Source: Hymenobacter nivis (GTDB lineage Bacteria; Bacteroidota; Bacteroidia; Cytophagales; Hymenobacteraceae). From it: 64,000 nt of DNA. The translations under genes and the position numbers were made by a program. Within the stretch, counting starts at the first letter, position 1. Each line of letters begins with the position of its first letter. Positions 1 through 64,000 of the stretch are shown here, one piece after another. Location: contig NZ_RCYZ01000001.1 in NCBI RefSeq assembly GCF_006439025.1, positions 806,001-870,000 on the forward strand. The letters are read 5' to 3'. The notes under the pieces were generated by a model that did no database searches, was not told where the DNA came from, and was given only the letters and a program-made list of their open reading frames with translations.

Positions 1-806
1 GACGCCCCGGCTAGGGCCCTGTAGTTGCTACTCAGTGGGGCTGCCGTACTCCCCTGGCAGTACGTCGGGGCAGCCACTGTTGCAGGCGGTGAGAGGGAGC
101 ATACAACTGAGCGCCTTAGCAGCTTGCTGATAGCCCCTACGCCGTTGCTTTGGTCGGCAGCCGCTGTTACAGTATTCGGCAAAGCACCAGAATGGGTGGT
201 GGAGCGACCATTAGTGGCTAGGTTAAACTTAGCTAACGTGTTGATAGCCTGGATTTCACCAGCTATTCGAACTTCTTCCTTTCCAAAGGCAGTACCCCCG
301 CCTCCGAAAGTCATGTTTGCTGAATCAAATTCCACCGAGAGGAGGTGGATTAGGCCCTGGTCAGCAAACGCTTCTGTCAAGCCGATCCCAAGGTCACAGC
401 AAGAGTTGGGGCGATAAGCTGTCAGAACATGGGGGGTACTGATGGTTGCCTGCACAAAATTTACACCGGCCCCACCCAAGGTGCGTCTCAGTGTGCATTC
501 GCGGGCGTAACTCACCAGTAGTGGCGCCGGAGCTACCTGCAGTAAATGTGTTTTCAAGCAAATGCGAGGAGCATTTCCCGTGTATAATTTGCCGTAATTA
601 TCGTGCTGGGCATAAAGTAGGAAACGACCTGCTTCTGGGGATGGAGCGGCAGCTTCGGCAGAATACCAGCACAGCAGCAAACAAGCCAACAGCCAAGTCA
701 CGTAAATAGCCTTACCCTGCGCGGCTGGATTTTTTCGCCGGGCACCACCTGAAGCGATGTTAAATAGCAAAAAACCACTTCGTTGTATGAGGTAAAATTG
801 TTTCAT
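1..806 (-). CDS. Partial surface protein with a CHU_C-type Ig-like repeat (C-terminus outside window)
   Basis: An open frame runs from an ATG at 806-804 to the window edge without a stop (268 complete codons), so only the N-terminal part is seen. Residues 34-48 are strongly hydrophobic and followed by AEAAA, consistent with a signal peptide preceded by an unusually long, basic n-region. Near residues 247-258 the motif PTYCQGSTAAPL appears. This is typical of the Ig-like repeats associated with CHU_C-type C-terminal sorting domains in Bacteroidota adhesins. The 200 residues before it match nothing I recognise. By family, the full protein is probably a large secreted or cell-surface repeat protein exported by the type IX system, but the sorting domain itself is not visible. 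Forward-strand frames over this stretch are its antisense shadow. Confidence 0.6.
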   Translation of the reverse strand, partial: MKQFYLIQRSGFLLFNIASGGARRKNPAAQGKAIYVTWLLACLLLCWYSAEAAAPSPEAGRFLLYAQHDNYGKLYTGNAPRICLKTHLLQVAPAPLLVSYARECTLRRTLGGAGVNFVQATISTPHVLTAYRPNSCCDLGIGLTEAFADQGLIHLLSVEFDSANMTFGGGGTAFGKEEVRIAGEIQAINTLAKFNLATNGRSTTHSGALPNTVTAAADQSNGVGAISKLLRRSVVCSLSPPATVAAPTYCQGSTAAPLSSNYRALAGA

Positions 807-1104
807 AAGTAGGAATATGCGAAGTGGTTACCAGCAGCCGTTATATCCGCTTACACATAGCGGCGCATTTCGCAAATTTCCTGCTTAATAATTTTTTAGG
901 CAAATTGTTTTAATGATTATCAAGCAAGTACCATCACGACTGACGAGGCATGGCACCGTGGCCAATAGCGGTTATGCACACGGCTTTACTAGCAGCAATA
1001 ACCCCAAACGACAGCTAGCAGACGCAAGCCAAGGTCTTGGTGGGAAGAATGCTTGAGGCAACCCTGCTCAAAGGGCGTGTACAGTGGCTGCCGGGCATGG
1101 CGCC

Positions 1105-2019
1105 CTACAGCTCGCGCAACAGCACTTGATACAGCGCCAACATGCTGGCAATGTCGCGCTTATCCACCAGCTCGTCGGGGGTGTGCACGTGGTCTTCGGG
1201 GGCCCCCACGAAGCACCAGTCCCAGGGCTGGGCGGCGCGCTGCAGCTCCTTGGCGTCGGAACCGCCGATGTCCTCCACCTCCAGCTGCACCGCAATGCCG
1301 GCCCGCGCCGCAATGGCCCGGATGCGCTCCACGTAGGTGCGGCGCGGGATGAGCGAGTCGCGCAACGAAATCACGCAGCCCTGGCCCAGGTGCACGCCCT
1401 CGGTCACCCAGGTAATGTCGCAGATTAGGGCCTGGCGCACGCCATACGTGTCGTAGATGTGCTGGGCCAGGAAGGGCACCGTGCCGCCGCCGTGCTCCTC
1501 GCCGCACGAAAAGGCGATGATGCCGTGCTCCAGCGTCTCGCACAAGCGCAGGGCCGTCCACACCCCCAGGCGGTTGTCGAGGTAGCAGCTCTGCACGGTA
1601 GTATCGGTTTCGCGGAAGTTGCAGCGAAACGTGAGCTCGGTGCCGCGGGGCAGCTCGCGGCTGAACTCGTAGCCCAGGGTTTCGGTTTCCTCGTTGATGG
1701 TCAGCGCACAATCTATTTCCCCTTCCGCATCGTGGCCCACCAGGCGGTAACCGGCCTGGGTTTCGGGGCCCCCAATGGCCACCAGCTGCCGGCCGTAGCG
1801 CACCATGAAGCCGATGCTGTCGAGGTGCGCAAACACGGCCGTGCGCGGCTGCCCGAACACAAGCACCACGCAATCCTGGAAGCCCTCGCCGGCCAATACC
1901 TGCGGCTGGTGCTGCCAACTGGCTTGGTTTTGGTGCACGTAATCAAGCACAAAGGCCGTCATCGCGCCTTCGTGGCCGGACGGGGCCGCGAGGCGGCACA
2001 GGGTTTCGAGCAGTTGCAT
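1105..2019 (-). CDS. M42-type zinc aminopeptidase
   Basis: The 304-residue protein begins LLETLCRLAAPSGHEG, the usual opening of M20/M42 co-catalytic metallopeptidases. Candidate metal ligands and catalytic residues follow in family order: H65 and D67 in FAHLDSIGF, an Asp in CYLDNRLGVW, the Glu pair in CGEEHGGG, an Asp in CDITW and a C-terminal His in EDHVHTP. M42 enzymes are cytoplasmic, usually oligomeric aminopeptidases that trim short peptides. At about 300 residues it is shorter than the usual 340-360, so the lid domain may be reduced. It is divergent from the TPR gene at 2122, with a TAGCTTTG -7 box upstream. The exact substrate cannot be told from sequence. Confidence 0.8.
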   Translation of the reverse strand: MQLLETLCRLAAPSGHEGAMTAFVLDYVHQNQASWQHQPQVLAGEGFQDCVVLVFGQPRTAVFAHLDSIGFMVRYGRQLVAIGGPETQAGYRLVGHDAEGEIDCALTINEETETLGYEFSRELPRGTELTFRCNFRETDTTVQSCYLDNRLGVWTALRLCETLEHGIIAFSCGEEHGGGTVPFLAQHIYDTYGVRQALICDITWVTEGVHLGQGCVISLRDSLIPRRTYVERIRAIAARAGIAVQLEVEDIGGSDAKELQRAAQPWDWCFVGAPEDHVHTPDELVDKRDIASMLALYQVLLREL

Positions 2020-2038
2020 GGGCCGGGGGAAATTGGCC

Positions 2039-2046
2039 CAAAGCTA
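2039..2046 (-). promoter_or_regulatory. Possible -7 box of the M42 peptidase gene
   Basis: The minus strand reads TAGCTTTG, matching the Bacteroidota -7 consensus TAnnTTTG, about 20 bases before the ATG at 2019. No clear TTTG-like -33 element lies 19 bases upstream, so support is partial. Confidence 0.35.
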
Positions 2047-2121
2047 GGCCAGAGTCCGTACTTTAGGGCCCCCGCCGGCACGGGCCGGTTTCCCTGGGGC
2101 CCTGTTCTCCCGCTTTTTTCT

Positions 2122-3381
2122 ATGGTTCGATTGCTTTTCTGCTGGGTTTTCTGCTGCGGATTGCTGCTGCTGGGGCCCCTGGCGGCCCGGGCACAAACCG
2201 CCGATACCGTGCGCCGCCCGGGCACCATGCGCGTGGTGCACCTCGACAGCGTGGCCGTGGCCCCCCAGGCCATCGACACCAAGGGCTGGCTGCTGCTCAA
2301 CAAGGATATTCAGCAGGAGCTCGACGGGGCCGTGCACAACCTCTACAATTTCAAGTACGACCGGGCCGAAAAGCAGTTCCGCTCCCTCAAGCGACGCTAC
2401 CCCGAGCACCCCCTCGCCTACCTCATGCTGGGCCTGAACACATGGTGGAAAATCCGCCCCACCAGCTTCCAGACCAAGGTGTACGACCGGCCATTTTTTG
2501 CCTATATGGACTCGGCCATTACCAAAGCCGAGGCCCTCTACAAGGCCGATAAGCAGAACTACGAAGCCACGTTTTTCCTGGCTGCGGCCTACGGCTTCAG
2601 CGCCCGCCTGCACGCCGAGCGCCACGACTGGCGCCTAGCCACCGTGGACAGCAAGCGGGCCCTGAGCTACCTGCAAAAGAGCCAGGAAGCCAACGGCCTG
2701 AGCCCGGAATTCCTCTTCGGCCAGGCTTTATTCAATTACTACGCCGTTTGGATTCCGGCCAACTACCCGCTGCTCAAGCCGGTGCTTTTGTTTTTTCCCA
2801 AGGGCAACAAGGAGCTGGGCCTCCAGCAGCTGCGTACCGTGGCCACCACCGGCTTCTACACCGCCACCGAGGCCAAGGTGTTCCTGATGGGCATCCTCAA
2901 AAACGAGGAGAACAACAGCGTCGACGCCCTGCCCGTGGCCAAGGAGCTGGCCACCACCTTCCCCGACAATGGCTACTTCCAGCGCTTCTACGCCCTGCTG
3001 GCCTACGACCAGGGCGAGTTTGTGGAGTGCGAGCGGGTGAGCAAGGAAATCCTGGCCAAAATCAACCAGGGCCTGCCCGGCTACGAGGCCATTAGCGGGC
3101 GCTACGCCAGCTACTTCCTGGGCTACCTGATGCAATACCGCTACCGCGACGCCGCCAAGGCCCGCGACTACTACCAGCGCTGCATCGTGTTTGCGGAAAG
3201 CAGCGGTGACACCAGCGGCGGCTTTTACTTATTTGCCAATGCCAACCTGGCCCGCCTCGCCGACAAGGAGCGCGAGCTGGCCACCGCCCGCCGCTACTAC
3301 ACCGTGGTAAAAGACATTGCCGACCACAAATCGGAGCAATACAAAGAGGCCACCACTTGGCTGAAAAAGAACAAGAGCTAA
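2122..3381 (+). CDS. Secreted tetratricopeptide-repeat protein
   Basis: The frame is open far upstream, but I place the start at ATG 2122. The translation then opens with a clean signal peptide (MVRLLFCWVFCCGLLLLGPL, cleavage near AARAQ), and the longer frame would run through the divergent peptidase gene. The 419-residue product has degenerate TPR-like helical pairs from about residue 60, for example YNFKYDRAEKQFRSLKRRYP and a C-terminal repeat with AKARDYYQRCIVFAE. TPR proteins act as scaffolds; nothing here shows a catalytic domain. It lies 7 bases before the membrane protein at 3389 on the same strand, so the two are probably co-transcribed. The partner is unknown. Confidence 0.8.
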   Translation: MVRLLFCWVFCCGLLLLGPLAARAQTADTVRRPGTMRVVHLDSVAVAPQAIDTKGWLLLNKDIQQELDGAVHNLYNFKYDRAEKQFRSLKRRYPEHPLAYLMLGLNTWWKIRPTSFQTKVYDRPFFAYMDSAITKAEALYKADKQNYEATFFLAAAYGFSARLHAERHDWRLATVDSKRALSYLQKSQEANGLSPEFLFGQALFNYYAVWIPANYPLLKPVLLFFPKGNKELGLQQLRTVATTGFYTATEAKVFLMGILKNEENNSVDALPVAKELATTFPDNGYFQRFYALLAYDQGEFVECERVSKEILAKINQGLPGYEAISGRYASYFLGYLMQYRYRDAAKARDYYQRCIVFAESSGDTSGGFYLFANANLARLADKERELATARRYYTVVKDIADHKSEQYKEATTWLKKNKS

Positions 3382-3388
3382 GCCAACC

Positions 3389-4744
3389 ATGGAGTTTTCC
3401 GACCTCTTCCTCGCGCCGCTCTACCTCGGCATTTTCTACGCCGTGGCGTTTGGCATCCGCGGGCGGGTCACCAACCACTTCACCAAGCCGTTTTTCATCC
3501 CGGCCCTCACCCTCAAGTTCGTCGGGGCCATTGCGCTGGGGCTTATCTACCAGTTTTATTACGGCGGCGGCGATACCTATAATTACTACTTCCACACCAA
3601 AATCATCTATTCGGCCTTCGGCGATTCCTTCGCCAATGGCCTGAAGCTGCTGCTTGACAACGGCGGCAGCACCGACCCCGCCACGGCCAAGTACGTGGCC
3701 CAGATGTACTGGCACCAGCCCCATTCCACGGAGTACGCCACAGTGCGGGTTGCGGCATTCTTCGGAATATTTTGCTTTAATAATTACTCCGTCATCGCCC
3801 TGTTTTTTGCCGCCGCCAGCTTCAGCGGCCTGTGGGCCATGTACGTCACGTTTGCCACCATCCGGCCCCACGTGTACAAGCAGCTGGCCTGGGCTATTTT
3901 CTATATCCCGTCGATGTTTTTCTGGGGCTCGGGGCTGATGAAGGATTCGCTGGCCGTGGGGGCCCTGGGATGGCTTTTTTATGCTCTGTACCGGGGAGCT
4001 ATCCAGAAGCGTGGCATTATCAAAGCGGGCATTGTGGGTTTCTTAGCGGCCTATGCTTTGCTATCCATCAAGGTCTACATCCTGCTGTGCTTCTTACCGG
4101 GGGCCCTGCTGTGGGTATTCAATGAGAATAACGCGCTGATCAAAAACCAAACGGTACGACTTTTAGCCAAGCCTGTGTTTTTTGTGGTGGGCGGCCTCAT
4201 TGCCATTTATGCTGCCACCAACCTTACCAAAGGTGATGATAAATACGACGTCGACAAAATTGGTGAGCGCAGCAAAATCACCGCCGATTACCTCTACGAA
4301 ACCAGCGTGAAGCAAAACGGCTCGGCCTACAACTTAGGCAAGCAGGACGGCACCATCGGCGGCATGGCCAAGCTGGCCCCGCAGGCCATCGTCACGGCCC
4401 TGTTCCGGCCCATGATTTTTGAGGCCCGCAACCCCATCATGCTGCTTTCGGCCTTGGAAGCCGGCTTTTTCCTGATTTTTACGCTCCGCATTTTTTGGCG
4501 CACGGGGGTCGTGGCCACCATTAAGTTTGTGGCCACCACGCCGGTGCTGGTGATGTGCTTCGTGTTTTCGCTAATTTTTGCCGCCTCGGTGGCCATCAAC
4601 AGCTCCAACTTCGGCACGCTGGTGCGCTACAAAATTCCGATGATTCCCTTCTACCTCGGCGGCCTCTACATCCTCCAGAGCATGCTGGACGCCCAGACGG
4701 CCAAGCGCCGCCAGCCCGCCGCCCGGCGTCGGGTGGCGGCGTAG
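3389..4744 (+). CDS. Polytopic membrane protein, possibly polysaccharide polymerase-like
   Basis: The 451-residue protein has about ten hydrophobic segments spread over its whole length, with a larger soluble loop around residues 285-345 (between YAATNLTKGDD and MAKLAPQAIV). The C-terminus is basic (AKRRQPAARRRVAA) and likely cytoplasmic. The pattern, with a WGSGLMKDSLAVGALGWL segment in the middle, resembles EpsG/Wzy-like polysaccharide polymerases or related membrane proteins next to exopolysaccharide loci. That is an inference from topology and position beside the glycosyltransferase cluster, not from a catalytic motif. It follows the TPR gene by 7 bases and converges on the glycosyltransferase at 5860-4787. 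Confidence 0.6.
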   Translation: MEFSDLFLAPLYLGIFYAVAFGIRGRVTNHFTKPFFIPALTLKFVGAIALGLIYQFYYGGGDTYNYYFHTKIIYSAFGDSFANGLKLLLDNGGSTDPATAKYVAQMYWHQPHSTEYATVRVAAFFGIFCFNNYSVIALFFAAASFSGLWAMYVTFATIRPHVYKQLAWAIFYIPSMFFWGSGLMKDSLAVGALGWLFYALYRGAIQKRGIIKAGIVGFLAAYALLSIKVYILLCFLPGALLWVFNENNALIKNQTVRLLAKPVFFVVGGLIAIYAATNLTKGDDKYDVDKIGERSKITADYLYETSVKQNGSAYNLGKQDGTIGGMAKLAPQAIVTALFRPMIFEARNPIMLLSALEAGFFLIFTLRIFWRTGVVATIKFVATTPVLVMCFVFSLIFAASVAINSSNFGTLVRYKIPMIPFYLGGLYILQSMLDAQTAKRRQPAARRRVAA

Positions 4745-4786
4745 TCCCCGGCCCCCCGCGCCGGTTTAGGGCCCTGGAGGCCCACT

Positions 4787-5860
4787 CTAGGCGAAGAGGG
4801 CCAGAAAGTTGGGTGTGTTAGCGGCCACCGAGTAGCGGGCCTCCACAGTGGCGCGGGCGGCGCGGCCCAAGTGCTGGCGTAGGGTGGCGTCGGCCAGCAG
4901 CTGGCGCAGCCCCGCCTCCCAATCGGCGGGTGTGGCACACACGAAGCCGTTCTGGCCGTGCTGCACCACCTCGGTGTTCATGCCCACCGGCGAGACGAGC
5001 GGTGGCACCCCCAACGCCATGTATTGCAAGGCCTTAAAAGCGCACTTGCCCTTGGCCCAGGCGTCGTCTTCCAGCGGCATTAGTCCCACGTGGAAGCCCA
5101 GCAGATCGGCCATCTCGGTTTCTTTGCGCCAGGGCAGGTACACCAGCGACTGCAAGGGCAGCGCCGGCGGCTGGTTGGAGATAACGCGGAACTCAAAATC
5201 GAGCCCCTCGGCCTCCAGCTTCGCCAGCACGGGCACCACCTGGTCGAGGTACTTGAGGGTAGAGTGCGTGCCCGTCCAGCCGATGACCAGGCGGCCGGGC
5301 GCGGCCTGGTCACGCACCTGGTTGTGCAAGCCGGTGGTATCGATGGTGGTGGGGTTGACGACGGTACGCGGGTTGAAGCGCCGGGCGTAGGCGGCCAGAA
5401 AGGCGTTGCCACAGCTGTTTTTGTGGGCCCAGCCGCAAATCTGCCCTACCTTCTGGGACCACTTGAGGCCGGCGGCCAGCTGGTTGGCTTCCGACGTGTT
5501 GGCCAGCCAGATGGCGTCGTCAAAATCATAAACCAGGCGCTTGCGCAGCACCCGGGCCAGCAGCCACTCAAACACCGGGGGCCCAAGCGGCGCGGCCTCG
5601 CGGTGCACAAACACAAAATCGTAGCGCCGCGCCGCCCACACGTGCCCCAGCCGCCGCCCGAAGCCCCGCAGAATGCCCGCCACCTTGGCCCCGGCGCGCC
5701 CCGGCCGGTACAAAATGCCCCAAGTGGCCTCGTCCAGAAATGAGAGCTCGCGGTACTGGTGCCCGTGGGACCCCAAAATGCCCAAGTATTGCTCAAAGCG
5801 AAACCGCTGCGACGGGGCCCGGCCGGCCGGGTACGGGGTCAGAAATAAAATACGCGCCAT
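4787..5860 (-). CDS. Glycosyltransferase, GT4-like (GT-B fold)
   Basis: This 357-residue protein starts MARILFLTPYPAGRAPSQRF, like many retaining GT-B transferases. The Rossmann-like second half contains IGWTGTHSTLKYL, then the donor-binding stretch KGKCAFKALQYMALGVPPLV and the family's typical NGFVCATPADW tail. The canonical E-x7-E is weak, so donor and acceptor cannot be named. No signal peptide or membrane segment is seen, so it acts in the cytoplasm. Its start lies 9 bases after the wecE stop on the same strand, making it the last gene of the wecE-containing operon, which suggests it adds or extends an amino-sugar unit. Confidence 0.8.
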   Translation of the reverse strand: MARILFLTPYPAGRAPSQRFRFEQYLGILGSHGHQYRELSFLDEATWGILYRPGRAGAKVAGILRGFGRRLGHVWAARRYDFVFVHREAAPLGPPVFEWLLARVLRKRLVYDFDDAIWLANTSEANQLAAGLKWSQKVGQICGWAHKNSCGNAFLAAYARRFNPRTVVNPTTIDTTGLHNQVRDQAAPGRLVIGWTGTHSTLKYLDQVVPVLAKLEAEGLDFEFRVISNQPPALPLQSLVYLPWRKETEMADLLGFHVGLMPLEDDAWAKGKCAFKALQYMALGVPPLVSPVGMNTEVVQHGQNGFVCATPADWEAGLRQLLADATLRQHLGRAARATVEARYSVAANTPNFLALFA

Positions 5861-5869
5861 GGAGTAGAA

Positions 5870-7006
5870 TTAGCGGCGATGGTAAAAATCAAGGACGCCC
5901 GCAATCACGCGCGCCTGGCCGTCGGCGCTCAGCTCGTAAAATAAGGGCAGGCGCACCAGGCAATCGGTGTAGTGCTCGGCCCAGGGCAGCGGGCGGCCGC
6001 CGTGCCGGGCGGCGTAGTACGGGCTGCGGTGCAGGGCCAAGTAGTGGAACACGGCCAGAATGCCCAGCTGCCCGAGGTGGGCAATCAGGGCATCGCGCTC
6101 GGCCCGGCTGCGGCACACGAGGTAGAATAAATGGCCGTTGTTGGTGGCATAATCCGGCAGCACGGGCAGGCCCACGCCCAGGGCCCCCAGTGGGGCCAGG
6201 GCCGCGTAATAGTTGGCCCACAGGGCAGTGCGCTGCCGCTGGATGCCGGCTAGGTTTTCAATCTGCGCCCAGAGGTAGGCCGCCGTCAGCTCCGAGGGCA
6301 GGAACGACGAGCCCACGTCCACCCAGTTGTACTCGGTGGCCTCGCCTCGGAAAAAGGCCGACCGCGTCGTGCCCTTCTCCCGAATAATCTCGGCCCGCCG
6401 CGCGAACTGCAAATCATTGATGGCCAACAGGCCGCCTTCGCCGGCAATGATGTTTTTGGTTTCGTGAAACGAGAAGGCCGCCAGGGCCCCCAGCGTGCCC
6501 AGCCGCTGGCCGCTATAAAAACTGTCGATGGCGTGGGCCGCGTCTTCCACCACGGCCAGGCCGTGGCGGGCGGCGGTGGCCAGCACAGTACCCATGTCGC
6601 AGGCAATGCCCGCGTAGTGTACCGGCACCACGGCCCGGGTGCGGGGCGTGATGAGGCTTTCCAGGGCCCCCGCGTCGAGGTTGGGGTTCAGGGCCGTGCT
6701 GTCGGCAAACACGATGGTGGCGCCCCGCAGCACAAAGGCGTTGGCGGTGCTCACGAAGGTGAAGGCCGGCACAATCACTTCATCCCCCAGCTGAATGTCC
6801 AGCAGCAGGGCCGCCATTTCCAGCGCATCGGTGCACGAAGTGGTGAGCAGCGCCTTGGCAAAGCCCCACTCCTGCTCGAAGTAGGCATGGGCCCGCCGGG
6901 TAAACTGCCCATCGCCGGAAATCTTGCCCGAGCGCACCGCCTGCTCGATGTAGCGGGTTTCGTTGCCAGAAAAATACGGTTTGTTAAATGGGATGGGGGC
7001 GTCCAT
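5870..7006 (-). CDS. wecE: dTDP-4-amino-4,6-dideoxygalactose transaminase
   Basis: The protein is a 378-residue PLP-dependent sugar aminotransferase of the DegT/DnrJ/EryC1/StrS family. It opens with IPFNKPYFSGNE and continues with TTSCTDALEMAALLLDI and EVIVPAFTFVSTANAF, as in WecE/RffA. D155 in VVEDAAHAIDSF should bind the pyridine nitrogen and K184 in SFHETKN should form the Schiff base. The enzyme converts dTDP-4-keto-6-deoxyglucose to dTDP-4-amino-4,6-dideoxygalactose with glutamate as donor. The upstream neighbour (7778-7050) looks like the matching acetyltransferase WecD, so the pair would yield dTDP-Fuc4NAc. The precursor enzymes RmlA and RmlB are not in the window. Confidence 0.88.
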   Translation of the reverse strand: MDAPIPFNKPYFSGNETRYIEQAVRSGKISGDGQFTRRAHAYFEQEWGFAKALLTTSCTDALEMAALLLDIQLGDEVIVPAFTFVSTANAFVLRGATIVFADSTALNPNLDAGALESLITPRTRAVVPVHYAGIACDMGTVLATAARHGLAVVEDAAHAIDSFYSGQRLGTLGALAAFSFHETKNIIAGEGGLLAINDLQFARRAEIIREKGTTRSAFFRGEATEYNWVDVGSSFLPSELTAAYLWAQIENLAGIQRQRTALWANYYAALAPLGALGVGLPVLPDYATNNGHLFYLVCRSRAERDALIAHLGQLGILAVFHYLALHRSPYYAARHGGRPLPWAEHYTDCLVRLPLFYELSADGQARVIAGVLDFYHRR

Positions 7007-7049
7007 GGGCCCGGCAAAGGTACGCCGGGGCCCCGGCCGAGCGGCCCCG

Positions 7050-7778
7050 TCACAGCCACCAATGGTAGATGTGCTCCTCGTGGGCCAGCGCGAAGCCGCA
7101 CTTCTCGTAGAAGCGACAGGCCGGCTCGTTGTCGCGCTGGGTCACCACCTGCAGCTCCTGGTAGCCCCAGTCGCTGGCCTGGGCCACGGCGGCGGCCACC
7201 AGGGCCTGGCCCACGCGCTGCCCGCGGGCCCGTGCATCCACGGCCAGCAGACCAATGTCGGCCCGGTTGTTTTTTTCGCCTAGGGTCAGCAGGCCCTGCT
7301 CGGTGCCGGCGGCATCGCGCCACACCAGCACCCGCCGGGCAATGGTGCCCGCCAGGGAGCTGCGCAGCCACCGGCTGTACAAGTCTTTAAACACGTGCAG
7401 GGCAAAGCGCGCATCGAGCCGAAACCGGGAATACTCGCCGCTTTGCCAGGCCAGCGACTCGAGCTGTGGCGTGTACTCAGTGGCCGTGCCCACCGCGGCC
7501 GCCGGCGCCCCCCCGGCACCGGGGGCCAATAAGGACATGGCAAACGTGGCCTTACGGTCGAAGAGCTGGGCCCCAGCTTGCTGCATGGCCGCCGGCACAG
7601 GCGCGTCGGCCGGCACGGCCACCACATATACTAGGCGAAACCCAGCGTGGCGCGCGGCGGCCATTGCCGCGGCCAGCTCCGCAGGCGCAAGCCCGGCCGC
7701 CGCTAGGCGCGCCACCGGAAACCCCAGAAAGTCAGTATCCCAGGGCAAGGCACAAAGGGCTGCGTGCGCCTTTGTCAT
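7050..7778 (-). CDS. GNAT acetyltransferase, WecD-like (dTDP-fucosamine acetyltransferase)
   Basis: The 242-residue protein has an N-terminal WDTDFLGFPVARL segment like that of WecD/RffC. Its C-terminal GNAT domain has the acetyl-CoA pyrophosphate loop in VDARARGQRVGQALV and a final FYEKCGF motif. WecD acetylates the 4-amino group made by WecE, and WecE is encoded directly downstream, which supports the assignment more than the sequence alone. The ATG overlaps the stop of the preceding glycosyltransferase by four bases (ATGA), implying translational coupling. Another amino-sugar N-acetyltransferase role is possible. Confidence 0.72.
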   Translation of the reverse strand: MTKAHAALCALPWDTDFLGFPVARLAAAGLAPAELAAAMAAARHAGFRLVYVVAVPADAPVPAAMQQAGAQLFDRKATFAMSLLAPGAGGAPAAAVGTATEYTPQLESLAWQSGEYSRFRLDARFALHVFKDLYSRWLRSSLAGTIARRVLVWRDAAGTEQGLLTLGEKNNRADIGLLAVDARARGQRVGQALVAAAVAQASDWGYQELQVVTQRDNEPACRFYEKCGFALAHEEHIYHWWL

Positions 7779-8716
7779 TGGTTAGGGGCGGGGTCGGTGG
7801 CAGAATCAATCACATAGATGGGGCGGTTTTTTACTTGCTCGAAGGTTTTGCCGATGTAGAGCCCCACCATGCCCAGCACCGACAACACCAGGCCGGCAAA
7901 AAACCAGATGGAGATGATGATGCTGGCGTAGCCCGGCTCCCAGGTGTGGCCCAGCAGGTAGCGCCCCAGCGTGACGAGCACCATGGCGAACGCGCCCACC
8001 GAGATGCCTAGGCCCAGCTTCACGGCCAGCCGCAGCGGCTTGTCGGAGTAGGCCAGCATCACGTCCAGGGCCAGGTTGGCCAGCCGGCCCCAGGTGTAGC
8101 TGCTGGGCCCCACCGGCCGCTCGGCGTGGGCCACGGCCACCGTCGCGGCCCGGAACCCCACCCAGCGCACCATGGTCGGAAAGTAGCGCAGGCCCTCGCG
8201 CATGGCCAGCACGGCGTCAACCACTTTGCGGTGGTAGAGGCCGAAGTTGCCCACGGCCGGGTCCTGCGGCGTTTCGGTGAGGTAGGCTAGCAAACGGTAG
8301 AATACCCGCGACACCAGCTTCTTGCGCCACGAATCCTGCCGGTTGATGCGCCGGGCCAGCACCAGGTCGTAGCCCTGCTGGGCCTGGGTAAAAAGGGCTG
8401 GGATTTCCTCGGGCTGGTCCTGCAAGTCACAGTCCAGCACCACGACCCACTCGCCCCTGGCCAGCTCTAGCCCCGCCGTAATGGCCCGGTGCTGGCCGAA
8501 GTTGCGGCTCAGGCGCAAGCCCCGCACGCGCCCGTCCTGGGCCGCCAGGGCCTGGATGCGGGCCCAGGAGCCGTCGGTGCTGCGGTCGTCCACGAGCACA
8601 ATCTCGAAGCTGCCGCCCAAGGCCTCACCCGCCAGCGCCAGGCGCCGCACCAGCTCCGCCAACAGCCCCTCGGCCTGGTACACGGGGCTGACGAAGGAAA
8701 AAGTGGGGGGCGGCAC
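7775..8716 (-). CDS. Family 2 glycosyltransferase with C-terminal membrane anchor (ArnC/DPM1-like)
   Basis: The 313-residue protein starts at GTG 8716; an in-frame stop lies just upstream and no ATG is available. The GT-A domain shows SFVSPVYQAEG, the DDRSTDGS nucleotide-binding loop and DCDLQDQPE, the DXD-like metal site. Two hydrophobic helices near residues 235-290 follow, as in polyprenyl-phosphate glycosyltransferases of the ArnC/GtrB type. Such enzymes load a sugar onto undecaprenyl phosphate at the inner membrane. It is probably the first gene of the unit running into wecD and wecE, suggesting it may transfer or flip an amino sugar carrier. The substrate is not determinable. Confidence 0.82.
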   Translation of the reverse strand: MPPPTFSFVSPVYQAEGLLAELVRRLALAGEALGGSFEIVLVDDRSTDGSWARIQALAAQDGRVRGLRLSRNFGQHRAITAGLELARGEWVVVLDCDLQDQPEEIPALFTQAQQGYDLVLARRINRQDSWRKKLVSRVFYRLLAYLTETPQDPAVGNFGLYHRKVVDAVLAMREGLRYFPTMVRWVGFRAATVAVAHAERPVGPSSYTWGRLANLALDVMLAYSDKPLRLAVKLGLGISVGAFAMVLVTLGRYLLGHTWEPGYASIIISIWFFAGLVLSVLGMVGLYIGKTFEQVKNRPIYVIDSATDPAPNQ

Positions 8717-8752
8717 GCTGCAAAAACTAGGGTAATCTGGAGAAAAAGATGA

Positions 8753-9976
8753 TCAAAGTTGAGCAAAAATATCTTCTGCTATGGGCAAGTACTGCGTCAG
8801 CCCACGGTAAGCAATGCCTGCTTCGCGGCAGCGAATTCTCGACTGTTCTTTATTTTCGGCCAGCAACTGCTGGATCCCAGGCCATACCCGCGCCGCTTCC
8901 GCAGTGCTAAACTCACTGACTACTACGCCCACATTGTATTGCCCTGCCACTCGGTCGTCTTCTGAAACCCCTGCGCATACCAAGTAAGGCAAGCCACAGC
9001 ACAGGTACTCCCCCACCTTGATCGGTGAGCGAAAACGCTGGGAAGGAAATGAAGGCACGGCCACCACCCCAAAGTCAGCCGCCGAAATATAGTCCGGCAC
9101 CTGCTCGTACGGGCTGCGCGTCACGGCAAACTGCTCGGGCAACAGTCCTTCGGAAGTCATCAGGTTTTGAACGTAATCGGCCGCATCGGGGCTCACGATT
9201 AGAAAAAACAAGTCGGGCCGTTCGGCCAAAAAGGCTTTGAATAGCGTGGCCACCTCCCGCTCGTAGTAGATGCCGCCGAACTTGCCCAAGTACAGGATAA
9301 CGGGCCGGTCTTCGGCCACACCAATCTGGTGGCGAATGCGCTGGCGACCAGCGGGCCGGAACTGCATTTTGGCTTCGTCTACGCAGCTCGGCAATTTGTA
9401 TACCTGCGCCTGACTGCCCCAGCTACGAAGTCGTTGCACCATGTGTTCGGTGCCGGTAGATAAGATGTCTGCGTTCATGCCCGACACCTTTTCCAAGTAA
9501 TGCAGCCCCTTGTAAGCCAAACTATTCTCAGACCACACCCGGCAATCGAGCATAAATTCGCTGTGTGGCTCGTACTGGTAGCCGTAATAGCGCAGGCCAA
9601 ACATGCGGGCCATGAGGTAGGCAAAACTGCCCGATATCGTGCCCAATGAGACGATGGACCGAGCCTTCGAGAATAGCTTCAAACGCAACACAAGGCCGAT
9701 ACCCATCACCAAATCGTAAGCTTTCTTCACCAGCTTGAACCGGCCGGAGTGCCATTTCAATGGGTGCCAGTAAATGTGATAGTGGGCAAAATCCTGGTGC
9801 CGCTGCTGCTGTTGGGACGGCGACAGCGCGTACTCGACTTGTTCGTAAGTAATCAGGTGCAGACGCAAATCGGGCTGTTGCAGGCCCACGTGCTGAAGCA
9901 GCAGCAGCAAGTTCCCCTTAAACAGCGGGTCGTCGCAGCTATTGTAAACGTAAATAATGATGACGCGAGGCTTCAT
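8753..9976 (-). CDS. Glycosyltransferase, GT4-like
   Basis: The frame is open further upstream, but ATG 9976 (MKPRVIIIYVYN) is chosen because earlier starts would lie inside the preceding glycosyltransferase. The 407-residue product has a GT-B architecture. Around residue 240 is VILYLGKFGGIYYER, the start of the donor-binding domain, followed by YISAADFGVVAVPSFPSQRF and SPIKVGEYLCCGLPYLVC, the region that normally carries the E-x7-E contact to the nucleotide sugar. There are no membrane segments. It follows the gene at 11277-10009 by 32 bases on the same strand and is one of a run of cytoplasmic transferases that build the surface glycan. Confidence 0.8.
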   Translation of the reverse strand: MKPRVIIIYVYNSCDDPLFKGNLLLLLQHVGLQQPDLRLHLITYEQVEYALSPSQQQQRHQDFAHYHIYWHPLKWHSGRFKLVKKAYDLVMGIGLVLRLKLFSKARSIVSLGTISGSFAYLMARMFGLRYYGYQYEPHSEFMLDCRVWSENSLAYKGLHYLEKVSGMNADILSTGTEHMVQRLRSWGSQAQVYKLPSCVDEAKMQFRPAGRQRIRHQIGVAEDRPVILYLGKFGGIYYEREVATLFKAFLAERPDLFFLIVSPDAADYVQNLMTSEGLLPEQFAVTRSPYEQVPDYISAADFGVVAVPSFPSQRFRSPIKVGEYLCCGLPYLVCAGVSEDDRVAGQYNVGVVVSEFSTAEAARVWPGIQQLLAENKEQSRIRCREAGIAYRGLTQYLPIAEDIFAQL

Positions 9977-10008
9977 TGGAAATGTCAAGTACAGCGAAGG
10001 AAAGCACC

Positions 10009-11277
10009 TTAGAGCGTCTGGATTACGGTTTCCCACTGCTGCATAATGGGACCTGGGGCAAAGTGCTGCACTCGTTGCAAGGCCTGGGCAGCATACTGCT
10101 GGCGCCGCACCGGCTCGCGTAGTAAGCTGGCCAGGGCGCCGCTCCATTCGGAGGTGTTCTGCGCCACCAAGGTGCCAGCAGTAAGCAACGGAAGCAGCAG
10201 GCCATACTCTGCCCATTCCGCCTGCTCCGCGCGCTGCGTAGCCGGGGTATCTGGAGCCAGAATTTCGCGGGGCCCTGTCGGGCAATCGGTGGCCGCCACG
10301 GGCACCCCACACGCCATTGCCTCGCACAGCGCCATTGGGAAGCCTTCGGTGTCGGAGGGCATCACCGAAACCGTGGCGCGGGAAATGTAACGGAAAGGAT
10401 TAGCTTGAAAACCAAAAAGGAACACGTCGTATAGTACCGGGTCTGGGGGGCCCTGGATGGCCTGCCATGCGCTCCAGGCCCGCAAGCCCAGCTGCTGGCA
10501 GCGCGCCAGCAGTTCCTCCCGCTGCGGCCCGTCGCCGAGCAGTACCAACCGCGCCTGCGGCATCTGCCCTTCCGTTTGCAACAGCCGCAGCACCGGCAGC
10601 AAGCCCAGCTGGTTTTTCTCGGGCGATAGCCGGCCAGCGCTAATAAGCACTGGGTAATTGCTGAATAAATCTTCTTCCTCAGAAGGCAGCACTTCACGGC
10701 TTTTCGTCCGGATTCCCTCCACGTCAAAGAAGTTGTTGATGGTGACCACCTGGGCCGGCTGCAGCCCAAACGTGTCTAATAACTCCTGCCGCAAGTCCCG
10801 GCTCACCGCCACTACCAGGTCGGCCGCCCGGTACAGCACCGGCATCAGCACCCGGCGGCGCAGCGCGCCTATTGCCCCCTGAATATTGGGGTCGTGCCGC
10901 TTGGAGTTGTGGATGCAGAGCACCACTTTCTCGGTCCCTTTGCTCAGCAGATTTAAGTAATCTGCGCCCTCCAAGTGGCTAATGCACAAGTCAATCTCAT
11001 GCTCTCGTTTCAGTGCTCTCACCCGCTGCACCCGCTGCACCAGCGCCCGCAGCTTGCCCAGGGGCCCCGTACCGGCTGGCACATCAAGGGCAACCAGCTG
11101 ATTTTGCGTGGGGAAAGCTACTTCGGTACGGCTGTCAAATACGCACTCTATCACCCGGTGGTGGCGGGCCAGCTCCTGGCCGTGGTCGTGGAATACCCGC
11201 TCGGCTCCACCGTAAGTAAGCTGCGGAATCAATAATAGAATATTCTTACGGCGCAGCTTGTTAGATACGGTTGACAT
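10009..11277 (-). CDS. Glycosyltransferase family 4
   Basis: The 422-residue protein starts at ATG 11277; a TTG two codons upstream is less likely. The N-terminus contains LLIPQLTYGGAERVFHD, the glycine-rich loop that GT4 enzymes use near the acceptor. The C-terminal domain has SAGRLSPEKNQ, then MPSDTEGFPMALCEAMACGV, which carries the E-x7-E donor-binding motif, and PVAATDCPTGPREIL. This is a confident retaining glycosyltransferase, likely using a UDP- or GDP-sugar in the cytoplasm. It begins 9 bases after the gene ending at 11286, so the two are co-transcribed. Confidence 0.88.
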   Translation of the reverse strand: MSTVSNKLRRKNILLLIPQLTYGGAERVFHDHGQELARHHRVIECVFDSRTEVAFPTQNQLVALDVPAGTGPLGKLRALVQRVQRVRALKREHEIDLCISHLEGADYLNLLSKGTEKVVLCIHNSKRHDPNIQGAIGALRRRVLMPVLYRAADLVVAVSRDLRQELLDTFGLQPAQVVTINNFFDVEGIRTKSREVLPSEEEDLFSNYPVLISAGRLSPEKNQLGLLPVLRLLQTEGQMPQARLVLLGDGPQREELLARCQQLGLRAWSAWQAIQGPPDPVLYDVFLFGFQANPFRYISRATVSVMPSDTEGFPMALCEAMACGVPVAATDCPTGPREILAPDTPATQRAEQAEWAEYGLLLPLLTAGTLVAQNTSEWSGALASLLREPVRRQQYAAQALQRVQHFAPGPIMQQWETVIQTL

Positions 11278-11285
11278 TATCAATA

Positions 11286-12317
11286 TTATATATGTCGCAG
11301 CACAAAGCTTTTAAGCAAGAACTTTCCGTACTGCTTAGTAGTCGGCTTAAAATGCCGCGCTAGTTCTTGCCGCCGGTACTCATTAAGTGAATTAGTCTGC
11401 TTATCTGGATTAAGGTAGCAGGTCAGGAACCAGCGCTCTGCTACGCACCGGAGCATGGCCGCCGGCTCCGCATACCGCTGCTCTTGATTATGGGCTTGCA
11501 TTTTCCACAGCCAGGTGTGCACTTCGGCAAGCGAAATATCACCGAGCGTGAAAGGGTAGTACGAAATGGTATTGTGCACGTGCAGCTCGCGCGCCGTGAA
11601 CGGAATGCCAAACCCTTGCAGCAGCTTCTCCCGAATTTGGTTGGACTTGGCATTGCGCCGGGCGTGCACATCGGCCTTGACCGACTGGGGCAACGTGCGG
11701 TAGTTGAGCAACACCTCCGGCTGATTGGCAATACCAACCACTTGCGCAGCCCGCGCAATAAATTCGTAGTCTTCGCCAAAAGTATCCTGGATGGTATCGT
11801 CGTAGCGCAGCCCGTATTCCTCCAACAGCGAGCGGCGGAAGCAAACGGCGGGGTTGGCTACTGGCATATTGAAAAGCAGGAAGCTGCGCACCTCGTCGGT
11901 GGTCACCGGGTACGTGTAAACAATATCCGACTCGCCAAAAGCCTGCATAAAGCCGCTGCTCAATCCCACGGAGGGGTTCTTCTCCAAAAAATCGACCTGC
12001 GCTTGCAGTCGATGCGGCAAGGCTACATCGTCGGCGTCCATCTTGGCGATGTAGCGGCCGCGGGCGTGTTCTGCACCGTAATTATCACTGAAAGAGCGTC
12101 CCCGGTTTTGGGCGTTGGCCAGCACCTGCACCCGCGGGTCGGCTTCATAGTTGCGCGCTATAGCCAAGCTATTATCAGTCGAGCAGTCATCAACCAAAAT
12201 GAGTTCGATGCTGCGAAACGTTTGGTTCAGAATACTTTCAATAGCTTCACTGAGGTACTGCTCAGCATTGAATACAGGTAGAATAACAGATACAATTGGC
12301 GGCGAGAGGCGCTTCAT
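11286..12317 (-). CDS. Family 2 glycosyltransferase
   Basis: This 343-residue GT-A enzyme opens with VSVILPVFNAEQYL, followed by SIELILVDDCSTDNSL and KMDADDVALPHRL, where DADD is the expected metal-binding DXD. The C-terminal third is helical and family-variable, and no transmembrane helix is seen. Its ATG overlaps the stop of the preceding gene by four bases (ATGA), so it is translationally coupled to the family 2 enzyme at 13360-12314. Inverting cytoplasmic transferases of this kind add one sugar to the growing lipid-linked glycan; the sugar cannot be named. Confidence 0.87.
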   Translation of the reverse strand: MKRLSPPIVSVILPVFNAEQYLSEAIESILNQTFRSIELILVDDCSTDNSLAIARNYEADPRVQVLANAQNRGRSFSDNYGAEHARGRYIAKMDADDVALPHRLQAQVDFLEKNPSVGLSSGFMQAFGESDIVYTYPVTTDEVRSFLLFNMPVANPAVCFRRSLLEEYGLRYDDTIQDTFGEDYEFIARAAQVVGIANQPEVLLNYRTLPQSVKADVHARRNAKSNQIREKLLQGFGIPFTARELHVHNTISYYPFTLGDISLAEVHTWLWKMQAHNQEQRYAEPAAMLRCVAERWFLTCYLNPDKQTNSLNEYRRQELARHFKPTTKQYGKFLLKSFVLRHI

Positions 12318-13360
12318 AAACGAGCAATTGGAGCAGGATGCGCCTGCAAGTTTAGTTGCAACATTTTCACTCTTTTAAAAATACGAAGTGCCTCTTTCCA
12401 ACGAGTCAGCCCCATTCGCAGTCGATATAGCATCCTCAACGAATCGAATGTATCCGGGGCAAGCTCGTTGTGGCGTTGCATCAAATAAACCACCAGTTGC
12501 TTCGGCTGTCGCAGGTGCTGCCAGCTTAGCCACACCAGCCATCGGTAATAATTTCGCCGAAAACCTGCAGTATCAAGGTCAGGCGTGCGATGCAAAAAAT
12601 AGTACACGAGACTAGTTAAACCTGAAGAGGCCGTGCCTTGCCCAATGCGTTTCAAGTATTCCCAAGTCAAGCGCTCCTTGTACATATAATGCCGTAGTCG
12701 CAACCGCTCATCATACCAGAGCGAATAGCCAGCCAAGCGCAGAGCATCGCCCAATTCCACATCTTCACCACTCACAATAATTTTGCCGCGCTTAGTCGAA
12801 GTACTAAAGGCAAAACCGTTGGCTCGCAAGTGCTGCCATCCTGAACGCCGCACTACTGAGCCAGCTCCGTACAAGTACGCATCGGGCGCATTTAGCGGCC
12901 CATTCTGTGCCGCCTGGGGCCCTACGGCATACACCGCCTGAAACCGCTCAAACCAAGCTGGGGGAGGTATCTCAAACGCCCCCTCCGCCTGGGCCCCCAA
13001 AATACCAATTTCGGGGTGCGCACCCATTAAACCCATCACTTGCGTTACATAATCCGGGTACAGCCAATTATCATCATCCACAATGCAGATGTATTCATAA
13101 TTTGCCGCATCAAACCCCCGCACCAATGCGTTTTCTTTACCAGGCATTGGCTCATCAAGCACCCGCAACGGAGCAGTGCATTGGATTGCGGCCCATAAGC
13201 GCGGTGCTGCTATCAGGGTATCGTCTTGCGAAGCATTGCTCACCACTAATACCTCCCAAGGAATATCAGAAGACACCTGCTGGCCTGCTACGTGGCGGAG
13301 GGTTTCGGGGAGCCTATTTGCTCCATTGTAGGTGCAAATAAGAATAGTTACGCCCTTCAC
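12314..13360 (-). CDS. Family 2 glycosyltransferase (first of a paralogous pair)
   Basis: I place the start at GTG 13360, giving 348 residues beginning VKGVTILICTYNGANRLPET. An ATG at 13435 would overlap the preceding gene by 76 bases. The GTG instead overlaps that gene's TAG stop by one base (TAGTG), a normal coupling arrangement. Motifs are the nucleotide loop around VVSNASQDDT and a clear CIVDDDNWLYPDYV, whose DDD is the metal site. The layout closely matches the adjacent gene at 14412-13360 (CYNSEQRLP, VDNASKDKT, IVDDDNWLAPDY), so the two arose by duplication and may add related sugars. Confidence 0.82.
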   Translation of the reverse strand: MKGVTILICTYNGANRLPETLRHVAGQQVSSDIPWEVLVVSNASQDDTLIAAPRLWAAIQCTAPLRVLDEPMPGKENALVRGFDAANYEYICIVDDDNWLYPDYVTQVMGLMGAHPEIGILGAQAEGAFEIPPPAWFERFQAVYAVGPQAAQNGPLNAPDAYLYGAGSVVRRSGWQHLRANGFAFSTSTKRGKIIVSGEDVELGDALRLAGYSLWYDERLRLRHYMYKERLTWEYLKRIGQGTASSGLTSLVYYFLHRTPDLDTAGFRRNYYRWLVWLSWQHLRQPKQLVVYLMQRHNELAPDTFDSLRMLYRLRMGLTRWKEALRIFKRVKMLQLNLQAHPAPIARL

Positions 13361-14412
13361 TACGCGCGGTGCGAAGACGTGTTCAACCGAGTGGTCAGTT
13401 GCTGGACTTGAATGAACTTGGGGTCTTGTTTCCACGCTTTGTTAAAGTATAGCCATACCTCATGCCAGTAGAAGGCCGCTAGCAAAAACTCTCGGTTACC
13501 TTCCCTAGGAAAGAACTGTTTCTGGCGAATAGCCCGCCAGCTGGCTTTTAAAGCAAAACGGCCAGCGTACAGCCCGTTGCGGATCCATGGTAGCACGGGT
13601 ACATCGGTCCGTTGCATGAAGTGCCTATACGGCCGTAAGCTGACTTCTGATGCAGCATTTCCTTTGTACAAGCGGCGCACGTAATTCCAATTAAGCCGTT
13701 GCGCCGGAATAAAATGCTGAAATTTTAGTCGCTCGTCGTACCAGATGCGGTAACCCGCTAACGCCAATACGTAACACAACTCATTGTCTTCGCCCGAATT
13801 GAGATTGTTGCCATACCGGCCGGTAAGCAATGAATGAAAACCTGCCTCGCGCACCTGTTCCCATGCTGCCCGCCTAATTACAGAGCCGGCACCGTATAAA
13901 AACCCGGGTTCCGAAGTGATATCACCCGAATAATCGGCCTGCCGATCGGCTGCGTAGTCGATGGCGAACCTGGAAAACCAACTTGGTGGTACCACTTCAC
14001 ATACTGGGGCCCCGACTCCACCCAAGACCCCAATTTTAGGGTTGGCCTCCATCAATGCATTGGCCAGTAATAAGTAGTCTGGTGCAAGCCAGTTATCGTC
14101 GTCCACAATGGCAATGTACTTGTACTGCGCCTCTTGAAGTCCCCGTTCTAAAGCATGGCTTTTACCTGGTTTTTGCTCATATAACACCCGACCGTTATAA
14201 GGAAAATCGGGATCTTCCAGCAAAGACTTAGCAGTCGCATACGTTTTATCTTTCGAAGCATTATCAACCACTAATACTTCAATTGCAAACTCTGCAATAT
14301 CTGGTCGCAATTGCTCAGCTAATGCACTTATTGTTCGTGGCAATCGCTGTTCACTGTTATAACAGCATATCAGTACTGATATACCATTCACGTAGTTTTT
14401 GTTATATGGCAT
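13360..14412 (-). CDS. Family 2 glycosyltransferase (second of a paralogous pair)
   Basis: The 350-residue GT-A protein has ISVLICCYNSEQRLPRTISA at the N-terminus, VLVVDNASKDKT, a KPGKSHALERGL segment and AIVDDDNWLAPDYLL. The middle contains GAGSVIRRAAW and a GEDNELCYVLALAGY stretch, matched in position by GAGSVVRRSGW and GEDVELGDALRLAGY in the downstream paralogue. That degree of shared layout indicates tandem duplication. No membrane helices are seen. The gene sits at the border where the sequence becomes AT-rich, and 144 AT-rich bases without a gene separate it from the next one upstream. Confidence 0.87.
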   Translation of the reverse strand: MPYNKNYVNGISVLICCYNSEQRLPRTISALAEQLRPDIAEFAIEVLVVDNASKDKTYATAKSLLEDPDFPYNGRVLYEQKPGKSHALERGLQEAQYKYIAIVDDDNWLAPDYLLLANALMEANPKIGVLGGVGAPVCEVVPPSWFSRFAIDYAADRQADYSGDITSEPGFLYGAGSVIRRAAWEQVREAGFHSLLTGRYGNNLNSGEDNELCYVLALAGYRIWYDERLKFQHFIPAQRLNWNYVRRLYKGNAASEVSLRPYRHFMQRTDVPVLPWIRNGLYAGRFALKASWRAIRQKQFFPREGNREFLLAAFYWHEVWLYFNKAWKQDPKFIQVQQLTTRLNTSSHRA

Positions 14413-14556
14413 TCAAATACTTGCAAAAGGCCTAAAAAATCAGAGTATTTATTTATAAAGTATACGGAGACATTTCGCAATTTGCAATAAACTTTTCTGA
14501 TATTATTTTAAAAATACTGAAATACCAACATTTAACTAATATCGATTATCCAACTT

Positions 14557-15513
14557 CTACTTTTTCAATTGATCCAATAATACGTAACCTAATAATTTGA
14601 TCAAGAGCGTAGCATCGGACGAATATAAAGACCGGAGCCCATGCATTACTCCAACTAAATTTTGATTTTTTCTATTTTTGATTTGATTAAATAGAAAGGA
14701 TTTGAACTCATTTTTTATCTGACGAAACAATACTGTCTTCTGATCATTATGATTGGGCAAATTATTCAATGCGAAGGAAATACATTTAAATCTTTCTAGA
14801 AATATTTTGCCAGTTGCCACTGCTTCTACACTCACGTTTTCCGTATGAGTACGAAAAAAATTAAGACTCCGTGAGACATAAATAATATTCGCTTTCAAAC
14901 AAAGCGCAATAAACGCAAACCAGTCGCCAGCATATCGAAAATCTTGAATTTTATCGATTACTTGTAATAGATTTTTTTTGCGAAAAAGGACTGCACTTGT
15001 ATTATTAATTGTACAATCATACATCAGATAATCAGCAACTTCATTTTCGCCATTATTAATATAATCATTATTCCATCTATCAGTTTTGAAAGTTGCATTT
15101 TTCCATTCACTCCACTCATTCAGCAACATACCATTGCCATCTACTTTTCTCGAATTTGAATACGCAATTGCAGCATCCTCATTAGCAATTAGTAATGGTG
15201 CCAAAGTTGCAAGAAAATTCTCATTAGCGTAATCATCCGATTCGGCAATCCAAACTAAGTCGCTTGAACACAAGGCCAAACCTTTTTTCCATTGTTTGAA
15301 TGTACTTCCGCTATTAAATTCATTAGCCACCACGCTAATTCTTTTATCTAAAAGTGCATAACTATTTATAATAGCTAAACTATCGTCTATCGAACAATCG
15401 TCAAGAATAAAAATTTCAATATTGCTATAAGTTTGATTCAATACACTTTCAATTCTTTTAGCTAGATAACCAGAATGGTTGTAATTAGGTATTATAACAG
15501 ATATTTTTTTCAT
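14557..15513 (-). CDS. Family 2 glycosyltransferase
   Basis: The 318-residue protein begins MKKISVIIPNYNHSGYLAKR, then IFILDDCSIDDSL and VWIAESDDYANENFL (SDD as metal site), the hallmarks of the GT2 fold. The C-terminal half has a FRTHTENVS motif also present in the gene at 17540-16500 (FRQHTNNVR), so those two are related. Codon use is strongly AT-biased compared with the flanking genes, consistent with acquisition from a lower-GC donor. It lies 19 bases after the stop of the gene at 16408-15533. Confidence 0.85.
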   Translation of the reverse strand: MKKISVIIPNYNHSGYLAKRIESVLNQTYSNIEIFILDDCSIDDSLAIINSYALLDKRISVVANEFNSGSTFKQWKKGLALCSSDLVWIAESDDYANENFLATLAPLLIANEDAAIAYSNSRKVDGNGMLLNEWSEWKNATFKTDRWNNDYINNGENEVADYLMYDCTINNTSAVLFRKKNLLQVIDKIQDFRYAGDWFAFIALCLKANIIYVSRSLNFFRTHTENVSVEAVATGKIFLERFKCISFALNNLPNHNDQKTVLFRQIKNEFKSFLFNQIKNRKNQNLVGVMHGLRSLYSSDATLLIKLLGYVLLDQLKK

Positions 15514-15532
15514 CGGATTATTGCTTTAAAAT

Positions 15533-16408
15533 TTATTGCTGCTTAAAATTTAGATAATACTTAATATAATTCCTTATAAGCCAAAACGTGTTTCGATTAA
15601 AAGGGAAAATTTGGAAGCAATTAAATAAATACTTGAAACCGATATGAGGATCAATGTTCCGCTTTACTATTTCCAGAACAAAGTCTTTACAAACATTATA
15701 TTCACGCGAGCGCAAATAATTAGGGCCTGACAATATATTTCCCATTGGCAATCTTTGCTTATGTTTATTATAAAATTTATCAGCATTTATAAACCAAGAG
15801 TCATTAATATTACCACGTGAAAAATGCCTTATATTAATATCGTACGTCACGCATATTCTGTATTCATTAAATATATTGGCACAGTAATCGATATCGTAAA
15901 AATGGAAGTCAGTAAATGTTACAGCATCGAAAGGATATTTTTGCCAAACATCTTTTTTTGAACATATCCACAGACCATCAAGCCCTGCAACATCCACTAA
16001 TTTACTTTGCTCTGGATTTGAATAAGTTACTTTGTTGTAACCTTTTTTGTCATTTTCATCGATATTGATACTCACATACTTATTTCCACACCCCCACCAA
16101 CTAATAGGTGCTTTGATATTCCATTTTCCTCCAGCGACACCTAATGCTCCAATTGAGTTATCTTTTAGTATTTCAGCTACTAACTGCCCCCAATTATTAG
16201 TGTTGAATTGCAAATCTTCGTGCATGAAACACAAAATATCGTATTTGCTTTGCGAAGCCCCTTTGTTGTAAGCTGCACATATACCATATTGGCCTTGGCT
16301 ATTATCAATTGCAATAATTTCGTAAGGCAATCCAATAGTATCAGCCACGTTTTGACTAGCTAATGCAAGCACATTCTTATCGCGAGAACAAATGATAATT
16401 GAAATCAT
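15533..16408 (-). CDS. Glycosyltransferase of the StrF/Glyco_tranf_2_5 type
   Basis: The 291-residue protein starts MISIIICSRDKNV and has YEIIAIDNSQGQYGICAAYN, then YDILCFMHEDLQF. This order, with a HED in place of the usual DXD, is characteristic of the GT2-like family that includes StrF-type proteins. VAGLDGLWICSKKDVW and FHFYDIDYCANIF match the later conserved blocks of that family. It is probably a cytoplasmic transferase; the donor is unknown. Base composition is AT-rich like its neighbours. The upstream gap of 91 bases (16409-16499) holds no recognisable signal. Confidence 0.75.
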   Translation of the reverse strand: MISIIICSRDKNVLALASQNVADTIGLPYEIIAIDNSQGQYGICAAYNKGASQSKYDILCFMHEDLQFNTNNWGQLVAEILKDNSIGALGVAGGKWNIKAPISWWGCGNKYVSINIDENDKKGYNKVTYSNPEQSKLVDVAGLDGLWICSKKDVWQKYPFDAVTFTDFHFYDIDYCANIFNEYRICVTYDINIRHFSRGNINDSWFINADKFYNKHKQRLPMGNILSGPNYLRSREYNVCKDFVLEIVKRNIDPHIGFKYLFNCFQIFPFNRNTFWLIRNYIKYYLNFKQQ

Positions 16409-16499
16409 AATTTAAAAATCATTAGGTGCTCCTCATCCACCGTGTTTTCAAAACTAGAAGAATCGCACTTCAATGTTATTAATCAAAAGACAATGAAAT

Positions 16500-17540
16500 T
16501 TAATGTCTTTTGACAATACGGTTTATGACATATTTTTTTACTAAAAACTTCAATCCGCTTAAATTATTGGACAAAATTTTATCATTGAAATTCGACCAAA
16601 ATCGCTGATGAAAACTAGTATCCAGTTGTTTGAGATTATAATAAAGGTATCTATGCCTAGCCAGAGGAATATTATATTCTATTATTCCTGCTACCCAAAG
16701 ACCAACAATTGAATCGAGCATTTTATTATAAAAAAAATAATCTAGAGCAGCGATTTTTTTTATAATATGTAATAATCGAACTTTTTCAATTAAAGCAGTG
16801 CCGTCCATTATAGTAGCACTACGCACGTTATTGGTGTGCTGACGAAAAAAATTAAGCTTTTTAGCAGAAAATGCTATTTTTGAAATAGCGAGGATTTTAG
16901 CCCAAAACACCCAATCTCCATTAACTCGAAATGATTCATCGGCTAAACCAGCTTGCATTATTATTATTTTCCTAATTACTACCGCACTTGCGTTAGGAAT
17001 AATATTGCGATAACTCATGAATTTATTAAGCAATTGGCTTCCTTCTAGCACGAAATCACTTGTCCACAACTTATTGTCTAGCTCTGAATAGAAATCAACC
17101 CAGTCGCCAATAACGCGGCTATGTTCGTCTACGCTCCACGAGTCACAATAAGCTACACCAATATTTTCGTCTGCTTCTAACTGCTCAACTAGTGTTTCTA
17201 ATAATCGCTCGTCAGCATAATCGTCACTCTCCGCTAACCATATATACTTACCATTAGCTAAGTTAATTCCCTTATTCCATTGCTTAAAAGTACTCCCACT
17301 ATTTTTTTCGTTAAATATCAGTTTGATTCGATTATCGCGGGCTGCATAAGTGGCAAGAATTTCGCGACTATTGTCGGGTGAGCAATCATCAAGCAGCAGT
17401 AATTCAAAATCCTGATACGTCTGCTTTAATACTGACTCTATTCGCTGCGGTAAGTAACGCTCGTGATTGTAGTTCGGAATGATTACCGTAACCATAGGTA
17501 ATTCATTCAACAAACTTTCTATGGCATTTTTGATAATCAT
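16500..17540 (-). CDS. Family 2 glycosyltransferase
   Basis: A GT-A enzyme of 346 residues if started at ATG 17540. ATG 17495 (MVTVIIPNYNHERYL) is an equally good start that better fits the family's usual N-terminus. Motifs are IIPNYNHERYLPQRIESV, LLLLDDCSPDNSREIL and IWLAESDDYADERLL. The repeated blocks GSTFKQWNKGINLA and FRQHTNNVR are shared with the gene at 15513-14557 (GSTFKQWKKGLALC, FRTHTENVS), so the two are paralogues within the AT-rich block. No membrane segment is evident. The role is one glycosidic bond in the surface glycan; the sugar is unknown. Confidence 0.85.
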   Translation of the reverse strand: MIIKNAIESLLNELPMVTVIIPNYNHERYLPQRIESVLKQTYQDFELLLLDDCSPDNSREILATYAARDNRIKLIFNEKNSGSTFKQWNKGINLANGKYIWLAESDDYADERLLETLVEQLEADENIGVAYCDSWSVDEHSRVIGDWVDFYSELDNKLWTSDFVLEGSQLLNKFMSYRNIIPNASAVVIRKIIIMQAGLADESFRVNGDWVFWAKILAISKIAFSAKKLNFFRQHTNNVRSATIMDGTALIEKVRLLHIIKKIAALDYFFYNKMLDSIVGLWVAGIIEYNIPLARHRYLYYNLKQLDTSFHQRFWSNFNDKILSNNLSGLKFLVKKYVINRIVKRH

Positions 17541-17648
17541 ACTATTTTTTACTAAGCTATCTATTTTTCTATTAATTATTAAACAACTAAACTATATAAT
17601 ATAGAGCAAATTAATAATAAACAAAGTGGCATTCGTAATTATGTGTAC

Positions 17649-18599
17649 CTACTTCTGTTTAGTATACCAAGACCAAGTTTGAGCTAAGGCCTCCACAAAG
17701 GTAAGCTGCGGCTGCCAACCAGTTTCCGTACGTAGTTTGGTACAGTCCAGAACGTTTACTGGCACATCAAACGGCCGCGATGGCAGTACCCGAACATCCA
17801 TATTATAACCTGCTTGAGCCGCCAGCGGCACTAATTCGTCCAACACTTGCCGATTACTCAAGCCCTGACCACTGCCGAGGTTATACACTTCTCCTGGCTG
17901 ACCATGCATCAGCGCCGCTACGATACCTACTGCCATGTCAGTCACATGTAAGTAGTCGCGAATGGTGCCCTTTTCACCAAACAGCAGCAACTCGCGCCCA
18001 TCTAGGACAGAGGCGATAGCCGTAGCAATAAAACCCTGCCCTGAGTACGTGCGCTGCCCTTCACCAAAGGCATTTGAAGGTCGCACGCATACAATAGGTA
18101 ATCCTTTACTTTCAAAGTACATGTGCGCATACTTCTCAATAGCCAATTTAGTTATACCGTAGGGAGATAGTGGCAGTGTTGGATACGTTTCAGGAATTAA
18201 GTCAATCGACGTGCGCCCGTACACCGTACCACCCGAAGATATCCAGACAAACTTCTTTAGTGGCATAGCTGATGCCATCTCGAACAGACGCACCGCTTCA
18301 GGCAAATTTACTAGGATATCATTTACTGGGTCTTGAAAACTTGTTCCTGGAACCGTAGCGTAAGCTAAATCAACTACTTCATCACAGGCTACTAGTGCTT
18401 GATTAAAAGCAATCACGCTACCATCAATAGCATTTTGTATATACCGCACGCCCTTGGGCAGAGGCGGTGTAGGGGTCAATTGTCGGCCTACTACTACAAC
18501 TTGTCGTCCTTTAGCGAGTAGTTCCTTGACAACTGCCCTTCCAATGAAACCTGTCCCACCAATAACACAGGTTGTAACAGCCGTTAATGAATTAGACAA
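17649..18599 (-). CDS. NAD-dependent epimerase/dehydratase (sugar-nucleotide epimerase type)
   Basis: The protein is an extended short-chain dehydrogenase with CVIGGTGFIGRAVV (the GxxGxxG NAD site), a Ser-containing VWISSGGTVYG strand and the catalytic YGITKLAIEKY (YxxxK). The only in-frame start is a TTG at 18599, with a stop a few codons upstream and no ATG near the domain start. The later GEKGTIRDYLHVTDMAVG and YNLGSGQGLSN blocks are typical of UDP-glucose 4-epimerase-like enzymes acting on nucleotide sugars. The substrate cannot be fixed. It sits among glycosyltransferases and probably prepares one of their donors. Confidence 0.8.
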   Translation of the reverse strand: MSNSLTAVTTCVIGGTGFIGRAVVKELLAKGRQVVVVGRQLTPTPPLPKGVRYIQNAIDGSVIAFNQALVACDEVVDLAYATVPGTSFQDPVNDILVNLPEAVRLFEMASAMPLKKFVWISSGGTVYGRTSIDLIPETYPTLPLSPYGITKLAIEKYAHMYFESKGLPIVCVRPSNAFGEGQRTYSGQGFIATAIASVLDGRELLLFGEKGTIRDYLHVTDMAVGIVAALMHGQPGEVYNLGSGQGLSNRQVLDELVPLAAQAGYNMDVRVLPSRPFDVPVNVLDCTKLRTETGWQPQLTFVEALAQTWSWYTKQK

Positions 18600-18669
18600 T
18601 GTACTTTTGTTTTAAAAGCCTAAAATTGCTCTTAAAGAGTCTAATCGAGGTAAATCTGATTTCCAAGTA

Positions 18670-19821
18670 TTATGCATGTTCCAAGGCTATTAGGCGAGCA
18701 ATACGTACTGCCACTTGCGGAGTATCGTACTCTGACTGCACAGTAATACGAGCATGTTCACCTTTGCGGTACCGCATTGATGAATCCTGCAAAAGGGCTT
18801 CTATAGCATCACTTAGCGCTATGACATCGCCATAAGGGACAACCGTTCCGTTTTTAACTCCCACAAAACCTGGTGTACCACCTGAATCTGCAAAACAAAC
18901 TATTGGTTTGCCCGCTGCGGCCGCTTCTAATACGACTAGAGGAAATGGATCTTCGCGAGAAGTTAAAACAAACAGCTCGGCGGCAGCTATATAATTTAAG
19001 TAATCCGGTGTGACTGCTACTAAGTGGACTCGGCCATCTAAGTGGTAATGCTCAATTTCATATCTCATACGGAGGTGCTCTAGCGTACCAGCCGACACAC
19101 CTACCCAAGCGAAATGTAATTGTGGCTGCATTTGCACTAAACGAGCAGCCATTTGAATGAACAAGTCGTTGCCTTTACGCCAATCGGCTGTACCTACTGC
19201 TACTATTAATTGTTCATGAGGCTGTAAGCATAAGGAAGCTCTAATGCTATCGACGTCAGTAATGGCTAGTTTTTCGGTGATAGCTGCGACGGGAATACTA
19301 GATGGCACTACGTGTACAAGATCATTAGCTACGCCTAAACTCAGTAAATTCTGCAATACTGCATTTGATCCGGCAAGAAACAAACTAGTTTGTTGCAAGG
19401 CCTTGTTTATTTCCGCCGAATTAAATGTTTGAATAGTATATGCCAGTTCGTGTACATACGTAATAACACGAGCTTTATTGAAGCTTAGTATTTCTTCTAC
19501 CAGTTTTCCATTAACAATGGTATTAGAAAAAATAACTTTTACATTTTCAAAACTTAGCGCATTCTTACGTCTCCTATTATTATAGCTATTTAACAGCCGC
19601 AGACGACGTAGATTATTCGCAAATCGCCCACTAGCTAATAAGCTTGGGGCCACTACTACGTGAGCTAACTCTTCAAATTGTGGGCGAAGCGGTCCGTCTT
19701 TACCAAGCACAACTATAAAATCCTCTCTCAATTCACCACGCAAACACCGAATTATATTTAGCAGTAAGATAGGCGCACCAGTAAGAGTAGCTTCGTGTGA
19801 AACAAAAATGATTTTTTTCAT
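18670..19821 (-). CDS. Glycosyltransferase family 4
   Basis: The 383-residue GT-B protein opens IIFVSHEATLTGAPILLLNI, a glycine-rich loop preceded by a His often seen in GT4 enzymes. The donor half has LIVAVGTADWRKGNDLFIQM, a YIAAAELFVLTSREDPFPLV stretch and VLEAAAAGKPIVCFADSGG, which carries the E-x7 donor contact. No membrane helix is present. It is divergent from the fucosyltransferase at 19906, with 84 AT-rich bases between them that must hold both promoters. Confidence 0.86.
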   Translation of the reverse strand: MKKIIFVSHEATLTGAPILLLNIIRCLRGELREDFIVVLGKDGPLRPQFEELAHVVVAPSLLASGRFANNLRRLRLLNSYNNRRRKNALSFENVKVIFSNTIVNGKLVEEILSFNKARVITYVHELAYTIQTFNSAEINKALQQTSLFLAGSNAVLQNLLSLGVANDLVHVVPSSIPVAAITEKLAITDVDSIRASLCLQPHEQLIVAVGTADWRKGNDLFIQMAARLVQMQPQLHFAWVGVSAGTLEHLRMRYEIEHYHLDGRVHLVAVTPDYLNYIAAAELFVLTSREDPFPLVVLEAAAAGKPIVCFADSGGTPGFVGVKNGTVVPYGDVIALSDAIEALLQDSSMRYRKGEHARITVQSEYDTPQVAVRIARLIALEHA

Positions 19822-19863
19822 AAATTACATCCAAGCGTCTGTGAACTTCTCAGAATAAGAAAG

Positions 19864-19871
19864 TATTTTTG
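19864..19871 (+). promoter_or_regulatory. Possible -7 box for the fucosyltransferase gene
   Basis: TATTTTTG matches the Bacteroidota -7 consensus TAnnTTTG, 34 bases before the ATG at 19906. A TCTG at 19838-19841 is a poor -33 candidate with a 22-base spacer. Confidence 0.3.
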
Positions 19872-19905
19872 TCACTCTTTTAACAAAAAAACTCGGTTCA
19901 GTTAT

Positions 19906-20805
19906 ATGATAATCGTTAGAATCACCGGCGGCTTGGGTAATCAAATGTTTCAGTATTCTGCAGGCCGTGCTGCATCATTACGCAACAAGACAACGCTAGC
20001 TTTAAATATTGATTTTTTTAGAGGGGCATTTACGAAACAAATACATGAGCAAGCTCTATCTGTAGAATTATTTCCTGAAATTCAATCACAGCACTTATTA
20101 AAACTTACTGGTGACGACCTAAATCGAATAGAAGATAAGAGCCGTGGATTTATCCGACGAAAATATAACAGGATACGTAATTCTTTTGGATTATCAACTT
20201 CCTTTAAAACGTTAGCAGAAACACAACTTTTATGTTTTCAACCAGATTTCAAGCAGCACAAAGCAGATACATTATACTTGGCGAGTGATTGGCAAAACGA
20301 AAAATATTTCAGTGATTATGAGTCGATAATTAGAAAAGATTTTACTTTTCCTAAAATTGAAACTAGCTCACAAAATTATTTCTTACTCGAAAATATTAAT
20401 AAAACAAATTCTGTATCAATTCATGTTCGTCGGGGTGATTATCTACTATCAGTAACACATCAGCCAACCTCATTAGATTACTATAAACAAGCGATTGATT
20501 TAGTATTAAGTAAAATTATTAATCCATGTTTTTTCATATTTTCTGATGACATAGGCTGGTGTCAAGAAAATTTAGCTATACCAAACGCGCTTTATATAAA
20601 TCATAATATTGGCGAAAATAGTTACTTAGATATGCAGTTGATGAGTAACTGCAAGCATAATATTATTGCTAATAGTTCTTTCAGCTGGTGGGGAGCTTGG
20701 CTAAATATCAATCCGAGTAAACTAGTTATTGCCCCCAACATATGGCTTGCAAGCCACCATATCAAATCTGAAAATATTATTCCTGAATATTGGATAAATT
20801 TATAA
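19906..20805 (+). CDS. Alpha-1,2-fucosyltransferase (GT11)
   Basis: The 299-residue protein starts MIIVRITGGLGNQMFQYSAG, the diagnostic N-terminus of GT11. HVRRGDY at residues 173-179 is the GDP-fucose-binding motif, followed by FIFSDDIGWCQENL, DMQLMSNCKHNIIANSSFS and WWGAWL. GT11 enzymes transfer fucose in alpha-1,2 linkage to galactose. GDP-fucose can be supplied by gmd and fcl a few kilobases away. It is the only gene between 4.8 and 33.9 kb on the plus strand, and it is strongly AT-biased. Orientation and composition suggest it was inserted separately into the locus. Confidence 0.92.
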   Translation: MIIVRITGGLGNQMFQYSAGRAASLRNKTTLALNIDFFRGAFTKQIHEQALSVELFPEIQSQHLLKLTGDDLNRIEDKSRGFIRRKYNRIRNSFGLSTSFKTLAETQLLCFQPDFKQHKADTLYLASDWQNEKYFSDYESIIRKDFTFPKIETSSQNYFLLENINKTNSVSIHVRRGDYLLSVTHQPTSLDYYKQAIDLVLSKIINPCFFIFSDDIGWCQENLAIPNALYINHNIGENSYLDMQLMSNCKHNIIANSSFSWWGAWLNINPSKLVIAPNIWLASHHIKSENIIPEYWINL

Positions 20806-20818
20806 CCACTATAATAAA

Positions 20819-21430
20819 TCAAATATTTAATGGTTTTATTACTCTACAGGGATTGCCACCAGCTATAACATTTGCTGGTATATTCTTTACTACTACACTC
20901 CCTGCAGCAATTATAGAGTTCTTGCCTATATGTACTCCTTTCATTATTATGCTTCCTGCGCCAATGAAAGCATAATCGTCTATTTTGATAGGAGCTGTTT
21001 TAACATCTGTATCAGGAGCAGTAGTTCTTAAAATAGGATCCAATGAGTGAAAGTTAGTATCCCAAATTTTTACACCTCCTCCTATCATTACTTTGTTACC
21101 GATTTCAATTTTTTCCCAGGCCAAGATTGTTGAGTTAGATATACCCACATCATCACCAATAATGATTTTAGCATTTTCATTGACCGTAATTAGCCGTAAT
21201 ACTGTATCACCACCGATGGGATTATTGTTAACTCCAGAATTTGCTTGGAAATTCTGGCCAATTTGTATATGACCTTTATTTTCAATATATATTTCACCAT
21301 TAATATATAATTGTCCCGCGTATTGCACTCCTTTTATTCTAAATTCCCTGATGTTTGGATTTTCATCAGACATACCAAAGATATGCTTCTTTACATTTCT
21401 CTTAACGAAGTTAATGCTACGCTTTATCAT
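20819..21430 (-). CDS. Hexapeptide-repeat (left-handed beta-helix) acyltransferase
   Basis: Start ATG 21430 gives 203 residues and sits 11 bases after the wzt stop; a TTG at 21448 would overlap wzt. The protein is a left-handed beta-helix with repeated imperfect hexads: IYIENKGHIQIGQNF, AKIIIGDDVGISNST, IEIGNKVMIGGGVKIW, the catalytic-His type DTNFHSLDP and a closing IGKNSIIAAGSVVVKNIP. The family transfers acetyl or related groups to sugars as trimers. It could O-acetylate the glycan or serve as the N-acetyltransferase (FdtC role) of the Fuc3N pathway; the sequence does not decide. It is the last gene of the wzm-wzt unit and AT-rich. Confidence 0.82.
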   Translation of the reverse strand: MIKRSINFVKRNVKKHIFGMSDENPNIREFRIKGVQYAGQLYINGEIYIENKGHIQIGQNFQANSGVNNNPIGGDTVLRLITVNENAKIIIGDDVGISNSTILAWEKIEIGNKVMIGGGVKIWDTNFHSLDPILRTTAPDTDVKTAPIKIDDYAFIGAGSIIMKGVHIGKNSIIAAGSVVVKNIPANVIAGGNPCRVIKPLNI

Positions 21431-21441
21431 ACAAATACGCC

Positions 21442-22713
21442 TTAGCAAACTGGATACGTGACCATCTGTAATTGATTCAATACGATACCTGTAGATGCAT
21501 CATAGCTCACAACTGTCGCGTCAGCACTTTTGATTACTGGTATTATATTAAAGCTAGCAACGTCTTCTAAAAATTGAATATTCTGCGTGCCACCTATACT
21601 CAAAGCTACAAATACTCGATATTTACCCGCTGCAAATTGCACATCATTCTGCTTAAATTCAGAGCAATAAACGCCGGGAACAAAATCCATAGGCTCTTGC
21701 CAAGAAGTGCATATTGAGATATCTGCTGGACTCACTATTCCAATGGATGACACCATTCCTTTAATAACTTTATCTACTTGAAATGTTAACTTCACTATCC
21801 ATTTTTTACCTATAGCAATTTCATAAACAGATTCGCCATCCTCATCAATTATCTCTACTTTAATGATACTAGCTGACTGACCTGTCTTGGGTTCTAATAT
21901 TACTGAATTTCCATTATAAAAATTATTTGCTAAATACATATCAACGATAGGGTCAATCCCTTCATTAGCTAATACCGTCCCATTTTGAAGAAATAGGCCT
22001 GAAGTACATAGTTTTTGAATAGCAGCCATATTGTGACTCACAAACAGCACCGTTCGCCCGTCATTAACACTTACATCTTTCATACGCCCCAAGCACTTCT
22101 TCTGAAACTCGGCATCACCAACTGCTAGTACCTCATCTACTATAAGTACTTCCGGTTCCAGAAATGCAGACACCGCAAATGCTAAGCGCACATACATGCC
22201 GCTGCTATAACGTTTTACAGGGGTATCGATATAGCGTTCAACACCCGAGAAATCCACGATTTCATCGAACTTGCTACGAATCTCGGTTTTGGTCATTCCC
22301 AAGATAGCCCCATTCAGGAAAATATTTTCCCGGCCTGTTAGTTCTGGGTGAAATCCAGTGCCTACCTCCAGCAACGAGGCGATGCGACCATTCACTTTGA
22401 TCTTGCCAGTAGTAGGAGCCGTTATTTTCGAAAGGATTTTGAGTAGTGTGGACTTACCTGCCCCGTTGCGGCCGATTATACCCAATACCTCTCCCTTTTT
22501 AACCTCAAAGTTTATGTCTTTTAGTGACCACACAAAGTCACTATTCCCTTTGCTGGTGCGGTCATTAGTTTCCCCAACAGTGGCAAAAGGGTCTTCCTTA
22601 CCCCGCACGCTAGCCCACCAGCGATTCAAATCCTGGCTCATGGTACCTGTGCCCACCTCTCCTAAACGGTAGAGTTTACTCAGGTTTTCAACTTTTATTG
22701 CAATATCACTCAT
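21442..22713 (-). CDS. wzt: Polysaccharide ABC exporter, ATP-binding subunit with C-terminal Wzt domain
   Basis: The 423-residue ATPase has Walker A GRNGAGKS at residues 81-88, signature SSGMY at about 170-174, Walker B VLIVDE at 189-194 and the ABC H-loop in LFVSHNMAA. From about residue 270 a beta-rich domain follows (for example IAIGKKWIVKLTFQVDK and AGKYRVFVALSIGG), matching the C-terminal carbohydrate-binding domain of Wzt proteins. In the known systems that domain recognises the modified, finished end of the O-polysaccharide before export, so chain ends here probably carry a specific cap. The gene lies 49 bases after wzm and is co-transcribed with it. Confidence 0.9.
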   Translation of the reverse strand: MSDIAIKVENLSKLYRLGEVGTGTMSQDLNRWWASVRGKEDPFATVGETNDRTSKGNSDFVWSLKDINFEVKKGEVLGIIGRNGAGKSTLLKILSKITAPTTGKIKVNGRIASLLEVGTGFHPELTGRENIFLNGAILGMTKTEIRSKFDEIVDFSGVERYIDTPVKRYSSGMYVRLAFAVSAFLEPEVLIVDEVLAVGDAEFQKKCLGRMKDVSVNDGRTVLFVSHNMAAIQKLCTSGLFLQNGTVLANEGIDPIVDMYLANNFYNGNSVILEPKTGQSASIIKVEIIDEDGESVYEIAIGKKWIVKLTFQVDKVIKGMVSSIGIVSPADISICTSWQEPMDFVPGVYCSEFKQNDVQFAAGKYRVFVALSIGGTQNIQFLEDVASFNIIPVIKSADATVVSYDASTGIVLNQLQMVTYPVC

Positions 22714-22762
22714 CAGTTTCGACTAAATAATTCTACACGCTGCCTTAAAGGCAAAGTTCACG

Positions 22763-23665
22763 CTATACAGTATCTGTAAAGCTTTTTTGAACCCGGTTGA
22801 AAATGATTGTTCCTAGTATTAGAATCACAACTGTAAATCCCAAGCTATAAGCCAAATACGTCCAGCTGAAAGAACCCGAACCTAAGAAGGCATAGCGGAA
22901 AGTCTCCACAATTGAAGTCATCGGGTTGGCTAGGATGACCCAACGGTACTTGCCAGTAATGCTAGACAGCGGATAAATAACCGGCGTGGCGTACATGAGC
23001 AATTGTACTCCAAATACCAGCAACATAGCCAAGTCACGGTATTTAGTAGTTAGGGCGCTGAATATCATTCCCAGCCCCAGCGACATCAAGCCCATGGTCA
23101 CTACCAGCAACGGTGTGAGTAGAATCAGCCAGTTGGGATGGATGCCACTATTTCCCTTGAGCAGGTAATACAGCCAAATTGCGAAGAATAGCCCAAACTG
23201 AATGGCAAACCTCACTAAGTTGGAAATAACGATGGACAATGGCATCGTCAAGCGCGGAAAATACACCTTACCAAACATGGCGGCGTTGTCACGAAAAACC
23301 GTCGAAGTATTGGTTAGCGTCTGCGCAAAGTAATTCCAGATGGTAATGCCAGACATGTAGAATACTGCCTGGGGCAGCCCGTCCGTCGAGAGCTTAGCTA
23401 CATTACCGAAGATGATAACGTAAGTAATCGTAGTGAGCAGCGGCTGGATAAAAAACCAGATTGGCCCCAGCACCGTCTGCTTGTAAGTGGAGACGAAATC
23501 ACGGCGCACGAACAGCATTACGAGGTCGCGGTAGCGCCATACATCAGCTAGCCCCAGGTCAAGCAGATTGGTACGGGGTTGGATTACCTCGGTCCAAGTC
23601 TCGTCCTGCGGGCTATTTTCAGCCTGCAGCGGTTGTTGTTTTTCTAGTACGTTTATCGTGTCCAC
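22763..23665 (-). CDS. wzm: Polysaccharide ABC exporter, membrane permease
   Basis: The 300-residue protein (GTG start at 23665; no ATG nearby) is an ABC-2-type permease. It has a cytoplasmic N-terminus of about 60 residues including YRDLVMLFVRRDFVSTYKQT, the usual amphipathic entry of Wzm/TagG proteins, and then six hydrophobic helices. The motif TVLGPIWFFIQPLLTTITYV and the C-terminal NPMTSIVETFRYAFLG are family hallmarks. With Wzt it moves the lipid-linked glycan across the inner membrane. A hairpin at 23688-23715 lies just upstream and separates it from fcl. Confidence 0.9.
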   Translation of the reverse strand: MDTINVLEKQQPLQAENSPQDETWTEVIQPRTNLLDLGLADVWRYRDLVMLFVRRDFVSTYKQTVLGPIWFFIQPLLTTITYVIIFGNVAKLSTDGLPQAVFYMSGITIWNYFAQTLTNTSTVFRDNAAMFGKVYFPRLTMPLSIVISNLVRFAIQFGLFFAIWLYYLLKGNSGIHPNWLILLTPLLVVTMGLMSLGLGMIFSALTTKYRDLAMLLVFGVQLLMYATPVIYPLSSITGKYRWVILANPMTSIVETFRYAFLGSGSFSWTYLAYSLGFTVVILILGTIIFNRVQKSFTDTV

Positions 23666-23681
23666 TGGAAATAACTTAATA

Positions 23682-23715
23682 AAAAATACGCCCGGAAGCA
23701 GCTTCTTCCGGGCGT
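23682..23715 (-). terminator. Rho-independent terminator after fcl
   Basis: Read on the minus strand, an 11-bp perfect stem (ACGCCCGGAAG with CTTCCGGGCGT, loop AAGCTG) is followed by ATTTTTTATT. It lies 45 bases beyond the fcl stop and ahead of wzm. Confidence 0.7.
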
Positions 23716-23759
23716 AAAGGTAACTAGCAGGCGGGATATAGCTGCCGCAGAGAATTGCA

Positions 23760-24695
23760 CTATGCGACGGGTGCCGTCAGAAATGCCTCCTGATACACGG
23801 CCCGGACGCCTTCGGGCAGGCCGGTGGTGTAGCGCCAGCCAGCTTCGGCGAGCTTCGACACGTCGAGCAGCTTGCGGGGCGTGCCGTCGGGTTTGTCGGT
23901 ATTGAAGCGGACGTTGCCTTCGTAGCCCACCGTGCTACGCACCAGCTCCACCAGCTCACGGATGGTGAGGTCTTCGCCGGTACCCACGTTCACGGGCTCT
24001 TTGCCGTCGTAGTGCAGCATTAGGTGCAGGCAAGCATCGGCGAGATCGTCCACGTGCAGGAACTCGCGGCGCGGCGTACCGGTGCCCCACACTTCCACTT
24101 CCGGCGCGTTGTTCTCCTTGGCCTCGTGGAACTTGCGCAGCAGGGCGGGCAGCACATGCGAGTTCTTCAGGTCGTAGTTGTCGCCGGGGCCGTAGAGGTT
24201 GGTAGGCATGGCGCTAATGAAGTTGCTGCCGTGCTGGTCGCGGTAGGCTTCGCAGAGCTTGAGTCCTGCTATTTTAGCCAGGGCGTAGGGCTCGTTGGTG
24301 GCCTCCAGGGGCCCCGTCAGCAGGTATTCTTCCTTGATGGGCTGGGGAGCCATTTTGGGGTAGATGCACGACGAGCCCAAGAACAGCAGCTTCTTCACGG
24401 CCTGCTTGTGGCTGGCGTTGATGACGTTGTTCTGAATCTGGAGGTTTTCGAACAGGAAATCGGCGCGGTAGGTGTTGTTGGCCATGATGCCGCCCACCTT
24501 GGCGGCGGCCAGTATCACGTAGTCCGGTTTCTCTTCGGCAAAAAAGCTGTTGACGGCTTCTGTATTGCGCAGGTCCAACTCTTTGGAGGTGCGGTAAACG
24601 ATGTTTTGGTAGCCGGCTTTTTGCAGGCGGCGCACCACGGCGCTGCCCACCATGCCGCGGTGGCCAGCTACGTATATCTTGGCGTTCAGTTCCAT
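23760..24695 (-). CDS. fcl: GDP-L-fucose synthase
   Basis: The 311-residue enzyme begins [20 protein letters not shown], with the GxxGxxG NADP site at G11-G17. It then has [14 protein letters not shown], a strand unique to GDP-fucose synthases, the LGSSCIYPK serine block and [15 protein letters not shown], with catalytic Y137 and K141. It epimerises and reduces GDP-4-keto-6-deoxymannose to GDP-L-fucose in the cytoplasm. Gmd, which makes its substrate, is encoded directly upstream on the same strand across a 206-base gap. The product feeds the alpha-1,2-fucosyltransferase at 19906. Confidence 0.93.
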
Positions 24696-24734
24696 AAAGG
24701 AAATTTTGTAAGTATTCGCGGTTTTAAATAAGTC

Positions 24735-24841
24735 AGGCCGTCACGCCGAGCTTGTCGAAGCATCTCTTCCGCTGCGTAAATCCAAGTGATTGGTTTACTG
24801 CCGCAGTAGAGATGCTTCGGCTGCGCTCAACATGACGGCCT
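24735..24841. repeat. Imperfect inverted repeat of the GTCATGCTGAGC family, fcl-gmd gap
   Basis: Arms of about 33 bases (24735-24767 and 24808-24841) pair with a few mismatches. The left arm contains CCGTCACGCCGAGC and GAAGCATCTCT; the right arm reads AGAGATGCTTC and GCTCAACATGACGGCC. Related short palindromes occur at 48730-48765 and 59141-59180, so this seems to be a dispersed intergenic element that can fold in RNA. Confidence 0.65.
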
Positions 24842-24901
24842 GGTTGTACCCCATTGTGGGCCGGTTTTTAGCAGCTTGGGGAAGCTGCACGGCCCGACCA
24901 G

Positions 24902-26017
24902 CTATTCGGCGTAGTTCTTCAGTATGGTGTGGCCACCTTCGCGCAGGTACTCATCGCGGCGGGCGCCTTCGACGTCCGACTGCATCATTTCCTTCACCAG
25001 GCCTTGGAGGTCGTACTGCGGTACCCAGCCCAGCTTCTGCTTGGCCTTAGTGGGGTCGCCGATGAGCAGCTCCACTTCCGTGGGACGGAAGTAGCGCTTA
25101 TCAACCTCCAGCACGATGGTGCCCGCGGCAATCTGGTACTCGGGGTTGTGGCAAGCCACTACGCGGCCTTTCTCTTCCACGCCTTCGCCGCTGAAAGCTA
25201 CTTCAATGCCGACTTCCATGAAGGCCAGGCGAATGAACTCGCGCACCGTGGTGGTGACGCCGGTGGCAATCACGAAGTCTTCGGCCTCGTCCTGCTGCAG
25301 CATGCGCCACATGGCTTCCACATAGTCTTTGGCGTGGCCCCAGTCGCGCTTGGCGTCGATGTTGCCCAGGAACAGGGCGTCTTGCAGGCCGAGGGCGATG
25401 CGGGCCACGGCGCGCGTGATTTTGCGCGTCACGAAGGTTTCGCCGCGCAGGGGGCTCTCGTGGTTGAAGAGGATACCGTTGCAGGCATACATGCCGTAGG
25501 CCTCGCGGTAGTTCACCGTAATCCAGTAGCCGTAGAGCTTGGCCACGGCGTAGGGCGAGCGGGGGTAGAAGGGCGTCGTTTCCGACTGGGGCACTTGCTG
25601 CACCAAGCCGTACAGCTCCGAGGTCGAAGCCTGGTAGATGCGCGTTTTCTCGGTCATGCCCAAGATGCGGATAGCTTCGAGCAGGCGTAGCGTGCCCACG
25701 CCGTCCACGTCGGCGGTGTACTCGGGGGTGTCGAACGACACTTTCACGTGCGACATGGCCCCCAGGTTATAAATCTCGTCGGGCTGCACTTCCTGCACGA
25801 TGCGGATCAGGTTGGTCGAGTCGCTCAAGTCGCCGTAGTGCAGCTTGAAGTTGACGTTCTTCTCGTGCGGGTCTTGGTAGAGGTGGTCGATGCGCTCGGT
25901 GTTGAACAGCGAAGAGCGGCGCTTGATGCCGTGTACTTCGTAGCCTTTGCTTAGTAGTAGTTCGGCCAGGTAGGAACCGTCTTGGCCCGTGATGCCCGTG
26001 ATAAGTGCGCGTTTCAT
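24902..26017 (-). CDS. gmd: GDP-mannose 4,6-dehydratase
   Basis: The 371-residue protein starts [20 protein letters not shown], the classic Gmd N-terminus with its GxxGxxG NADP site. It continues with [33 protein letters not shown], the active-site [11 protein letters not shown] strand and [15 protein letters not shown] (YxxxK). The [16 protein letters not shown] and [14 protein letters not shown] blocks are also Gmd-specific. It dehydrates GDP-mannose to GDP-4-keto-6-deoxymannose, the first step to GDP-fucose, and fcl follows it. A -7 box is seen about 120 bases upstream. Confidence 0.95.
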
Positions 26018-26137
26018 GATTTATGAAATGATGTTTTGGATTATAGAATGATGCTGTTGACTATTATTTAACTTACGTCGTACGCAACGACTGTGGATTG
26101 TTTGCGGCATGCGGCCGCTCTTTGTTGCAATTAACAT

Positions 26138-26145
26138 CAAAGATA
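26138..26145 (-). promoter_or_regulatory. Possible -7 box for gmd-fcl
   Basis: The minus strand reads TATCTTTG, matching TAnnTTTG. The predicted -33 position 19 bases upstream reads TAAA, a poor match, and the leader to gmd would be about 115 bases. Confidence 0.3.
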
Positions 26146-26651
26146 TAAGATGCTATGTCAATATTTTACCGCTCCACAACCCTGGGTTGGGTGTTGTGCT
26201 GCACTCAGGCCCCAGGGTGTTTTCCACCCCGCCGCCTGCCCAGTCGGTGAAACCGCTTATTCAGCAGCGTAGTGCTTGATTGGCCGGGCGACCCAGGCGG
26301 CCGGCGCGCTTGGTTACGTGGGGCCCTGGGCCGACAAAAATATTTCAACCGGTAATTAAACTTTGGTGGTAAAACAGCAGCGAGTATTTACCTATTATTT
26401 GAATTTATTCAAGTTAGCCGCGTCCTGTCACCTGCCCGGTAGATTTCCCTTATTCGTCCAATCCGGCTGCTACGCATTCGCTTGCATCCCCGCTTTTTTC
26501 CAACTTTTCGAGCATTTTGCTCACTATTTAAACTGGGGTTTGAGTATGGCTAGAGCTAGGTTAGAGGTAGGCTAGAGCTACCCTCGAGCTAGTCTGTCAA
26601 TTGTGGCGCCACCGTACCGCCATTACCATTCATTACGCAGGGCTCCATGCC

Positions 26652-26674
26652 CTCATTAAGCGCCGCTTAATGAG
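26652..26674. promoter_or_regulatory. Perfect 23-base palindrome, operator-like
   Basis: CTCATTAAGCG and CGCTTAATGAG are exact reverse complements around a single C. The size and short centre fit a dimeric regulator site better than a terminator, since no T-run follows on either strand. It lies in the gene-free stretch between the glycosyltransferase at 27748-26822 and gmd. Confidence 0.35.
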
Positions 26675-26821
26675 CCAGCCAGTAGGTGCGACAAAATTGA
26701 GAGTATAACTTTATTAATAAATCGACCTGGTTGTTGCTAGCTTCGCCGATTGCTTGGGCCTTGCTGGCGGGCACTACCGATGGCGACGGGTAGCAGTGGC
26801 ACATATCACTAATAAGTTGTT

Positions 26822-27748
26822 CTATAACACTTCTTTAACTACGTATAAAGGCCTATTACGAGCGGCATCGAGCCCCCGCCATACGTACTCGCCGATGACG
26901 CCCAGGGCTATCATCTGGAAGGCCGATACGAAGAGCAGCACCACCATGAGGGTGGTCCAGCCGGCCGGCTCGTTGGGGTGCACCAGCTTGAGGACGATGA
27001 CGTAAAGGCCGTAGAGAAAGGCGAGCAGGCCCAGGCCCAGGCCCACCACCGAAATGGCGCGGATGGGCACGAACGAGAACGAGACGAGCGAGTCGATCAG
27101 GAGGGTGATTTTTTTGGTGAGCGTCCAGCGCGAGCGGCCAATTTGGCGCTTGCGGCGGGTGTAAGGCAGGCTTACGTGCGCGAAGCCCAGCCACACCATC
27201 AGGTAGAACACGTTGGAGTTGCGCTCGTGCAGCTTGAGGATTTCGGTGGCCACCTGGCGGTCGAACAGGGCGTAGTCGAAGCCGCCGTCGGGGATGTTGC
27301 GCAGGGCCAGGCGCTTCATCAGCCAGTGGAATACCTTGGCTAGCCGCTCGCCCGCGCCAGTTTCCTCGCGCTCCTGCCGGTTGCCGATAACGAGCTTAAA
27401 GCCCTGCTGCCAGTGGCCGTACATCTGGGCCATGAGGGCGGGGGGGTCTTGTAAATCGGCGGTGATGATGGCCAGGCAATCGCCGGTAGCATAGGCCAGG
27501 CCGGCCACAATGGCGTTGTAAGAGCCCACGTTGCCAGCCAAATCCACGATGCGCAGGCGGCCAGGATATTGGGCCTGGGCCCGGCGCAGGGCCCCCAGGG
27601 TATCGTCGCCCGAGCCGTCGTTGACGAATACGTACTCGAAATCTACTTCGGGGCCAAAGTTGGCCTCGTTGGCCACCAGCTCGGCCACCGTCACCGGAAT
27701 ATTCTCCTCGTTGTAGTAGCAAGGAATGACAACGGAGAGCTTGGGCAT
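26822..27748 (-). CDS. Family 2 glycosyltransferase with C-terminal membrane helices (ArnC/GtrB-like)
   Basis: The 308-residue protein opens MPKLSVVIPCYYNEENIPVT. It has VFVNDGSGDDTL, IITADLQDPPALM (the DLQDPP metal site of polyprenyl-phosphate GT2 enzymes) and IGNRQEREETG. After the LTKKITLLIDSLVSFSF segment, two transmembrane helices span about residues 230-290, ending GEYVWRGLDAARNRPLYVV. That is the standard layout for enzymes that load undecaprenyl phosphate with a sugar at the inner membrane. It has a distant relative at 8716-7775. It may be transcribed apart from gmd, as it starts 92 bases after fdtB. Confidence 0.87.
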   Translation of the reverse strand: MPKLSVVIPCYYNEENIPVTVAELVANEANFGPEVDFEYVFVNDGSGDDTLGALRRAQAQYPGRLRIVDLAGNVGSYNAIVAGLAYATGDCLAIITADLQDPPALMAQMYGHWQQGFKLVIGNRQEREETGAGERLAKVFHWLMKRLALRNIPDGGFDYALFDRQVATEILKLHERNSNVFYLMVWLGFAHVSLPYTRRKRQIGRSRWTLTKKITLLIDSLVSFSFVPIRAISVVGLGLGLLAFLYGLYVIVLKLVHPNEPAGWTTLMVVLLFVSAFQMIALGVIGEYVWRGLDAARNRPLYVVKEVL

Positions 27749-27839
27749 GGGGTTTTCGGTTGCGGAAACGGGCGCGGCAGGTAGTTAACTAGTGGGCCCA
27801 AAGCCCCGCTGCCCGCACTTCAGCCGGCGCAAAACTGCT

Positions 27840-28949
27840 TCAAAATTGGCGAATGGCGGTGGCTACGGCCGCTACCTGGCCTTCCGTCATGCCCGGCCAC
27901 AGGGGCAGGCTGAGGCAGGTAGCGGCCAGGGCTTCGGCAATGGGCAGGGCCCCGGCGGCCAGCCCGAGCCCCGCGTAGGCAGGCTGGCGGTGCGGCGGCA
28001 CGGGGTAATGGATGAGCGTGCCGATGCCCTGCGCCGCCAGGTGCTGCTGCAATGCATCGCGGCGCGGGGTGTGCACCACGTAGAGGTGGTGCACGTGGGT
28101 GGCCCCGGGGGCCACGGCGGGCAGGCGCAGGCCGTCGAGGCCGGCCAGTTGCTGGCCGTACCAGGCGGCCAGCTGCCGGCGTTGGGCCGTCCAGGCGGCC
28201 AGGTGCCCGAGCTTTACGCGCAGCACGGCGGCCTGCAGCTCGTCGAGGCGGGAGTTGTAGCCGACGACCTCGTTGTGGTACTTGCGCGCCGAGCCGTAGT
28301 TGCGCAGCGTGCGCACCTGTTCGGCCAGGCCCGCGTCGGCGGTGGTAAGGGCCCCGGCGTCGCCGAGGGCCCCCAGGTTTTTGCCAGGGTAGAAGCTGGT
28401 GGCGTTCAGGGCCCCAAAGGTGCCGGTGAGCTGCCCGCCGAAGGCGGCACCCTGGGCCTGGGCGTTGTCTTCTACTACGTGCAGGCCGTGCTGCCGAGCG
28501 AACTGCATGATTTCGGGCATACGGCACGCCTGCCCGTAGAGGTGCACCGGCATAATGGCGCGGGTGCGCGGCGTGAGGGCCCCCGCCAGCCGCGCCGGGT
28601 CGAGGTTGCTGGTGGCGGGGTCGGGCTCGACGGGCACGGGCCGGGCCCCCACGTGCGTGACGGCCAGCCAGGTGGCGATGTAAGTATTGGAAGGCACCAG
28701 CACGTCGTCGCCGGGGCCCACGCCCAGGGCGCGCAGGGCCAGCGTCAGGGCATCGAGGCCGTTGGCCACGCCCACCGCGTGCGGCACCTGGTTGAAGGCC
28801 GCGTACTCGCGCTCGAAGGCCGCGACCTCATCGCCCAGCACGTACCAGGCCGAGTCGTAAACCCGGGCCACGGCGGCCAGCACTTCCTCACGCAGCGGCG
28901 CGTGCTGGGGCACAATCGAGAAAAAAGGAATCGGCAGGGGCCCGGGCAT
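27840..28949 (-). CDS. fdtB: dTDP-3-amino-3,6-dideoxy-sugar transaminase (FdtB-like)
   Basis: ATG 28949 (MPGPLPIPFFSIVPQHAPLR) is preferred over a GTG six codons upstream; it gives 369 residues. This PLP-dependent sugar aminotransferase has VGVANGLDALTLALRAL and VLVPSNTYIATWLAVT, D161 in VVEDNAQAQGA as pyridine contact and K190 in FYPGKNLGALGD as Schiff-base lysine. The NAQAQGA/FYPGKNLGALGD form is that of 3-aminotransferases such as FdtB and QdtB rather than WecE. The FdtA-like ketoisomerase upstream supports the role: 3-keto to 3-amino conversion on dTDP-6-deoxyhexose. Whether the product has the galacto or gluco configuration cannot be read from sequence. Confidence 0.82.
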   Translation of the reverse strand: MPGPLPIPFFSIVPQHAPLREEVLAAVARVYDSAWYVLGDEVAAFEREYAAFNQVPHAVGVANGLDALTLALRALGVGPGDDVLVPSNTYIATWLAVTHVGARPVPVEPDPATSNLDPARLAGALTPRTRAIMPVHLYGQACRMPEIMQFARQHGLHVVEDNAQAQGAAFGGQLTGTFGALNATSFYPGKNLGALGDAGALTTADAGLAEQVRTLRNYGSARKYHNEVVGYNSRLDELQAAVLRVKLGHLAAWTAQRRQLAAWYGQQLAGLDGLRLPAVAPGATHVHHLYVVHTPRRDALQQHLAAQGIGTLIHYPVPPHRQPAYAGLGLAAGALPIAEALAATCLSLPLWPGMTEGQVAAVATAIRQF

Positions 28950-28992
28950 GGTGCAAGCAGCGACCACCGGCGTAGCCTGCCGGCGGCCCGGG

Positions 28993-29000
28993 CAAAGATA
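28993..29000 (-). promoter_or_regulatory. Possible -7 box for fdtB
   Basis: The minus strand reads TATCTTTG (TAnnTTTG) about 44 bases before ATG 28949. There is no TTTG-like -33, and it lies just beyond the fdtA stop, so fdtB may also be read through from fdtA. Confidence 0.28.
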
Positions 29001-29009
29001 GGCCCTCCC

Positions 29010-29429
29010 CTACCCCGGGCGCCCCAGCGCCCGGAACTGGTCGTAGTCGCGGATGTAGTCGGCTTCGTCGTAGGGCAGCGAGGCCAGCACCAGCTGCACC
29101 GCCGAGTGCGAGTACTGCATGGTGTGCCACATGCGCGGCGGCACGTAGAGGCCCACGTGGGGGTCTTCGAGCCGGAAGGTCTTCAGGGCCCCCGCCGCCG
29201 TTTCGGTAACGACGGTGATGCGCCCGGCCACGGCCACCAGCACCTGCTCGGTGCGGTGGTGGGCGTGGCGGCCCCGCACAATGCTCTCGGGGGTGTAATA
29301 CGTCCAGAATACGCGCTGCACGGCGAAGGGCAAGGCCAGCCCGGGCCCCTCGGCCACCGAGATGTAGCCAATGTTAGGGGCCCCCAGCTTGGGCAGCGTG
29401 ATGAGGTAAGGATCGGCGAAAGCAGGCAT
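29010..29429 (-). CDS. fdtA: dTDP-4-keto-6-deoxyglucose 3,4-ketoisomerase (FdtA/WxcM-like cupin)
   Basis: This 139-residue single-domain cupin contains SIVRGRHAHHRTEQVLVAVA, the His-rich block of sugar 3,4-ketoisomerases, then YVPPRMWHTMQYSHSA and LASLPYDEADYIRDY, a tail shared by FdtA, QdtA and the WxcM C-terminal domain. It moves the keto group of dTDP-4-keto-6-deoxyglucose from C4 to C3, producing the substrate for FdtB, encoded next. FdtA versus QdtA (galacto versus gluco product) is not resolved by the motifs I can see. A terminator hairpin separates it from uxs upstream. Confidence 0.85.
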   Translation of the reverse strand: MPAFADPYLITLPKLGAPNIGYISVAEGPGLALPFAVQRVFWTYYTPESIVRGRHAHHRTEQVLVAVAGRITVVTETAAGALKTFRLEDPHVGLYVPPRMWHTMQYSHSAVQLVLASLPYDEADYIRDYDQFRALGRPG

Positions 29430-29435
29430 GGCGCA

Positions 29436-29473
29436 ACAAAAAAAGCGGGAACGGCTTGGCGCCGCTCCCGCTT
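29436..29473 (-). terminator. Rho-independent terminator after uxs
   Basis: On the minus strand AAGCGGGA pairs with TCCCGCTT at the base, CGGC with GCCG inside, and a run of seven T follows. It sits 22 bases beyond the uxs stop and just before fdtA. Confidence 0.75.
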
Positions 29474-29494
29474 CAAAATAACTACCCGGGGGCC

Positions 29495-30442
29495 CTATTT
29501 CACGTGCTCCTTGAAATACTCCAGGGTGCGGCGCAGGCCCTCGGCCCGGTCTACCTTGGGCTCCCAGCCCAGAATTTCCTTGGCCTTGGTGATGTCGGGC
29601 TTGCGCTTCATCGGATCGTTTTCGGGCAGCGCCTGGTAGGTGGGCTTGAACTCGACGCCGGTGAGGCGGGCAATTTCTTCACCGAATTCCTTGATGGTGA
29701 TTTCCGACGGGTTGCCGATGTTCACCGGCATGTGGTAGTCGCTGAGCAGCAGGCGGTAAATGCCTTCCACCAGGTCGTCCACGTAGCAGAACGAGCGGGT
29801 CTGCGAGCCGTCGCCGAACACGGTCAGGTTCTCACCGCGCAGGGCCTGCGAGAGGAACGCCGGCAGCACGCGGCCGTCGTCGAGGCGCATCCGGGGCCCG
29901 TAGGTGTTGAAGATGCGGATGATGCGGGTTTCCAGGCCGTGGTGGTTGTGGTAGGCCATCGTGATGGCCTCCTGGAAGCGCTTGGCCTCGTCGTAGCAGC
30001 CGCGGGGCCCCACGGGGTTCACGTTGCCCCAGTACTCCTCCACTTGGGGGTGCACTTCTGGGTCGCCGTACACTTCCGAGGTGCTGGCAATCAGCATCCG
30101 GGCGCCCTTCACGCGAGCCAGGCCCAGCAGGTTGTGGGTACCCAGCGAGCCCACTTTCAGGGTCTGGATCGGAATTTTCAGGTAGTCAATCGGCGAGGCC
30201 GGCGAAGCAAAGTGTAGGATGTAATCCAGCTTGCCGGGTACGAACACGAACTTGCTGACGTCGGCGTTGTGGAATTCAAAGTCCTTGTTACCGAACAGGT
30301 GCTCAATGTTTTGGAGCGACCCGGTAATCAGGTTGTCCATCGCAATGACGTGGTAGCCTTCGGCCAGGAACCGGTCACAGAGGTGCGACCCCAGGAAGCC
30401 CGCCCCACCAGTGATGAGGATGCGTTTTTTTTCTTCAGCCAT
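29495..30442 (-). CDS. uxs: UDP-glucuronate decarboxylase (UDP-xylose synthase)
   Basis: The 315-residue enzyme has [20 protein letters not shown] (GxxGxxG at residues 12-18), [20 protein letters not shown], the block that defines UXS proteins, [15 protein letters not shown] and [12 protein letters not shown], with catalytic Y150 and K154. [12 protein letters not shown] and [18 protein letters not shown] are also diagnostic. It oxidises and decarboxylates UDP-glucuronate to UDP-xylose. Ugd, which makes UDP-glucuronate, is encoded directly upstream across a 103-base gap full of AGCTGTTAGC repeats. Confidence 0.94.
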
Positions 30443-30451
30443 TTTAAGTTG

Positions 30452-30540
30452 AGCTGTTAGCTAATAGCTGCTAGCTGTTAGCTTCTTTTGAAGAAGTAGT
30501 AAGTAATAACGAAGAGCTAACGGCTAGCAGCTGTTAGCCA
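30452..30540. repeat. AGCTGTTAGC-type inverted repeat between ugd and uxs
   Basis: The left part reads GAGCTGTTAGCTAATAGCTG and CTAGCTGTTAGCTTCTT; the right part reads AAGAGCTAACGGCTAGCAGC and TGTTAGCC. The two halves are near reverse complements, and each is itself built of short GCTGTTAGC/GCTAATAGC units. It fills most of the ugd-uxs gap and would form a long hairpin in the transcript. Confidence 0.65.
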
Positions 30541-30545
30541 ATAAC

Positions 30546-31886
30546 TTAGATTGCGGGCTCCTTGTGGTCGGTTTTCACGCCGATGCAGTGGTAGGCAAAG
30601 CCCAGCTCGTTCAGCTCCTTAGCTTCGTAGATGTTGCGGCCGTCGAAGATGGCTTTTTGCTTCATCAAGCGGGCCACCACATTAAAGTTCGGCACCCGGA
30701 AATCGGGCCATTCCGTCACCACCAGCAGGGCATCGGCGTCGATCAAGGCGTCAAACTCGTCTTTGGCGTAGGCAATCCGGTCGCCCAGGCTGTGCTTGGC
30801 TTCGGGCATGGCCACCGGGTCGTAAGCCGTCACGGTGCAGCCGGCGGCGAGCAGCTTCTCGATGATAACCAGCGAGGGCGCTTCGCGCATGTCGTCGGTC
30901 TTGGGCTTGAAGCTGAGGCCCCACACGGCAATGTGCAGGCCGCGCAGTTCGCCCTTGAAGTGGCGGCTCAGCTTATCGAACAGCACCGATTTCTGGGCGT
31001 CGTTCACCGATTCTACGGCCCGCAGTACCTGCATGTCGTAGCCGTTTTCCTGGGCTGTTTTGATCAGTGCCTTTACGTCTTTCGGGAAGCACGACCCGCC
31101 GTAGCCGATGCCGGGGTAGATAAACTTGGTACCAATGCGGGCGTCGGAGCCAATGCCGCGGCGCACCATGTTCACGTCGGCCCCCATGATTTCGCAGAGG
31201 TTAGCCACGTCATTCATGAACGATATTTTCGTAGCCAGCATCGAGTTGGCTGCATATTTCGTCATTTCAGCCGACGGAATATCCATGAAAATAATCGGGT
31301 GGCCGTTGAGCAGGAACGGCTTGTAGAGCTTGGTCATCACCTCTTCGGCACGCTCCGATGAGATGCCCACCACAATGCGGTCGGGCTTCAGGAAGTCGTC
31401 AATGGCCGCCCCTTCTTTCAGGAACTCGGGGTTGGAAGCCACGTCAAACTCCACCGTTGCGCCGCGCTTTTGCAGGGCCTGCTCCAACTCGGTGCGCACT
31501 TTGGCGGCCGTGCCCACGGGCACGGTGCTTTTGGTTACCACCACGCAATAGTCGTCGATGTTTTCGCCGATGCCGCGGGCCACGGCCAGCACGTATTTCA
31601 GGTCAGCTGAGCCATCTTCGCCGGGCGGGGTGCCCACCGCGATGAAGGCCACGTCGCAGCCCTTAATGGCTTCGCTCAAGTTGGTTGAAAAATGCAAGCG
31701 GCCTTTCTCGACGTTGCGCGACACCATTTCCTCCAGGCCCGGCTCGTAGATGGGCAGGATGCCGTTGTGGAGGTTATCGATTTTTTTCTGGTCGATGTCG
31801 ATGCAGGTCACGTCGATGCCTACTTCGGCAAAGCACGTACCCGTCACCAGGCCGACATAGCCAGTGCCTACTACTGCAATCTTCAT
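30546..31886 (-). CDS. ugd: UDP-glucose 6-dehydrogenase
   Basis: The 446-residue protein opens MKIAVVGTGYVGLVTGTCFA with the NAD-binding GxGxxG. The middle block has VVTKSTVPVGTA, ASNPEFLKEGAAIDDF and YAANSMLATKISFMN. At about residue 260, GYGGSCFPKDVKAL holds the catalytic Cys that forms the thioester intermediate. The C-terminal domain has WGLSFKPKTDDMREAPSL. It oxidises UDP-glucose twice to UDP-glucuronate, which the downstream uxs converts to UDP-xylose. The length is normal. A strong -7 box lies upstream. Confidence 0.96.
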   Translation of the reverse strand: MKIAVVGTGYVGLVTGTCFAEVGIDVTCIDIDQKKIDNLHNGILPIYEPGLEEMVSRNVEKGRLHFSTNLSEAIKGCDVAFIAVGTPPGEDGSADLKYVLAVARGIGENIDDYCVVVTKSTVPVGTAAKVRTELEQALQKRGATVEFDVASNPEFLKEGAAIDDFLKPDRIVVGISSERAEEVMTKLYKPFLLNGHPIIFMDIPSAEMTKYAANSMLATKISFMNDVANLCEIMGADVNMVRRGIGSDARIGTKFIYPGIGYGGSCFPKDVKALIKTAQENGYDMQVLRAVESVNDAQKSVLFDKLSRHFKGELRGLHIAVWGLSFKPKTDDMREAPSLVIIEKLLAAGCTVTAYDPVAMPEAKHSLGDRIAYAKDEFDALIDADALLVVTEWPDFRVPNFNVVARLMKQKAIFDGRNIYEAKELNELGFAYHCIGVKTDHKEPAI

Positions 31887-31952
31887 TTTAATTGGTTAAG
31901 GTTTAACATTCGGAATTATAAAGAACTAAGCAACGCCCTTAGAATGGGCCAA

Positions 31953-31960
31953 CAAAGGTA
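31953..31960 (-). promoter_or_regulatory. Likely -7 box for ugd-uxs
   Basis: The minus strand reads TACCTTTG, an exact match to TAnnTTTG, about 65 bases before the ugd ATG and partly inside the asnB-ugd gap. The -33 position 19 bases upstream reads CGTT, so only half the promoter is well matched. Confidence 0.45.
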
Positions 31961-31968
31961 TTCATCTA

Positions 31969-33873
31969 TTATAGCATATAACGCTTCCACCACGTCTGAA
32001 ATACGATAAGGGCCCAAATGCGGGCGTGGACGTCGCCCGGGCTGCGCGAAAAAAGCTGGGCCTTGAGCTGGCGCACCGCCTCGACGTCGAAAATGCCCTG
32101 GCTCGCCACGAACTCGTCGGCTAGCAGGTCGTTTTCGATGAGGGGGCGTAGCTCGTTGCGCATCCACTTCAACAGGGGCACTTCGAAGCCGTGCTTGGGA
32201 CGGTCGTAAAGCTCGGTCGGCAACTCCGCCCGAAAGGCGTCCTGCACGATTTTTTTCTTCATCGCGCTATCCACCTTGCTGCTGACGGGCAGCGAGAAGG
32301 CAAAGTCCACCACCTTGTAGTCGAGGAACGGGGTGCGAACCTCCAGCGAGTTCGCCATGCTCATCATGTCCACTTTCGTGAGCATATCGTAGGGCAATAC
32401 CAGGGTCATGTCGGTGAGCAGCACCTCGTTGAGGTCGCCGTCGGCGTGCAGGTTTTCCAGGATGTCCTTGCGGCGCTTCTCGGCCAGCTTCTTACCTATT
32501 TTCTGGCGGCTGGCGGGGCTGAGCAGGGCCCGGGCATCCTTCTCGGAGGCGAAGGTGGCCCAGTCCCAGTAGCGGTCCTTCACGCCGGACAACATGCCGC
32601 GCGAGAAGCGCTGGAGCTGGCGCACCTTGTTGCCAAAGAAGCCGTTGCGCGACTTCGGCAGCGCGTCCCATAGGAAGTTCAGGCCCGTCACGGCTTCGGC
32701 CTTGAAGCCGCCCTGACGCACCTTGAACTCGCCCATGTGCTTATTGTAGCCCCCAAAAATCTCGTCGGCCCCGTCGCCGCTCAGCGCCACGGTCACCTGC
32801 TGGCGCGTGCGCTGGCTCAGGATGTACACGGCCAGAGCCGAAGAATCGGCAAACGGCTCATCGAGGTAGTCCAGCATATCGTGCAGGTGCTCGTACAAGT
32901 CGTTGTTGGTGAGGGAAAAGACCGTATGGTTGGTCTTGTGCCGGGCCGCCACCAGGTTGGCGTATTTGGTTTCGTCGAAGAAGGGCTCGTCTTTGAAGCC
33001 GATGCTGAACGTGCTCAGGTGCGGGGTGTGGCGGGCGGCCAGGGCCGTAATGACGCTCGAGTCGATGCCGCCGCTCAGGAAGGCCCCCAGGGGCACGTCG
33101 GCCACGAGGCGGCGCTGCACGGCGCCGTCCATCAGCTCGACTAGCTTTTTCTGCTGCTGCTCGTAGCTGAGCTTGTTTTTGGCAACCTTCTTGGGATCGT
33201 ATGGAATCTTGTACCAAGCCTTGCCCACCACCTTGCCGTCCTTCACGTACAAATAATGGCCGGGCAACAATTTCTTCACGCCTTTAAAAATACTGGCGGG
33301 CCCGGGGATGTAGTTGAGCTGCAAATACTGGCTCAGCGCCACGTAATCAATTTTGCGCGGCACGCCCAAAGCCAGCATCGACTTCATCTCCGAAGCGAAA
33401 AACAGCTGGTCTTCGTCGCGGTACACCAGCAGGGGCTTCACGCCGTACCGGTCGCGGGCAATGAAAAGCGAATTTTCCTCTTTGTCGTAGATGGCAAAGC
33501 CGAAAAAGCCGTTCAGCTTTTTGATGAAGCTGCGGCCCTCGGTGATGTAGAGCTGGAGGATAACTTCGGTGTCGGTTTGCGAGTGAAACCGGCAGCCTTT
33601 TTTGATCAATTTCTCGCGTAGCTCGCGGTAATTGAAGATTTCACCGTTGAACACGATGGTGTATCGGCCGGCCTCGTCGGTCATCGGCTGGTTGCCGTCG
33701 GCCGACAAATCGAGGATGGCCAGGCGGCGAAAACCCAGCCCGCACTGGTCGTACACGAAATGGCCCTGCGAGTCGGGCCCGCGGCGGACAATGGCGTCGG
33801 TGGATGCCTGCAAGCGCGTCAGCGACTGGCGGCCGGCATCAGAAAAGGCAAAAACTCCGGTAATTCCACACAT
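31969..33873 (-). CDS. asnB: Asparagine synthetase, glutamine-hydrolysing
   Basis: The start is fixed at ATG 33873 because the protein must begin MCGITGVF: Cys2, exposed after Met removal, is the glutaminase nucleophile. Longer frames upstream would abolish this. The N-terminal amidotransferase domain runs to about residue 210 with RGPDSQGHF and FNGEIFNYREL. The synthetase domain has the pyrophosphate loop SGGIDSS at 267-273 and ALSGDGADEIFGGYNKH. At 634 residues it is a normal AsnB. Its position in a polysaccharide locus is common, and paralogues there can amidate sugar acids; with ugd adjacent, amidation of a glucuronate residue is conceivable but unproven. Confidence 0.92.
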   Translation of the reverse strand: MCGITGVFAFSDAGRQSLTRLQASTDAIVRRGPDSQGHFVYDQCGLGFRRLAILDLSADGNQPMTDEAGRYTIVFNGEIFNYRELREKLIKKGCRFHSQTDTEVILQLYITEGRSFIKKLNGFFGFAIYDKEENSLFIARDRYGVKPLLVYRDEDQLFFASEMKSMLALGVPRKIDYVALSQYLQLNYIPGPASIFKGVKKLLPGHYLYVKDGKVVGKAWYKIPYDPKKVAKNKLSYEQQQKKLVELMDGAVQRRLVADVPLGAFLSGGIDSSVITALAARHTPHLSTFSIGFKDEPFFDETKYANLVAARHKTNHTVFSLTNNDLYEHLHDMLDYLDEPFADSSALAVYILSQRTRQQVTVALSGDGADEIFGGYNKHMGEFKVRQGGFKAEAVTGLNFLWDALPKSRNGFFGNKVRQLQRFSRGMLSGVKDRYWDWATFASEKDARALLSPASRQKIGKKLAEKRRKDILENLHADGDLNEVLLTDMTLVLPYDMLTKVDMMSMANSLEVRTPFLDYKVVDFAFSLPVSSKVDSAMKKKIVQDAFRAELPTELYDRPKHGFEVPLLKWMRNELRPLIENDLLADEFVASQGIFDVEAVRQLKAQLFSRSPGDVHARIWALIVFQTWWKRYML

Positions 33874-33996
33874 AAGCTGTGGACGAAAGTACGCACGGCC
33901 GGCGGTTGGGGCCCCAACGCGGCGCAAAACCTGCGCCGCAACCCGCGCCCGGCGAAGGCAGTACACCCGGCAGTTTCCACCCATTTTCCCTACCCT

Positions 33997-34440
33997 ATGA
34001 ATTCCGCCGACGCCACCCTCGACCAACAATTCCAAGCCGCCGTGGAGCGGGTGAACAACCTGCCGCCCGACGCCGCTGCCGCTCAGATGACTGACCTCTA
34101 CGGCCTATACAAGCAAGCCACCGACGGCGATGTGGACATGCAGGGCGACGCCGTGGCCGCCGATGAGGCCACCGAAGCCAGCGGCCCCGGCGGCCTCTCG
34201 CAGGGCCAGTGGGACTCCTGGAACAAGTACAAGGGTACGCCCCAGGAGGAAGCCAAGCGCCAGTACGTGGCCCGCGCCGCCGAAGCCGCTGGGGGCCCCG
34301 CCGGGGCCGCCCCCGCCCAAACCGTGCCCACCGACGGCCGCACCGGTGCCCCCGCCCCCACCGACCACGGCGGCCTGCGCGGCGATATCACCGAAGGGGC
34401 CCCGTACGGCGGCGAGGATACGTTGAAGGACGCCCAGTAG
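33997..34440 (+). CDS. Acyl-CoA-binding protein with an inserted acidic loop
   Basis: Started at ATG 33997, the 147-residue protein matches the ACBP fold: LDQQFQAAVERVNNLP (helix 1), MTDLYGLYKQATDGDVD at 31-47 (the YGLYKQAT signature) and QWDSWNKYKGTPQEEAKRQY at 71-90. Known ACBPs are about 86-90 residues and bind long-chain acyl-CoA in the cytoplasm. Here about 15 extra residues, acidic and Ala/Gly-rich (roughly 50-66), sit in the loop before the WDSW block, and a Pro/Ala-rich tail of about 50 residues follows the domain. A 67-base palindrome ends the gene. Confidence 0.88.
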   Translation: MNSADATLDQQFQAAVERVNNLPPDAAAAQMTDLYGLYKQATDGDVDMQGDAVAADEATEASGPGGLSQGQWDSWNKYKGTPQEEAKRQYVARAAEAAGGPAGAAPAQTVPTDGRTGAPAPTDHGGLRGDITEGAPYGGEDTLKDAQ

Positions 34441-34447
34441 CCTCACC

Positions 34448-34514
34448 AGGGCCCCTGACGAACATGGCCCCGTTCTGCACTGTGCAGAACGGGGCCATGT
34501 TCGTCAGGGGCCCT
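34448..34514. terminator. Perfect 67-base palindrome between convergent genes
   Basis: Two 33-base arms (34448-34480 and 34482-34514) are exact reverse complements around a single T. The left arm begins AGGGCCCCTGACGAACATGG. It starts 8 bases after the ACBP stop and ends 22 bases before the glcD-like stop, so it probably terminates transcription from both sides. A one-base centre and 33 perfect pairs are unusual for a simple terminator, and no T-run follows. Confidence 0.7.
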
Positions 34515-34535
34515 AAAGTGGTAGCAATGGGCCGG

Positions 34536-35948
<1,413 letters not shown>

Positions 35949-36062
35949 GGGTCGTAAAAGAAAGATGAGATTTTGCAGTTAGGTGATTGGTTGCTAGCAA
36001 CAATCGGCAGCAAAGGATGGCACCAGCGGCGCAAATGTCTTACTCCAAACGGCGAATAAAAG

Positions 36063-36070
36063 TATATTTG
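36063..36070 (+). promoter_or_regulatory. Possible -7 box of the NlpC/P60 gene
   Basis: TATATTTG matches TAnnTTTG and ends six bases before ATG 36077. A transcript starting the usual distance downstream would begin at or beside the start codon, so the mRNA could be leaderless. The -33 position reads TTAC, a partial match. Confidence 0.4.
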
Positions 36071-36076
36071 CGGCCG

Positions 36077-36712
36077 ATGGGTAGGAGGACGACGAAGATA
36101 CTGCTGCTGTTTGGGCTCTGGGCCGCGCTGGTGCTGGGCGCGTGCAGCCGCAAGCTCAATTACCGCGACGGCCGCTACCGCTCGGCCCGCGACATGGTGC
36201 GCCTCAAGCACAGTAGCCGGGGGCCCTCCCGCCCGGCCTTCAAAACCAAGGACAAGTACAGCCCCGCCGGCGGCGCCACCACCAAAACCGTGGCCAAGCG
36301 CCCATTTCGGGCCGGCAACGCCACCGGTACGCTGGCCACCGTCATCGGCGCGGCCCGCGCCTACCAGGGCACGCCCTACCTGTTTGGGGGCACCACGCGG
36401 CTGGGGCTCGATTGCTCGGGGCTGCTGCAGCTGGCCTTTGGCGAAGCGGGCGTGGCCATCCCGCGCTCGTCCAACGAGCAGGCCGTGTGGGGGGCCCCCG
36501 TAGCAGCCCCCGACCTGCGCCCTGGCGACCTGATTTTTTTTGGGGCCTCGCCTGGCAGCCGCACCATCACCCATGTGGGCATGGTAACGGTGGTGGACGC
36601 CGAGGGGGTGGACTTCATCCACGCCTCCAGCTCGCTGGGCGTGGTCGAAAACAGCTTTGAGTCCGACTATTACCTGAGCCGGTTCATCCGCGCCGTGCGG
36701 CCCCGCCTGTAG
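36077..36712 (+). CDS. NlpC/P60 (C40) cell-wall endopeptidase lipoprotein
   Basis: ATG 36077 gives 211 residues starting with a lipoprotein signal: MGRRTTKILLLFGLWAALVL then GAC, with lipidated C23. The C-terminal NlpC/P60 domain begins at about residue 85 (TVIGAARAYQGTPYLFGGTT). Catalytic Cys113 is in GLDCSGLLQLAF, and the His is in ITHVGMV (about H166), with FIHASS following. Such enzymes cut D-Glu-diaminopimelate bonds in peptidoglycan stems, here at the outer-membrane or periplasmic face. Lys- and Ser-rich residues 30-80 form a likely flexible linker. Upstream in-frame codons lack a signal and are not used. Confidence 0.9.
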   Translation: MGRRTTKILLLFGLWAALVLGACSRKLNYRDGRYRSARDMVRLKHSSRGPSRPAFKTKDKYSPAGGATTKTVAKRPFRAGNATGTLATVIGAARAYQGTPYLFGGTTRLGLDCSGLLQLAFGEAGVAIPRSSNEQAVWGAPVAAPDLRPGDLIFFGASPGSRTITHVGMVTVVDAEGVDFIHASSSLGVVENSFESDYYLSRFIRAVRPRL

Positions 36713-36798
36713 CGCGCCCAGCAGAAGGGGTTTCGCAATCCATTGTGTAAAATACCGGGATTAAATACCTGTTTATCAATTGGTAACAATTCGGTAAC

Positions 36799-36829
36799 AT
36801 TGGGCATTGCTGCGTTAATTTTACCTTTG
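36799..36829 (+). promoter_or_regulatory. Bacteroidota sigma-A promoter of the first Oar-like receptor gene
   Basis: ATTG at 36799-36802, exactly 19 bases, then TACCTTTG at 36822-36829: a close match to the -33/-7 consensus TTTG-N19-TAnnTTTG. The ATG follows 37 bases after the -7 box. Confidence 0.75.
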
Positions 36830-36866
36830 TGGCCAAAATGGCTCTTTGTTTCACCCATTATTTTCT

Positions 36867-39800
36867 ATGAAAAGTCTTCTACTTCGCCACTTTTTATTGC
36901 TAGCGCTCACGCTGTTGGCGGCCCGCCCGGGCTGGAGCCAGGGCACTACCACGGCCTCCATGAACGGGGTTATTTCGGACAAGACCGGCATGGGCCTGCC
37001 CGGGGCCACGGTGATTGCCGTGCACACCCCCACCAATACCCAGTACGTGGTGCCCACCAACTCCGATGGCCGCTTCAACCTGCAAAACATGCGCGTGGGG
37101 GGGCCCTACACCGTGAAGGTGACCTTTGTGGGCTACCGCGACGTGCAGCGCAACGGCTTGTTTCTGAGCCTGGGCCAAAACCTGCGCTTCGACGTGAAGC
37201 TCGATGATTCTTCGACCGAGCTGACCGAGGTGACCGTGAGCGGCCGCCGCGACCCGGTGATGAACGCCGACCACACCGGCGCGCAGACCACCGTGCAGCG
37301 CGAGGCCATCGAGCGCCTGCCCACCATTAACCGCTCGTTTGACGACTTCACCCGCCTCACGCCCCAGGCCAACGGCCAGAGCTTCGGCGGCCGCAGCAGC
37401 GGCTTCAACAACGTCACCATCGACGGGGCCATCTTCAACAACGCTTTCGGCCTAAGCTCCACGGTGGGCGGCCAGGCCAATGCCCAGCCCATCTCGCTCG
37501 ACGCCATCGACCAGATTCAGGTGAGCATCGCGCCCTACGATGTGCGCCAGGGCTCGTTTACCGGCGCAGGCATCAACGCCGTGACGCGCAGCGGCACGAA
37601 CAAATTCAGCGGCTCGGTTTACACGTTTTACCGCAACCAAGACTTCGTGGGCAACAAGGTGGGCAACTTCACCCAGGACTACCCCAACTTCAACCTCAAG
37701 AACTACGGCTTCCGCGTTGGGGGCCCTATTATTAAGGACAAGCTATTTTTCTTTCTCAACGCCGAGCAGGAAGACCGCATCGACCCGCCCACGGGCAACT
37801 TTATTGCCAACCGCGCCGGGGCGGCCGCCCCGGGGGGCAACTCCACCACTTCGGCGGCGGCGGCCCGCGACCTGGACGTGCTGAGTAACTTCCTGGCGAG
37901 CAACTACGGCTACAACCCGGGGCCCTACGAGAACTACAACCTGCGCTCGTTCAGCCGCAAGGCCACGGCCAAAATCGACTGGAACATCAACGCCAACAAC
38001 CGTTTCAGCATCAAGTACAACTACCTGAAGTCGTACCGCGATGTGACGCCGAGTGGCTCGGGGGCCCTGGGGCCCAGCAACATCGGCCGCTCGCAGTCGC
38101 AGTTTGGCCTGCCCTTCTTCTCGTCGTACTACACCATCAACAACAACCTGAACTCGCTCATCGCCGAGCTCAACAGCACGATTGGGGGCGGCCGGTACTC
38201 CAACAACCTGACCGCGGGCTACTCGGCCTTCCGCGACTACCGCGAGAGCCCGGCCGGCGGCAGCTTTCCGCTGGTTGACATTGGCACGGCCACGGGACGG
38301 ACGGCCGCGGGCGGCGGCGTAAACGCTGCCAACAGCCTGACCTCGTTCGGCTACGAGCCCTTTTCGGCCTTCAACATCCTGAACTCGGACGTGTACCAGC
38401 TGGGCGACAACTTCACGGCCTTTTTGGGCAAGCACAACGTGACGGTGGGCACCTACAACGAGTTCTATAAGTTCTCCAACGGCTTCTCGCCCAACTACTA
38501 CGGCAACTACTCCTTCAACGGACTCGACGATTTCTACGCCGCGGCCCGCACCACGGCGGCGCCGCTGGGCTACACCCGCGACGCCAACGGCAACCCAGTG
38601 GCCAACACCACCGGGGCCCTGGCCTACCCGCAGCGCTACCAGCTCTCCTACTCGGCCCTGCCCGACGGCTCCTTCCCTTTCGCCGTGACGAAGGCTGCTC
38701 AGTTTGGCCTCTACGTGCAGGACGAGTGGAGCCCGAAGAGCAACCTGAAGGTGACGGTGGGCCTGCGCGGCGATTTGCCGGTCATCTATTCGGACATTGC
38801 CCGCAACGAGAACGCGGCCAACCTCACCTTCCGCGACGGGGTGAAAATTGAAACCAACAAGCTGCCCGACCGCAAGCCCCTCTTCTCGCCCCGCATCGGC
38901 GTGAACTGGGACGTGAACGACGACCGCAAAACGCAGCTGCGCGGCGGCACGGGCATTTTCACCGGCCGTATTCCGTTTGTGTGGCTCTCCAATCAGGCCG
39001 GCAACAACGGCGTGCAGTTTGGCTCGTTTTCGCGCACCGGGGCGGCCGTATCGGCGGCGGGCAACTACTTCAGCCCCAACGTGGACGCCTACCGCCCTAG
39101 CGGCGCGGCGGCCAACACGCAGTACAACCTGGCCGTAACGGCCAAGGACTTTAAGTTTCCGCAGGTTTGGCGGAGCAACCTGGCCCTCGACCAAGACCTG
39201 GGCGGCGGCGTGATTGCGACGGTTGAGGCATTGTACACCAAAGACGTCAACGCCGTTTACTTCCAGAACGTGAACCTGCCCCAGGCGGCGGGCCGGGCCA
39301 CCGGGGCCGACAACCGCCCCATTTTTTACACGTTTGGCGCGGTTAATACCACGGGTAGCAACGCGGGCCTCTACACCACGTCCCCCGTCGGCAGCGGGGC
39401 CAGCGCCCAGCCCAGCCTGATTGCCAACAACCGCATTTACAACGGCCAGGGCGGCGCATCGGCCACGAACCCCGTCATCACGGACGCCATCCTGATGAAA
39501 AACACCAACCTGGGCTACTCCTACTCCGTGACCGGGCAGCTCCAGAAGTCGTTCAGCAACGGGCTCTACGCCAGCGCGGCCTACACCTACACCGATTCGC
39601 GCTCGGTGAACGACGGCGGCACCATTGCCCAAACCAACTGGCGCGACCGCTCGGTAGCGGGCGACCCCAACGATAACGTGCTGAGCTACTCGCAGTACCT
39701 GCAGCAGCACCGCGTGATCGGGTCGCTGTCGTACCGCCGCGAGTACCTGGGCCACCTGGGCACCACGCTCTCCATGTTTTACGAAGGCGCGGCGGCGGGC

Positions 39801-40394
39801 CGCTTCTCTTACACCTACGCCGGCGACATGAACGGCGACGGCTCGGGCGGCTCGGGCAACGACCTGATGTACATCCCCCGCAACCAGGGCGAGATTGCCC
39901 TGCGCGACCTCAACCTCACGGCCGCGCAAGGCGGCGGCGTGTACTCGGCCGCCCAGCAGTGGGCCGACCTCGATAAGTTCATCGGCCAGGACGACTACCT
40001 GCGCAAGCACCGCGGCGAATACGCCGAGCGCAACGGGGCCGTGCGCCCCTGGCAGAACCGCCTTGACGTGCGGTTGCTGCAAGACATTTTCACCAACATC
40101 GGCACCAGCCGCAACGCCCTCCAGCTGAGCATCGACATTTTCAACATCGGTAACCTGCTCAACAGCAACTGGGGCACTTTCCGCACGGCCAACGTCACCA
40201 ACCCCCTCACGTTCATCGGCTACGACCAGCAGGGGCGGCCCAACTTCAACTTCCCCTATCTCACCAATCCCGTCAGAAACGCTGACAACACGGTGAGCCC
40301 CGCTACTTCGCTCACCAACAGCTTCCGCAACGACACTGGCGGCCTGGGTTCGCGCTGGCAGGCCCAGGTAGGCCTGCGCTACCTGTTCAACTAG
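36867..40394 (+). CDS. Oar-like TonB-dependent outer-membrane receptor 1
   Basis: ATG 36867 opens a signal peptide (MKSLLLRHFLLLALTLLAAR, cleavage near GWSQ), making a 1175-residue protein. Residues 25-110 form a carboxypeptidase-regulatory-like beta-sandwich (MNGVISDKTGMGLPGATVIA, YTVKVTFVGYRD). A plug region follows with LPTINRSFDDFTRLTPQANG, VTIDGAIFNNAFGL and IDQIQVSIAPYDVRQGSFTG, then a long barrel ending LGSRWQAQVGLRYLFN with C-terminal Phe/Asn. These features fit Oar-type receptors of Bacteroidota and Myxococcota. The ligand is unknown, and no SusD partner is adjacent. A close paralogue follows at 40712. Confidence 0.9.
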   Translation: MKSLLLRHFLLLALTLLAARPGWSQGTTTASMNGVISDKTGMGLPGATVIAVHTPTNTQYVVPTNSDGRFNLQNMRVGGPYTVKVTFVGYRDVQRNGLFLSLGQNLRFDVKLDDSSTELTEVTVSGRRDPVMNADHTGAQTTVQREAIERLPTINRSFDDFTRLTPQANGQSFGGRSSGFNNVTIDGAIFNNAFGLSSTVGGQANAQPISLDAIDQIQVSIAPYDVRQGSFTGAGINAVTRSGTNKFSGSVYTFYRNQDFVGNKVGNFTQDYPNFNLKNYGFRVGGPIIKDKLFFFLNAEQEDRIDPPTGNFIANRAGAAAPGGNSTTSAAAARDLDVLSNFLASNYGYNPGPYENYNLRSFSRKATAKIDWNINANNRFSIKYNYLKSYRDVTPSGSGALGPSNIGRSQSQFGLPFFSSYYTINNNLNSLIAELNSTIGGGRYSNNLTAGYSAFRDYRESPAGGSFPLVDIGTATGRTAAGGGVNAANSLTSFGYEPFSAFNILNSDVYQLGDNFTAFLGKHNVTVGTYNEFYKFSNGFSPNYYGNYSFNGLDDFYAAARTTAAPLGYTRDANGNPVANTTGALAYPQRYQLSYSALPDGSFPFAVTKAAQFGLYVQDEWSPKSNLKVTVGLRGDLPVIYSDIARNENAANLTFRDGVKIETNKLPDRKPLFSPRIGVNWDVNDDRKTQLRGGTGIFTGRIPFVWLSNQAGNNGVQFGSFSRTGAAVSAAGNYFSPNVDAYRPSGAAANTQYNLAVTAKDFKFPQVWRSNLALDQDLGGGVIATVEALYTKDVNAVYFQNVNLPQAAGRATGADNRPIFYTFGAVNTTGSNAGLYTTSPVGSGASAQPSLIANNRIYNGQGGASATNPVITDAILMKNTNLGYSYSVTGQLQKSFSNGLYASAAYTYTDSRSVNDGGTIAQTNWRDRSVAGDPNDNVLSYSQYLQQHRVIGSLSYRREYLGHLGTTLSMFYEGAAAGRFSYTYAGDMNGDGSGGSGNDLMYIPRNQGEIALRDLNLTAAQGGGVYSAAQQWADLDKFIGQDDYLRKHRGEYAERNGAVRPWQNRLDVRLLQDIFTNIGTSRNALQLSIDIFNIGNLLNSNWGTFRTANVTNPLTFIGYDQQGRPNFNFPYLTNPVRNADNTVSPATSLTNSFRNDTGGLGSRWQAQVGLRYLFN

Positions 40395-40419
40395 GAACAT
40401 TAGCAAATTGTAGTTTTTT

Positions 40420-40456
40420 AAAAAAGGAGCAGGAATTTTTCCTGCTCCTTTTTTTT
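40420..40456 (+). terminator. Rho-independent terminator after receptor 1
   Basis: A 16-bp perfect stem (AAAAAAGGAGCAGGAA with its complement, 3-base loop) is followed by a run of T. It lies 25 bases after the stop of the first receptor gene, so the second receptor is transcribed separately. Confidence 0.85.
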
Positions 40457-40711
40457 AGGGCCCCGGCCGTCCCGGCGAGGGCAATGCATGATATTTTGAA
40501 ACCCGGGGGCATATAATATAATTATTCGCAGCCAACCCACGACTAAGCTGCTTTTTTAAGGATTATTTTTATTAATATTATATTATATATATTTTTTAAT
40601 AATTAACTATTTCAGTTCGGCAGCGAGCAATTATCGGGGTAAGGCTTGCGCGTGCCGTGTACATTTGTACTCACGTTGGTACAATGCCCTTTTTAACCAT
40701 TTTTCCATTTT
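40457..40711. other. AT-rich leader region of receptor 2, no gene
   Basis: Between the terminator and the second receptor the sequence is strikingly AT-rich (about 40500-40615, with TATATTATATATATTTTTTAA-like tracts). It then carries TACATTTG at 40660-40667, a -7-type box 44 bases before the ATG. No TTG-like -33 lies at the expected spacing. No gene is seen. Confidence 0.5.
40660..40667 (+). promoter_or_regulatory. Likely -7 box of receptor 2
   Basis: TACATTTG matches TAnnTTTG at nearly the same distance from the ATG as in the paralogous receptor gene upstream. The -33 region reads GGGG, so activation by an extra factor is possible. Confidence 0.42.
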
Positions 40712-43700
40712 ATGAGAAATCTACGTTTACACCATTTCTTGCTAATGGCGGTTTTGCTGCTCACGGCCCACTTAGGCTGGGGGCAGGGAGCCACCACGGC
40801 ATCGATTAACGGGGCCATTACCGATTCGAAGGGCGAGTCTTTGCCCGGGGCCACGGTGATTGCCGTGCACACGCCCACCAACACCCAGTACGTAGCCCCG
40901 ACGAACTCCGACGGCCGCTACAACATCCAGAACATGCGCGTTGGGGGCCCCTACACGGTCCGGGTTAGCTTCGTCGGCTACCGCGACGTTACCCGCGACG
41001 GCATCGTCCTGGCCCTGGGCCAGAACCTGCGCCTGGACATCAAGCTCGACGACGCCACGACGTCGCTGAACGAGGTGACCGTGGTTGGCCGCCGCGACCC
41101 GGTGATCAACTCGGGCCGCACGGGCGCCGAAACCAGCGTGAGCCGCGAGCAAATCAGCAACCTGCCCACCATCAACCGCTCGCTCACCGACTTCACCCGC
41201 CTCACCCCGCAGGCCGGCGGCGGCGGCAGCAGCTCGTTTGGCGGCTCCAACAACCGCTACAACAACATCACCATCGACGGCGCCGTGAACAACGACGTGT
41301 TCGGTTTGGCTGCCTCGGGCACGCCCGGCGGGCAGGCCAACACCAACCCCATCGCCCTCGACGCCATCGACCAGATCCAGGTCGTGCTGGCTCCTTACGA
41401 CGTTACCCTGGGCTCGTTCACCGGCGCCGGCATCAACGCCGTGACGCGCTCGGGCTCCAACAACTTCTCGGCTTCGATCTACGGCTTCGGCCGCAACCAG
41501 AACACGACGGGCCTGAGCGTGACGGAGCCGCGCACCAAAGCGGGCGACTTCTACAACTACCAGACGGGCTTCCGCGTGGGCGGGGCCCTGGTGAAGGATA
41601 AGGTGTTCTTCTTCCTGAACGCCGAGCTCCAGCGCGTGAACACGCCCGTGAGCTTCCTGCCCGGCTCCCCGGAGTCGAGCATCAGCGTTGCCGACGTGCA
41701 GCGCATTGCCACCGCGGCCAACACCGACCGCTACGGGCGCTACGACGTGGGCAGCTCCGGCGACCTGGTGCGCAACACCCAGAGTAACAAAATCTTTGGC
41801 CGCCTCGACTTCAACTTGTCGGAAAACAACACCCTGACGCTGCGCCACAACTTCGTGAAAGCGTTTGACGACAACATCACCCGAACGAATAACAACCTGC
41901 GCTTCGGCAACAACGCTTACCGCTTCAGCAACATCACCAACAGCACGGTGGCCGAATTGAACTCGCGCTTCAGCGGCGGGCTCTCCAACAAGCTCATCCT
42001 GACGTACACGGCCATCCGCGACTCGCGCGACGTGCTGGGGGCCCCCGGCCCGGCTTACCAGATCACGGACAGCGGCAACACCTACAACCTGGGCCAGGAG
42101 CGCAGCTCGGTAGCCAACCAGCTCGACCAGGACATCGTGGAAATCACCGACAACCTGACCAAGGCGTTCGGCAAGCACACCATCACGCTCGGCACGCACA
42201 ACGAAGGCTTCAAGTTCCGCAACCTGTTCCTCAACAACGGCGCGGGCTACTACACCTTCTCCTCGATTGCCAACTTTGAGAACGGCCGCGCCACCCGCAT
42301 CCAGGCCAGCTACCCCACGGCCGAGAACGGCGAAGCCAAGTTCAAGGCCGCCCAGCTAGGGGCCTACCTCCAAGACGAGTACAGCCCGACCGAAAACCTG
42401 CGCCTGACCTTGGGCATGCGCATTGACGTGCCCGTGTTCTTCGACAAGCCCGGCTACAACGCCGGCGTGACTGAAGGCACGACTGTATCGGGCCGCGCTT
42501 ACCCCGGCTTTGGCGACCAGTACAAAACCAGCAACACCCCTAGCGGCCAGGTACTGTACTCGCCGCGCATCGGCTTCAACTGGGACGTGAACAATGACAG
42601 CAAAGTGCAGCTACGCGGCGGTACCGGCATCTTCTCAGGCCGCGCACCGTTCGTGTGGCTGTCTAACAGCTACACCAACAACGGCCTGATTCAGGGCGGT
42701 GTGGACCAGACGGCGGCCTCGGGCACCTTTTTGCCATCCATTCCGCTCACCCCGGCTGACATTCAGCGCGTGTACACCACGAGCCCTTACGCACCCGTTG
42801 CCACTAGCCAGATCAACCTGGTTAGCAACAACTTCAAGCTGCCCCAGGTGTGGCGCTCGAACCTGGCCGTGGACTTCCGCCTGCCCGGCGACATCGTAGC
42901 CACGGTGGAAGGCCTCTATACCAAAACCCTCAACGACATCTACTACAAAGACCTGAACCTAACTGCCCCAGTGGGCCGCCTGGCGGGCCCCGACCAGCGC
43001 CCCGTGTACGCGGCTACCACGGCGCTGCGCCGCATCAACCAGAGCTTTACCAACGTGTACTTGCTCGACAACACCAGCAAAGGCTACCGCTACAACGCCA
43101 CGGTGCAGTTGCAGAAGCAGTTTGCCAGCGGCCTGAACACCATGGTGGCCTACACCTACGGCGTGTCGAAGGAAATTAACAGCGGCTCGAGCAGCACGGC
43201 TTCCTCGAACTACGGCTTCAACCAGATCATCAGCGACCCGAACAACCCGGAGCTGGGCTACTCGCGCAACGACCAGCGCCACCGCTTCATCGCGTCGTCG
43301 GGCTACACCTTCCGCTACGCCAACAACCACATGGCCACGAAGATCTCGCTGTTCTACGAAGGCTTGTCGGGCCAGCCCCTCACCTACATCTACGGCCAGA
43401 ACACGGACCTGAACCGCGACGGTAACCCCAGCAACGACCTGTTCTACATCCCCACCAACGTGCGCGATGCCAGCCAGATCGTATTGGTGCCCAGCGGCAA
43501 TACCGATACCCGCAGCGTAGCCACCATCCAGAACCAGCTGGATGCCTTCATCGAGAACGACCCCTACCTGCGCACCCACCGCGGCGAGTACGCCGAGCGC
43601 TTTGCCGCCCGCTTGCCGTGGACGCACGAAGTGGACATGCGCATTGCCCAGGACTTCTTCCTGGCCAACAAAAACATGCTGGAAATCTCCTTCGACGTGT

Positions 43701-43915
43701 TCAACGTGGGCAACATGTTGAATAAAAACTGGGGCCGCCAGTTTGTGGTAAACAACAACGCCGTGGAGCTACTGCGCGTGGAATCGACGAACGCCGGGGC
43801 CCAGCCCACCTTCTCGTTCCCCACCAGCTTCGCCAACAGTGGCCAGTCGTACGGCTTCGCGCCTTTCCTGTCGCGCTGGCAGGGCCAGTTGGGCGTGCGC
43901 TACTCGTTCAACTAA
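40712..43915 (+). CDS. Oar-like TonB-dependent outer-membrane receptor 2
   Basis: The 1067-residue paralogue of the preceding gene has a signal peptide (MRNLRLHHFLLMAVLLLTAH, then LGWGQ) and the same regulatory-like domain (INGAITDSKGESLPGATVIA, YTVRVSFVGYRD). The plug block (LPTINRSLTDFTRLTPQAGG, IDQIQVVLAPYDVTLGSFTG) and the barrel C-terminus WQGQLGVRYSFN also correspond. The first 200 residues resemble the sister protein much more than the extracellular barrel loops do, and about 110 residues of loop sequence are missing relative to it. This suggests duplication followed by loop divergence for different ligands. A UUCG-loop terminator ends the gene. Confidence 0.9.
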   Translation: MRNLRLHHFLLMAVLLLTAHLGWGQGATTASINGAITDSKGESLPGATVIAVHTPTNTQYVAPTNSDGRYNIQNMRVGGPYTVRVSFVGYRDVTRDGIVLALGQNLRLDIKLDDATTSLNEVTVVGRRDPVINSGRTGAETSVSREQISNLPTINRSLTDFTRLTPQAGGGGSSSFGGSNNRYNNITIDGAVNNDVFGLAASGTPGGQANTNPIALDAIDQIQVVLAPYDVTLGSFTGAGINAVTRSGSNNFSASIYGFGRNQNTTGLSVTEPRTKAGDFYNYQTGFRVGGALVKDKVFFFLNAELQRVNTPVSFLPGSPESSISVADVQRIATAANTDRYGRYDVGSSGDLVRNTQSNKIFGRLDFNLSENNTLTLRHNFVKAFDDNITRTNNNLRFGNNAYRFSNITNSTVAELNSRFSGGLSNKLILTYTAIRDSRDVLGAPGPAYQITDSGNTYNLGQERSSVANQLDQDIVEITDNLTKAFGKHTITLGTHNEGFKFRNLFLNNGAGYYTFSSIANFENGRATRIQASYPTAENGEAKFKAAQLGAYLQDEYSPTENLRLTLGMRIDVPVFFDKPGYNAGVTEGTTVSGRAYPGFGDQYKTSNTPSGQVLYSPRIGFNWDVNNDSKVQLRGGTGIFSGRAPFVWLSNSYTNNGLIQGGVDQTAASGTFLPSIPLTPADIQRVYTTSPYAPVATSQINLVSNNFKLPQVWRSNLAVDFRLPGDIVATVEGLYTKTLNDIYYKDLNLTAPVGRLAGPDQRPVYAATTALRRINQSFTNVYLLDNTSKGYRYNATVQLQKQFASGLNTMVAYTYGVSKEINSGSSSTASSNYGFNQIISDPNNPELGYSRNDQRHRFIASSGYTFRYANNHMATKISLFYEGLSGQPLTYIYGQNTDLNRDGNPSNDLFYIPTNVRDASQIVLVPSGNTDTRSVATIQNQLDAFIENDPYLRTHRGEYAERFAARLPWTHEVDMRIAQDFFLANKNMLEISFDVFNVGNMLNKNWGRQFVVNNNAVELLRVESTNAGAQPTFSFPTSFANSGQSYGFAPFLSRWQGQLGVRYSFN

Positions 43916-43940
43916 GCCTTCCAGGCCCCTGTTATCCCGG

Positions 43941-43976
43941 AAAGCGGGCGGAACTTCGGTTCCGCCCGCTTTTTTT
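43941..43976 (+). terminator. Rho-independent terminator with UUCG tetraloop after receptor 2
   Basis: AAAGCGGGCGGAAC pairs with GTTCCGCCCGCTTT over a TTCG loop, followed by T-rich sequence. It lies 25 bases after the receptor stop. Confidence 0.9.
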
Positions 43977-44030
43977 ATAGCTGATTAGTTGGGCGTTGGC
44001 GTTGGCGAGGCAAAAAAAGTAGCGGGGGCC

Positions 44031-44061
44031 CTTGCCTATGTGCGCCGGGGCCTTACTTTTG
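44031..44061 (+). promoter_or_regulatory. Bacteroidota sigma-A promoter of tRNA-Ala
   Basis: CTTG at 44031-44034, exactly 19 bases, then TACTTTTG at 44054-44061. This matches TTTG-N19-TAnnTTTG with correct spacing and precedes the mature tRNA by 41 bases. Confidence 0.8.
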
Positions 44062-44102
44062 CAGAACCAAATCGCAATAGGCGCCGCGGTAACCCACAAA
44101 AT

Positions 44103-44176
<74 letters not shown>

Positions 44177-44183
44177 CTTTCTC

Positions 44184-44217
44184 AAAAGCCCGGTTCGCTT
44201 GCGTACCGGGCTTTTTT
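44184..44217 (+). terminator. Rho-independent terminator after tRNA-Ala
   Basis: AAAAGCCCGGT pairs with ACCGGGCTTTT around a 10-base loop, followed by more T, beginning 8 bases after the tRNA. Confidence 0.88.
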
Positions 44218-44344
44218 GTGTCCGGGCCAGGCCAAATTGCATTGCCTGCGCGCACAATCCTGCACCGGGGCCCCGGCACGGAAAGCCGCCCTGGCGCGTT
44301 ACCCACCCGGCCGCGCATTGCGGCCCCGCTCCTACTTTACACTT

Positions 44345-44551
44345 ATGAATACCCTGCACTTCAAAACCACCATCAATTGCGCCAACTGCGTGCGCGCCAT
44401 CACCCCCGCCCTCAACGGCGAGCCCGCCATCGAGGCCTGGCAGGTCGACACCGCTAATCCCGATAAGCTGCTCACGGTGCACACCACACTGGGGGCCCCG
44501 CAGGTAGCCGCGCTGGTGCAAGAAGCCGGCTTCGAGGCCCAGGCCGTTTAG
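44345..44551 (+). CDS. Small heavy-metal-associated (HMA) domain protein
   Basis: The 68-residue protein from ATG 44345 (MNTLHFKTTINCANCVRAIT) has the single HMA fold pattern beta-alpha-beta-beta-alpha-beta with C12-x-x-C15 in NCANC. It resembles CopZ-type metallochaperones, though the usual Met before the motif is missing (INCANC instead of MxCxxC), and the two lengths agree. It would bind Cu(I) or another soft metal in the cytoplasm. No copper ATPase or regulator is adjacent. Confidence 0.75.
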   Translation: MNTLHFKTTINCANCVRAITPALNGEPAIEAWQVDTANPDKLLTVHTTLGAPQVAALVQEAGFEAQAV

Positions 44552-44567
44552 CGCCGAATACTTCTGA

Positions 44568-44610
44568 AAACGAAAAGAGGGCCCCGCCGAAGCGGGCCCT
44601 CTTTTCGTTT
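44568..44610. terminator. Hairpin between HMA gene and cysK
   Basis: A 17-bp perfect stem (AAACGAAAAGAGGGCCC with GGGCCCTCTTTTCGTTT, loop CGCCGAAGC). T-rich bases close the plus-strand side and A-rich bases the other, so it can terminate both convergent genes. The stem contains the GGGCCC palindrome. Confidence 0.8.
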
Positions 44611-44654
44611 GCACCCAGCGGGCCTGTGCGCGCCGCAGTGGGGGCCCCGGGGCC

Positions 44655-45578
<924 letters not shown>

Positions 45579-45641
45579 TTGGTTTAATTGTTCGATTGTT
45601 GGGGGGATAAATCGTTGGCCGGGCAGCCTAAGCACCAACCA

Positions 45642-46481
45642 TTAAATCGAAAACATGAGTTCGTTGGCGGGGTCTTCGGTGCGGGAAATATGGATTTGGG
45701 CGCGGTGGTACACGCGCGAGTGCGAGGGTACGCTCTCGGTGAGCCACACGTTGCCGCCGATGATGCTGCGCGTGCCCACCACCGTGCTGCCGCCCAGGAT
45801 GGTAGCGCCGGCGTAGATAACCACTTGGTCTTCAATGGTGGGGTGGCGCTTGTGGCCCTGCAAGCCCTTGGTCACACTGAGGGCCCCCAGCGTGACGCCC
45901 TGGTAAATCTGCACGTTGGACCCGATTTCGGCCGTTTCGCCGATGACGATGCCCGTGCCGTGGTCGATGCAGAAGGCCGGGCCAATGCGGGCCCCGGGGT
46001 GGATGTCGACGCCCGTGCGCTGGTGGGCGTGCTCGGCCAGCAGGCGCGGCAGGCGCGGCAGCCCGCGCTGGTGCAGGGCGTGGGCCAGCCGGTGCAGGGC
46101 CGTGGCGTAGAAGCCGGGGTAGGTGCTGATGACCTCGGCGCGGTTCTGGGCGGCGGGGTCGCTGGCGAGGATGGCGGTGGCGTCGCGCAGCAGGGCCTCG
46201 CGCAGCAGCGGCAGCTGGGCCGCAAACTCTTCGGCCAGCGTAGTGGCCGGTGCGGGCAGGCCCGGCACGGCGGCCAGCAGGGCCCCCAGCTCGGCCCGGA
46301 AGCGGTGCAGCTCGGCGGCTACGGCGTCGGCGCCGGCCAGGGGGCGCTCGGCCCGCTCGGGGAAGAGCAGGGCCAGCAGGTTATCGGCCAGGGCGCAGAA
46401 CGCGGCCCCGGGCAGGGCATCGGGCACGGCGGCGTGGGCCTGGGCGAGGTGGGCAGCAAAACCAGCAGAAGCAGCGGTCAC
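45642..46481 (-). CDS. cysE: Serine O-acetyltransferase
   Basis: No ATG is available. GTG 46481 (279 residues) fits the family N-terminus better than TTG 46517. The N-terminal helical region runs to about residue 150. The left-handed beta-helix then has [20 protein letters not shown] (with the catalytic His), [20 protein letters not shown] and [18 protein letters not shown]. The tail ends ANELMFSI; a C-terminal Ile is what inserts into the CysK active site in cysteine synthase complexes. It acetylates serine from acetyl-CoA. It is 63 bases upstream of cysK in the same operon and divergent from the cupin gene. Confidence 0.88.
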
Positions 46482-46635
46482 GGCAACGAAAGCAAAAGGG
46501 TGAACAGGCAAAGGCAAACCGTTTCAACCCCGGCGGCGGCGGAAGGTTTGCGGCCGGCCGGGCAACCGCTGCCCGGTGCCGGCCGTTAGCCTAGCAGCAA
46601 TCAGTGCTTTTCTTTTTGCTTTAAATCCTTCTAAA

Positions 46636-46971
46636 ATGTCCGATACCACCATCACCAAAGTTGATTCGCGCCACTCGCCCAAGGGCCCCGAGGGCGAAAA
46701 ATTCCTAGCCTCCGGCAAGCACGTATCCATGCGCATGTGGGAAAACGAGCAGCCCGGCGAGCCCAAGGCCCCCAGCGCCGCCGCCTACGAAACCGTGGGC
46801 TACGTGCTCAGCGGCAAGGCCGAGCTGCACTTGGCCGGCCAGGTGGTCATCCTGGAGCAGGGCAACTCGTGGGTGGTGCCCCAGGGCGCCGAGCACACCT
46901 ACAAAATCCTCGAAAGCTTCTCGGCCGTGGAGGCTACCTCGCCCCCCTCGCAGGTGCACGGCGGCAAGTAA
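46636..46971 (+). CDS. Small cupin-domain protein
   Basis: The 111-residue protein from ATG 46636 (MSDTTITKVDSRHSPKGPEG) is a single cupin barrel with YETVGYVLSGKAELHLAGQV and a second block NSWVVPQGAEHTYKILESF. The first cupin motif lacks the usual GxxHxH metal ligands; only a His in the second block remains, so metal binding and catalysis are doubtful. The ligand is unknown. The gene diverges from cysE with a 154-base shared upstream region. A 48-base palindrome follows it. Confidence 0.75.
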   Translation: MSDTTITKVDSRHSPKGPEGEKFLASGKHVSMRMWENEQPGEPKAPSAAAYETVGYVLSGKAELHLAGQVVILEQGNSWVVPQGAEHTYKILESFSAVEATSPPSQVHGGK

Positions 46972-46997
46972 CCTCGCGACGCTTTTATCCAAATAAG

Positions 46998-47045
46998 CGC
47001 GGCCCCGGGGCCCCTAGTTATTACGCTAGGGGCCCCGGGGCCGCG
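46998..47045. terminator. 48-base palindrome after the cupin gene
   Basis: Perfect 20-base arms (CGCGGCCCCGGGGCCCCTAG and its complement) flank an 8-base loop TTATTACG. It is GC-only in the stem and lacks a T-run. It begins 26 bases after the cupin stop and probably ends that transcript. Confidence 0.65.
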
Positions 47046-47136
47046 TTGCGTTTAGGCGGGCATTCACGCGCGCTACACGCGGCCGATTTTTTCTTTACTG
47101 CACGCTCCGCAACTATCCTTGGCGGCGCGCTTCTGC

Positions 47137-47853
47137 ATGAAATTCTGCCTTTTGCTAACCCTGGGGTTGGGCAGTGCCGGGGCCTGGGCGCAGGCGCCGC
47201 CGGCCCGGCGCGACACCACGTTTTTCGACGCCGGCTGGCACCACGTAAGCCGGGCCAACGCCGTGTTTTTTGGGTGGGTGACGCCGCTTGAAGCGGGCCG
47301 CTGCCGCATCCAAACTTACTACCTCACCGGCGAGCGGCAGTTTGAGGCCATGGGCCGCCCGGGGCCCCCGGTGGTGCGCGACGGCCCCGCCACGTTTTAC
47401 TACCGCTCGGGCCAGCCGGAGGCCACCGGCCGGTACGCCAACGGCAAACGGACGGGCAATTGGGATTATTGGCACGAAGACGGCACGCCCAAGCCCAGCC
47501 TCACCTTTATCCCCCAGCTCCCCACCTCCGACGGCGGCGTGCCCCAGCTGGTGGAGCAGATGCCAGGGTTTCCCGGCGGCCAAGCGGCCCTGATGCGCTA
47601 CTTGGCCACGCACGCCCGCTACCCCACCCCCACCGATAAAACCCAGCCACGCCCCGCCGGCCAAGTGCTCGTGCAGTTCGTGGTCGATTCCACCGGGGCC
47701 GTGGTGCGGCCCATTGTGCTCAAAAGCCTCACGCCGGCCTGCGACGCCGAGGCCCTGCGCGTGGTGGCCAGCCAGCCCCGCTGGAAGCCCGGCCGCCGCA
47801 ACGGCGAGCCCGTAGCGGTGCGCTTCGTGGTGCCCCTCACCTTCCGGCCGTAG
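47137..47853 (+). CDS. Secreted TonB C-terminal-domain protein with MORN-like repeats
   Basis: ATG 47137 gives a signal peptide (MKFCLLLTLGLGSAGAWAQA) and a 238-residue protein. Residues 60-125 hold MORN-like strands (DGPATFYYRSGQPEATGRYA, GKRTGNWDYWHEDG) as in YwqK-type proteins. Residues 145-238 are a TonB-C domain (GGQAALMRYLATHARYPTP, GQVLVQFVVDSTGAV, CDAEALRVVASQPRWKPGR). There is no transmembrane anchor beyond the signal, so it is unlikely to energise receptors in the classic way. Similar secreted TonB_C proteins are widespread in Bacteroidota with unknown function. Confidence 0.8.
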   Translation: MKFCLLLTLGLGSAGAWAQAPPARRDTTFFDAGWHHVSRANAVFFGWVTPLEAGRCRIQTYYLTGERQFEAMGRPGPPVVRDGPATFYYRSGQPEATGRYANGKRTGNWDYWHEDGTPKPSLTFIPQLPTSDGGVPQLVEQMPGFPGGQAALMRYLATHARYPTPTDKTQPRPAGQVLVQFVVDSTGAVVRPIVLKSLTPACDAEALRVVASQPRWKPGRRNGEPVAVRFVVPLTFRP

Positions 47854-47870
47854 CCGCCCGCCCGGGGGCC

Positions 47871-48674
47871 CTACGCGGCGGCCGGCTTGGGCGGAAATAT
47901 TACTGGCTGCAACTTTTCGAGGAGGCGGCTGGAAGCTTCCCCGTCCTGCCCGGGCAGGGTGTGGGCCCGGAACGCCAGCGTGGTGGTGCCGGCCTTGATG
48001 GCCACCACGTCCACCGCCGGGGCGGGAGCGGCCAGCACCTGCGGGTCGGCTCGCAGCACGGGCAGGGCGCGGGCGCGCAGGGCGGCCACGTCGGTACTGG
48101 CGTCCACGTCTACCTGGATTTCCACCAGCGCGTGCTTGCCCGACGACTTATTGACAATCACACCGTTGGACGTGGAGCCGTTGGGCAAAATCACCGTGTC
48201 GCCGTGGGGCGTGAGCAGCAGCGTGTTGAAGATTTGGATGGCCTGCACTACGCCGCTTTTGCCCTGGGCCTCGATGGCGTCGCCCACCACAAACGGCTTG
48301 AACACGAGGATGAGCACCCCGCCCGCAAAGTTGGCCAGCGTGCCTTGCAGCGCCAAGCCCACGGCCAAGCCCGCCGCCCCCAGAATGGCCACGAACGACG
48401 TAGTTTGCAGCCCTACCATGCCGGCTACGCTAATGAGCAGCAGCACCTTAAAGGCAATGCTGAACATGCTGGTGAGGAACGAGCGCAGCGACACATCGAG
48501 CCGTTCGGTGGCCACGGCCACTAGGCGGCTGGCCCAGCCAATCAGCCACCAGCCCACCACCAGCACCAGCACGGCCACCGCCAGCCGGGGCAAGTACAGC
48601 ACCACCAGCGACACCAGCTGCGTGGCGTAGCCCGCCAGCCGCTCGCTAGTAAAAGGATTGTTAATCAACAGCAT
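47871..48674 (-). CDS. Small-conductance mechanosensitive channel (MscS family)
   Basis: The 267-residue protein has three N-terminal hydrophobic helices. TM3 carries the Gly/Ala-rich pore line ILGAAGLAVGLALQGTLANF, and TM1 lies at about 25-47 (LPRLAVAVLVLVVGWWLIGW). The cytoplasmic beta domain starts LILVFKPFVVGDAIEAQG, followed by ILPNGSTSNGVIVNKS. It opens under membrane tension to release solutes during osmotic downshock. The length is that of minimal MscS. It converges on the TonB_C gene with only 17 bases between the stops. Confidence 0.93.
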   Translation of the reverse strand: MLLINNPFTSERLAGYATQLVSLVVLYLPRLAVAVLVLVVGWWLIGWASRLVAVATERLDVSLRSFLTSMFSIAFKVLLLISVAGMVGLQTTSFVAILGAAGLAVGLALQGTLANFAGGVLILVFKPFVVGDAIEAQGKSGVVQAIQIFNTLLLTPHGDTVILPNGSTSNGVIVNKSSGKHALVEIQVDVDASTDVAALRARALPVLRADPQVLAAPAPAVDVVAIKAGTTTLAFRAHTLPGQDGEASSRLLEKLQPVIFPPKPAAA

Positions 48675-48729
48675 AAATACTTGTTAATCAATGCAAAATG
48701 ATTTATTAAAGCTATTTAAGAAGTAGTTA

Positions 48730-48765
48730 GAACGTCATGCTTCGACTAGGCTCAGCATGACGTTC
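48730..48765. repeat. Short palindrome of the GTCATGCTGAGC family
   Basis: GAACGTCATGCT and AGCATGACGTTC form a perfect 12-bp stem over a 12-base loop (TCGACTAGGCTC). It lies between mscS and the HEAT-cyclophilin gene. The core is shared with the elements at 24735-24841 and 59141-59180. Confidence 0.65.
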
Positions 48766-48802
48766 AATTCTGAAAACCCTAACTTCCAAAACAGCTTTGC
48801 TC

Positions 48803-50857
48803 TCACAGGTTGGCTACCAGCTCTACGGCCACGATTTTATCCCCGATTTCGAGGCGGTGCACCACGGCCATTCCGCTTACTACCTGGGCAAAAATGGTGT
48901 AGCGGCCGTCGAGGTGCGGGGTGGGCGTGTGGGTGATGAACCACTGGCAGCTCTCGGTGTCTTTACCGGCCGAGGCCAGGCCCACGCTGCCTTCCTGGTA
49001 GCGCAGGTCGCCGAACTCCGAGCGCAGCGTGTAGTCGGTGCTGCCCGAGCCGTCGCCGCGGGGGTCGCCGCCCTGCACCACAAAATCGGGCACCACGCGG
49101 TGGAAATACAGCCCGTTGTAGAAGCTCCGCCGCACCAGCGCCACGAAGCTGGCCACTGAGCCGGGCGCATCGTTCACCTTCAATTCCAGCACGATGTCGC
49201 CCTGGGTAGTGCTGATTTTTACGCGCTGGTTGGCCGGAATGCCCTGCACCAGGGCCCAGTCGATGGGGTGCTGGCGGGCCTGGCCCACGGGGCTGGGCGT
49301 GGGCTGCGGGGCGTGGTTTAGCTTGTCGAGGGCCTGCTGCAAGCCCTGCCAGGCCTCAATGTCGCGCGGGAGCTGCAGGTTGGACTGGGCCCGGCGCAGG
49401 GCTTCCAGGTCGGCGGGCGCGGCGGCGGGCACCAGCGCGGGGTCGGCAAAAGCCTCGGCCGCGGTGCCGAGCTGGGCCACGTCGCCACCGGCCAACGCCT
49501 GGCGCAGGGCCCCCGCGAAATCGGCCTGGCGGCCGGCCGGGAAATCGGGCTGCCGGCGGGCGGCCACCAGGGCCCCCAGCGCGTAGCCGCCCACCACCGG
49601 CGACTGCCCCGCGGCGAAGGCCTCGCGCTGCAAGAAGTCGAAGCTGCCCGCGTTTTCGCCCAGCGCTTGCAGCAAATAGCCCTTTTCGTACACCGAAGTA
49701 GCCGCGCCGTAGCGCTTCTCCACGGTGCCCGCGATGCTGGGGCGGCTGGCCGGGCTGGCCACCTTGAGGGCGGCGGCCAGCAGCGTGGCCCGCACCCGCC
49801 AGGCGTCGTGCCGGGTGGCTTCGGCGGCCAGGGCGTCGCCGGTTTCGCCCCGGGCGTGGGCCAGCAGCCACTCGGCCGCCGTGAGGGCCACGGGCTCGCG
49901 CCGGTCGTTCAGGGCCCCCAGCACGGTGGCGCGGCTGGCGCCGTACTCGGCGGGGCCAGCGGGCAAGCCGCGCAGCGCCACCACGCGCACCCGGTAGTCG
50001 GCGTCGCGGGCGGCGGCGCGGCGCAGGGCCCCGGCGGCGGCGGGCAGCGGCGCGGGGCCCCCAAGGGCCCCCGCCGGGGCCCCGGCGGGGGCAGCCAGCG
50101 GGCTGGCCAGCCGGCCCAGCGCAGTGGCGGCGGCGGCGCGCACGGCATAGGAGCGGTCTTGCGCTAGCAGGCGCAGCAGCGGGCTGCCGCCCAGCCGGGC
50201 CAGGTCGGCGTTGAGGATCCGGGGCGTGCGGGCAAGGGCCGTGGCGGCGGCTAGGCGGGGGGCATCGTTCAGCTTAAAGTCATTGAGCAGCACCACCGTG
50301 CGCCGGATGGCCTCGGGCGAGCTGAGGCCGCGCAGCGCGGCGCGGGCCAGGCCCCAGGCCTGGGCCCCGGCGCGGGCCGTATCGGTGAGCACGGGCACGC
50401 GCCACAGCTCGGGCAGCGAGGCGCGCGTTACGCAGCGGCCCAGGGCCTCGTGGGCGTAGCGGCGCGCCAGCGCGTCAGGCTCTTGCAGCACCCGCACGCG
50501 CAGGCTGTCCACGGCCAGGCTGTCGCCAGTTTGGCCCAGGGCGTAGGCGGCGGCGCGGCGCACGCCGGGATCGGCGTCGCGCAGGGCGGGCAGCAGAGCG
50601 GGCACAGCGGCGCGGGCCTGCACCGATGCCAGGGCCAGGGCGGCCTCGCGGCGGTAGGCGGGGCGGTCGTTTTTCAGGAAGGGCAGCAGCGCGGCGGCGT
50701 TGCGCTCGTCCTGGGCGGTGCCAATTTCGCGCAGCGTGGCGTCGGCGTATTTGTTGGGCACCAGGGCCCCGGCGCTGGGCCGTGGGGTGCGGGCGCAGGC
50801 GGCCAGCAGCAGCACGGTGGGCACCAAGCCCCAGCGGCGCGAAAGAAGTAACGTCAT
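48803..50857 (-). CDS. HEAT-repeat lipoprotein fused to a cyclophilin-type peptidyl-prolyl isomerase
   Basis: Start ATG 50857 gives 684 residues with a lipoprotein signal (MTLLLSRRWGLVPTVLLLAA then C). From about residue 40 to 470 are HEAT/PBS-lyase-like repeats, for example YRREAALALASVQARAAVPA, DPGVRRAAAYALGQTGDSLA and YAVRAAAATALGRLASPLAA. After a linker, residues 525-684 form a cyclophilin domain: GSVASFVALVRRSFYNGLYF, HRVVPDFVVQGGDPRGDGSG and SCQWFITHTPTPHLDGRYTI. The domain should catalyse cis-trans proline isomerisation in the periplasm, with the HEAT part recruiting clients. A longer frame from 50908 lacks a signal and is rejected. Confidence 0.9.
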   Translation of the reverse strand: MTLLLSRRWGLVPTVLLLAACARTPRPSAGALVPNKYADATLREIGTAQDERNAAALLPFLKNDRPAYRREAALALASVQARAAVPALLPALRDADPGVRRAAAYALGQTGDSLAVDSLRVRVLQEPDALARRYAHEALGRCVTRASLPELWRVPVLTDTARAGAQAWGLARAALRGLSSPEAIRRTVVLLNDFKLNDAPRLAAATALARTPRILNADLARLGGSPLLRLLAQDRSYAVRAAAATALGRLASPLAAPAGAPAGALGGPAPLPAAAGALRRAAARDADYRVRVVALRGLPAGPAEYGASRATVLGALNDRREPVALTAAEWLLAHARGETGDALAAEATRHDAWRVRATLLAAALKVASPASRPSIAGTVEKRYGAATSVYEKGYLLQALGENAGSFDFLQREAFAAGQSPVVGGYALGALVAARRQPDFPAGRQADFAGALRQALAGGDVAQLGTAAEAFADPALVPAAAPADLEALRRAQSNLQLPRDIEAWQGLQQALDKLNHAPQPTPSPVGQARQHPIDWALVQGIPANQRVKISTTQGDIVLELKVNDAPGSVASFVALVRRSFYNGLYFHRVVPDFVVQGGDPRGDGSGSTDYTLRSEFGDLRYQEGSVGLASAGKDTESCQWFITHTPTPHLDGRYTIFAQVVSGMAVVHRLEIGDKIVAVELVANL

Positions 50858-50970
50858 GCGAAACAAGGTATTAAACGATTTTTTAGTTATCAACTGGTAG
50901 TTGCCCATTGTAAGTCAGCGATGTACAAATCAGCCGGCAGCTAAATAATGGACAGCTAGCAACAAACAAC

Positions 50971-52032
50971 TTACTCGGCGGCCAGTCCGGCCAGGCAGGC
51001 GTCGAGGTTGGCAAACAGCACGGCGTTGCCGTCCTGGGCGTAGCCGGCCAGGGCCCCCGCGAAGCCCGGCAGCCCATCCACAAAGGCGCGGATGTTTTCG
51101 GCCGTGATGGCCCCAAAGTGGCGGCCGTAGCCCAGCTTTTCTACCTCGGCGGCGTTCAGCCACTGCTCAAACTGCGCCGGGATGGGCACCGCGCAAATGG
51201 GCTTGTGCAAGAACACAGCCTCCGAAATCAGCGAAAAACCGCCGTTGGTGATGATGGCGCGGCTGCTGGCCAAATCGGCAATAAACCCGGCTTCGCTGAA
51301 GGCCTTGAGCTGTACGTTGCCGTGGCTTTCCTCCTTGTTGAAGCCGTACACGCGAAACTCCTGCTCGGGCAGTTGCTGGAGCAGGGCCACCAAATCGTGC
51401 TGCGTGGTGGCGGACTGGTACACCAGAATATGGGCCCCCGCGGTAGGACGGGCGGCCAAAATTTCGGGCCGAATGATGGGCGGCACCAGCGTGGTGCGCG
51501 CCTTGCTCACCGGCGGCGTGAAGAATGTGGCCACGAAGTAGTGCCGGCTGCGGGGCACCTTCAGCCGCACGATATTTTTGGCCAGCTGGAAGTTGCCGCG
51601 CTCCTCGCGCGGCACGGCCACGTCGAGCCGCGTACGACTGATAATCTGCATATTATCAATACTGACCACCGGCAGGCCGTGGGCCTTGGCGTAGAAGTAG
51701 CTGAACGACTCGAAGTCGGACACCACCGCGTCGGGCTCAAAGTCGTGCAGCAGCTGCTGGTACTGCCGGAAGTTCTGCTGCAAGCTTGCCGGAGCCGTGC
51801 GCAGGATCAGGGCCGAGGTGCGCGACTTGCTCACGGCCAACCCTTTGTAGGCCAAGTGAAAACCCCGGATTTCAAGCACCCGCCCGGGAAACGCGGCGTC
51901 GAGCACGTGGAAGGCGCGGCTGCTGCTCACGGCCCGCACGTCGTGGCCTTGGGCCAGCAAGTGGGCCATCACCACCTTGCTGCGGGTGGCGTGGCCCAGG
52001 CCCTCGCCGGGCACACCGTAGAGAATGTTCAT
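50971..52032 (-). CDS. MJ1255/VC2487-type glycosyltransferase
   Basis: Start ATG 52032 (MNILYGVPGEGLGHATRSKV) gives 353 residues; upstream codons would run into the divergent lipoprotein gene. The N-terminal GEGLGHATRS loop, AVVSDFESFSYFYAKAHGLP and VSIDNMQIISRT are typical of this GT-B family. The donor side has HILVYQSATTQHDLVALLQQ and AIITNGGFSLISEAVFLHKP. The general type resembles UDP-sugar transferases such as MurG and glycolipid synthases. The acceptor is unknown. It sits outside the polysaccharide locus, apart from its donors. Confidence 0.82.
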   Translation of the reverse strand: MNILYGVPGEGLGHATRSKVVMAHLLAQGHDVRAVSSSRAFHVLDAAFPGRVLEIRGFHLAYKGLAVSKSRTSALILRTAPASLQQNFRQYQQLLHDFEPDAVVSDFESFSYFYAKAHGLPVVSIDNMQIISRTRLDVAVPREERGNFQLAKNIVRLKVPRSRHYFVATFFTPPVSKARTTLVPPIIRPEILAARPTAGAHILVYQSATTQHDLVALLQQLPEQEFRVYGFNKEESHGNVQLKAFSEAGFIADLASSRAIITNGGFSLISEAVFLHKPICAVPIPAQFEQWLNAAEVEKLGYGRHFGAITAENIRAFVDGLPGFAGALAGYAQDGNAVLFANLDACLAGLAAE

Positions 52033-52138
52033 AATGTTTTTTCTGGCGGGAGAAGCCGCAAAGATGCGCACGGGGCCCCGGGGCCCCAATTTCGGCCCGG
52101 TTTTCGTTTTGCCGCTCCCAACTCCCTTTTTTTGCTGT

Positions 52139-53071
52139 ATGAAAACCCGCCTACCCCTCCCCTCCCGCCTCCTACTTGGGGCCCTGGCCGGCCTGATGGC
52201 CGCCTCGTGCTCGGCCCCGCGCGCCATTGTGGCCACGGGCAAAGTCACGCCCCAGGGCGAATTTCGGGTGGCCTACAACCAAGGCTTTAATATTGCCTCC
52301 GCGCCTCTGTCCAAGGCTACTTCGGCCCTGAAGGACGCCGCCAGCCAGGCCGTGGGCAAAGACACCGTGGGCTACGGCGGCTCGGTCAAAAACCTGCAAG
52401 CCGCCGCCCTGGCCTACATCCTCGACCCGGTGCAGCCCACCGCCGACCTCAGCATCCGCTACGGCATTGTGCCCCGCCTCGACGCGGGCTACAAGTACGC
52501 CTTCGGCTCGCACGTGTTCGATGCGCAGTACCAGTTTTTGGGCCCCGTGGGCTCGGTCGAGAACCCCGGGCGCGGGGCCGCCAGCGGCACCACCTACGCC
52601 AGCATCGGGCTCCAGTTTGCCACCCAGCGGGCCAAGCTGCCCTCGCTGCCGTTCCTCTCCGACATCAACTCGCTGCTGAACCTGCGCGCCAGCCGCAACG
52701 ACCTGCTCATCCCGGTCATTTTCAGCCAGTCGTTCGGGCCCGAGGAGGAGATTGGCGCCATCAGCTACGGCGTGGTGTACGCCCACAGCTGGGTTACGTA
52801 CGGGTTCGCGCCGAGCAAAATTTACGGTTCCAACAACCAAGTTGTCAGCGCCCTGCCCACCACCAGCCGCAACTTCTCGTCGTTCGGCGGCTTCGTCAAC
52901 CTCAAGCTCGGCTACCGCTACTTCTACGTCATCCCGGCCGTGTCGCTTTTCTACCAAAATTACGGCGACTACGCCCTGCTGAACGGGGCCAGCACCTCGC
53001 TCAGTGGCCTCACCGTAGTGCCCTCGCTGGGCTTCCAGTTCCGCATTCCCACGGCGGCCAGCCGGCGCTAG
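52139..53071 (+). CDS. Lipoprotein of unknown function, predicted outer-membrane beta protein
   Basis: ATG 52139 gives 310 residues with a lipobox (LLLGALAGLMAASC), so it is lipid-anchored. The rest is rich in alternating aromatic beta strands (LSIRYGIVPRLDAGYKYAFG, FVNLKLGYRYFYVIPAVSLF, VVPSLGFQFRIP), which suggests a beta-barrel or lipocalin-like fold rather than an enzyme. I do not recognise the family. It is divergent from the glycosyltransferase, with 106 bases shared upstream, and ends at a terminator. Confidence 0.7.
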   Translation: MKTRLPLPSRLLLGALAGLMAASCSAPRAIVATGKVTPQGEFRVAYNQGFNIASAPLSKATSALKDAASQAVGKDTVGYGGSVKNLQAAALAYILDPVQPTADLSIRYGIVPRLDAGYKYAFGSHVFDAQYQFLGPVGSVENPGRGAASGTTYASIGLQFATQRAKLPSLPFLSDINSLLNLRASRNDLLIPVIFSQSFGPEEEIGAISYGVVYAHSWVTYGFAPSKIYGSNNQVVSALPTTSRNFSSFGGFVNLKLGYRYFYVIPAVSLFYQNYGDYALLNGASTSLSGLTVVPSLGFQFRIPTAASRR

Positions 53072-53095
53072 GGCACTGGCCAGGAACAATAACCC

Positions 53096-53135
53096 GGGGC
53101 CCGGCGCTTGTCTTAGCGCCGGGCCCCTTATTTTT
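53096..53135 (+). terminator. Rho-independent terminator before guaD
   Basis: GGGGCCCGGCGC and GCGCCGGGCCCC form a perfect 12-bp stem over TTGTCTTA, followed by TTATTTTT. It lies 25 bases after the lipoprotein stop and ahead of guaD. Confidence 0.85.
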
Positions 53136-53176
53136 ACCTTTCTGGCCCGCTTTTTTTTATTCTACTACCCACTTTT

Positions 53177-53653
53177 ATGGAAGCTCCCAACCCCGAATTC
53201 ATGCGCGAAGCCATTCGCCTGTCCATCGAAAAAATGCAGGCCGGCTTAGGCGGGCCGTTCGGGGCCGTGGTGGTGAAGGACGGGCAAATCATTGCCCGCG
53301 GCTTCAACCAGGTCACCACCACCCACGACCCTACTTGCCACGCCGAGGTGGACGCCATCCGCAAGGCGTGCCAGGTACTGGGCACGTTTCAGCTCGACGG
53401 CTGTGACCTCTACACCAGCTGCGAGCCGTGCCCCATGTGCCTGGGGGCCATTTATTGGGCCCGGCCGGCGCGGGTATTTTTCGGCAATACCAAGGCCGAC
53501 GCCGCCGCGGTGGGCTTCGACGACCAGTTCATCTACGATGAGATTGAGCAGCCCCTGCCCCAGCGCAGCATCCCGATGCAGCAGCTGCTGCACACCGAAG
53601 CCCAAGCCAGTTTCCGCGCCTGGGAGGCGCACGAGAGCCGCACGCAATACTAG
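53177..53653 (+). CDS. guaD: Guanine deaminase (CDA-fold)
   Basis: The 158-residue protein is a cytidine-deaminase-fold hydrolase. Zn ligands are H55 (PTCHAEVDA, with catalytic E57) and C85/C88 in SCEPCPMCLGAIYWARP. The segments GLGGPFGAVVVKDGQII, CHAEVDAIRKACQVLG and VGFDDQFIYDEIEQP correspond block by block to the Bacillus-type guanine deaminase, which is the same size. It converts guanine to xanthine. Directly after its TAG stop, in the same frame, lies an apparent xdhA remnant, so the gene once stood at the head of a purine-oxidation cluster. Confidence 0.9.
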   Translation: MEAPNPEFMREAIRLSIEKMQAGLGGPFGAVVVKDGQIIARGFNQVTTTHDPTCHAEVDAIRKACQVLGTFQLDGCDLYTSCEPCPMCLGAIYWARPARVFFGNTKADAAAVGFDDQFIYDEIEQPLPQRSIPMQQLLHTEAQASFRAWEAHESRTQY

Positions 53654-53866
53654 CCGCGTTTACAATCAGCTGTCTGCCCCAACGGCCAGCCCGTGCGCAC
53701 GGCCAAGCTGCCCGCCAGCACCCTGCTCGACTCTGTGCGCTGCCACGAGCACTTGGTGGGGCCCCCAGCGGCGCGGAGCCGCACGCCACCGCTTCGCCTA
53801 GCAGCCACGCCCGAGGACAGAACGACCACTACCATTCGCGCTTTACCAGCGGATTTGCTGGTGTAA
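53654..53866 (+). pseudogene. Relic of xanthine dehydrogenase small-subunit N-terminus (xdhA)
   Basis: In frame with guaD, right after its TAG, the bases encode about 70 codons to the next stop at 53864-53866. They include CPNGQPVRTAKLPASTLLDS and VRCHEHLVG. This resembles the opening of XdhA [2Fe-2S] domains (NGxPV, LPxSTLLDFVRxHxHLxGTK), but the next block that should hold the four cluster cysteines (GCREGDCGAC) is absent and the frame continues into unrelated residues ending RALPADLLV. No start codon precedes it. I read it as a deletion remnant, supported by the guanine deaminase next door; a chance frame cannot be fully excluded. Confidence 0.5.
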
Positions 53867-53928
53867 CGCCGCGGCCCCACAAAAAAACCTCCCGGCGACA
53901 GGAGGTTTTTTTGTGGGGCCGCGGCGTT
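53865..53928. terminator. 64-base palindrome between the xdhA relic and the roadblock gene
   Basis: Two 28-base arms (53865-53892 and 53901-53928), exact reverse complements, flank the loop CGGCGACA. Each arm has seven A or T, so a U-run is available in both transcription directions. It begins inside the relic's stop codon and ends 4 bases before the roadblock gene stop. Confidence 0.78.
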
Positions 53929-53931
53929 GGG

Positions 53932-54309
53932 CTACTTGAGCAGCTCGGCTTGCGCCCGCACTACCTCGCGGGCAATGGCCAAGTTGGTATCGCGGGGGTT
54001 GACGGCGAGGTGGATGAATTTCTTGCCGTCGTTCACCAGCTTTAGCAAGTGCAGCTGGTTGGTGAGGGTGATGAGGATGTCGTCGATGGCTTCGCCTTGC
54101 AGCTTGAGGGCGTTGATGGCTTTCTGCTTCTGCTTCACCACTTCGGTGTTGTAGGCGGCGGCGGTATCGGGGTTGATGCTGGAATTGGTGTGCGACGCCA
54201 GGCTCATGCCGGAGCTAATATCGACGACGGCCACGGCGAGCAGGGCCGGCAAGTCGTTGAGGATGTTCTGGACGGCTTGTCCGGCGGGGATGGTGGTAGA
54301 ATAGGCCAT
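53932..54309 (-). CDS. Roadblock/LC7-like small protein
   Basis: The 125-residue protein has GQAVQNILNDLPALLAVAVV then DISSGMSLASH, and later ILITLTNQLHLLKLVNDGKK followed by FIHLAVNPRDTNLAIAREVV. This alternation of helix, two strands, helix and strand fits a Roadblock/LC7 fold, as in MglB-like regulators of small GTPases. The match is by pattern only. No small GTPase gene is adjacent. The C-terminal end is at the large palindrome. Confidence 0.6.
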   Translation of the reverse strand: MAYSTTIPAGQAVQNILNDLPALLAVAVVDISSGMSLASHTNSSINPDTAAAYNTEVVKQKQKAINALKLQGEAIDDILITLTNQLHLLKLVNDGKKFIHLAVNPRDTNLAIAREVVRAQAELLK

Positions 54310-54895
54310 TGAGTTGTTAAAAAATAAAAAGTAAACAGATGTAAGCGGTGAGTATAGCAGTGGTTGTTAGCTTATGAACGCTTGGATGGGCAGCGGCCGG
54401 AGCAAGCCCGCGGCGCCCCCCGAGCGGGGAATGGGGGCAGTGGCCGAACTTTGCGCGGCACCTAACCACCCGTCACACCGGACGGGGCCAGCGTATTGGT
54501 TGGTTGCCCAGCCCGGCGCAGGGGCCCCAGGAGTTGGCACGGGCGTAAAAGGCCACATCAATAGAGAGTATGAAAGCAGGATAAGCAATGCTGCCGTGGC
54601 AGTCGATGGCGCAAAAGTATCCCGGGGCCCCGGGGGCTTGCGTGACCGCCGTTACCCAAACCGGTGAGAATTATCACCCGCCCGGCTGATGGCTGTTATA
54701 GGCCACCACGCGGCAAGAGAAAGCCTCCGTCGGCGCAGGTGCAGCCGCACCCCAGGGCCCCACCAATTAATAATCAAAGTATTATATACCAATGCTTTGA
54801 AAATAAAACAAGGTTGCTCCGGCTATTGCCCGGCACCGGGGTTGCCGCTATCGCTGCGCAGGGGCCCTGCCCCACAAACACTCCTTCTACCCGCT
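54310..54895. other. Gene-free stretch before the receiver-CRP gene
   Basis: About 586 bases separate the roadblock gene from the regulator. A short AT-rich patch lies at about 54766-54815 and would suit a promoter, but no -33/-7 pair with correct spacing is seen. Short frames here (for example 54374-54667) have no family resemblance. I find no gene. Confidence 0.4.
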
Positions 54896-55951
54896 ATGAA
54901 AACCATTCTTTTAATCGACGGCGACGACGCTGCCCGCCAAAGCACGGCCGAGCTGCTGGTGCTGGCCGGCTACGCCGTGAGCACGGCCGGCAACGGCAAA
55001 ACCGGGGTCGAGCAGGCCCGCACCGCCCGCCCCGACCTGGTGCTCTGCGCCATCGACCTGGACCTACTCGATGGCTACGGGGTGCTCTACAGCTTCCGGC
55101 AAAATGCCCGGCTGGCGGGCACGCCCTTTATCTTCCTCACGGCCCGGGCGGCGCGGGCCGATGTGCGCCGCGGCATGGAGCTCGGAGCCGACGACTATCT
55201 TACCAAACCCTTCGTAAACAGCGAGTTGCTGGGGGCCATTGCCGGGCGCCTCGCCCGCTTTCAGCACCTGCACCCCGACGAGGAGGCCCCCGCTGCCAGC
55301 AGTGCGCCGGCCGAATTTGTGGCCTCGCAGCGCAGCAACCTACTCACCCTCGTGGCCGACCGCAAACCCCACCCGGTGCCGCGCCGCCAGATTGTGTACG
55401 CTGAAGGCGACGAGCCAGCGCGGCTCTACTTCGTGCAGGCCGGCCGGGTTAAAATTGTGAAAACCACTGCTTCCGGCAAAGAGCTAATCACAGGCTTCTA
55501 CCAGGCGGGCGAGTTTTTTGGCTACAAAGCCCTGCTCGAAGGCACCGTGTACCACGATGCGGCCGTGGCCGTCGAAGACTCGACGCTGTTCTACATTCCG
55601 GCCGACGACTTTGCGCAGCTGCTGCGCAACCCCGAGGTGAGCCAGCAGCTGGTGCGCCTGCTGGCCGGCCGCAAGCGCGAGCGCGAAGACCAGCTGCTCG
55701 ACATGGCCTACAACTCGCTGCGCCGCCGCGTGGCCAATGCCCTGCTCGGTTTCTACGACCACGCCCGGCCCGACGAAGCGGCCGGCGCGCTCATCCAACT
55801 CTCGCGCGACGACCTAGCCGCTGTGGTCGGCATTGCGCCCGAGTCGCTGAGCCGCACGCTCAGTGAGTTTCGGCACGATGGCTTATTGGAAGTTACGCCC
55901 AAGGGAATCAAGCTTTTGCAGCCTGATAAACTCCGACGGACCGACTGGTAG
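54896..55951 (+). CDS. CRP/FNR-type regulator with an N-terminal degenerate receiver domain
   Basis: ATG 54896 gives 351 residues. Residues 1-118 are a receiver fold (MKTILLIDGDDAARQSTAEL, D8-D11 acidic pocket, T82 in FLTARAARAD, K104 in DDYLTKPF). The phosphoacceptor position reads A52 in PDLVLCAIDLDLLDGYGVL instead of Asp. Residues 150-260 are a cNMP-binding beta-roll (IVYAEGDEPARLYFVQAGRV, AGEFFGYKALLEG). Residues 275-345 are a CRP-type HTH (LSRDDLAAVVGIAPESLSRT). By family it should bind DNA as a dimer. It is convergent with the blh-rhodopsin pair, 10 bases from the blh stop. Control of those genes is conjecture. Confidence 0.88.
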   Translation: MKTILLIDGDDAARQSTAELLVLAGYAVSTAGNGKTGVEQARTARPDLVLCAIDLDLLDGYGVLYSFRQNARLAGTPFIFLTARAARADVRRGMELGADDYLTKPFVNSELLGAIAGRLARFQHLHPDEEAPAASSAPAEFVASQRSNLLTLVADRKPHPVPRRQIVYAEGDEPARLYFVQAGRVKIVKTTASGKELITGFYQAGEFFGYKALLEGTVYHDAAVAVEDSTLFYIPADDFAQLLRNPEVSQQLVRLLAGRKREREDQLLDMAYNSLRRRVANALLGFYDHARPDEAAGALIQLSRDDLAAVVGIAPESLSRTLSEFRHDGLLEVTPKGIKLLQPDKLRRTDW

Positions 55952-55961
55952 CGGCTAGCGG

Positions 55962-56969
55962 CTAGCCGACGGCACGCCGCCAACGGGCAGCGTCGAGGCC
56001 CAGCGTCACGAGCAGCGCGTGGGGCAGCGTCACGACGGAGGCCACGAGCAGCGCCAAGCTGATGAGCGCCGGGCCGCCCGCCGCCCGCGCCCACTCCCAG
56101 CCGTAGAGGGCGGCCAACGCGGCCACGCTCACCAGCAATAGCGGGGCCGAGCGCCGCAAAAAGAAGCCCAGCTGGGGCCCCAGCGCCCCCCAGCTGCCGG
56201 CAAAGGGCCGGCCCATCAGGGCATTCATGCGCAGCACGTGCTGCAAGCTGTGCCAAAACACAAAGTACACGCCCGCCGACAGCACCGGCGGCAGCACCAC
56301 CAGTAATCCGCTGAGCAGCAGCACTTCCAGCACATCGGTACGGGCCAGCCGGTGCTGGCTGGTGAGCCAGTAGCTGGCCCAGAGCAGCGCGTGGCCGGCC
56401 AGCACCAGGGGCCCCAGCCAACGCGCGGCCGCGCCCACGGCCGCCGCGCCCACCGGGGCAGCCCCGGCCAGTGCGAGCAGGTCGTTGGTGAGGGTGCGCG
56501 TTTCGGTGGGCCAAAACCAGAGCGGCACCACGAAGATGAGGCCGCCGCGCAACAGGCTGTGGGCCAGCCACTGCGCCCGGTAGCGGGCCGCCGCCGGCGC
56601 ATCGCCCGACCCCCAGTGCCAAGCTGAGAGCCCGAAGAAAAACGCCACGGCCAGTGCCGGCCGCCACCACCACAGCAGCCCCACCGCCGCCGCCAGCGCC
56701 AGGTAGCCGCCCAAAAACACCGCCCAGTACCGCCCCGGGCGGCGGGCCAGCGCCGGGTGGGTAGCCGGCACCACGTACTGGTCGCAGGCGCCGTGGGCCA
56801 CGCCCAGCAGCACCAGGCCCAGCAGCAGCGCGGGCCCCAGCAACCAGCCGGCCCAGCCGGGCAGCAGCCAGCCCACGGCCGTGGCCGCCAGCACCACCCC
56901 GTAGGAGTAGCGCTGGGGCCCCGCCGTGGGCTGGCGCAAGTAGCTGCCCGTCAGGCTAGGCCGTGGCAT
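55962..56969 (-). CDS. blh: Beta-carotene 15,15'-dioxygenase (Brp/Blh family)
   Basis: The 335-residue polytopic membrane protein carries the Brp/Blh His motifs: GVAHGACDQYV, FGLSAWHWGSGD, VYFVFWHSLQHVLRM and TLPHALLVTLG, which bind the catalytic iron. It cleaves beta-carotene to two retinal molecules in the membrane. It overlaps the rhodopsin gene's end by 14 bases, so the two form an operon giving both opsin and chromophore. The carotenoid source is not in the window, though pigmentation is usual in this group. Confidence 0.93.
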   Translation of the reverse strand: MPRPSLTGSYLRQPTAGPQRYSYGVVLAATAVGWLLPGWAGWLLGPALLLGLVLLGVAHGACDQYVVPATHPALARRPGRYWAVFLGGYLALAAAVGLLWWWRPALAVAFFFGLSAWHWGSGDAPAAARYRAQWLAHSLLRGGLIFVVPLWFWPTETRTLTNDLLALAGAAPVGAAAVGAAARWLGPLVLAGHALLWASYWLTSQHRLARTDVLEVLLLSGLLVVLPPVLSAGVYFVFWHSLQHVLRMNALMGRPFAGSWGALGPQLGFFLRRSAPLLLVSVAALAALYGWEWARAAGGPALISLALLVASVVTLPHALLVTLGLDAARWRRAVG

Positions 56970-57792
56970 AGCCGTCGAGCACTTTCTGCTCGTCGAGGCG
57001 CTCGTCGAGCAGGCGCTTGCCCACCAGGTAGGCCACCACCGATATGCCTACTTTATTGAAGACGTCGAAAATGCTGAAGGCGATGTGGATGTAGTTCAGG
57101 TCGATGCTCGTCATGGTGAGCATGTAGCCCAGCGGGTACACGCCCCAGGTAGTCACGGTGGTGATGCCGATGAACTTGAAGCCCCAGCGCTCGATGTCAT
57201 TGCCGCGCGCCGCAAACTTCTTGTACAGCCCGTAGAGGGCCACCACGGCCACCACGTAGCCCACCGTCGAGATGGCACCCCACAGCAGCTTGCCGCCGAC
57301 GATGATTTCGCCCGTCGCCGTCAGCTGTTGCTCGCCGATGTAGCCGGTGAGTACCATCAGGAAATCGGCTACCAGCATCACTGTGATGGCCGTGGCGGCC
57401 TCGCTGTAGCGGATGCGCAGCATGGAGGCCGCCTTGAGTAGCAGCAGCGGCGTGGTCACGGCCCAGTCCATGTAGCGGTACTGGCCGATGGCCTGGTAAC
57501 TATGCCGGACGAGGGCGGCCCGCGCCTCGGGCGACTCTAAGTGGCTGAGGTCTTGCAGCATGCCGTGGTAGAAGCGCGTGATGAGCAGGTACGACACCCC
57601 CGCCACAATGGCAATAACCCCGCCGTAGGCCCGTGAAATGCGGTGCTCGGGGGCCACACTCTGGTTGGTGAGGATGCTGAAAAACACGTTGCCCAAAAAG
57701 CAATACGCCGCAATGGTCATGAAGAAATACGTCAGCATCGGCACGATGCCCACCTCCCCAGCGGTAGGGACGAATTCAGTAGCGAAGGTCAT
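56956..57792 (-). CDS. Microbial rhodopsin with DTK motif, predicted proton pump
   Basis: The 278-residue seven-helix protein has a Schiff-base lysine K247 in FDVFNKVG, with the counterion-partner D243 four residues before it. Helix C reads YRYMDWAVTTPLLLLK: D109 (primary acceptor), T113 and K120 at the proton-donor position, giving DTK rather than the usual DTE. L117, at the position that tunes colour in proteorhodopsin, is the green-absorbing form. H76 (RFYHGM) matches the His that pairs with the acceptor Asp. In the known DTK pump of Exiguobacterium the lysine acts as proton donor. It would export protons at the inner membrane in light. Confidence 0.93.
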   Translation of the reverse strand: MTFATEFVPTAGEVGIVPMLTYFFMTIAAYCFLGNVFFSILTNQSVAPEHRISRAYGGVIAIVAGVSYLLITRFYHGMLQDLSHLESPEARAALVRHSYQAIGQYRYMDWAVTTPLLLLKAASMLRIRYSEAATAITVMLVADFLMVLTGYIGEQQLTATGEIIVGGKLLWGAISTVGYVVAVVALYGLYKKFAARGNDIERWGFKFIGITTVTTWGVYPLGYMLTMTSIDLNYIHIAFSIFDVFNKVGISVVAYLVGKRLLDERLDEQKVLDGYATA

Positions 57793-58399
57793 GGAAAAAT
57801 GAATAAAAGAGCGGGAAAAAGATTATTATTTGGATGGCTCCTTTACGCACCTATCACAACAAAAGTTAAACATTAACTGCTTATTAATCTGCGAATTACA
57901 GATGAAAATCTCATGAAAAACGCTTACTATACTGGGCCGGCCGGGGTTGCAAGCCACTCACTGCCAACGGCAAGAGCCCCGGTGGCCGGCGGCCCTACGC
58001 ACTGCGTGGCCACCGGCCACCGGGGCCCTGCACAAAAAAATAGCGCGCCAAGACGGGCGGCGAAGACCGCAGCCTCGTGCTTCAGCACTGGCAATTGCGC
58101 GCGCGGCAGCTGCCGCACGCGGGCCATCTCCACAAAATTGGGCGCGTAGGCTTGGAGGCCGCGCAGGGCGATTCTATCCACCCGCACGCAGCTATCAGCC
58201 CTGAAAAGGCTGACAGTCGGGCCAGTGGCCGGGGCATTTTATTTAGAAGGCACGGTTGGCCGCGCCTGGCTGGTCGGGCAGGGCCGCTTGGCCGGTGTTG
58301 GCCGGGCGGTGTTTCATGGATAGAACGGAGCGGTGCCGCGTCTCCCCGCGAATGACTTGCGCAAGGGTAAACGGAGTACTACTCTGTTTTACGGCTGCC
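57793..58399. other. Gene-free stretch between hydroxyisourate hydrolase and rhodopsin genes
   Basis: About 600 bases. The first 120 or so are AT-rich and should hold the rhodopsin promoter, though no good -33/-7 pair is seen. A 13-bp perfect inverted repeat (CCCCGGTGGCCGG, 57977-57989, and its complement at 58013-58025) may end the upstream transcript. A minus-strand frame of 86 codons (58187-57927, starting MRVDRIALRGLQAYAP) has no convincing family match. I see no gene I can support. Confidence 0.4.
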
Positions 58400-58738
58400 T
58401 CATGAGCCGCGGTAAGTGCTGTAGCCGAAGGGGTTGAGCAGCAGCGGCACGTGGTAATGGGTGTCGCCGGCCACAGCGAAGCAGATTTCTACCAGGGGGT
58501 AGAAGTGGGCGCGGCCGTGCTTAGTGAAATACTCGAGGGTAAAGAATTTCAGCTTGTACACGCCGGGGGGCAGCACGGTGCCGGCGGGCAGCAGGTCGGT
58601 TAGGTGGCCGTCAGCGTCGGTGGTACCGCGGGCCAGCTCGGGCCAGTTGCTGCCGTCTTGGCCAAGCAGCGCCACGGCTACGTCAGCGGCGGGCTCGCCG
58701 CGGGTGGTGTCGAGGATGTGGGTGGTTATCTGGCTCAT
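58400..58738 (-). CDS. hiuH: 5-hydroxyisourate hydrolase, possibly impaired
   Basis: The 112-residue transthyretin-like protein opens MSQITTHILDTTRGEPAADV with H7, has YKLKFFTLEYFTKHGRAHFY and PLVEICFAV, and ends HYHVPLLLNPFGYSTYRGS, the family's C-terminal signature with its catalytic His. The conserved Arg of the DGR motif, one of the catalytic residues in characterised enzymes, is His here (TTDADGHLTD, position 45). By family it hydrolyses 5-hydroxyisourate to OHCU in urate breakdown. Its ATG overlaps the stop of the degenerate uraD-like gene by four bases, an intact operon trace. The neighbouring steps seem lost. Confidence 0.85.
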   Translation of the reverse strand: MSQITTHILDTTRGEPAADVAVALLGQDGSNWPELARGTTDADGHLTDLLPAGTVLPPGVYKLKFFTLEYFTKHGRAHFYPLVEICFAVAGDTHYHVPLLLNPFGYSTYRGS

Positions 58739-59076
58739 AGAAGGGTTTTTTCGAGGCGCAGGCGCGTGGTTTTAGCCTGCTCGCCCATGGCAATGTGGAT
58801 TTCGGCGGCCAGCTTACCGGTGGCGCAGCCGATAAAGATGTGGCTAAGTTTCGCATTGTAGACCGTGCTGCCCGTCGCCAGGGCCCCCACATCGCCAATT
58901 TTGTGGTGGTGCACGAAGGCAGCGCGCCAGTCGGCTTTCACCGGGCCGTGCCACGCCGCCACGGCCGCGGCCAGCGCCGCCGCCGCGGCCAAGTTGCGCC
59001 GCGCACTGGCCGCCAGAGGCTTCCCGGCCGCAGAGCTGGCCCGCCCTCGGGGCCCCATCGGCGTGGCCGCCGGCAA
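58735..59076 (-). pseudogene. uraD: Degenerate OHCU decarboxylase (uraD) remnant
   Basis: The frame still encodes recognisable pieces: KADWRAAFVHHHKIGDV, like the catalytic-His block DWREAFxHHPKIGD of OHCU decarboxylases, and IFIGCATGKLAAE and MGEQAKTTRLRLEKTLL, like the C-terminal FIVCATGKSAxE and GEQAKITRLRLEKLL. The segment between them (expected 45 or so residues with the catalytic Glu) is cut to about 15, and another gap removes the stretch before MGEQAK. The N-terminus is Ala-rich low-complexity sequence. At 113 residues it is far below the usual 165. It is probably non-functional. Gene order with hiuH is that of active urate-degradation operons. Confidence 0.6.
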
Positions 59077-59114
59077 CTGCTGGCCGTGCGCAACGGGGCC
59101 CCGGGGGCAGGCGG

Positions 59115-59205
59115 GTAGGGTAGCTTAGGCTACAAAAAAACGGTCATGCTCAGCCGGCAGACGCTAGCTGAGCATGACCGTTTTTTGTAGTCTAAGCTGC
59201 CCTAC
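59115..59205. terminator. Long imperfect hairpin between the DUF4136 gene and uraD remnant
   Basis: Arms of about 40 bases (59115-59154 and 59167-59205) pair with two mismatches and one indel over a 12-base loop. Runs of A and T and the core CGGTCATGCTCAGC are included. The right arm reaches into the last codon of the DUF4136 gene. The core belongs to the family seen at 24735 and 48730. Confidence 0.7.
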
Positions 59206-59846
59206 GGCTTTTCGCCGTCGGCGTCGCCGCCGCCAGCGCCGCCGTCCACGTTGCCGCCCTGGAAGTAGTTTTCGGTGAAGATGCGGTAGCGGTCGAAGAT
59301 GGAGCGCACCGAGCGCACGAGCACTACCTCGCCGCGCAGGCCCTCGGGCACGGTCACGCCCGAGGCGTAGCCATTCCAGACGGCGCGGTTGGTGCGGGCG
59401 TCGATGAGGGTGACGAGCAGCGTGCCCTCGGCCAGCAGCAGGCGCACGGGCTGGTACACGTGGCGCTGCTCGTCGGGGGTTTCGTCCTCCTCGGCGTCGT
59501 TGTTTTTCACCCACGTCGTCAGCTCCTCCTGGTTGAAGCCGTGGAAGTGCATGTCGCCCTCAAAAATGCGGAAGCTCACCAGCAGATCGGGGCGGTTGGT
59601 GCCGCGCGTCGGGCGGTAGCCCTGGCTGCGCATGCGCTGCCGGATGGCGTCGCGCAGGGTTTCGCCCAGGTGGCTGGTATCGGCGGCCAGGCCCGTGCCG
59701 GTGATGAAATTGTAGGAGCGGTAGCGGCGGAAGCGCCCGCCGTAGCTGTAGTCTGACTCGACGCGGGCTTCGCGGGCCGCGATGCAACCGGGTAGCAAAC
59801 CGGCCGCCAGCAGGCAGCCCAGCCAAAAAGCAAGGGTAAGTTTCAT
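59202..59846 (-). CDS. DUF4136-type lipoprotein
   Basis: The 214-residue protein has a lipoprotein signal (MKLTLAFWLGCLLAAGLLPG then C). The SDYSYGGRFRRYRSYNFITG opening, LRDAIRQRMRSQGYRPTRGT, DLLVSFRIFEGDMHFHGFNQ and LLVTLIDARTNRAVWNGYAS blocks correspond to the DUF4136 family of Bacteroidota and Proteobacteria, whose function is unknown. The C-terminus is Gly/Asp-rich and likely disordered. It is the last gene on this strand before a hairpin. Confidence 0.8.
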   Translation of the reverse strand: MKLTLAFWLGCLLAAGLLPGCIAAREARVESDYSYGGRFRRYRSYNFITGTGLAADTSHLGETLRDAIRQRMRSQGYRPTRGTNRPDLLVSFRIFEGDMHFHGFNQEELTTWVKNNDAEEDETPDEQRHVYQPVRLLLAEGTLLVTLIDARTNRAVWNGYASGVTVPEGLRGEVVLVRSVRSIFDRYRIFTENYFQGGNVDGGAGGGDADGEKP

Positions 59847-60112
59847 CTCAAATGGAAGGGAAAGAAGATTGAACCCCCAAGTTACAAAACCTCACCCAAT
59901 TTCCATGCGCCGCCGCGGGCATAACGCATTCATAATGCAAGCGCTACCTCGGGTAACTGGCGCGGGGCGGCCCGCCGACCATTGTAGGGCCCCGGGCCCC
60001 CGTTTTGGCTTTGTAGGTGCAGCCACCGAGGCCCCCAACTGCCGCCGCGCCCTCATTTATTTGCCGGTGGTGGCCAGCCGGTTGGTTTTTGCCCCCGCCG
60101 CGGCGCCGGGAG

Positions 60113-61033
60113 CTACGCCGCAACGCCGGTTTCGGCCGGGGGCACGGGCTGCATGTAGGCGTGCTTCACGGCCGGAAACTCCTGCCGGATGGCGGCGTGA
60201 ATGCGCCCGATGGCCGCGGTGATGCCCTCGGTGGTGAGGCCAGGGCGGAAGGCGACGCCCTGCACCAGCGTGATTTCCTCGGGGCCCAGGTAGATGGTGG
60301 CGATGCGCACGGCCTGCGCCACGGCGGCGTCGGCCTCGGTGAGGGCCACGAGGCGGCGTCGGGTGGCGGCGTCCACGCCTTCGCCCAGCAGCAGGCTCTT
60401 GCTTTGGGCCGCCAGGGCCCCGGCCACGCCCATCAGCAGCAGCCCGATGAGGATGGAGGCCCCGCCGTCGAAGTACGGATTGTGCAGCGTATGGCCCAGA
60501 AACACCCCCAGAAAGGCAATGAGCAGCCCCAGCACGTCGGAGGCATCTTCAAACAGCACCGTGAACGTGGCGGCATCCTTACTGCTTTGCAGGGCCGCCC
60601 AAAACGACTGCTGGCCCCGCTGCGCGTTGAAGGCCCGCCAGGCCGTCAGCAGCGAGTAGCCGTCGAGGGCGAAGGCGATGCCCAGCACGACGTAGTTCCA
60701 AAACGGGTCCTTCATCGGCTCGGGGTGCCGCAGGTGCGCCACGCCTTCGTAAAAGGACAGGCCGCCGCCGACCGCAAAAATCAGCAGCGCCACCACGTAC
60801 GACCAGAAGTACTGCTCGCGGCCGTAGCCGAAGGGCCGGCGCTCGTCGGGCGGGCGCTGGCTGCGGAGCAGGCCCAGCAGCAGCAGCAGCTCGTTGCCGG
60901 TATCCACCAGCGAGTGAATGCCCTCGGAAAGCATGGCCGAGCTGCCCGTGATACTGGCGGCCACAAACTTGGTGGCCGCAATGCCCAGGTTGGCCGCCAG
61001 AGCCGTGTAAAGCGCGGTTTTAGAAGATGCCAT
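60113..61033 (-). CDS. Cation diffusion facilitator (zinc or iron efflux)
   Basis: ATG 61033 (MASSKTALYTALAANLGIAA) is preferred over an upstream GTG; it gives 306 residues with about six transmembrane helices. The metal site of TM2 is in MLSEGIHSLVDTGNELLLLL (H40-x3-D44). TM5 contributes NPYFDGGASILIGLLLMG with its Asp. The C-terminal cytoplasmic domain (EADAAVAQAVRIATIYLGPE) is the usual CDF dimer platform. It exports divalent cations by proton antiport; the metal cannot be told. The C-terminal tail is long and shows no extra motif. Confidence 0.92.
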   Translation of the reverse strand: MASSKTALYTALAANLGIAATKFVAASITGSSAMLSEGIHSLVDTGNELLLLLGLLRSQRPPDERRPFGYGREQYFWSYVVALLIFAVGGGLSFYEGVAHLRHPEPMKDPFWNYVVLGIAFALDGYSLLTAWRAFNAQRGQQSFWAALQSSKDAATFTVLFEDASDVLGLLIAFLGVFLGHTLHNPYFDGGASILIGLLLMGVAGALAAQSKSLLLGEGVDAATRRRLVALTEADAAVAQAVRIATIYLGPEEITLVQGVAFRPGLTTEGITAAIGRIHAAIRQEFPAVKHAYMQPVPPAETGVAA

Positions 61034-61229
61034 GCGTTGGGTAATTGGTGCGGCCACCGGCCACTGGCGCCTTTAACGCAGCCGGGGCCCTGGCGGTAGC
61101 CAGTGGCTGGCGCGGCAAGCGCGTGCCCCTGGCCACCAGCTGGGCTGGGGGCCGTATTTCCCAATCTTAGCCGCCGGGCACCGCGCCCGGCACGGGTGCC
61201 GGGCGCAGTTTTTTGTTGCCTGGGGCCCC

Positions 61230-61237
61230 TATTTTTG
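61230..61237 (+). promoter_or_regulatory. Possible -7 box just before the Uma2-family gene
   Basis: TATTTTTG (TAnnTTTG) ends four bases before ATG 61241, so transcripts may be leaderless. No good -33 box is seen. Confidence 0.35.
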
Positions 61238-61240
61238 GCT

Positions 61241-61861
61241 ATGGGACAACAACCGCACCGCTACACCGCCGAAGAATATTTTGCCTTGGAAGAAGGCAGC
61301 GATGTGCGCCACGAGTTTTTCGAGGGCGAGGTGTTTGCGATGGCTGGAGCCAGCATCGCGCACAACACCATTGCCGGCAACGTGTACATGAGCTGCCGGC
61401 AGGCCCTGCGCGGCAAGCAGTGCCGGGTGCAGATGGAAGCCGTGCGGCTGGCCGTGCAGGAAAACCGCCACTACGCCTACCCCGACGTGATGGTGAGCTG
61501 CGACCCACACGACCAGCGCGAAAGCCAGCAGCTGCACCGCCCGGTGCTCATCGTGGAGGTGCTCTCGCCCTCCACCGAAGCCTACGACCGGGGCCTGCAA
61601 TTCAACCAGTACAAGAAGCTGCCGAGCCTGCGCCACTACCTGTTCGTCTCGCAAAAAACCTGGCTCGTGGAGTGGTACCAGCTCACCGAGCACGGCGTAT
61701 GGGCCCACACTGCCCTGGCCGAAGCCGAGGACGCCGTCATCATCCCGAAATTGAACCTGACGATGACGCTGGTCCAGATTTACGAAGAAGCGGGCGTAGC
61801 GCCGCTGCACGTGGCCCCACTGCTGGAGCTAGGGCCCCCAGACGAGCCGAGCTATTTGTAA
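61241..61861 (+). CDS. Uma2-family (DUF820) PD-(D/E)XK-like nuclease fold protein
   Basis: ATG 61241 gives 206 residues starting MGQQPHRYTAEEYFALEEGS. The Uma2/DUF820 family has a PD-(D/E)XK nuclease-like core: HEFFEGEVFAMAGAS, YAYPDVMVSCD (the Asp), RPVLIVEVLSPSTEAYDRG (Glu, then the YDRG strand) and FNQYKKLPSLRHYLFV (Lys). The acidic and Lys residues of the active site appear intact. Activity of most members is unproven; they are abundant in cyanobacteria and Bacteroidota. An upstream frame without family similarity was not included. Confidence 0.88.
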   Translation: MGQQPHRYTAEEYFALEEGSDVRHEFFEGEVFAMAGASIAHNTIAGNVYMSCRQALRGKQCRVQMEAVRLAVQENRHYAYPDVMVSCDPHDQRESQQLHRPVLIVEVLSPSTEAYDRGLQFNQYKKLPSLRHYLFVSQKTWLVEWYQLTEHGVWAHTALAEAEDAVIIPKLNLTMTLVQIYEEAGVAPLHVAPLLELGPPDEPSYL

Positions 61862-61877
61862 GAGCTTATTAATCAAA

Positions 61878-62252
61878 CTATTGGCTTTGATCTTGATAAT
61901 CCGCTAGCGTTTTCTGAGCAAATGGAGACAGCGGGCACCCTTTGGCCTTGAATAGCGCAAGAAACTGGTACAGCTGGGCTTTCTTTTCAAAATTGCCCGT
62001 GAAGGTGGTGAGGCCCGTTCGGGGAACGATGGTTAGGTTATTGGTGCCGCTGCCCACGAAGGCAACGTTCAGCAGCTCAATGCTGGCATATGGTAAGCTG
62101 TTGGTAAAAAAAGCCCCTCGATACTCCACGTGGCCATCGTGCAGAATGAGTTTGGGGTTCAGGTTATTGGTCCCAATGGCAATTAATTCCGGCAGAAAAC
62201 GCAGGCCAACAAAGCCCGCCCGCAGGTTGGCGGTATAAACGGTTGATTGCAT
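61878..62252 (-). CDS. Unrecognised small protein
   Basis: The 124-residue protein (MQSTVYTANLRAGFVGLRFL) has a repeated beta-strand character (LNPKLILHDGHVEYRGAFF, SIELLNVAFVGSGTNNLTIV) and a helical tail (KAQLYQFLALFKAKG). It has no signal peptide or membrane segment. The pattern is loosely reminiscent of a pleckstrin-like or lipocalin-like domain, but I cannot place it. It ends 17 bases from the convergent Uma2 gene. A real start context and clean ATG make it a likely gene. Confidence 0.55.
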   Translation of the reverse strand: MQSTVYTANLRAGFVGLRFLPELIAIGTNNLNPKLILHDGHVEYRGAFFTNSLPYASIELLNVAFVGSGTNNLTIVPRTGLTTFTGNFEKKAQLYQFLALFKAKGCPLSPFAQKTLADYQDQSQ

Positions 62253-62344
62253 AGGTAAGGGTGGTGGCGGGCCGATGAAAGAGGCCCAAAATGATTTTGA
62301 GCAAACGTAAGCTTCCTGCTCGACGCATCTCCGCCACTGGGCCC

Positions 62345-64000
62345 CTACCGATACCCGGCGGCTTGCAGCGCAAACAGCTCCGCGTAGCGGCCACCCTTGG
62401 CCAGCAGTTCTTCGTGGGAGCCAATTTCCACAAACTGGCCGTTTTCGATGACCAGAATGCGGTCGGCCATGCGCACGGTGCTGAAGCGGTGGCTGATGAG
62501 GACGGCGGTTTTGCCCTGGGTGAGCTCCTTGAAGCGCTCGAAGACTTCGAACTCGGCGCGGGCGTCGAGGGCGGCGGTGGGCTCATCAAGGATCAGGAGC
62601 TGGGCGTCGCGCATGTAGGCGCGGCCGAGGGCGATTTTCTGCCACTCGCCGCCGCTCAGGTCTACGCCGCCGCTGAAGCGGCGGCCAATCATCTGGTCGT
62701 AGCCGCCGGGCAGCTTGGCAATCACCGAATCGGCGAGGCTCTGGTGGGCGGCGGTTTCGATGCGGGGCTGGTTGTGGCGCTGGTCGATGCGGCCCACGGC
62801 CAGGTTTTGGCCGGCCGGCAGCTGGAAGCGCACAAAATCCTGGAAGATGACGCCAATTTCCTGGCGCAGCTCGGCGGGGTCGTACTCGCGCAGGTCGTGG
62901 CCGTCGAGCAGGATGCGGCCCTCCGCGGGGTCGTAGAGGCGGGCCAGGAGCTTGACGAGCGTGGTTTTACCGGCCCCGTTTTCGCCCACCAGCGCCAGCT
63001 TTTCGCCGGCGTGCAGCACGAAGGAGAGGTTGCGAATGGCCCATTTTGTACCATTCTTGTACTGGAACCCGACGTTTTCAAACTGAAACCCCTGCCGGAT
63101 GGGCCGGGGAAAGGGTCGGGCTATTTCGACGCCCACCGCCTGCCGCGTGATTTTGGGCCGCAGGGCAAAGAAATCAAAGAAATCCTGCAAGTACAAGGCC
63201 CCGTCGGCCACCGAGCTGAAGCGGCTCAGAATACCTTCGAGCAGGCCCCGCAGCCGCGCAAACGAGCCGGCCAGAAAGGTAAGCTGCCCGATGGAGATTT
63301 GCCCGGCCACGGCCCGCGCCAGAATGTAGACGTAGGCCCCGTAGTAGCCGGCCGCGCCCACCGCCGCGAACACCGTGCCCCAGCCCGCCCGCCGCAGCGC
63401 CAGGCCCTTGTTCTGGGCGTAAAACTTATCGGACAAGGTGCGGAAACGGTCCACCAAAAAGTCCGAGAGGCCGAAGATTTTCACCTCCTTGGCCGTTTCG
63501 TCGGAGGCCCCGGTCTGGCGCAGGTAGTCCAGTTCGCGGCGCTCGGGCGTCCAGGAGTGGCTGAGGGAGTAGCTGCGCTCGTTGAAGTGGCTCTCGCCGA
63601 GGAAGGCCGGCACTACGGCCAGCAGCAGCAGCCCCAGCAGCCACGGCTGGAAGGCTACCAGCCCGGCGGCCAGCAGCACGAGCGTCACGGCGTCCTGGCC
63701 CTGGGCCAGCACCTGGCTCATCAGCACCGAGCGTGAGAGCGTCTGGCGGCGGGCCCGCTCCAGCTTGTCGTAAAAGGCGCTGTCCTCAAACTGGTCCAAG
63801 TCGAGTTCGGCGGCGTGCTCCATCAGGCGGATGGAGGAGGCGTTGGCAAACAGGTCGCCGAGCAGCGAATCGAGCAAAGCCACGGCGCGGCCCGAGGCAT
63901 CGGCCAGCAGCACTAGGCCAAACTCCAGCGCCACCAGGGCCCCCACGGGCCCCAGGGCCCGCTCGGCAGCGGGCAGCCGCGTGAGCTGCACCACGTCGTC
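62345..64000 (-). CDS. ABC exporter, fused permease-ATPase (partial, N-terminus outside window)
   Basis: The frame is open to the window edge, so the true start lies beyond 64000; the visible part is about 550 residues. The permease half has several hydrophobic segments (LVLLAAGLVAFQPWLLGLLL, AAVGAAGYYGAYVYILARAV). The ATPase half has LALVGENGAGKTTLVKLLAR (Walker A), FQDFVRFQLPAGQNLAVGRI (Q-loop), DLSGGEWQKIALGRAYM (signature), QLLILDEPTAALDARAE (Walker B) and an H-loop in VLISHRFSTVRMAD. It is a half-transporter working as a dimer. The substrate, whether lipid, peptide or drug, cannot be told. Confidence 0.9.
   Translation of the reverse strand, partial: DDVVQLTRLPAAERALGPVGALVALEFGLVLLADASGRAVALLDSLLGDLFANASSIRLMEHAAELDLDQFEDSAFYDKLERARRQTLSRSVLMSQVLAQGQDAVTLVLLAAGLVAFQPWLLGLLLLAVVPAFLGESHFNERSYSLSHSWTPERRELDYLRQTGASDETAKEVKIFGLSDFLVDRFRTLSDKFYAQNKGLALRRAGWGTVFAAVGAAGYYGAYVYILARAVAGQISIGQLTFLAGSFARLRGLLEGILSRFSSVADGALYLQDFFDFFALRPKITRQAVGVEIARPFPRPIRQGFQFENVGFQYKNGTKWAIRNLSFVLHAGEKLALVGENGAGKTTLVKLLARLYDPAEGRILLDGHDLREYDPAELRQEIGVIFQDFVRFQLPAGQNLAVGRIDQRHNQPRIETAAHQSLADSVIAKLPGGYDQMIGRRFSGGVDLSGGEWQKIALGRAYMRDAQLLILDEPTAALDARAEFEVFERFKELTQGKTAVLISHRFSTVRMADRILVIENGQFVEIGSHEELLAKGGRYAELFALQAAGYR

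Follow-up and report, generated by a model that had tools for sequence, protein, structure and literature searches.

Does the opsin gene that overlaps a retinal-forming dioxygenase gene in Hymenobacter nivis encode an outward proton pump, with a lysine acting as the proton donor? The gene pair lies in a 64,000-nt stretch of contig NZ_RCYZ01000001.1 (the whole stretch analyzed, hereafter the window):

56956..57792, – strand: rhodopsin with the DTK motif, 278 aa, ATG start, a seven-helix type 1 opsin (ORF, Pfam, AlphaFold2 model)
55962..56969, – strand: blh, beta-carotene 15,15'-dioxygenase family (Brp/Blh), retinal-forming, 335 aa (Pfam PF15461, NCBIfam TIGR03753)
56956..56969, – strand: overlap of the opsin end and the blh start, 14 bases (ORF coordinates)

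The original prediction of a two-gene cassette with a 14-base overlap agrees with these coordinates and with the family matches. The window opsin matches the Pfam Bac_rhodopsin family at 4.2e-25 (89 bits, with the cut-off of 24.6), and its NCBIfam scan yields no family match; the downstream ORF matches Pfam BCD (PF15461) at 9.5e-47 and NCBIfam blh_monoox (TIGR03753) with 147 bits, above the curated cut-off of 95.25. Seven long helices in the structural model and a Schiff-base lysine in helix G, K247, identify the protein as a type 1 rhodopsin, and it is the only PF01036 rhodopsin in this genome. The overlapping arrangement is conserved in Hymenobacter, while the exact overlap length is variable: an in-frame ATG giving an overlap of 14 or 20 bases was read by eye at nine of the ten other Hymenobacter loci with an adjoining blh. 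These nine include locus L032, where blh is broken, and at L037 blh begins downstream of the opsin gene.

Residues were assigned in MAFFT alignments built under three settings with Exiguobacterium sibiricum rhodopsin (ESR), xanthorhodopsin (XR), Gloeobacter rhodopsin (GR), actinorhodopsin (9hfk), GPR, Med12 PR, bacteriorhodopsin (BR), ClR, and others, yielding the following codons:

57592..57594, – strand: S67, position of the PR/XR/ESR counterion histidine (three alignment settings)
57466..57468, – strand: D109, proton acceptor/counterion position, BR D85, GPR D97 (alignment)
57454..57456, – strand: T113, BR T89, GPR T101 (alignment)
57442..57444, – strand: L117, color-tuning position, GPR L105 (alignment)
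57433..57435, – strand: K120, proton-donor position, BR D96, ESR K96, GPR E108 (alignment)
57277..57279, – strand: G172, fenestration glycine position, XR G156, possible carotenoid antenna site (alignment)
57064..57066, – strand: D243, second counterion position, BR D212 (alignment)
57052..57054, – strand: K247, retinal Schiff-base lysine, BR K216 (alignment)

The previously proposed D109, T113, and K120 are recovered under all three settings and, with D243, complete the residue set of outward H+ pumps (DTx); R106 aligns with BR Arg82. The counterion histidine is absent from all 52 aligned rows of the clade described below, the window opsin having Ser67, and glycine occupies the XR G156 fenestration position in 51 of these 52 rows, G172 included. 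Blue-tuned PRs carry Gln at the color-tuning site. Leu117 fits the green absorption earlier predicted from it, but the same residue occurs in XR and BR, so that it argues only against the blue-tuned Gln and gives a weak hint of green color.

ESR (PDB 4hyj) is the top sequence match of the window opsin among solved structures (60 bits, fold Z 25.5) and shares with it the DTK motif, a Thr that follows the T89 position, and Asp at the position of BR D115. The parallel with ESR drawn in the original prediction thus holds for the lysine at the donor position, but not for the counterion partner, as His57, paired with the counterion in ESR, is replaced by Ser67; moreover, the fenestration position is Ser in ESR and Gly in the window opsin, and identity over the fold is only about 23%. 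Both ESR and its relative E17R carry His together with Lys, according to passages in PMC4871484 and PMC8387761. Xanthorhodopsin and Gloeobacter rhodopsin are similar to the window opsin in Asp, Thr, the fenestration Gly, the fold, and the score (58 bits), but have a Glu donor and the counterion His, neither of which is found here. Like the window opsin, bacteriorhodopsin has no His where PR has H75 (its residue there is Met) and has Asp at the D115 position; unlike it, BR uses a donor Asp, and the columns of its proton-release residues Glu194 and Glu204 are occupied by Thr and Ile in the window opsin.

The AlphaFold2 model, based on a 12-row alignment, has mean pLDDT 80.5, pTM 0.78, and seven long helices. 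In the fold comparison, ESR, xanthorhodopsins (psXR, Kin4B8), HeimdallR1, and CryoR are tied at Z of about 25–26, and the chains of ESR, xanthorhodopsin-type proteins, CryoR, HeimdallR1, ClR, and KR2 fall between 24.4 and 26.5 among the 50 matches listed, identity to the solved pumps listed being about 17–26%. As the values are alike for all of them, the fold indicates a pump-like rhodopsin and allows no finer choice.

Relatives of the window opsin form a distinct clade. With a profile built from the first 12 relatives, 54 distinct members score 223–521 bits, and other rhodopsins collected do not exceed 114 bits; fragments (L055, L056, L143, L144, and the second piece of L115) were dropped before counting, and the near-duplicates L035 and L040 were left out of trees and the residue alignment only. 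The clade is present in 18 of 120 Hymenobacter genomes and in 31 of 222 genomes of the Spirosoma family (the family of G452), where it is confined to two of 36 genera, one of which, g33, is taken to be Spirosoma since G599 shares contig coordinates with the named Spirosoma metagenome-assembled genome (MAG) L041. Among 395 genomes sampled from Bacteroidota at large, just three have a member, all from the order of the window and one of them the genome of the window itself. A single Verrucomicrobia MAG carries a clade opsin (one of 286 genomes of its class): the profile picks out eight of the 286 at E 1e-20, and only this MAG falls in the clade range (423.7 bits, the next one 107.6). No relative has been found in viral contigs. 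The ORF is kept in eleven named relatives (nine Hymenobacter, one Spirosoma, one Verrucomicrobia) with identity from 93% down to 41%.

Forty-one of the 54 members bear the Schiff-base lysine and have the motifs DTK (26 members), DTQ (7), DTT (3), ETN (2), STT (2), and DTH (1). Distinct Hymenobacter clade opsins are almost uniformly DTK (16 of 18), the other two being STT. The ORF conservation, this uniformity, and NG86 dN/dS of 0.07–0.10 among five Hymenobacter DTK–blh copies (10 pairs) show that the DTK observation is not due to chance. Lysine donors are a described minority exemplified by ESR, according to parts of PMC8387761, and in this respect the lysine is uncommon, as had been suggested; still, DTK, which is listed among outward proton-pump motifs in a section of PMC10154332, is no one-off in this clade, being its commonest and probably its original motif. 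On the other hand, the donor position can change within the clade (DTQ, DTT, DTH, ETN, STT), which makes the motif by itself poor evidence for pumping, and the replacement of K120 in 28 of 54 members means that many of them perform their function, whatever it is, without this donor. As reported in the same parts of PMC8387761, Lys can serve as the donor in the PR scaffold (PR-E108K), and a Lys introduced into Asp-type deltarhodopsin is no donor; given the latter, the donor role does not follow from a Lys in this position.

Some other copies deserve mention. In three genomes (G593, G598, G261), a second clade copy of the DTT type (L111, L112, L113) is present alongside a DTK copy elsewhere in the genome. 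A separate PR-family group from Hymenobacter (L133–L140) has donor-less DTQ or ETQ motifs, and all eight rows carry Ser or Asn in place of the counterion His. The Hymenobacter STT pair (L059:2889-3722(-) in G087 and L060:2891-3724(-) in G114) keeps the Schiff-base lysine, and its helix C, SWSITTPIMLLT, is similar to the halorhodopsin row TWALSTPMILL in a table of PMC5877348; with K247 and D243 kept, a natural guess is that these two are candidate anion pumps. An intact blh in G114 adjoins the DTE opsin of this genome, and in G087, where the STT protein is the sole rhodopsin, the sole blh match (L155:897-2024(+)) has one in-frame stop.

Returning to the window, its residues, gene order, and relatives suggest that the opsin is probably an outward light-driven H+ pump with a lysine donor, which obtains its retinal through the overlapping blh. 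In this reading, the Blh enzyme would produce retinal by cleavage of beta-carotene, and the retinal would bind K247; light would isomerize the retinal, and the Schiff-base proton would move to D109 and further to the outside, while K120, neutral in the dark, would pick up a cytoplasmic proton and pass it to the Schiff base. The lysine donor would operate as in ESR, minus the Asp–His counterion pair; as this pair is absent, D109 would have to be tuned otherwise. The fenestration glycine could let a carotenoid sit beside the retinal, and perhaps the window opsin has such an antenna. Counted for pumping are the presence of all pump positions, the blh overlap, strong purifying selection, the fold, PR-E108K, and the SH-aLRT support of 100 for the clade; counted against it are the missing counterion His, the variable donor, the deltarhodopsin Lys, low identity to solved pumps, two Hymenobacter genomes without retinal enzymes, and the missing lycopene cyclase match (see below for the latter two).

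Absence of the counterion His and variability of the donor position in the clade would also fit a light sensor or slow photoreceptor that binds retinal and pumps little. Its possible output could be the product of the response-regulator/CRP-family gene at 54869–55951 (+), which is convergent with blh, ends 10 bases from the blh end, and combines a response-regulator receiver, a cNMP-binding domain, and a Crp helix-turn-helix in one protein. Among 35 loci compared (32 distinct clade opsins, flanks of approximately 3–4 kb, phmmer E 1e-8), this regulator occurs only in the window's own genome, and it has been dropped as a part of the cassette for this reason. As, moreover, DTK rows retain the full set of D, T, K, and D, and no known transducer family is seen among the scanned neighbors, we consider a sensory role unlikely.

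Retinal for the pump proposed here could come from the adjacent gene. Of the 18 Hymenobacter clade opsins, 11 have an adjoining blh, as do 11 of the 12 opsins in the immediate subclade of the window opsin, one of these blh copies being broken in either count; no blh has been observed beside clade opsins of the Spirosoma family within the flanks examined. The broken copy (L032:4683-5873, Hymenobacter coccineus, G018) is split over several frames beside a DTK opsin, and a second blh match is found elsewhere in that genome. A full PF15461 domain (4e-47; L042:2909-3769(-), approximate coordinates) is divergent from the clade opsin of Verrucomicrobia; hence, the opsin–blh pairing occurs in two phyla. 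The genome of the window also encodes an RPE65-family carotenoid oxygenase (L159:2626-4209(-), contig G000:C12), a second possible retinal source, yet, as the window opsin is the sole PF01036 rhodopsin there, it is most likely the one served by blh. Both blh and an RPE65-type oxygenase are missing from G019 and G105, two Hymenobacter genomes that carry a DTK copy. Lycopene cyclase PF18916, the only cyclase family searched, has no match in the window's genome, and carotenoid hydroxylase PF04116 has three; no carotenoid cluster was recognized by eye in ORFs around two of these three.

The remaining 13 of 54 members, all from Spirosoma (L077, L082, L090–L098, L114, L115), lack the Schiff-base lysine, with Cys, Leu, Ile, Val, or Gln at its site, and have no acid at the position of D109; their motifs are ATQ (4), GTH (3), GTQ (2), ATL (2), STQ (1), and AIQ (1), and L114 has Ile at the T89 position as well. 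R106 and D243 are invariant in all 54 members. Of the 41 lysine-bearing opsins, 39 have an acid at position 109, the two exceptions being the STT pair, vs. none of the 13 lysine-less ones, and the helix-F proline 220 is missing in all 13 and in one lysine-bearing member. As a control, all 58 other rhodopsins collected retain the lysine. In a tree of 52 rows from which the four motif columns had been excluded, at least three changes are counted for the lysine, at least four for the D109 acid, and at least five for K120, the direction of these changes being inferred; lysine loss is paired with counterion loss in only three independent phylogenetic pairs (sign test p 0.25).

Pairwise dN/dS was estimated for chosen close pairs only. 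The NG86 values are 0.07 for the STT pair, 0.05–0.08 for the DTT trio, 0.13 for ETN, and 0.25–0.34 for three DTQ rows. For lysine-less opsins, seven pairs from eight of the 13 members give 0.09–0.22 (0.14–0.34 by YN00), so that those tested are under purifying selection, looser than in the DTK opsins.

Both PF15461 and PF03055 are absent from 12 of 13 genomes with a lysine-less opsin, and in 11 of 13 such an opsin is the sole PF01036 rhodopsin, without blh and RPE65; the exceptions are G601, which has both enzymes and a second rhodopsin, and G399, which has a second, DTK, copy. Out of 17 Spirosoma-family genomes with lysine-bearing clade opsins only (G599 lying outside these searches), nine have one enzyme and eight have neither. 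The difference, nine of 17 vs. one of 13, corresponds to Fisher p 0.017 with shared ancestry ignored. In the eight enzyme-less genomes, retinal may be scavenged or produced by another enzyme, or the opsin may work without it.

The absence of the lysine from 13 of 54 clade members, conservation of the eight such opsins tested, and these eight enzyme-less genomes raise the possibility that the window opsin, too, does without retinal in part or altogether and is retained as a membrane protein for a different reason, which appears to be the case for its Spirosoma relatives. We regard this as very improbable, since the window opsin has the lysine, blh overlaps its gene, and blh adjoins nearly all opsins of its immediate subclade.

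The position of the clade was assessed in several trees; the sampling contained no sensory rhodopsins, and the NTQ set consisted of one ClR. In the 79-row tree, the clade has the SH-aLRT support mentioned above, and its stem measures 1.5 changes per column. When BR and xenorhodopsins are among the rows, the clade lies outside the PR/XR/NaR/ClR/ESR assemblage with support 85, the program warning of long branches meeting there; with these rows left out (39 rows, 16 of the 52 clade rows among them), ESR is sister to the clade (80/56). Neither constraining ESR with the clade (AU p 0.138) nor constraining the clade with XR/GR (AU p 0.09) is rejected, and in the best trees the clade is outside XR. 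The phylogeny suggested with the original prediction thus places the clade apart from the sampled PR, XR, NaR/ClR, and xenorhodopsin branches, and neither demonstrates nor rejects the sisterhood with ESR. An independent invention of the lysine donor, separate from ESR, was considered and not adopted, as trees with and without the outgroup disagree.

The least probable alternative is transport of another cation, sodium, besides or instead of protons: the clade stands apart from the proton-pumping PR/XR families, so that relatives give no function, but it has no NDQ motif, carries Asp and Thr at positions 85/89 as in H+ pumps, and falls outside the sampled NaR/ClR branch (support 100).

Loss of the retinal lysine with persistence of the opsin links the Spirosoma relatives to Rh-noK, freshwater FArhodopsins, and haloarchaeal and fungal ORPs (portions of PMC10308929, PMC7714340, and PMC4915679), and lysine-less opsins are not rare, numbering about 600 of 5,558 known microbial rhodopsin genes in the part of PMC7714340 that gives this count. 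However, in the portions of these papers that describe them, betaproteobacterial Rh-noK is in tandem with a working pump, and genomes with marine FArhodopsins also have proteorhodopsin; unlike them, the lysine-less opsin of Spirosoma is mostly the sole rhodopsin, and hence in 11 of 13 genomes there is no companion found to explain its retention.

Viewed as a natural series, the clade would have had a DTK ancestor, with pump residues changed or lost repeatedly in other lineages. Tentatively, and with less confidence than for the pump itself, we propose that DTK opsins pump H+ via a lysine donor without the Asp–His pair; that the Hymenobacter STT pair might be an independently evolved light-driven anion pump; and that Spirosoma could have lost the donor, and then the acceptor and the retinal lysine, leading to conserved retinal-free opsins functioning via the retained R106–D243 in cells seemingly unable to make retinal. 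If this is true, a lysine donor without the counterion His separates two features studied jointly in ESR, and such separation would tell which of them is required for the reversed order of proton uptake. The Spirosoma opsins and their close lysine-bearing sisters provide a bacterial set for ordering the loss of the lysine, the counterion, and retinal-forming genes, and the STT pair, a direct test of how readily proton pumps are converted into anion pumps in nature.

Neither a lysine donor, as in ESR, nor a lysine-less opsin, as in Rh-noK, FArhodopsin relatives, and ORPs, is new in itself. In the literature searched, with most subscription papers outside its reach, we have found no published description of this clade; what seems new is a lysine-donor group without the counterion His and a sister lineage that has repeatedly lost the retinal lysine, mostly without a companion rhodopsin. 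Rhodopsins have been described in these genera: sections of the respective papers mention an NDQ rhodopsin of Spirosoma oryzae (PMC7979833), a rhodopsin gene of S. linguale, with the type not given there (PMC5877348), and a Hymenobacter xenorhodopsin (PMC3198991), and the reference list of PMC12227055 cites a 2024 paper on a Hymenobacter nivis proteorhodopsin.

Finally, the promoter scan upstream of the opsin gene yields one sigma-70-like match vs. 0.5 expected, in a scan that does not cover Bacteroidota promoters. Farther along, nested inverted repeats are observed at 59115–59205, with perfect 20-base arms (59135–59154/59167–59186) within outer 25-base arms of 92% identity; they are edged by A and T runs and possibly form a bidirectional terminator.
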